Below, piece by piece: positions 1 to 20,521 of a DNA stretch of 20,521 nt. The position numbers and the translations under genes were made by a program. The stretch's first letter is position 1. Every line of letters starts with the position of its first letter. The notes beneath the pieces are model-generated. The model made no database searches, was not told where the DNA came from, and saw only the letters and a list, made by a program, of their open reading frames with translations. Origin of the DNA: a virus; IMG/VR virus record IMGVR_UViG_3300021170_000082, positions 1 to 20,521 of that record. One strand, given 5' to 3'.

Positions 1-149
1 CAGAAGCTATCGACAAACATATTTCGGGACGCGACATCCGCGCGGACTTTGGGCGTCTTGCTGCTCAAGCTATTCTGACGGCGAAAGCGCATGGGGTGAA
101 GGTTCACCCGCGGGTCGCGAAGATCAAGCAGGAAGAAAAAGTAAACTGA
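1..149 (+). CDS. C-terminal end of an unidentified protein (partial)
   Basis: An open frame enters from the left edge (first full codon at base 3) and ends with TGA at 147-149. It gives about 48 residues with no internal ATG, so the start lies outside the window. The end is rich in lysine and basic (AKIKQEEKVN), and a short helix-like stretch (FGRLAAQAILTAKAHG) precedes it. The next gene starts 6 bases after the stop, which suggests it is the upstream member of the same early operon. I do not recognise a family from this tail alone. Confidence 0.6.
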   Translation, partial: EAIDKHISGRDIRADFGRLAAQAILTAKAHGVKVHPRVAKIKQEEKVN

Positions 150-155
150 CACGAC

Positions 156-395
156 ATGTCCGCAACGATCATCCTCAACCCCGCCGCCGCAGCCGAGACG
201 GTCTGTCACGAGGAACAACTTCGCATCTGGGCGCATGACCACATCGTCGGAGCGCTCGCGCTCGGCGGCTGGCTTCGGGACGATCTTTCCTACGCGGACG
301 GCATCGATCTGGAAGACGCGATGATGCGCGAGATCAAGAGCATCATCGAGTCCGCCTTCGACCATCCCGAGGCGCGAACGATAAAGAGGCGATAA
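156..395 (+). CDS. Small unidentified early phage protein, 79 aa
   Basis: The frame runs from ATG at 156 to TAA at 393-395, and the next gene starts at 397, so it fits the tight packing of this arm. The protein is acidic in its second half (DDLSYADGIDLEDAMMREIKSIIES) and ends in a basic tail (RTIKRR). The middle looks helical and no known motif is visible. The upstream purine-rich stretch at 131-140 is far from the start, so the ribosome site is weak and translation may depend on coupling to the partial gene before it. The function is unknown. Confidence 0.6.
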   Translation: MSATIILNPAAAAETVCHEEQLRIWAHDHIVGALALGGWLRDDLSYADGIDLEDAMMREIKSIIESAFDHPEARTIKRR

Positions 396-396
396 C

Positions 397-690
397 ATGA
401 ACTCACAACACACCCCCGGCCCGTGGGAGCAAGACTGCAACGTCGTCCGCACGACGCGCGGTACGATCGCGCTGTGTCCCGTGCCACAGAAAGGCGGCGT
501 CTTCGATTGCAGCGCCAATGCCCTCTTGATCGCAGCCGCACCGGATATGCTGGCGGCCCTTCTGAACGTCAGGAAGATCATCTCCGAGGGCGCCCTGACC
601 GGCTTCAATCCTCTCGATGGTGATTGGGCCGAGCGGCTATACGCAAGCCAGCATGTGACTAGCTCCGCGATCCGCAAAGCCACTAAGTGA
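397..690 (+). CDS. HTPGPW-family phage protein, 97 aa
   Basis: The N-terminus carries the HTPGPW signature at residues 5-10, followed by the matching ANALLIAAAPDMLAAL segment at about residues 47-62. This pairing marks a very common family of small uncharacterised phage proteins. The start at 397 has GAGG seven bases upstream, inside the end of the previous gene. The family is usually found among early or accessory phage genes, as here. Its biochemical role is not established; I assign the family from the two motifs and infer nothing further. Confidence 0.8.
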   Translation: MNSQHTPGPWEQDCNVVRTTRGTIALCPVPQKGGVFDCSANALLIAAAPDMLAALLNVRKIISEGALTGFNPLDGDWAERLYASQHVTSSAIRKATK

Positions 691-712
691 ACATCATCGA
701 AAGGATACGACC

Positions 713-874
713 ATGGGACGCCCGTTCAAGATGAAGCCGGCCAAGAAGCCGAAGGCCAAGGACGAGGTGATCGGGAAGCGCGCCGTCACGACCATCAAGC
801 GCAAGCGCGCTCGCGGTCAGAAGCCGCGCGTTGTCGCCGGCACCGCCGCTGCCCGCGCGCTCGGGATCAAGTAG
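713..874 (+). CDS. Very basic 53-residue protein
   Basis: The frame runs from ATG at 713 to TAG at 872-874, with AAGGA seven bases before the start. Lysine and arginine dominate: the N-terminal half has repeated KPAKKPKAK-type sequence, the middle has TIKRKRARGQKPR, and the end is an alanine-rich helix-like tail (GTAAARALGIK). Such a composition suits nucleic-acid binding, but no fold is recognisable. Its leader (702-715) is nearly the same as the leader of the following gene (895-908), differing at one of 14 bases. The spacing and ribosome site support a real gene despite its small size. Confidence 0.65.
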   Translation: MGRPFKMKPAKKPKAKDEVIGKRAVTTIKRKRARGQKPRVVAGTAAARALGIK

Positions 875-905
875 ACTGTCTGCAGGTTACAGGGAGGATA
901 GGACC

Positions 906-1202
906 ATGCACCCTAAAGTGATCGACAACGACCGCGGCGACGTGAAGGTCGAGGTGTTCGGCAAAGAGATTCGCGGCTGGTCCTACAAGGACGATAGCGA
1001 GCGCCGTACAAAGTTGCTCGCCGCGCACGAGTTCGCCGAGGGCTGGTATAGCGGCCTCCGGCGAATGAAGGAACGGCTGGACATAATTCTCAACAATAAC
1101 CTGTGCGAAATGAAGGAGGGCTACGACGACTCGATTGTCGGGTTCAACGAGGCATGGGACATCATGCGGAAAGCGTTCAACGAAGCTTCACCCGGTCAGT
1201 GA
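906..1202 (+). CDS. Unidentified early phage protein, 98 aa
   Basis: I chose ATG at 906 because GGGAGGA lies just upstream; the open frame extends further 5' but into the preceding gene. Visible features are an N-terminal strand-like region with VEVFGKEIRGWSYKDDSER (about residues 15-33), then a helical stretch with AAHEFAEGWYSGLRRMKERLD. The pattern of a substituted R-x-W-x-Y-x-D followed by a GW helix resembles small uncharacterised proteins seen in other phages. It ends with TGA at 1200-1202, 12 bases before the next gene. The function is unknown. Confidence 0.65.
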   Translation: MHPKVIDNDRGDVKVEVFGKEIRGWSYKDDSERRTKLLAAHEFAEGWYSGLRRMKERLDIILNNNLCEMKEGYDDSIVGFNEAWDIMRKAFNEASPGQ

Positions 1203-1214
1203 TGGCGAGTTAAA

Positions 1215-1436
1215 ATGATGAAGCTGACCGAGAAGCAAAAAGAGCACTTGAAAGTCCTTTGCGATGGGTCAGGTCCGCGTAGCGCCTACCGCAATAGCCT
1301 TCACATGGGCATCCTGAAATCCCTTGAGGATAAGGGACTCGTTCGGGCTTGGCGGGGGCTTGGCTCTATCGCGATGCCTCATACTGCGATTAAGTGGAGC
1401 ATCACCGACGCCGGCCGCGCGATACTTGGGAAGTGA
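1215..1436 (+). CDS. Small winged-helix-like protein, 73 aa
   Basis: The sequence has the layout of a short winged helix: a first helix (TEKQKEHLKVLCDG), a second helix with LKSLEDKGLVRAW typical of a recognition helix entering the wing, and a closing ITDAGRAILGK, the usual last helix in MarR-like and phage wHTH peptides. It would bind DNA or act in a small regulatory complex; this is inferred from the pattern. Two ATG codons (1215 and 1218) are possible and the ribosome site GGCGAG is moderate. Its stop at 1434-1436 runs directly into the leader of the next gene. Confidence 0.65.
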   Translation: MMKLTEKQKEHLKVLCDGSGPRSAYRNSLHMGILKSLEDKGLVRAWRGLGSIAMPHTAIKWSITDAGRAILGK

Positions 1437-1455
1437 CATTCGAGGAACGAACATG
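1436..1455 (+). repeat. Repeated ribosome-binding leader, copy 1
   Basis: The 20 bases up to the ATG at 1453 (acattcgaggaacgaacatg) match those at 1838-1857 at 18 of 20 positions. Both contain GAGGA at a good distance from the start codon. The copy begins inside the stop codon of the previous gene. Confidence 0.7.
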
Positions 1456-1833
1456 AACGCCGCAGAGATCATCGCAGCACTGGAGGCCATCGACCCGAAG
1501 AACGGGACAGACAGCTACAAGATGCGCGAAATCGATGCCGACATCGCGCTGCTTGTGAGCAAGCCATGGCGCGGCGCAACGGTCGAAAAGGCCAATCTCT
1601 GCGATGCAGATGCCAGCGCCCGAAATATGGACGCCATTGGGGCTGGGTGGGTCGGTTGGTGTATCTTCACCCGAGACGGCGACGCGGTCCATTTCCGCCG
1701 CGTCCCTCGATATACGTCGAGCATTGAGGCGGCGCTGTCGCTTTGGAAATGGCCGCGGCCCGATCTCGTCCCATCGCATCCCGTTCCTTGCTGTATCGCC
1801 GCTCTAAAGGCGCGACAGGTAAATGGCGACTAA
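1453..1833 (+). CDS. Phage ABA-sandwich-like protein, 126 aa
   Basis: The start ATG at 1453 has GAGGA with a six-base spacer; the open frame before it overlaps the winged-helix gene and is rejected. The N-terminus has ADIALLVSKPW (about residues 23-35). The middle has YTSSIEAALSLW (about residues 90-101), and the end has HPVPCCIAALKARQ, where relatives typically show a P-x-ALALCAAALRAR pattern. This three-part layout resembles the small phage proteins described as a phage ABA sandwich domain. The role of that family is not settled. The family call is from memory of the pattern. Confidence 0.65.
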   Translation: MNAAEIIAALEAIDPKNGTDSYKMREIDADIALLVSKPWRGATVEKANLCDADASARNMDAIGAGWVGWCIFTRDGDAVHFRRVPRYTSSIEAALSLWKWPRPDLVPSHPVPCCIAALKARQVNGD

Positions 1834-1837
1834 CGTC

Positions 1838-1857
1838 ACATTCGAGGATCGAAAATG
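1838..1857 (+). repeat. Repeated ribosome-binding leader, copy 2
   Basis: Bases acattcgaggatcgaaaatg precede the gene at 1855 and match copy 1 (1436-1455) at 18 of 20 positions. The coding sequences after the two copies are unrelated, so only the translation-start cassette is shared. Confidence 0.7.
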
Positions 1858-2067
1858 CCTGACCCGCACCTGAAGATCACTGCCGGAGCCCTGCCGTACT
1901 CTGATGGGAGCGGAGATCAGGTGAAGGCTACTGCTGAGCGCACCGACGAAGGGATCATGCTGCGGTTCGAGATGGTCCATCAAATCCCTCTGGACGATTG
2001 GAAGAAGGCGCGCGAGATGATCGATACTGTCGTGTATGCCGCACAGAATTTGGCAAAGGCCCAGTGA
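1855..2067 (+). CDS. Unidentified early phage protein, 70 aa
   Basis: ATG at 1855 follows GAGGA by six bases. The protein seems to have a beta-rich first part (HLKITAGALPYSDGSGDQVKATAERTDEGIMLRFEMVHQIP) and a helical end (DDWKKAREMIDTVVYAAQNLAKAQ). No motif is recognisable. It ends with TGA at 2065-2067, two bases before the next ATG, which suggests translational coupling. The function is unknown. Confidence 0.65.
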   Translation: MPDPHLKITAGALPYSDGSGDQVKATAERTDEGIMLRFEMVHQIPLDDWKKAREMIDTVVYAAQNLAKAQ

Positions 2068-2069
2068 CG

Positions 2070-2237
2070 ATGACATCGCGAATGGAAAAACCGGCATGGC
2101 TCACGGACGAGACGATCATCCCGCCCTATCCCATCCTGCGTTGCCCGCGCTGCAAGGCACTTTTCAGCGACCACGCCATGCACATCTGCGCCGATCTCAA
2201 TAAGCGCACAGATGAGCAAACGGTGAACAACAAATGA
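2070..2237 (+). CDS. Cysteine/histidine-rich putative zinc-binding peptide, 55 aa
   Basis: I place the start at ATG 2070, two bases after the previous stop; a second ATG at 2082 would remove four residues. The centre carries C25-x2-C28 followed by H35-x2-H38-x-C40 (LRCPRCKALFSDHAMHIC), enough ligands for one zinc ion. The N-terminus (WLTDETIIPPYPI) may lead into the first strand. Small zinc ribbons of this kind in phages often bind nucleic acid or host proteins, but the partner cannot be seen. Its stop overlaps the next start as ATGA at 2234-2237. Confidence 0.65.
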   Translation: MTSRMEKPAWLTDETIIPPYPILRCPRCKALFSDHAMHICADLNKRTDEQTVNNK

Positions 2238-2401
2238 GCGGCGGCCGTCATCCAGGATATCAGACCCGAACGCAACGCCTTCGCGCGATGCTACGCGCGG
2301 CGAAGACGCGCTCTGAAAACAGCTATAATCTTGGCGGACGCAAGAAGCGCGGTAAGTCGGCGCCAAAACCCGTCACACTGCCGAAGTTAGCGAGTGACTG
2401 A
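2234..2401 (+). CDS. Very basic 55-residue protein
   Basis: The frame starts at ATG 2234, overlapping the previous stop by four bases (ATGA), and ends with TGA at 2399-2401, overlapping the next start (TGATG). Overlaps at both ends are the main support for a real gene. Arginine and lysine are spread through the protein, with TRTQRLRAMLRAAKTR likely helical and GRKKRGKSAPK probably disordered. It could bind nucleic acid; no family is recognised. Confidence 0.6.
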   Translation: MSGGRHPGYQTRTQRLRAMLRAAKTRSENSYNLGGRKKRGKSAPKPVTLPKLASD

Positions 2402-2598
2402 TGGATACGATCTTCGCCTGCCACTGCGGAACGAATACGGACGTTGAGCCAGAAGAAATCTCCTGTGGCAGGGTTTTTCAGTGTCCCAACTGCAAGCGCG
2501 TGTGGGGTCACCTATATCCGCAAGGCGGCGGCCGGGCTTGGGTCAAGCTGGATGAAAAGGACGTGAAGTTTCACATGTTGCTGCGAGCCGATAGATGA
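2401..2598 (+). CDS. Zinc-ribbon-like protein, 65 aa
   Basis: Cysteines at residues 7 and 9 (CHC), 22, 28 and 31 (CPNC) form a ribbon-like arrangement: a first knuckle CHCGT, a loop, then C-GRVFQCPNCKRVW. The CPNC knuckle followed by an aromatic is typical of zinc ribbons. The C-terminal half (RAWVKLDEKDVKFHMLL) looks like a beta hairpin. It starts on the last base of the previous stop and ends in an ATGA overlap with the next gene. Together with the protein at 2070, this makes two candidate zinc-binding peptides within 530 bases. The function is unknown. Confidence 0.65.
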   Translation: MDTIFACHCGTNTDVEPEEISCGRVFQCPNCKRVWGHLYPQGGGRAWVKLDEKDVKFHMLLRADR

Positions 2599-2708
2599 CC
2601 GTAGAGCAGGCCGCCCAGCTTCTCAAAGCGCTGCACGAGATCAATGATACGTTTGGCTGGCTTATCATTGTCTTGTTCCTATTCTTCTTTTTCAAAAAGA
2701 TGGCGTGA
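2595..2708 (+). CDS. Single-span membrane peptide, 37 aa
   Basis: The frame starts at ATG 2595, overlapping the previous stop (ATGA), and ends with TGA at 2706-2708. The first 20 residues form an amphipathic helix-like segment (TVEQAAQLLKALHEINDTF), followed by a very hydrophobic run (WLIIVLFLFFFF) and a basic end (KKMA). By the positive-inside rule the C-terminus should be cytoplasmic. Possible roles are a holin-like or superinfection-exclusion peptide, but nothing here decides between them. The overlap on one side and the clear membrane pattern support it as a real gene. Confidence 0.6.
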   Translation: MTVEQAAQLLKALHEINDTFGWLIIVLFLFFFFKKMA

Positions 2709-2711
2709 TAG

Positions 2712-2945
2712 ATGATGAGCAAACCGATTGAAGCCTGCCACGCCGCGCTTGGAATGCGCATTCGCTTGATCCGCGAGGCGCTTGGATTGTCGCAGGACGA
2801 ACTATCGAAGCGAGTCAATCTAAGGCGCGCCTCGATTGCCAACATTGAAACTGGCCGCCAGCGGTTTCTTTTGGACGGCGTCGAGGACTTCGCGCGGGCT
2901 CTCGGCACTACGCCGAAACATCTCCTCAAGGGCATCTGGTGGTAA
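2712..2945 (+). CDS. XRE/Cro-family helix-turn-helix regulator, 77 aa
   Basis: Residues 13-75 match a Cro/C1-type HTH domain: GMRIRLIREALGLSQDELSK, then VNLRRASIANIETGRQ as the turn and recognition helix (about residues 36-50), and a closing LARALGTTP-like helix (FARALGTTPKHLLKG). It lacks the C-terminal dimerisation or peptidase domain of a full lambda-type repressor. It would bind operator DNA and repress or tune phage promoters. ATG codons at 2712 and 2715 are both usable. No divergent partner gene is present here, so a lysogeny switch is not shown by this window. Confidence 0.85.
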   Translation: MMSKPIEACHAALGMRIRLIREALGLSQDELSKRVNLRRASIANIETGRQRFLLDGVEDFARALGTTPKHLLKGIWW

Positions 2946-2949
2946 GCCA

Positions 2950-3165
2950 ATGAACGACGGATTCAAAATGGTCGCTGGCGAAGCTGCGAGGCTCAAGCGC
3001 GAGCAACTGCATCGCGAGATCGGGCGCCTCAAGGACCCGACCGAGCGCGCAAACTTGGAGCACACGTACAGCAAACTGTTCATGTTCCTAGAAGAGGACA
3101 TCCGCGCTGCCCTGCGGGTGGCCGGAAGCAATCCGTATAGCGTCAAGAGGTCAGCGGACCGATAA
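2950..3165 (+). CDS. Small helical unidentified protein, 71 aa
   Basis: ATG at 2950 follows the stop of the regulator by four bases, and the stop TAA at 3163-3165 overlaps the next ATG (TAATG). The protein is strongly charged and probably all helical: GEAARLKREQLHREIGRLKD, then ERANLEHTYSKLFMFLEEDIRAALRVAG. No motif is recognised. Its position between the HTH gene and the DUF551 gene suggests only that it is co-expressed with them. Confidence 0.6.
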   Translation: MNDGFKMVAGEAARLKREQLHREIGRLKDPTERANLEHTYSKLFMFLEEDIRAALRVAGSNPYSVKRSADR

Positions 3166-3383
3166 TGGCCCTATACGCCGCAGAATGGCTACCGATTACG
3201 ACAGCCCCGGTTGGGCGCACGGTTCTCGTTTGGGTTAGGATGATCTCAACGGGAGAGGACCTGGGCCACGAGATAGCATGGCTTGAGGATGATGGTGTGT
3301 GGGAAAGGTCAAACGAACGCGAGCCAATCTTCACAGTCTCGCAGCCTACTCATTGGATGCCATTGCCGCTACCGCCGACTTAA
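3165..3383 (+). CDS. DUF551-domain phage protein, 72 aa
   Basis: The sequence opens with EWLPITTAPVGRTVLVWV and closes with PTHWMPLPLPP, the two ends that define DUF551, and has the expected W-x-DG-like centre (WLEDDGVWERSN). This is a very common small phage and prophage domain of unknown function. The start at 3165 overlaps the previous stop. It is the last gene of the early arm: its stop (3381-3383) faces the end of the late operon only 22 bases away. Confidence 0.85.
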   Translation: MALYAAEWLPITTAPVGRTVLVWVRMISTGEDLGHEIAWLEDDGVWERSNEREPIFTVSQPTHWMPLPLPPT

Positions 3384-3405
3384 CGTCGAGTGATGCTGGA
3401 TTTGC

Positions 3406-4776
3406 TCACACGTAAATCAGTTTGAGGTCGCCGATCTTCTCGGCCTTCGGCGCTTCCGATTTCGGCGTGCTAAACGACATTCCGACCGCATATCCGTTCT
3501 TCTGCAATTCCGGCAATTGCTTTGCGAGACGGTCGCCGATGTCCGTCCGGTACATCGGGCTGTTCGGTATCGACAGTTTCTTGATGCGCCGATAGACCAG
3601 ATCGCGAGCCGCGCGCACCGTCTCTCCCGCCCCGCTCATGACGAGGATGTAGTCGCCGGCCGTGACCGGCATCTTGACCGGCTTCAGCGTCTCCTGGTCC
3701 GGCGCCTCGCCCTGCATCATCTCGCACGGGTGGACGTGCGGCGTCAGATCGTCATCGATCCCGTAGACCGGGATTCCGGTTACTTCCTTGCGGGTGATGT
3801 GGCTGTACGGGTAGTCCGGGATCGACATTACGACGCCGATCGCCACCTCGTCCATTTTGGTGTTGTCGGCGTCCGTGCCGTCGCAGAGGTCGGCAAGCCA
3901 CTGCACGCAGTCGCCTTCGTGAAGCTCCTGCTGGATGTTGAACGTCGGCCAGCCGGGGCGCATCGTGAATTCGAGCGGCCAGGGTGTGCCGGCGTCGTCG
4001 ATGATGCAGTTGACATCGGCGTAGCCGGTGTATCCCGCTTCCATCAGATCGTCCGCGAACGGCTTGAGCACCTTGTTCGCCAGTTTCGATTTGGCAATGT
4101 AGCGCAGGACGGTCCCCTGCTCGCCGGTCGCGCAGCCGAGGTCGCCGTTGCACAGCTTCTTGAACTCGAAATTCTCGCACCAGCCGCGATTGAAGCCGTG
4201 CGGGCCGAGCCAGCCGCCGACCGCCATCTCGATGCCGTCGACCTCCTCCTGCAGGATGAACGGCGGCTTGAGCTTGGTCGATTTCTTCCAACGTTCGAGC
4301 ATGTAGACGAGATCGGCCGGGCTCTTGGCGACGTAGGACAGCGCCTTGTCGGCATCGCCTGAGGGCTTCGACACGAACGGTCGATCCTGCTTCTTGACAT
4401 AGGCGATGGCCTGGTCGAACGATGTGAACTCGCGATATTCGGGAACCGGGATGTTGTGTTGCTCGAACATCTCCATGCCGAGCGTGCGGTTGAGTTCCCA
4501 CTGCGCGGTCTCCCACGTCGGACCGCAGACATTGCCGGTCATCCGGCGCAACTGGTCCGTGATCCGCAGCGCCTTGGTGTTGTCGGCGAGGAACACGAGG
4601 TCCGCCCACCGCAGCGACGTCTCGTAATCGTGGATCACGTCGACCAGGCCCCGGCCGACGTCCTTGTTGCGCTCGTTGAGCGGGAAGTACCAGCGCACGG
4701 AATGGCCGTCGCGCTTCGCTCGCATCGCGAAGTCGAGGCCGTTCGCGTTCTTTCCGTCGAGGATGAGGAGCCTCAC
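3406..4776 (-). CDS. PurD-lineage ATP-grasp enzyme of unknown substrate, 456 aa
   Basis: The length and block order match glycinamide ribonucleotide synthetase (PurD). GPTWETAQWELNR (85-97) leads into the ATP-grasp domain. VSKPSG (135-140) lies where PurD has its phosphate-binding lysine. QEEVDGIE (176-183) is the adenine/ATP edge. FKKLCNGDLGCATGEQGT (205-222) parallels the D-K-R-gD-GPNTGGMG block. LEFTMRPGWPTF (268-279) parallels EFNARFGDPE and keeps the metal-binding glutamate but not the asparagine. YRTDIGDR (409-416) parallels the C-terminal motif. The N-terminus (LILDGKNANGLDFA) lacks the GxGGREHA motif that binds phosphoribosylamine. The family makes amide-like bonds using ATP; the true substrates here are unknown. 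It starts with GTG in a GTGA overlap with the ejection protein gene, so it is the last gene of the late operon. Confidence 0.85.
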   Translation of the reverse strand: MRLLILDGKNANGLDFAMRAKRDGHSVRWYFPLNERNKDVGRGLVDVIHDYETSLRWADLVFLADNTKALRITDQLRRMTGNVCGPTWETAQWELNRTLGMEMFEQHNIPVPEYREFTSFDQAIAYVKKQDRPFVSKPSGDADKALSYVAKSPADLVYMLERWKKSTKLKPPFILQEEVDGIEMAVGGWLGPHGFNRGWCENFEFKKLCNGDLGCATGEQGTVLRYIAKSKLANKVLKPFADDLMEAGYTGYADVNCIIDDAGTPWPLEFTMRPGWPTFNIQQELHEGDCVQWLADLCDGTDADNTKMDEVAIGVVMSIPDYPYSHITRKEVTGIPVYGIDDDLTPHVHPCEMMQGEAPDQETLKPVKMPVTAGDYILVMSGAGETVRAARDLVYRRIKKLSIPNSPMYRTDIGDRLAKQLPELQKNGYAVGMSFSTPKSEAPKAEKIGDLKLIYV

Positions 4777-6440
4777 TGCGGACCACCATAGTCGCGCGGC
4801 TTCGGATGGACGGTTAGGCGCAGCGGGCCATGCTCGCGATTTGTCTCGTCTGCGCGCAGCGCGCCGAGTCCGAGAAGCCGGGCGCTATCCGTAGGCACGC
4901 GCGGCAATACGCCGCCTCCATGGGGAGACCTACGCGCAACATCTTCCAAGAGGCGCTGCGCCTGCCGTTCCGTCATCGCGCCGGCTGCGCGCCGCGCGCC
5001 ATATCCGGCAAGACCGATACCCATCAGCTCGGGGTGCCCCGTCTCGTATCCGGCGGCTGCACCAGCGACGCCCATGGCGAGTTGTCCGAATCCCCCGCCG
5101 CCGCCGAGGAGGTTACCGATATACCGCAGCGTATTGGTCGCCGCGGTTCCCCGCGCGATATCTCGCATGGCCGCGATTTCTCGATCCGAAAAACCATGCT
5201 GCTGAGCCAGCGTCTTTCCGTACTTATTCGGACGGATCAATTGCTTGACCGCCTGCCGGATAGCGTTGTCTCGGTTCATTCCAGAGTGTGCCGTCGCGGC
5301 GTTCAGGTCGCCCAACTCAAGCTTTCCGCCGAGCATTTCGAGCCGCTTCCCGGCCGCCCAATTTCCGCGCGCCTGCTGAAACAGCTCGGATGCCGCCTTG
5401 GCGTCACCCCGAATGACATCGCCTGCGGGAATTTTAGACAGGTACTTGTCCAACTGTTCGATGACGGGCCACGCAGCAGCCTTCTCACGCGGATTGGCGG
5501 CACTGCGGGTCGCCTGCAGCAGCTCTTGCCGCGCGCTGTCGAAATCGGTGGCGCTGACGAAGCCGCCGGCCGGTGGCGACTTCTTGAGTCGGTCAATGAC
5601 GGCGTATGTCTCAGGAACGTTGGTTCGAGTGAGACCCTGGTGCGTCAAATCGTTCTCGATCGTCGTGGCAAGGCTGGCGATCGGCGCCGGCTTGATGCGC
5701 AGGTCGAGATCGCGAATCTGTTTATATTGGTGCCGGCCGGCGTCGAATAGTTCCTCGGCCAGGGGCGCTGCAGATGCGCCCTGCCGCGGCACCGACCGCC
5801 AGCGCCCGAATGGGAAGCCGCCAGCCGCCGCCGCACCCATTCTGGCATAGGGCTCAAGGTCCGTTCCCGCAGTCGCTTCGCCAGCCGCCTCACTCGCGAT
5901 GCCGGGAATGACCGCTTGTGTGAGAGCCCGCCGTGCGAAACCGCCCGGCCCACCCACCGCTGAGGGCACAAAACTTCCAACCGTTTCGGCATAGCGACCG
6001 GCTCGCGTCTTCGGCTCGTAGAATTTCCCGGTACGCTGCTCCACCGCCGACTGGATGTCTCCTGATCCAGGCGTCATCGTGCCAAGCGCAGCAATTGGCC
6101 CGAGCGCCCCGGTTCGTCTTGCCCAGTCGAAGCCGGTCCCGATCTTCGATTGCGTCTCGGGCGAAATGCCAAGTTTCTCGGCGATGATCCCACCGAGATG
6201 CTTGCTTTGTGTTCCGTAATCAGCGGGAGCGCCCGCAAGCCCGATCGCGCCCTTGACGACGCCGATCCCGCCGGACTTGGCGACGTCGGCAGCCTGGTCG
6301 CCGGCAGACAGGTTCTGCTCGATGGGAAGCCCGGCAAGCTGGCGCTGCAATTGGCGCAGCGCATCCTGCTCGGTGGCGCCTTCCGGGCCTTCGACGCGGT
6401 ACTTCTGACCCTGCGGGCTGGTGAGCTCGAACGTCGCCAT
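4773..6440 (-). CDS. Putative DNA-ejection (internal virion) protein, 555 aa
   Basis: I chose ATG at 6440 because it overlaps the previous stop as TGATG; a start 24 bases earlier would lie inside that gene. The first 35 residues (TFELTSPQGQKYRVEGPEGATEQDALRQLQ) form a small domain often seen at the head of phage ejection proteins. Glycine/alanine-rich stretches follow, then a helical region (about 210-430). A hydrophobic, glycine-rich segment near the end (LGGGGGFGQLAMGVAGAAAGYE, then GIGLAGYGARRAAG) could enter a membrane. The gene sits last of three such proteins, as P22 gp16 or T7 gp16 analogues do. Function is inferred from composition and position. Confidence 0.6.
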   Translation of the reverse strand: MATFELTSPQGQKYRVEGPEGATEQDALRQLQRQLAGLPIEQNLSAGDQAADVAKSGGIGVVKGAIGLAGAPADYGTQSKHLGGIIAEKLGISPETQSKIGTGFDWARRTGALGPIAALGTMTPGSGDIQSAVEQRTGKFYEPKTRAGRYAETVGSFVPSAVGGPGGFARRALTQAVIPGIASEAAGEATAGTDLEPYARMGAAAAGGFPFGRWRSVPRQGASAAPLAEELFDAGRHQYKQIRDLDLRIKPAPIASLATTIENDLTHQGLTRTNVPETYAVIDRLKKSPPAGGFVSATDFDSARQELLQATRSAANPREKAAAWPVIEQLDKYLSKIPAGDVIRGDAKAASELFQQARGNWAAGKRLEMLGGKLELGDLNAATAHSGMNRDNAIRQAVKQLIRPNKYGKTLAQQHGFSDREIAAMRDIARGTAATNTLRYIGNLLGGGGGFGQLAMGVAGAAAGYETGHPELMGIGLAGYGARRAAGAMTERQAQRLLEDVARRSPHGGGVLPRVPTDSARLLGLGALRADETNREHGPLRLTVHPKPRDYGGPQ

Positions 6441-7924
6441 CACTGCACCCGCTGGATCGACCACCCACCCGACTTGACCGCGGGAGCATCCGCGCCCGCT
6501 GCGGGCTGCTGCTGCGATCCGCCTCCCGATCCCGTTCCCCCCGGAACGTATCGATTCGGCGCATCGGTGCCGAGCGTGCTGATGCCGGGGATGCCCTCAA
6601 GCCGATAGCGGATCAGGCGCTGCACTTCGCCGAGCGACGCATCCAGTTGCTTCACTCCGTAGTCGCCGTTGATCTGCTGATTGGCGAGCCCCCACGCGGA
6701 TTCGGTCGGCGCGTAGCCGCCTTGTGCGAGGTTGGCGAACTCCTCCTTGAGCGTGTTGATGCCAGCCATGTACTTCGCGACCAGTTGCCCGTTCGGAGAG
6801 TTGCCCTGCGTCTGCGCGTAGGCCACCATCTTGGCGTGGTTGAGCAGAGGGATGCCGCTGTTCTCCATTTCCTGAGACAGCCGCTTCACTTCGTCGATCG
6901 TGTTGACGACCGAATGCGCTAGACCCTGGTAGCGGATCATCTGCGGGCCATTGAGCGACAAAATCTGCTTCTGCGCTCGCGACCATTCCTGCTGCATCTT
7001 GGCGAGGTCGACGCCCTGCTTGGCGGCCAAGGCGCGGACCTCCGGGGCAAGACGATAGAGCCCCGTCATGGTCGGCGGCTGGTCGCCGCGCTTCATCGCG
7101 TCAACGATGTCCTGGGCCTCGCTTTTGCTTTCGGCCGCTCTTTCATCACCTCGATCGAGGCGGCGGTCGCCCTGGTCAAGCCGGCGATCTCCCTGCGACA
7201 ATTTCGCGTTGGCGATCTGCTGCTGCATCTCCAGGCGCAACATCATCAAGTCCTGCCGCCCCTGAACGTTGAGCAGCGGCACGGCGCGCGTCAGCGCCGC
7301 CACCATCGCCTGCGGGGGCAGGCCCGGATTGGCTTGGTTGATGCGGCTAGCCAGCGTCTGAAGGTCGAACTGCGGCATGCCCTGTTGCTGGCCGGGCATT
7401 GGTCCCTGCGGACCCGGTCCGCCACCGCCCTGCTGCATGCCCGGAGGCGGCCCTTGCGGTGGCCCCATCGGGGCCTGCGCTCGCGCCTGGGGTGGAATCA
7501 TCGGGGAACCCTGAGGAGGCTGATAGCCGCCCATGGGGGTTCCCTGACCCTGCCGCAGCGCTGCAAACGCAGCAGCCATCTGCTGCGGATTTGCCGGTCC
7601 ATTCTGGACAAACCCCGGCGGCATTGGCCCTCCCGCACCGCCTGAGAACGACGCAGGAGGGCCGCCGCCACCGCCAGCCGGAGGACCGGGAGGTTGTGGA
7701 CCGCCGGCAGGCTGTGACGGTTGACCGGGAGGTGGCGCTTGCGGCCCCTGCTGACCGATGCCGGGAATGGGCGCGATCGTCGGCGCCTGTTGCGGCATCT
7801 GGAACGCGCGGCCCAGCGCCTGCATGCCCATCATGTCGTAAATCTTGGGCGCGTCCTCGGTGTAGCCCTTGACCGCGCCCGCACCGGCGGCCGACAGAGC
7901 GCCTAGCGGGTTGAAGAAAGCCAT
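6440..7924 (-). CDS. Pro/Gly/Gln-rich putative ejection protein, 494 aa
   Basis: ATG at 7924 has GGAGG five bases upstream. Residues 1-40 are a hydrophobic/helical head (NPLGALSAAGAGAVKG). Residues 40-185 are a low-complexity region almost entirely of P, G, Q, A and M. Then comes a helical body with a seven-residue repeat, QGDRRLD twice and RGDERAA once (about 244-264). The last third (VVNTIDEVKRLSQEMENSG... and LGEVQRLIRYRLEGIPG) looks globular and helical. Long disordered stretches fit a protein that threads through the portal. It is the middle of three ejection-type genes. Confidence 0.55.
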   Translation of the reverse strand: MAFFNPLGALSAAGAGAVKGYTEDAPKIYDMMGMQALGRAFQMPQQAPTIAPIPGIGQQGPQAPPPGQPSQPAGGPQPPGPPAGGGGGPPASFSGGAGGPMPPGFVQNGPANPQQMAAAFAALRQGQGTPMGGYQPPQGSPMIPPQARAQAPMGPPQGPPPGMQQGGGGPGPQGPMPGQQQGMPQFDLQTLASRINQANPGLPPQAMVAALTRAVPLLNVQGRQDLMMLRLEMQQQIANAKLSQGDRRLDQGDRRLDRGDERAAESKSEAQDIVDAMKRGDQPPTMTGLYRLAPEVRALAAKQGVDLAKMQQEWSRAQKQILSLNGPQMIRYQGLAHSVVNTIDEVKRLSQEMENSGIPLLNHAKMVAYAQTQGNSPNGQLVAKYMAGINTLKEEFANLAQGGYAPTESAWGLANQQINGDYGVKQLDASLGEVQRLIRYRLEGIPGISTLGTDAPNRYVPGGTGSGGGSQQQPAAGADAPAVKSGGWSIQRVQ

Positions 7925-7933
7925 CCCGCCCTC

Positions 7934-8797
7934 CTACAGAATGAACGGCAGCGCCGTCCCGACGACCTTGCCGATGTCGCCGAACATCGTCTGCTGCTGG
8001 TTGAAGCCCTGGTTGGCCTGGTTGAGGCCGAAGTTTCCGAGGCCGAGCTGCGCCTGGTTGGCAGAGCCCTGCGCGCCGGTGCCCCACCCGAGGTACGAGA
8101 GATAGTCCTGCACCTGCTGCTGCGGGATTTGTGCGCCCTGTGCGCCGAATCCGCCGACCGTCCCGAGCGTGCCAAGCTGGCCCTGCCCGATGCCTTGGGA
8201 GGTCTGGTAGGGCAGTCCAGAAGCCCCGTAGTAAGCGCCCGGCGCCCCGGCCTGCAGGCCAGCCCCCTGCCCGATTAGCCCACCGGCGGCCCCGCCGCCC
8301 GCGATCTGGCGCTGAAGCTGGTTGTTCTGCCAATCGATGTTGAAGTTGTTGAGCGCCTGCCCCTCGACGCCGGCCCCATACGGGGTGTTGTCCATCCCGC
8401 GCGCTTCCAGGCCGGCGCGCGTCTGGTCCTGCGTCTGCTGGAGCGTCCGATTGTACAGCGCGTTCTGCGGGTCGAAGGCCGTGCCCGCGATCTGGCCGCC
8501 CAACTGTTCGAGCCCGCCACCCATTCCGAAGGCACCCAGCGCAGCGCTCTGGCCGAGCCCGGATGCCACGCCCGCGCCCTGCTGAAAGCCCTGCGCGTTC
8601 GGGTCGTTGACCAGCCCCTGCCCGATGCCGGAAACCTGGGGATAAAGCTGCGCGTAGGTGTTGAAGTTGCCGAGGCTGCCGATCCCGCCCAGCGCAGCAG
8701 GATCAGCCTGACCAAGCCCGCCCGGCTGATAGCTGTTGAGCTGCGGCGTCGGGACGTTCGCAGCCGGCGGACTGAATAGATTGGACAGCCACGACAT
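7934..8797 (-). CDS. Gly/Gln-rich putative ejection protein, 287 aa
   Basis: ATG at 8797 has GAGGAG five bases upstream. The protein is glycine-, glutamine- and alanine-rich throughout. A recognisable central block is LQQTQDQTRAGLEARGMDN followed by PYGAGVEGQALNNFNIDW (about residues 118-155); this Q-rich helix followed by a TPYGAG turn is seen in small internal proteins of other short-tailed phages. The C-terminus is hydrophobic (GKVVGTALPFIL). In position it corresponds to the first of the three ejection proteins (P22 gp7-like or T7 gp14-like). Function is inferred from this pattern. Confidence 0.55.
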   Translation of the reverse strand: MSWLSNLFSPPAANVPTPQLNSYQPGGLGQADPAALGGIGSLGNFNTYAQLYPQVSGIGQGLVNDPNAQGFQQGAGVASGLGQSAALGAFGMGGGLEQLGGQIAGTAFDPQNALYNRTLQQTQDQTRAGLEARGMDNTPYGAGVEGQALNNFNIDWQNNQLQRQIAGGGAAGGLIGQGAGLQAGAPGAYYGASGLPYQTSQGIGQGQLGTLGTVGGFGAQGAQIPQQQVQDYLSYLGWGTGAQGSANQAQLGLGNFGLNQANQGFNQQQTMFGDIGKVVGTALPFIL

Positions 8798-8817
8798 GAC
8801 GGCTCCTCAACGGGCCG

Positions 8818-9000
8818 TCAGGCAGCCCGCGGCCCGATGACGGGAGGCATGACGCCCGGTTTGGAGCGGGTCACGTCGGCATTGACGGACCCGCCCTTGG
8901 GCTTGGGCTCGACGGCGGCCGGCGACTTGTTGTGCATCCCCTTCTGATGGATGCAGGCGTCTGGCCGCTGGTTCTTGCCCGAAGGCGATCGGTTCTTCAT
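8818..9000 (-). CDS. Small basic unidentified protein, 60 aa
   Basis: The frame starts at ATG 9000, three bases after the previous stop (9004-9006), and ends with TGA at 8818-8820. It is basic and probably disordered: KNRSPSGKNQRPD, then a short segment with C and H residues (DACIHQKGMHNK), then a proline/lysine-rich tail. No family is recognised. It lies between the small gene at 9004 and the first ejection protein, so it may be a minor virion component or an assembly helper; neither is shown. The ribosome site is weak. Confidence 0.5.
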   Translation of the reverse strand: MKNRSPSGKNQRPDACIHQKGMHNKSPAAVEPKPKGGSVNADVTRSKPGVMPPVIGPRAA

Positions 9001-9003
9001 GGC

Positions 9004-9255
9004 TCAGTCCGCCTTGTCGTTGCCGACGATGTCCGTGCCGGGGTCGGCCGCGACAGGGTCAGGCTCGGCCTGATCGGGTGCTGGCTCCGGTTCGATCCGC
9101 GCGACGCTCGCAACGATGCCGTTCCGGTCGAACGTCACCACCCATTGGTCACCGAGATACAGACGGCAGATGTGGTAGTCCTGCGGATCGGCCTCGAACC
9201 TCAGGATCACCCCATCGACATCGACAGACTGAACCGCGCAGGAAAACGTGTGCAT
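9004..9255 (-). CDS. Small unidentified late protein, 83 aa
   Basis: ATG at 9255 has GGAGG five bases upstream, overlapping the end of the fibre gene, so translation is well supported. The first 50 residues look like a compact beta domain (CAVQSVDVDGVILRFEADP, then YLGDQWVVTFDRNGIVASV). The last 30 are an acidic, proline-rich tail (EPEPAPDQAEPDPVAADPG). No family is recognised. It is cotranscribed with the fibre upstream and could be a fibre-associated or chaperone-like protein; this is only a guess from its place. Confidence 0.6.
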   Translation of the reverse strand: MHTFSCAVQSVDVDGVILRFEADPQDYHICRLYLGDQWVVTFDRNGIVASVARIEPEPAPDQAEPDPVAADPGTDIVGNDKAD

Positions 9256-9266
9256 GCTTGCCTCCG

Positions 9267-10475
9267 TCAGAAATCGGCCGTGAAGTCCATGACGCCGCCG
9301 CCGGCCGCACCGACGAGGAAACAGCCGTCCTTCGCGGTCATGCCGGTGGTGGTGAAGTTGATCGAGGCGCCGTTGACGGTGTTCGCGGCGAGCGTGGCCG
9401 AGAACGGGGTGCTGAGCGCGGTGGCCGCCTGAGAGGCCGACACGATCTTGAATGTCGAGGCCGTCAGCGCGTTCGAGTAGGTCGGCGCCGCGCGCATCTG
9501 CACCAGGAACGGGATGTACGTGGTGCAGGTCGTCGTGGTGCCCTGCGCCGAACCGCCGCCGACCTGAACGACACCGGCCGCCGCCTCGTTGATCCGCCAG
9601 AAATACCGCTGCGCGCGCGCCGTCTCGGTCGCGATCGGGCGGAATTCATAGGACGAGGCAGCCGCGCCCTGCTCAAGCTGGACGCCCGTGAAGGCAAGGC
9701 CGTCCGTCGCACCTGCGCCGGTCGCGGTCGGCGTGAAGCAGATGCCGACGCCGATCTCGGTGACCGTCGATGCCAGCGTGACCGACGCCTGATATCGCAC
9801 CCATGCGGTCGTTGCGGTTTGCGCGGAATTGAGCGGCGTCGCGATGCCGGTCCATGCCGGGGTGATGGCCGGGGAAGCGGTCGGAGTGCCGAAGCCCTCA
9901 TCCGTGCCGGTGCCGGTGATGATGACCAGATTGAAGGCGTTGCCGTTATCGGCAGAGAGGCCCGCGAGAGCCTGGACATAGGCTGAAACGGTGACCGTCT
10001 GGTTCGCGAGCTCGGTCGCCTGGGTGGTCGGGACCTCCTGCCATGCACAAACCGGCTGCGTCAGCGCGGCGGAATTGCGCCAGAGCTTCATGGAGGCGGT
10101 GAAGTCGGTCGGCGGGGCGGGCGATGCCGTGATGACCTGCATGCGGCCCTGCGCCGAGCCGACGTTGGCCTGACAGCCCCATCGATCCGCGCCGTAGGCC
10201 GCCGAGGTGATGGCGGCATTGGCGGCACAGGTGACGGTGCCGGTGCCGCGCTGCTGGACCTGCATCGACCCGTTGTCGAGGTAGTTGCGCGGCCCGCTGA
10301 ACGGCGCCATCGACTGCGGCGTGATCTGCGAATTGATGGACTGGATCAGGCCGTTGACGGTCGCCAGCAATTGGCTGGGGTCCTGTGGGCCAGACAGCAA
10401 CGAGATATTGGCCGCGACCGCAATGGCGGTGGCGCCGACGACGGCGCCGAACGACGCCAGAATCCGCTTGAGCAT
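9267..10475 (-). CDS. Tail fibre/receptor-binding-type protein with N-terminal hydrophobic leader, 402 aa
   Basis: ATG at 10475 is preceded by GGAGG at six bases; the longer GTG start at 10502 is rejected because it lies in the leader. Residues 1-27 (MLKRILASFGAVVGATAIAV...) are a signal-like or anchor helix. The block NYLDNGSMQVQQRGTGT... AADRW-type (here YGADRWGCQ) is the known opening of a carbohydrate-binding-like module in phage fibres. It is followed by beta-rich sequence ending in GVQLEQGAAASSYEFRP and the ARAQRYFW segment, also typical of this family. The C-terminus is a small glycine-rich beta region. It probably contacts the host surface. Confidence 0.75.
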   Translation of the reverse strand: MLKRILASFGAVVGATAIAVAANISLLSGPQDPSQLLATVNGLIQSINSQITPQSMAPFSGPRNYLDNGSMQVQQRGTGTVTCAANAAITSAAYGADRWGCQANVGSAQGRMQVITASPAPPTDFTASMKLWRNSAALTQPVCAWQEVPTTQATELANQTVTVSAYVQALAGLSADNGNAFNLVIITGTGTDEGFGTPTASPAITPAWTGIATPLNSAQTATTAWVRYQASVTLASTVTEIGVGICFTPTATGAGATDGLAFTGVQLEQGAAASSYEFRPIATETARAQRYFWRINEAAAGVVQVGGGSAQGTTTTCTTYIPFLVQMRAAPTYSNALTASTFKIVSASQAATALSTPFSATLAANTVNGASINFTTTGMTAKDGCFLVGAAGGGVMDFTADF

Positions 10476-10480
10476 GGTCA

Positions 10481-10507
10481 CCCTCCGAGGGATGATCTTC
10501 ACATCCC
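10481..10507 (-). promoter_or_regulatory. Leader with two mutually exclusive hairpins around the ribosome site
   Basis: In the - strand transcript GGGATG (10507-10502) pairs with CATCCC (10494-10489) over a seven-base loop. The same CCC can instead pair, as CCCT-CGG-AGGG (10491-10481), covering the GGAGG ribosome site of the fibre gene that starts at 10475. The pairings share bases and exclude each other. This is visible base pairing; a switching role is inferred. Confidence 0.5.
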
Positions 10508-10513
10508 GGTTTA

Positions 10514-10542
10514 AGAATACGCTGTAACGCGTTGAAACTCAA
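10514..10542 (-). promoter_or_regulatory. Sigma-70-like promoter candidate before the second fibre gene
   Basis: On the - strand TTGAGT (10542-10537) and TATTCT (10519-10514) are separated by exactly 17 bases. Each matches the consensus at four of six positions. Transcription would start near 10507, just at the leader hairpin, giving a short leader before ATG 10475. It would allow extra expression of the fibre and the genes after it, partly independent of the main late promoter. Confidence 0.5.
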
Positions 10543-10591
10543 GACATGACACTCGGGGCACTTGCGCCCCTATGGGGAGCCGGAATAGGCT

Positions 10592-10614
10592 TCCAGCCAT
10601 GGGCTGGATTTTTG
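10592..10614 (+). terminator. Terminator-like hairpin on the + strand
   Basis: CCAGCC-ATG-GGCTGG forms a six- or seven-base-pair stem with a three-base loop, followed by ATTTTT on the + strand. On the - strand the T-run lies on the wrong side. It could block antisense transcription across the late operon. It overlaps the start of the small + strand reading frame at 10599, so only one of the two readings may be right. Confidence 0.4.
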
Positions 10615-10694
10615 CCTTATCCCTCGCGGCTACGGTCGTTCTTCTCCTCGGGTGGGCCTTCGTCCGCGCGGTTAGGCGCGACGCCTTCCTCTAG
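10599..10694 (+). CDS. Possible antisense-oriented membrane peptide, 31 aa
   Basis: ATG at 10599 to TAG at 10692-10694 encodes a hydrophobic run (WIFALSLAATVVLLLGWAFV) followed by a basic end (RAVRRDAFL), a well-formed single membrane span. An in-frame ATG at 10572 would add nine residues. It lies in the only sizeable gap of the late operon and points the other way; its stop shares CTAG with the stop of the collar gene. No + strand promoter and only a weak ribosome site are visible, and a terminator-like hairpin covers its start. It may be a chance frame. Confidence 0.3.
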   Translation: MGWIFALSLAATVVLLLGWAFVRAVRRDAFL

Positions 10695-11773
10695 AGTTTG
10701 ATGATCTTGGTCACGATCTGCAGCGGGTTCAGAATCGGCATCGCGTTGCCGGTGCCGGCGCTGTTGATAGAGATGCCGGTCGTCACGCTATTCACCGAGA
10801 TGTTGACGCTCGTGCCAGCGATGCCGCTCTGAAATTGATTATTTGCGCCGGTCGTACTCGCAATATTGGTAGCGTTGTTGAGAGTATGAGTGTGCCCCGG
10901 ATCGGTGATCGCGTGCGTGTGCGCCGCCAATTCTGCGAGCGTCTGCGTGTGCGTTTGCGAGCCGCACCCGGCCCCGCCGATCGTGGTTCCCGTACATCCT
11001 GACGCGGCGTTGGTGATCCGGTTCGCCGCGCCGTTCGTGCCCATGTTGTCCTGGCCGGCGAGCACGCGCCCGCGGCCGTCCGGCAGCGCGAAGTGCGCCG
11101 TGTCGCAGGTCGATCCGGTCGGGTCGTAGGCGGTGCCGATCACCGTGAACAGGTCGGCGAAGGTGGTGCGGACCTGACATGAGCCGTCGATGAAGGCCCA
11201 TCCGGCCGGCGCCGTACTCCCCGCGAAATTCTTGATCTCGCCGACAAGATACGGCCCGCAAGTGATGCAGACGAATTCAGTTCCGTCGTATTCGGCAATC
11301 GCCGGATGCCCCGCGACGAGCTCGCCGCCGACCATGGCCGAAATGCCGAGCTGGGTGCGGCGAAAGAAATTCACATTGCCGGCAGAAGCCACGTTCAGCG
11401 TCGTCGGGCCGGTGTTGCCCAGGCCCACGATGAACAGCACCTGCCGACCGGACGTCAGCGAGAACGTCGACGGCGTGACCGATGAGACAACCTGCGTATT
11501 CGTCCCGCTCGACGTGCCGCCGACGAAAACGGTGGTGCCGCCCTGGGCCGGCGTGATCGGCGTCGAGAGGGCGGACAGCGACGTGATGTCGTTGTTTGCG
11601 CCCGCCGCCGCCGCATTGCCGAGGCACGCGATCAAGGCGTTGTAATTCGCCATCACCTGGGTCGCGTCGGCAGTCACGCCGTTCTGCAACTGGAACGGAA
11701 CCGAGCAGGGAACGCCTGCCCATGCCGGGGCGATCGTCAACCACAACAGAATCGCAAGAGTGATCCGCTTCAT
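10691..11773 (-). CDS. Tail-collar-domain fibre protein with signal peptide, 360 aa
   Basis: ATG at 11773 overlaps the previous stop as TGATG. Residues 1-19 look like a cleavable signal peptide (MKRITLAILLWLTIAPAWA, then G). The middle is beta-rich (residues 80-170). Residues 177-240 are a phage tail collar domain: VGEIKNFAGSTAPAGWAFIDG, then FADLFTVIGTAYDP, and HFALPDGRGRVLAG. A cluster of H-x-H motifs follows (H275, H285/H287, H294/H296), of the kind that coordinates iron in fibre tips of known phages. The C-terminus ends MPILNPLQIVTKIIKL, the usual closing of collar proteins. It is a host-contact protein at the tail. Confidence 0.8.
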   Translation of the reverse strand: MKRITLAILLWLTIAPAWAGVPCSVPFQLQNGVTADATQVMANYNALIACLGNAAAAGANNDITSLSALSTPITPAQGGTTVFVGGTSSGTNTQVVSSVTPSTFSLTSGRQVLFIVGLGNTGPTTLNVASAGNVNFFRRTQLGISAMVGGELVAGHPAIAEYDGTEFVCITCGPYLVGEIKNFAGSTAPAGWAFIDGSCQVRTTFADLFTVIGTAYDPTGSTCDTAHFALPDGRGRVLAGQDNMGTNGAANRITNAASGCTGTTIGGAGCGSQTHTQTLAELAAHTHAITDPGHTHTLNNATNIASTTGANNQFQSGIAGTSVNISVNSVTTGISINSAGTGNAMPILNPLQIVTKIIKL

Positions 11774-13464
11774 CAGGCTGCATCCGATTGCTGGAGGTAT
11801 CCAAGCTTCTCGTACTTCATGTGAGCCATGCCGACGCGAACGGCGGCGCTCGACGTTCCGGTCAGATACAATTGCATGCGACGGAACACGATCGGCGCAG
11901 GCCACGGCACCCGACGCGGGAAAAGCAGGCTCTGCTGTCCGCCCCATGGCGCCTGTCCCCAGGCGAAGGCGCCCCAGATCGTCGGAACAGACGTATTTGT
12001 CAGAATCGCCGATTGCAGAATCGTCCCGTTCTGATCGAGGGCCGAGATCGAATAGGACGCGCCCGATGCCTGTCCCATGTAGATCGTCGTCTCGATCATG
12101 GCGTGCTCGGACATGTCGTTTGGGTCCGGGAGCATGCTTGTCGTCCAGTTGAACGTGATCGGGGAGCCGTTCTCGGTGAACGTAGAGGTCGCGCTCTGCA
12201 CGAAGTCGGCCTGCCACAGCGCGCCCGCGACGTTGCGCGGCGCCATGATGAACGTGTTGTTGTAAGGCGCGACGCCCGAGGCCGGGAACGTGTGTGGCCC
12301 AGACCAAATCTGCCGCGTCATGTCGTACCAGTATTCGACCCACGGCGATCCGTTGAGCGATCCGTCCTGCGTCGTCACCCGATAGATCGAGCCATTCGCG
12401 GCGGCGCACATGCGGGATGGCACCACCGAGTAGATGAACGGCAGCGTCTTGCCCATGCCGTCCGTTCCGGTCGGGTCGCCCACGTTGCCGTTGAAGTCGA
12501 TGAAGCGCAGGCCGTCCGGCGCGATGAAGGCGAGGCCCTTCGGGGTCGACGCGATCGAGTTGGGCGCCAGCGTTCCGGTCGCGACGTTGAGCGCGTTCTT
12601 GGAGAGAGGGTTGCTCGTTGACGCGGCGTCCCCGGTGATCTGGTACATGTTCTGGACGCCCTTGAACACGATGAGCGCCTGAATGATGCCGCCGAGCTGA
12701 TTGTTCAGCGGCAGCGGCGCGAGCGCGGTCAGCGGCACATTGTCGTCGAAGGTGATGACCTGGTTCGCATTGGTGACGGTGCGCGGAACGAGCACATCGG
12801 AGAAAATCACCGCCGGCTGTCCGGTCGGCGGGTTGGTGATCCAGTAGGCGCGACCGTTGAAGTTGCGCACCGCGGCCGGGGCCGTGGCGAACGTGACGGC
12901 CCCGCTGAGTTGTCCGCCGCTCCAGGTGATCGCGGACGGATTGGAGATATCGAACCAGCCGAAATAGACGCCGCCCGCCCCAGTGTATCCCGGATGCGTG
13001 ACCAGCAGGTTCGTGCCCACGAGGTCCATCGTCGGCGGCGTCCACGCGCCCGTCGCTGCTGGACTGGCCGGCGTGTTTGCGCTCGTAACACCGCTGATGA
13101 GCGCGAACGTGTTGGTCAGAAGGTTGTAGGCGAACGGCTCGTCATTTCCCGGATTGCGGGCCGTCGCGACCATGCCGTAGGCGACGTTACCAATCACCTT
13201 GAGGCACGAGATCAAGCCGATCGGAAGTTGAGAAAATCCCAGTTGGAATCCGCTCGAAAATCCGCTGCTGAACCCGCCACCTTGGGTCGCAAAATTGATG
13301 AGGCTGATAGCGGCCGGACGACACTGCCACAGCGCGCGAGTCGATGGATCAGGAACGAGGTTCTGCAGCGACGCCATTGCGCCCGCAAACACGTTCGTTC
13401 CATCCAGCGCGTCCGACAGGCTACGCGGGTTGAAGGTCAGAGGGGTGGAACGACGGAGGCTCAT
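11773..13464 (-). CDS. Beta-propeller-like tail protein, possibly a P22 gp10-type DNA stabilisation/hub protein, 563 aa
   Basis: ATG at 13464 overlaps the previous stop as ATGA. The opening (RRSTPLTFNPRSLSDALDGTNVFAGAMASLQNLVPDPST) is of the type that begins stabilisation proteins, setting out parameters and a summary list of virion data. The body has repeated strand patterns typical of propellers: MVATARNPGND, LLVTHPGYTG, WSGGQLSGAV, ALIVFKGVQNMYQITG, FIAPDGLRFIDFNGN, and EYWYDMTRQIWSG. Length is near the P22 gp10 size class (about 470) but longer. The role, plugging the portal after packaging, is inferred from position and fold style. No enzyme motif is visible. Confidence 0.5.
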   Translation of the reverse strand: MSLRRSTPLTFNPRSLSDALDGTNVFAGAMASLQNLVPDPSTRALWQCRPAAISLINFATQGGGFSSGFSSGFQLGFSQLPIGLISCLKVIGNVAYGMVATARNPGNDEPFAYNLLTNTFALISGVTSANTPASPAATGAWTPPTMDLVGTNLLVTHPGYTGAGGVYFGWFDISNPSAITWSGGQLSGAVTFATAPAAVRNFNGRAYWITNPPTGQPAVIFSDVLVPRTVTNANQVITFDDNVPLTALAPLPLNNQLGGIIQALIVFKGVQNMYQITGDAASTSNPLSKNALNVATGTLAPNSIASTPKGLAFIAPDGLRFIDFNGNVGDPTGTDGMGKTLPFIYSVVPSRMCAAANGSIYRVTTQDGSLNGSPWVEYWYDMTRQIWSGPHTFPASGVAPYNNTFIMAPRNVAGALWQADFVQSATSTFTENGSPITFNWTTSMLPDPNDMSEHAMIETTIYMGQASGASYSISALDQNGTILQSAILTNTSVPTIWGAFAWGQAPWGGQQSLLFPRRVPWPAPIVFRRMQLYLTGTSSAAVRVGMAHMKYEKLGYLQQSDAA

Positions 13465-13703
13465 TTATTCTCCGGCGAGGCTCCTGACTTCGGCTCGTAT
13501 TTGTCCTCAAGCGCCTTGATGCGCTCCTGAGCATGCGCAAGCTGCGCCCGAAGCTGATTAACCTGCGCCTGAACCGCGTTCTTCTGGATCACGAGTTGGC
13601 CGATCTCGCGGCCGAGCGCGTCGGCATCGATCATGAGAGGCTGCTGCGCAAATGCTACCGCGGGGGCTAGCAGAGCAATCCAAACGGCAACACGCTTTAA
13701 CAT
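13461..13703 (-). CDS. Exported coiled-coil protein, 80 aa
   Basis: I chose ATG at 13703, which overlaps the fibre stop (13697-13699); the longer open frame upstream lies in the fibre gene. Residues 1-19 form a clear signal peptide (MLKRVAVWIALLAPAVAFA, cleavage before QQ). The rest is a coiled coil (about residues 28-68: LGREIGQLVIQKNAVQAQVNQL, then RAQLAHAQERIKALEDKYE) with a charged end. No lipobox cysteine is present. It might act in the periplasm, for example as a spanin-like or fibre-assembly partner. An ATGA overlap links it to the next gene. Confidence 0.6.
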   Translation of the reverse strand: MLKRVAVWIALLAPAVAFAQQPLMIDADALGREIGQLVIQKNAVQAQVNQLRAQLAHAQERIKALEDKYEPKSGASPENK

Positions 13704-15895
13704 CCCGTCACCCCTGAGCCGATGTTGTCGAGAACCCGCGTCAGCGTCGTCGATGTTCCTGAGCCAGCGAACAGAGCTGCCGTTCCCGCGTTGGTGCCGC
13801 ATCCGAACACAAGCGATCCGTTCGCGGCTCCCGGAGCTGTCGCCGTGATGGTCGCGCCCTTGTTCGTGGTGTTCTGCTTCATCACCACCGAACCTGCTCC
13901 GGCATCGGTCGGCGAAGAAGTCGCATTGAATGAGCCTGATCCCCAGAAACGCGCCGTCTCTGCTACGCCGGTCGTGCTCGGCGCGACGAGAAGCACCTTC
14001 ATATTTGTCGCGTTATTCGTGTTGCTCCAAGTGCCCGAAGCCACGACAAGCAGAAATGCCTTTCCTCCCACATATGCGTTCGTGCTGGCCCCAGCGAATC
14101 CATCCCAACGAAGGCCACCGATCGTATCGCCGTCAACCAGACCTGTGGGGCTGGCGTTCGTTCCGTTCGCACGGCGGAAAAGGTTCTGCCCATTTTGCGC
14201 GAAGGCATCCACGTTGAAGCCGCCCACCGTCGCATCCAGCAAGGACAGATGAGCACCCGTGGTCGGGTTCGCTGGCGGCACTGCCGCATTGAGGTTCGCG
14301 TTGATGATGCTGTCGTTCGTCGTCAGATTCGGCAGGCCGACCGTGAGCGTCTTGTCGACCATCAGAGGCTGCGCACCAAGATGCAGCGGCGTAAATGCCG
14401 TGGTTCCGGCGTTGTAGGCGCGGATCGTCCCCGCCTGCGGCGAGGCTCCGTTATCCATGAAAATCTCGATGCCCTGGCCGGACGATGGCTGCTGCGCGTT
14501 TCCTCGCACCCGCAAGAAGCCGGAGCTTTCGATCATCGCGAGGTTGCCGACAGTCTCGCCGGAATAGTTGTGCATCCCCGCGAAAATCTGCCCGCACGCG
14601 GAAAACGCTCCGAAACCAGGATCGCCGATAATGCCTGTGAAGGCATTGCAAGGATTGCTGCTGCCGTCCGTGTCCGACGTGTAGACACCCTTCGGACCGA
14701 CAAAGAGAGTGCTATGCGCGTTAGTCCCGGCGGACACCGCGCCTAGAGCTATTCGTGCGCTTGCTGACCCCGCAGACCCGCCCATATAGTTGACGGTCAT
14801 CGCCCCGAATGTGCTGTCATATCCGGTGTTGGGACCGGATTGACCGGACACCTGCCAAGTGCAAAGTTCATCGCCCAAGGTCGGTGTTCGGCCAGGGACA
14901 TTGCGACCACACTTGTAGAGCGGCCCGATATCGAGAAGATCGGTGCTCGTCTTGGTGATCGTGAGAGTGCCGGGCGTCAGGATCGAGATCGAGTTGCCCG
15001 ACGCGGCCCACGGGAAATCGAAAAACACCGAATTCGTGCTGCTACCCGCGCTGGGTCGATATCCGATACCGTCGCTGCCGAGAAACGCCGCCATCGCGGA
15101 GATCAGGCCGGGACCGCCCGTGCAGTTGGTCGATCCGCCGTTGATGCAGGCCGCGAACGCAGTGGCGATCGTCGTCGTGGTGTCGCCGCCCTGCACCGTG
15201 TAGACGACATCGTGGTTGACGCCGCCAATCACAAACCTGAACGTCGGCGTGTTTCCGCCGGTGATCGAGCCCGTGATTGAATACTGATAGATTTGCGAGG
15301 CGTCCGCACTCGCGGCGTTGATGAAATCAACCGCCAGATCAAAGTTGCAGTCGCTCCACGCCAGAACGTGACCGTGATTCGCGCAGCCGCCGTCCTGATG
15401 GATTTGCGGCGACCACGGAGGTGATGGAGCGCCGGTCCAGACTTGATAATTCACACCGTCTGAAATGATCTGAGCCCCGACCCCTGTCGTCAGCGCGTAA
15501 GACGACGCCCCATTAATCGTCGACGTGGTCGGCGTGATGGTGACCGTTCCGGCGCCCAGATTCTTGACGTAGACGTTGAACGTCGCGAATGACCCGGTCG
15601 CCTGCGGAAGGGATGCAGCAATTGCGCCGACATTGTTGAAGGTGACCAGATTTCCGTAATCTCCGACGACGAACGTGTAGGTCGTTCCGGTCTGCGCATT
15701 TACCCTAGTGCCCTGCTGCCAGGACGCAATCAGGTCATTCGTAGTTGATCGGAGAATTGACGGCGTAATCAGGCCCGTAGTGTTGTCGGGATAGTTGGTC
15801 GAGACCTCGGTGTTGAGCTGCGACTTGGTCTGCTGCGCAGCCGATCCCGAAATCAGGGATGCCAGAAAGCCGAGCGCTATGAGTATTCGTTTCAT
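13697..15895 (-). CDS. Large tail fibre protein with signal peptide, 732 aa
   Basis: ATG at 15895 lies four bases after the stop of the membrane protein. Residues 1-20 look like a signal peptide (MKRILIALGFLASLISGSAA, then QQ). After it comes SQLNTEVSTNYPDNTTG and TPSILRSTTNDLIASW, a motif pair found at the start of many phage appendage proteins. Residues 65-155 are a beta module (TYTFVVGDYGNLVTFNNVG, ASLPQATGSFATFNVYVKN, GAGTVTITPT). The remainder is long, glycine/serine/threonine-rich and beta-rich, ending in a possible disulphide-forming GC. It is probably a trimeric fibre; no endosialidase or lyase motif is visible. Confidence 0.7.
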   Translation of the reverse strand: MKRILIALGFLASLISGSAAQQTKSQLNTEVSTNYPDNTTGLITPSILRSTTNDLIASWQQGTRVNAQTGTTYTFVVGDYGNLVTFNNVGAIAASLPQATGSFATFNVYVKNLGAGTVTITPTTSTINGASSYALTTGVGAQIISDGVNYQVWTGAPSPPWSPQIHQDGGCANHGHVLAWSDCNFDLAVDFINAASADASQIYQYSITGSITGGNTPTFRFVIGGVNHDVVYTVQGGDTTTTIATAFAACINGGSTNCTGGPGLISAMAAFLGSDGIGYRPSAGSSTNSVFFDFPWAASGNSISILTPGTLTITKTSTDLLDIGPLYKCGRNVPGRTPTLGDELCTWQVSGQSGPNTGYDSTFGAMTVNYMGGSAGSASARIALGAVSAGTNAHSTLFVGPKGVYTSDTDGSSNPCNAFTGIIGDPGFGAFSACGQIFAGMHNYSGETVGNLAMIESSGFLRVRGNAQQPSSGQGIEIFMDNGASPQAGTIRAYNAGTTAFTPLHLGAQPLMVDKTLTVGLPNLTTNDSIINANLNAAVPPANPTTGAHLSLLDATVGGFNVDAFAQNGQNLFRRANGTNASPTGLVDGDTIGGLRWDGFAGASTNAYVGGKAFLLVVASGTWSNTNNATNMKVLLVAPSTTGVAETARFWGSGSFNATSSPTDAGAGSVVMKQNTTNKGATITATAPGAANGSLVFGCGTNAGTAALFAGSGTSTTLTRVLDNIGSGVTGC

Positions 15896-15899
15896 CGCG

Positions 15900-16097
15900 T
15901 CATATCCCGACGTAAGGGATCAGATTGAAGATTCGAGAGACAAGAACGACGAGCGCAACAACGCACAGGACGAGCGGCGCCATCTCGATCACGTATCGGA
16001 TTCCCTGATGAGAGGCGTGAACGCGACGCAGCGTGTAAATCATCTGAAGAACTTGGCAGGCCGTCATCAGGATGATGATCTTTTCCATGGGATGCAT
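15900..16097 (-). CDS. Small membrane protein with two predicted spans, 65 aa
   Basis: I place the start at ATG 16097, after GGTGGTG; GTG codons at 16103 and 16106 are possible alternatives that overlap the adaptor gene. Two hydrophobic stretches are visible: KIIILMTACQVLQMIYTL and MAPLVLCVVALVVLVSRIFNLI, joined by a basic, histidine-containing loop (RRVHASHQGIRY). Size and topology would fit a class II holin, but no endolysin gene is near, so the lysis assignment is weak. It is cotranscribed with the adaptor before it and the fibre after it. Confidence 0.6.
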   Translation of the reverse strand: MHPMEKIIILMTACQVLQMIYTLRRVHASHQGIRYVIEMAPLVLCVVALVVLVSRIFNLIPYVGI

Positions 16098-16099
16098 GG

Positions 16100-16843
16100 T
16101 CACCACCCGATCATTTTTGTGTTGCGGACGTTGGCGATGTTGGGCTTGAACAGACGGCGGTCGAGCTCGACGGTCTTAACCGCCGTCTCCGGGTCGTCCT
16201 TCATCTTGAGGTACGCGCGCAGAATCGATGCCGCGCTGCCGGCCTTGTCCTTGTCGGGATCGGAATCGCCCAAGAACTCTTGCCAGCGGTCGTCGTTGCT
16301 GATCTTCATCAGCTCTCCGGCAAGCCGCGTGTAGAGATAGTTCGAGTTCGGAAACCACGGCGTCGTGGACGTGTCCGTGATGTCCGGCATTTGCGGGTTG
16401 TAACGGATGGTCGCCGGATAGGCCCCCGATGCAGGCGGCCACACGTAGAGTCCGGGCTGCTGGCCCGCGACTTGCGTCACGTCCACGTAGGCGAGATAGG
16501 GATACGACTGCAGGCCCGGCTGCTGAACGAACGTGTCGAATTCTTCCTGCGTGACGCCGATCAGTTTGTACGGCACCTGGACGATGAAATAGAACGAGCC
16601 GTTCCGGTGCAGCCGCAGAAAATCGGCCGGCATCAGGTTTGGGCCGGACCCGGCCGCATACCCGTTGCCGTTCGCGCTGGTCGAGAAATTGAACGTGAAG
16701 GTCTTGCGGATTACGTTGAAATCGTAGTCCTGCGCGAGTTCCTGAAGGATCGCGTTCAGGAACTGCAATGCCTGGGCTGTGAAGCCTGGGCACTTCGCCA
16801 TCTGGCAAGACAGCGTGATAATCTGTGCTGCGGTGAGTGCCAC
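16100..16843 (-). CDS. Head-tail adaptor/tail accessory candidate, 247 aa
   Basis: The start is GTG at 16843, five bases after the preceding gene ends. The first 50 residues are helical (TAAQIITLSCQMAKCPGF, ALQFLNAILQELAQDYDFNVIRKTF), as in P22 gp4-like adaptor proteins that join the portal to the tail. A strand-rich middle with PADFLRLHRNGSFYFIV and VTQEEFDTFVQQPGLQSYP follows, and YVDVTQVAGQQPGLYVWPPA, which is a pattern repeated in short-tailed phage adaptors. It ends in a helix (SAASILRAYLKMKDDPETAVKTVELDRRLF). Its position between the capsid block and tail genes fits that role. Confidence 0.55.
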   Translation of the reverse strand: MALTAAQIITLSCQMAKCPGFTAQALQFLNAILQELAQDYDFNVIRKTFTFNFSTSANGNGYAAGSGPNLMPADFLRLHRNGSFYFIVQVPYKLIGVTQEEFDTFVQQPGLQSYPYLAYVDVTQVAGQQPGLYVWPPASGAYPATIRYNPQMPDITDTSTTPWFPNSNYLYTRLAGELMKISNDDRWQEFLGDSDPDKDKAGSAASILRAYLKMKDDPETAVKTVELDRRLFKPNIANVRNTKMIGW

Positions 16844-16847
16844 ACCC

Positions 16848-17270
16848 TCACGCCCCGATCATGGCCTCGTATTCGGCGATGTCCTTGCGCACCTTGTCGA
16901 TGCGCTTCTTGCATTCCTCGGCGTGCGCGTAGGCCTGCTGCTGATCCTGCTGCTGCTTCTGCGACAGCTTGATCTCGCCGCGCCGGCCTCCGTTCGTCCA
17001 TTCGCGCTTGATGTTCTCATCGACCTGGGCGAGCCGCGCCGCATGGTCGGAAGCGATCTTCTGCTCCTGTTCGAGCTGCAGCTTGAGCTGCTGGATGGCG
17101 CCGAAAGCAAACTGCCGCTCCGACGCGACCCTGATCTTGTCGAGCACGTCGTTGAGCAACTTCGGCGGATCGTCGCGGCCGACGAAGGACTGCATCACCA
17201 GCGCTTTCTTGCCGGGAAGCTCGACCGTGTAGGAAATGCCGATCGACGGGACTTTCTCGATCTCGTCCAT
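16848..17270 (-). CDS. Coiled-coil protein of the head-gene block, 140 aa
   Basis: ATG at 17270 has AGGG with a six-base spacer and follows the previous stop by one base. The N-terminal 55 residues look like a small mixed domain (SIGISYTVELPGKKALVMQSFVGRD). Residues 60-135 are a glutamine/glutamate/lysine-rich coiled coil (LKLQLEQEQKIASDHAARL and QKQQQDQQQAYAHAEECKKR). No family is recognised. It could help in head completion; this is inferred only from its place between capsid and adaptor. Confidence 0.55.
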   Translation of the reverse strand: MDEIEKVPSIGISYTVELPGKKALVMQSFVGRDDPPKLLNDVLDKIRVASERQFAFGAIQQLKLQLEQEQKIASDHAARLAQVDENIKREWTNGGRRGEIKLSQKQQQDQQQAYAHAEECKKRIDKVRKDIAEYEAMIGA

Positions 17271-17271
17271 G

Positions 17272-17727
17272 TCATGCCCTCAGGAGGCTGCTGCTGGTGG
17301 TCACGGCCGCGCCGTTCTCGCCGACCGGGATGACCCGAGCGCCGCGGGACTTGCGGTAGAAGTTCTCGGATTTGCCGTCGATGATCGACTGATGTCCCCA
17401 CGTCCGTTGCATCTGCTCGCGCAACACCGCAGCGCGGCTCGTCGGAACCGTGTAGGTCATGCCCTGGAGATAGGCGACGTTGTCGATCAGCAGCCGATCC
17501 GCATACGGCGCGAGGTCGATCGTTACGCTCTCCTGCGCCTCGGCGAGGCCCTGCTTCTGGCGGGCTTCCTTGCGCAGCTTCTCCTTGAGGGACTTGCGCG
17601 CGGCTTCCCTGCGTTCCTCATCGACTTCCGCCTGCACTTCGGCGGAAAGCTCCTGAACTTCGGTCTCGGTCAGAAGCTCGGCATCGAGCGGCGGCTGATC
17701 TGATGCAAAAAGAGACTTCTTTGCCAT
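17272..17727 (-). CDS. Unidentified head-block protein, 151 aa
   Basis: ATG at 17727 has GAGGA at six bases. Residues 20-65 are a charged helix or coiled coil (AEVQAEVDEERREAARKSL then KEKLRKEARQKQG). The C-terminal half looks compact, with SVTIDLAPYADRLLIDNVAYL followed by GMTYTVPTSRAAVLREQMQRTW (about residues 68-110), then a GKSENFYRKSRGARVIP basic segment. The mid block with a DNVAYLQGMTY phrase looks like conserved phage sequence but I cannot name the family. It lies second after the capsid gene. Confidence 0.55.
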   Translation of the reverse strand: MAKKSLFASDQPPLDAELLTETEVQELSAEVQAEVDEERREAARKSLKEKLRKEARQKQGLAEAQESVTIDLAPYADRLLIDNVAYLQGMTYTVPTSRAAVLREQMQRTWGHQSIIDGKSENFYRKSRGARVIPVGENGAAVTTSSSLLRA

Positions 17728-17736
17728 GTTGCGTCC

Positions 17737-18033
17737 TCAGGGTGAGTGCGACCAGCCAGAGCCGGCAATCGAATTCTTCGACACCAGGATGGGCCACCCG
17801 TTCGGGTCCACGCCCACATAGTCGCCGGGCAGCACCCGCAGAACGCCCCTGTTGGGGACGTAGAGCAGGCCGTTCTGCGCGAAGGCGCCCGGAAAGATCG
17901 GATGGTTGACGTTCAGATCGTTGAGGATCGCAATCCCGATGGACGCCACGTCGGCCGGAGCCGTCGAGGCGGTCCACGGATTGAGCGACGTCAACGTGGT
18001 CGTCGCCGCAGTGCCGAGCGTTCCCGTCGCCAT
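17737..18033 (-). CDS. Small protein following the capsid gene, 98 aa
   Basis: ATG at 18033 follows the capsid stop by 12 bases. The N-terminus is threonine/alanine-rich (TGTLGTAATTTLTSLNPW), the middle has VASIGIAILNDLNVNHPIFPGAF, and the end LLYVPNRGVLRVLPGDYVGVDPNGWPILVSKNS looks like a compact beta barrel. This closing pattern (R-x-LPGD-x-VGVD...G-P-I-V) is common in small proteins placed just after phage capsid genes. A head decoration or stabilising role is possible but unproven. Confidence 0.6.
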   Translation of the reverse strand: MATGTLGTAATTTLTSLNPWTASTAPADVASIGIAILNDLNVNHPIFPGAFAQNGLLYVPNRGVLRVLPGDYVGVDPNGWPILVSKNSIAGSGWSHSP

Positions 18034-18045
18034 CGTGTACCCCGA

Positions 18046-19407
18046 TCAGCCGAAGGTCGCCGAGAAGGCCGAGACGGACTCGATGCGCATGAAGAACTGG
18101 TTGTTCTCGATCAGGGTGCCGTACATGGTCTTCCACCCGACCACGCGAAGCTGGTTCAGCGGGTCGGACTTGTCGGCCTCCTTGAGGTACGTGAACTTCA
18201 CGTCGTCGAGCATGACCTGACCGTAGGCGCCGCGGGCGATGACGAAGGTCGGATAGACCGTGACACCCGTTGCGGGCGCCGCCGGTGGCTGCTGCGCAGC
18301 GCCGGTGCCGGTGATGATGACGGTCGATCCGGCCGCGAGCTGCACCGCCTGACCCGCGAGCGGACCAACGGTCGGGCCTGATGCGGTCAGGCCGAGGTTC
18401 GAGCTCGCCATCGTTGCGGACGTCGAGATGTAGACGTTGTAGGTGAATCCGGTGGTCGACGGCAGTTTGACCGAGATCGATCCGTTCGGGCCGGTGACCG
18501 ACTGCGACGCCGAAATCTGGTAGATTTGGCTCTCGAACTGGTTCTGCGTGTCGGAGCCGGTGACCTCGATGTAGTAGGTCCCGGTCGCGAGATTGCCCGC
18601 CGCGCCCGGCGTGTAGGTCAGGCCCGCCGAGTTGTTCGCGATGCCGGTCCAGAACGGCACCATGTTCGATTCGCAGAACCGGATGCCGTTGAACTCGCCG
18701 GCCTCGAAATTGTAGAGGCGGTTGATGTCCGAGTAGGACCACGCGGTCTGCACCTGGGAATTCTGGCGCAGGTCGGCGGCGACGAATGGGTGGATGATCG
18801 AGGTGTAGTGCGGCATCTGCCGCGGATTCTTCGACGCCTTCGCCCCGCCCGCGTCGGCTTCGAGCTTGGTGTCGGTCATCTCGTCGCCCATGAAGCGAGG
18901 GGCGCCGAGGTTGAACATCATCGAGTAGGAGCGCTGGACCTCGAACGGGCTGAGCACGTCGCCGGCAACGAGCGAAGCACGCGCGCCGCGCGAATTGACG
19001 TAGTTGATCTGCGTGCCGGAGTTGAGCGTGTTGAAGGTGTTGCGCTCCAGCGTTTCCGCGACCTGCAGGCCGACCAGTTCGGTCGCCTTCTGAAACAGCG
19101 GATGGTAGATCGTCATCTCGGCGACGTCGGTGATCGTCACCTTGTCGCCCCACTGCTGCGCGACGGCCGAGACCTGCTGGATCGTCATCGTCTCGCCGAT
19201 CGGAGGAACGCCTTCGGAGAGCGGCGAGAGCGGCAGCGGGATGCGCAGATAGCGGGTGGCCGTGTAGGTGGTCCCTCGACCTTTCGGGAGGGTCAGCGGA
19301 TCGCCGAACTGGTAGGCGACCAATTGCTTGCGGGTGAGGGGAAGGGTTTTCTCGGCGATGTAGGCAACGATATCGCTCGAAAATTGCGAAGCCTGATTGA
19401 CAGCCAT
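18046..19407 (-). CDS. Major capsid protein, N4-gp56 family, 453 aa
   Basis: Residues 20-125 match the N4-gp56 pattern: KTLPLTRKQLVAYQFGDPL, then RYLRIPLPLSPLSEGVPP, QQWGDKVTITDVAEMTIYHP and LVGLQVAETLERNTFNTL. The C-terminus also fits (VYPTFVIARGAYGQVML, DPLNQLRVVGWKTMYG, NNQFFMRIESVSAF, about 384-448). Between them, about residues 255-378 are a beta-rich, threonine/serine/glycine-rich insert (GTYYIEVTGSD, FTYNVYISTSATM, STVIITGTGAA) that looks like an Ig-like domain facing outward. ATG at 19407 has GAGGG at five bases, about 40 bases after the scaffold gene. The protein forms the icosahedral shell. Confidence 0.85.
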   Translation of the reverse strand: MAVNQASQFSSDIVAYIAEKTLPLTRKQLVAYQFGDPLTLPKGRGTTYTATRYLRIPLPLSPLSEGVPPIGETMTIQQVSAVAQQWGDKVTITDVAEMTIYHPLFQKATELVGLQVAETLERNTFNTLNSGTQINYVNSRGARASLVAGDVLSPFEVQRSYSMMFNLGAPRFMGDEMTDTKLEADAGGAKASKNPRQMPHYTSIIHPFVAADLRQNSQVQTAWSYSDINRLYNFEAGEFNGIRFCESNMVPFWTGIANNSAGLTYTPGAAGNLATGTYYIEVTGSDTQNQFESQIYQISASQSVTGPNGSISVKLPSTTGFTYNVYISTSATMASSNLGLTASGPTVGPLAGQAVQLAAGSTVIITGTGAAQQPPAAPATGVTVYPTFVIARGAYGQVMLDDVKFTYLKEADKSDPLNQLRVVGWKTMYGTLIENNQFFMRIESVSAFSATFG

Positions 19408-19448
19408 TCTAGCCCTCGTGCGTCAACGCGGGGGCCGGTGGGCCGCCG

Positions 19449-20186
19449 CTAGATAATCACGTCCTTCAACCGACTCTCGGCGGTGTCTCCCGCCTTGCCG
19501 CGATTGGAGGGGGCATCCCCCCTGCCGCTCCCCGGCGCTACCCGCTGCGATTCGACCCGCCGACTGGCCTGCCGCCTCGCTGGTCCCGACTTGCCCGCCC
19601 CCTCAAGAGCGCGTTCGCCGAGAAGAACCTTCAGGATGATCTCGCGCTCGACCGGCTGGCCCTTGCGCAACTGCTCCTGAAACCTGTCCTCCACCTCGCC
19701 TTTGAACTTCGCGTAGACCGGGTTGATCGTTGCCTTCGCGTCGTATGCGGTCTTGTCCATCAAGGCCGCGGTGGTCATCTGATCCTGGTGACGCTGCTGC
19801 GCGAATTCGCGCCGCATCTGCGCCATGTCGTCTGCGTTTCTCTCCTCGGGGGTCATCAGCGCGCGACGCGCTTCGTGGACTTCCCTCGAATCTCGATCCT
19901 GCCGCTGCCATGCAGCGCGCTTTGCTTCCTCTGCCTCTCGCCGTGCGGCTGCCGCTTCCTCGCGCGCCGCCTTGGCTTCGTTCGCCAGACGCTGGATTCG
20001 GCTCTCGGCCCGCCCCGGCTTTGCAGCCGGTTCGGCGTCTACTTCCGGTTGCCCATCGTCTTCTTGGTCGTCAGCGTGTTCGGCGGATACTTCGCTGTCG
20101 TCGTCCCGCTCTGGGGCGTCCGACCCGGCGGCGTCTTCACTTTCGGTCCCTGTGACGACTTCCTCGTCATCGCCTTCACCCGCCAT
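19449..20186 (-). CDS. Scaffold-like capsid assembly protein, 245 aa
   Basis: ATG at 20186 has AGGAG six bases upstream. The first 55 residues are strongly acidic (GDDEEVVTGTESEDAAGSD and similar). Residues 60-135 are a coiled coil (ESRIQRLANEAKAAREEAAA then RREAEEAKRAAWQ). The last 50 are basic and probably flexible (ARRQASRRVESQRVAPGSGRG), ending SRLKDVII. This acidic head, central coiled coil and basic end, placed directly before the capsid gene, is the usual layout of phage scaffolds, whose basic end binds the capsid. It is transiently inside the procapsid. Confidence 0.75.
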   Translation of the reverse strand: MAGEGDDEEVVTGTESEDAAGSDAPERDDDSEVSAEHADDQEDDGQPEVDAEPAAKPGRAESRIQRLANEAKAAREEAAAARREAEEAKRAAWQRQDRDSREVHEARRALMTPEERNADDMAQMRREFAQQRHQDQMTTAALMDKTAYDAKATINPVYAKFKGEVEDRFQEQLRKGQPVEREIILKVLLGERALEGAGKSGPARRQASRRVESQRVAPGSGRGDAPSNRGKAGDTAESRLKDVII

Positions 20187-20269
20187 TTTCCGCTCCTGTG
20201 ACTTACGGCCACCAGTCGAAATCCCCTTACGGGGGCAAGTCGTTTCAGCGACTTACGGTCGCCAGTCGA
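20187..20269 (-). promoter_or_regulatory. Structured leader of the late operon: three tandem stem-loops
   Basis: In the - strand transcript three stem-loops follow each other: GCGAC-CGTAA-GTCGC (20262-20248), CCCC-CGTAA-GGGG (20235-20223) and GTGGC-CGTAA-GTCAC (20212-20198). All have the same CGTAA loop, while the stems differ but stay paired (C-G against T-A, A-T against G-T). The last stem ends directly beside the AGGAG ribosome site of the scaffold gene. The predicted transcription start lies at the first repeat, so the leader is little more than these hairpins. A binding site for a regulatory protein is inferred. Confidence 0.6.
20200..20268. repeat. Three tandem copies of a 19-base repeat
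   Basis: On the - strand CGACTGGCGACCGTAAGTC (20268-20250), CGACTTGCCCCCGTAAGGG (20242-20224) and CGACTGGTGGCCGTAAGTC (20218-20200) are spaced 26 and 24 bases apart. The outer two differ at two positions; the middle copy differs more but keeps CGACT, CCGTAAG. As DNA each could also be an operator, but the CGACT...AGTCG dyad is complete only in the first copy. Confidence 0.7.
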
Positions 20270-20275
20270 TGTTTC

Positions 20276-20304
20276 AGATTAACTGTTAGGGATAAGTCCG
20301 TCAA
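20276..20304 (-). promoter_or_regulatory. Sigma-70-like promoter candidate for the late operon
   Basis: On the - strand TTGACG (20304-20299) matches the -35 box at five of six positions. It is followed after exactly 17 bases by TAATCT (20281-20276), a weaker -10 box with three matches. Transcription would begin near 20269, right where the three-hairpin leader begins. No other such pair is obvious in this gap. Confidence 0.5.
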
Positions 20305-20379
20305 GACACGGCAAATTCTCAGCATCCCCTGCAGATCGAGGGCGGTGCCGGTGGATAAGGCTGGAGCGGCTCGACTTGG

Positions 20380-20520
20380 CTATCGGGGGAAGTGAAAGCT
20401 GGCGCCTCCACCCATCAAGGATGTCAGCACGTAAATCAGGATCAGGATGGCGAAGATCGCCCACACCGCATAATCGACGTTGGGGTCCATCGAAGGGAAA
20501 AACCGCCGGATGACGCGGAG
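20380..20520 (-). CDS. Small membrane protein, partial at the right edge
   Basis: An open frame enters from the window edge and ends with TAG at 20382-20380. It reads LRVIRRFFPSMDPNVDYAVW, then a hydrophobic run (AIFAILILIYVLTSLM) and a short end GGGASFHFPR. An internal ATG at 20490 would give a 36-residue protein, but no ribosome site precedes it, so the frame probably continues outside. It has one membrane span. Lying just before the scaffold gene, it would be the gene after the portal in many phages. The function is unknown. The 75 bases between its stop and the promoter box at 20304 show no clear terminator. Confidence 0.5.
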   Translation of the reverse strand, partial: LRVIRRFFPSMDPNVDYAVWAIFAILILIYVLTSLMGGGASFHFPR

Positions 20521-20521
20521 C

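Follow-up and report, generated by a model that had tools for sequence, protein, structure and literature searches.

Tandem RNA hairpins lead the capsid operon of a soil phage and belong to a hairpin signal conserved across hundreds of phages

We found that the leader of the scaffold/capsid operon in a 20.5-kb virus record of a soil phage (20,521 nucleotides, called "the window" below) is an array of three short hairpins, a conserved, cis-placed, sense-strand RNA element with a specific linker and loop. The underlying hairpin signal is conserved across hundreds of phages, and the family is well supported and without a match in Rfam (no family of Rfam 15 reached threshold for the hairpins or the leader). 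The hairpins of the array probably recruit a regulatory factor, and the wide distribution of the signal argues against an operator specific to the scaffold and for a shared partner that is probably provided by the host.

Leader and operon lie on the minus strand of the window. A -35 hexamer (TTGACG, 20299..20304) and a -10 hexamer (TAATCT, 20276..20281) separated by a 17-nt spacer predict a transcript start near 20269, 1 to 5 nt before the first hairpin unit. Three units of about 24 nt follow in tandem: unit 1 (CGACUG-GCGAC-CGUAA-GUCGC-UG, 20246..20268) with the stem GCGAC/GTCGC, unit 2 (CGACUU-GCCCC-CGUAA-GGGGA-UU, 20220..20242) with 4 base pairs (CCCC/GGGG) and an outer G-A mismatch, and unit 3 (CGACUG-GUGGC-CGUAA-GUCAC-AG, 20196..20218) with the stem GTGGC/GTCAC. 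Unit 3 abuts the ribosome site, and the Shine-Dalgarno sequence AGGAG (20193..20197) sits directly 3' of stem 3 and contacts it. The array is followed by a gene for an acidic protein of 245 aa (19449..20186, ATG at 20186) and the gene for the major capsid protein (18046..19407; phrog_1357, E 6e-34; PF25209, 29.9 bits with a cut-off of 27). We treat the 245-aa protein as a scaffold candidate, a label taken from its position and composition; it is kept upstream of the capsid gene in relatives, and neither the protein nor ten of its homologues gave a profile match.

The loop CGTAA is identical in all three units, and the motif CCGTAAG occurs three times in the window, each time in the leader. An earlier note on this DNA had described the promoter-like pair, three same-loop hairpins with different paired stems, and a last stem touching the ribosome site, all of which we confirmed, the hairpins being far from chance. 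It had also pointed to two stem positions that keep pairing between hairpins 1 and 3; both are indeed paired, but just one is a compensatory double change (C-G to U-A), the other being one-sided (A-U to G-U). Folded singly, each of the three units forms the described hairpin. The minimum-energy fold of the whole leader is unexceptional (z = -0.96), so that single-sequence folding is no proof of the array and comparison with relatives has to provide it. A competing hairpin that joins units 1 and 2 in the window's own fold was rejected because a check by eye did not find it kept in the leaders of relatives.

Relatives were collected by a capsid search (80 loci among the matches listed) and a wider search (80 more, overlapping in part). 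The DNA before their scaffold genes mostly encodes one to three hairpins, with loop, spacing, and flank alike almost everywhere, and the shared unit can be written as 5'-CGAC-U-N-(5-bp stem)-CGNWA-(stem). Its length is fixed, with CG at positions 1-2, a stem of at least five pairs, and the loop from position 12; C1, G2, C12, G13, and A16 are invariant in 70 distinct units, though the units had been selected partly by these positions. Loops read CGTAA, CGTTA, or CGGAA, others being rare, and the loop-closing pair can be C-G, G-C, A-U, or U-A. All five stem pairs show double changes (70 units, 131 cells), with a score that none of 500 shuffles reached. Because these units had been preselected for pairing, the fair test is a count on units chosen by sequence only: 67 of 94 were fully paired in the leaders, compared to a mean of 8.9 and a maximum of 17 after swapping of arms, whereas outside the leaders (the other 581 kb of these loci) just 1 of 82 was. 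Related phages, in which the earlier note had proposed to look for its refutation, thus carry both conserved hairpins and compensating changes, which supports its description of a promoter-started leader of repeated RNA hairpins ahead of the scaffold/capsid genes.

At least one perfect unit is found at the same place in 89 of 113 distinct leaders, spanning capsid identities of 34-100%. Leaders without a perfect unit mostly carry shifted or variant hairpins, and the array was missing on inspection in seven relatives (L078, L302, L277, L281, L332, L286, and L327). At the near end of this range, a 41.4-kb contig (L001) with a 100% identical capsid gene has a leader that matches the window's. A TTGAC..N17-20..NANNNT pattern precedes the first unit in 52 leaders, in 37 of which this unit starts 7-11 nt past the -10 hexamer. 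Loops mostly follow each other at 24-26 nt, and the last stems form a main cluster 9-22 nt upstream of the start codon; the array spans from about +2 to the ribosome site. One relative, L143 (49% capsid identity), has its three-unit array directly behind an intrinsic terminator, with no promoter seen in between. Stems frequently contain a G-U pair that would be an A-C mismatch on the opposite strand; acceptance of G-U in one strand only indicates that it is the sense RNA that folds.

Near-complete relatives (41-46 kb) have significant unit matches only at the leader of the capsid operon, and a combined promoter-plus-unit pattern had no matches outside this operon: All tested matches were confirmed to have the capsid gene except L254, which is another stretch of a contig already represented by L015. 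The array lies in the middle of the virion module, downstream of its large conserved genes (683 and 720 aa). Outside this module, almost no gene is common to the window's virus (G001) and three array-carrying relatives (G003, G012, and G020), as judged by simple ORF calling with one query genome, an approach by which short or diverged proteins could be missed.

The same unit is also present in unrelated phages. A single-unit pattern matched at least 120 stretches in viral contigs, compared to 4 with a permuted loop and 2 with a permuted flank, which shows that flank and loop belong together, and the three free pairs are all complementary in 79 of 93 parsed sites. The contigs of 71 of 89 distinct sites lack the window's capsid family, though a few of these 71 are scaffold leaders on contigs that end before the capsid gene. 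No match to the unit pattern was found in 398 Pseudomonadota genomes. A model of the unit (R1) mainly found one site per genome (20 unrelated records), with matches in Burkholderia phage Mica, Bordetella phage PHB04, Pseudomonas phage IME307, and Xanthomonas phages f20-Xaj and DIBBI; E-values of R1 and of the second model introduced below (R2) are rough given their short calibration. Genes neighboring the unit in unrelated phages encode DNA polymerase, helicase, Cas4-type exonuclease, SSB, glucosyltransferase, and major head proteins of other families, and the unit precedes DNA polymerase, helicase, SSB-neighbor, and other capsid genes.

Some of these units precede tRNAs: At 5 of the 71 sites, two of them related, a tRNA starts 6-11 nt downstream, compared to 3 of 710 random positions, and DIBBI is a further case found separately. 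Units a few nt before a phage tRNA are located at L111 5916-5937, L126 4492-4513, L157 13950-13971, L168 62-83, L198 10180-10201, and L247 1612-1635. A second recurring motif, CACGCATGG...CCAGCCGTG, was seen just 3' of the unit in L177, L182, L187, L211, L155, and L169, where it looks like a stem interrupted by an internal loop.

In many unrelated phages, the unit forms the third helix of a larger RNA, GCCCAGC-P1(AGGUGGCG..GUAACA)-GCAG-P2-CGAC-P3, in which P3 carries the CGUAA loop. An alignment of 13 sequences has 97.8% of its pair cells paired and double changes at 11 of 18 pairs, which none of 500 shuffles reached. This RNA occurs about once per genome (L155, L157, L158, L166, L176, L192, L208, L209, L137, and L231) and had no Rfam match. 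Of 60 unit sites of what we call type b, 36 have a second helix that ends right at the CGAC linker, compared to 9-18 at shifted positions, which gives two stem-loops with a short linker between them. R2, built from the 13 aligned sequences, matched phage HK022 (L242 39765-39880, 29.3 bits), there only near 39.8 kb in the late region, and phage P22 just after rha (L364 1516-1633, 28.0 bits). Both elements lie upstream of the terminase genes in the late region, P1 and P2 being conserved and the P3 loop different. Conservation of this region extends to 162 phage records, and 1103 of 5426 E. coli genomes gave a match to it. HK022 and P22 are 94% identical in this region and therefore count as one case. 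The link between the three-helix RNA and the P22/HK022 element is suggestive.

We tentatively favor the reading that the leader is a cis-acting signal of the nascent transcript, analogous to put or nut sites, that would work through a shared trans-acting partner and act on transcript elongation. On this reading, the scaffold-capsid mRNA would have a 5' leader made up entirely of phage-specific recognition modules, each composed of an unpaired CGAC linker and a short hairpin with free stem sequence and a CGNWA (usually CGUAA) loop. The partner may recognize linker and loop and would bind the modules during transcription of the leader; it would be shared by many hosts, and the RNA polymerase of the host or another host factor is a likelier candidate than the scaffold. 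Binding would alter the fate of the leader's own transcript, with anti-pausing or antitermination and consequently strong expression of the capsid operon as our best guess, and extra modules would raise occupancy.

Several observations count in favor of such a nascent-leader signal: covariation together with position-specific conservation, a transcript predicted to begin at the first unit, the single cluster per genome in near-complete relatives, flank-plus-loop specificity and absence from the Pseudomonadota genomes, and the G-U pairs that identify the sense RNA as the folded form. Recurrence of the unit in unrelated phages, mostly at one site each and including positions before tRNAs, points the same way, as do the type b sites, whose two stem-loops and short linker recall put RNA. 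Should one and the same partner serve all phages, the scaffold cannot be that partner and the tRNA-adjacent copies imply that translation is not the sole target. Since almost nothing is shared outside the virion module, a host partner is favored, and the distribution, the tRNA copies, and the few shared genes together favor action on the elongating polymerase or the 5' end of the transcript. Counted against the reading are the mismatch between the unit and HK022 put, the location of the array amid the virion module instead of at its start, the contact of the last hairpin with the ribosome site, which suits translational control equally, and the inconsistent presence of downstream terminators that would need readthrough: Terminator-like sites follow the capsid gene in 11 of 96 relatives, compared to 2 in a control stretch, and none was found in the window, counts that by themselves speak neither for nor against antitermination. 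A broader version is possible if doubtful, namely that CGAC plus the CGNWA hairpin is a phage-wide signal for capturing one conserved host factor (polymerase, ribosome, or ribonuclease), deployed either as tandem arrays at capsid promoters or as the last helix of the three-helix RNA with its divergent relatives in the P22/HK022 late region.

Scaffold feedback acting on the leader RNA was what the earlier note had proposed, with another phage or host RNA-binding protein as the alternative candidate. More generally, an autogenous operator would have the scaffold, the capsid, or a 140-aa protein occupy the modules cooperatively as far as the ribosome site and stop its own translation. The array does reach that site, carriers conserve hardly any phage genes beyond the virion module, and autoregulation of the P22 scaffold is a known precedent. 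However, flank, loop, and paired stem do not occur only with the phage's own scaffold gene but also precede tRNAs and unrelated genes in phages whose capsids are of other families, and the scaffold gene of P22 itself is not preceded by a unit. We also rejected the arginine-rich basic C-terminal tail of the scaffold as the RNA binder because relatives that lack the array keep this tail. Together, these findings weaken the proposal, and we consider an autogenous operator unlikely; translational operators and RNA stability are still serious competitors of the favored reading.

We assign a similarly low likelihood to a 5'-end stabilizer or processing signal, in which hairpins would shield highly expressed transcripts from RNase E/RppH-type decay while elsewhere the adjoining helix would be cleaved to expose a CGAC-hairpin end. 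A transcript predicted to start with a hairpin and type b sites that adjoin capsid, SSB, and tRNA genes, with the helix ending exactly at CGAC, would fit, but a general stabilizer should occur at several sites per genome instead of about one, and bases of CGAC and the loop that never vary point to recognition of a specific sequence. A host RNA-binding protein that controls translation by recognizing modules near the ribosome site seems rather improbable: The phage-restricted distribution would agree with hijacking of a host factor and the array abuts the ribosome site, but the tRNA-adjacent copies do not fit. DNA-level sites (protein-binding repeats or recombination/replication signals) that form hairpins by chance could account for the regular 24-26 spacing and the few copies per genome, but are very improbable given stems that vary freely with pairing kept, G-U accepted in one strand only, and fixed placement from promoter to ribosome site.

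If the broader reading of one phage-wide signal is true, phages would have a second natural way to reprogram the gene expression of their hosts by RNA only. The family sits on genes of the most abundant phage proteins, was found only in phages among the samples searched, and is common to unrelated phage groups, so that naming the partner would reveal a host or phage handle used by many phages. The design of free stems and a fixed loop lends itself to clean mutants for testing.

Our literature search, mostly of open-access text, found no description of the hairpin signal, and mimicry of CRISPR repeats was discarded because the match of hairpin 2 to CRISPR-DR36 (17.8 bits, E 0.12, gathering score 38) is at chance level. 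Among known systems, P22 scaffold autoregulation resembles the leader in its outcome, feedback on the same kind of gene, but the P22 scaffold region lacks the unit, and in other phages the array's unit shows no tie to scaffold genes. Lambda-type nut/boxB sites have a stem of about 5 bp and a five-base GNRA-like loop near the start of an operon and are thus similar in stem size, loop length, and position; unlike them, the array has tandem copies and a CGAC linker, and no shared N-like protein was seen among the array carriers compared, where short or diverged proteins could be missed. The put RNA, which binds the zinc-binding domain of RNA polymerase beta' and suppresses termination, is a nascent RNA of two adjoining stem-loops just past a phage promoter that requires no dedicated phage protein (PMC9378689). 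Identity of the array with HK022 put is ruled out by R1, whose best E-value in HK022 is 0.09 with nothing significant, and HK022 put lacks the CGAC-CGUAA unit and serves early operons whereas the array serves scaffold and capsid. What both have in common is the arrangement of adjoining stem-loops near a promoter, the array's first unit following the -10 hexamer by 7-11 nt in 37 of 52 leaders.
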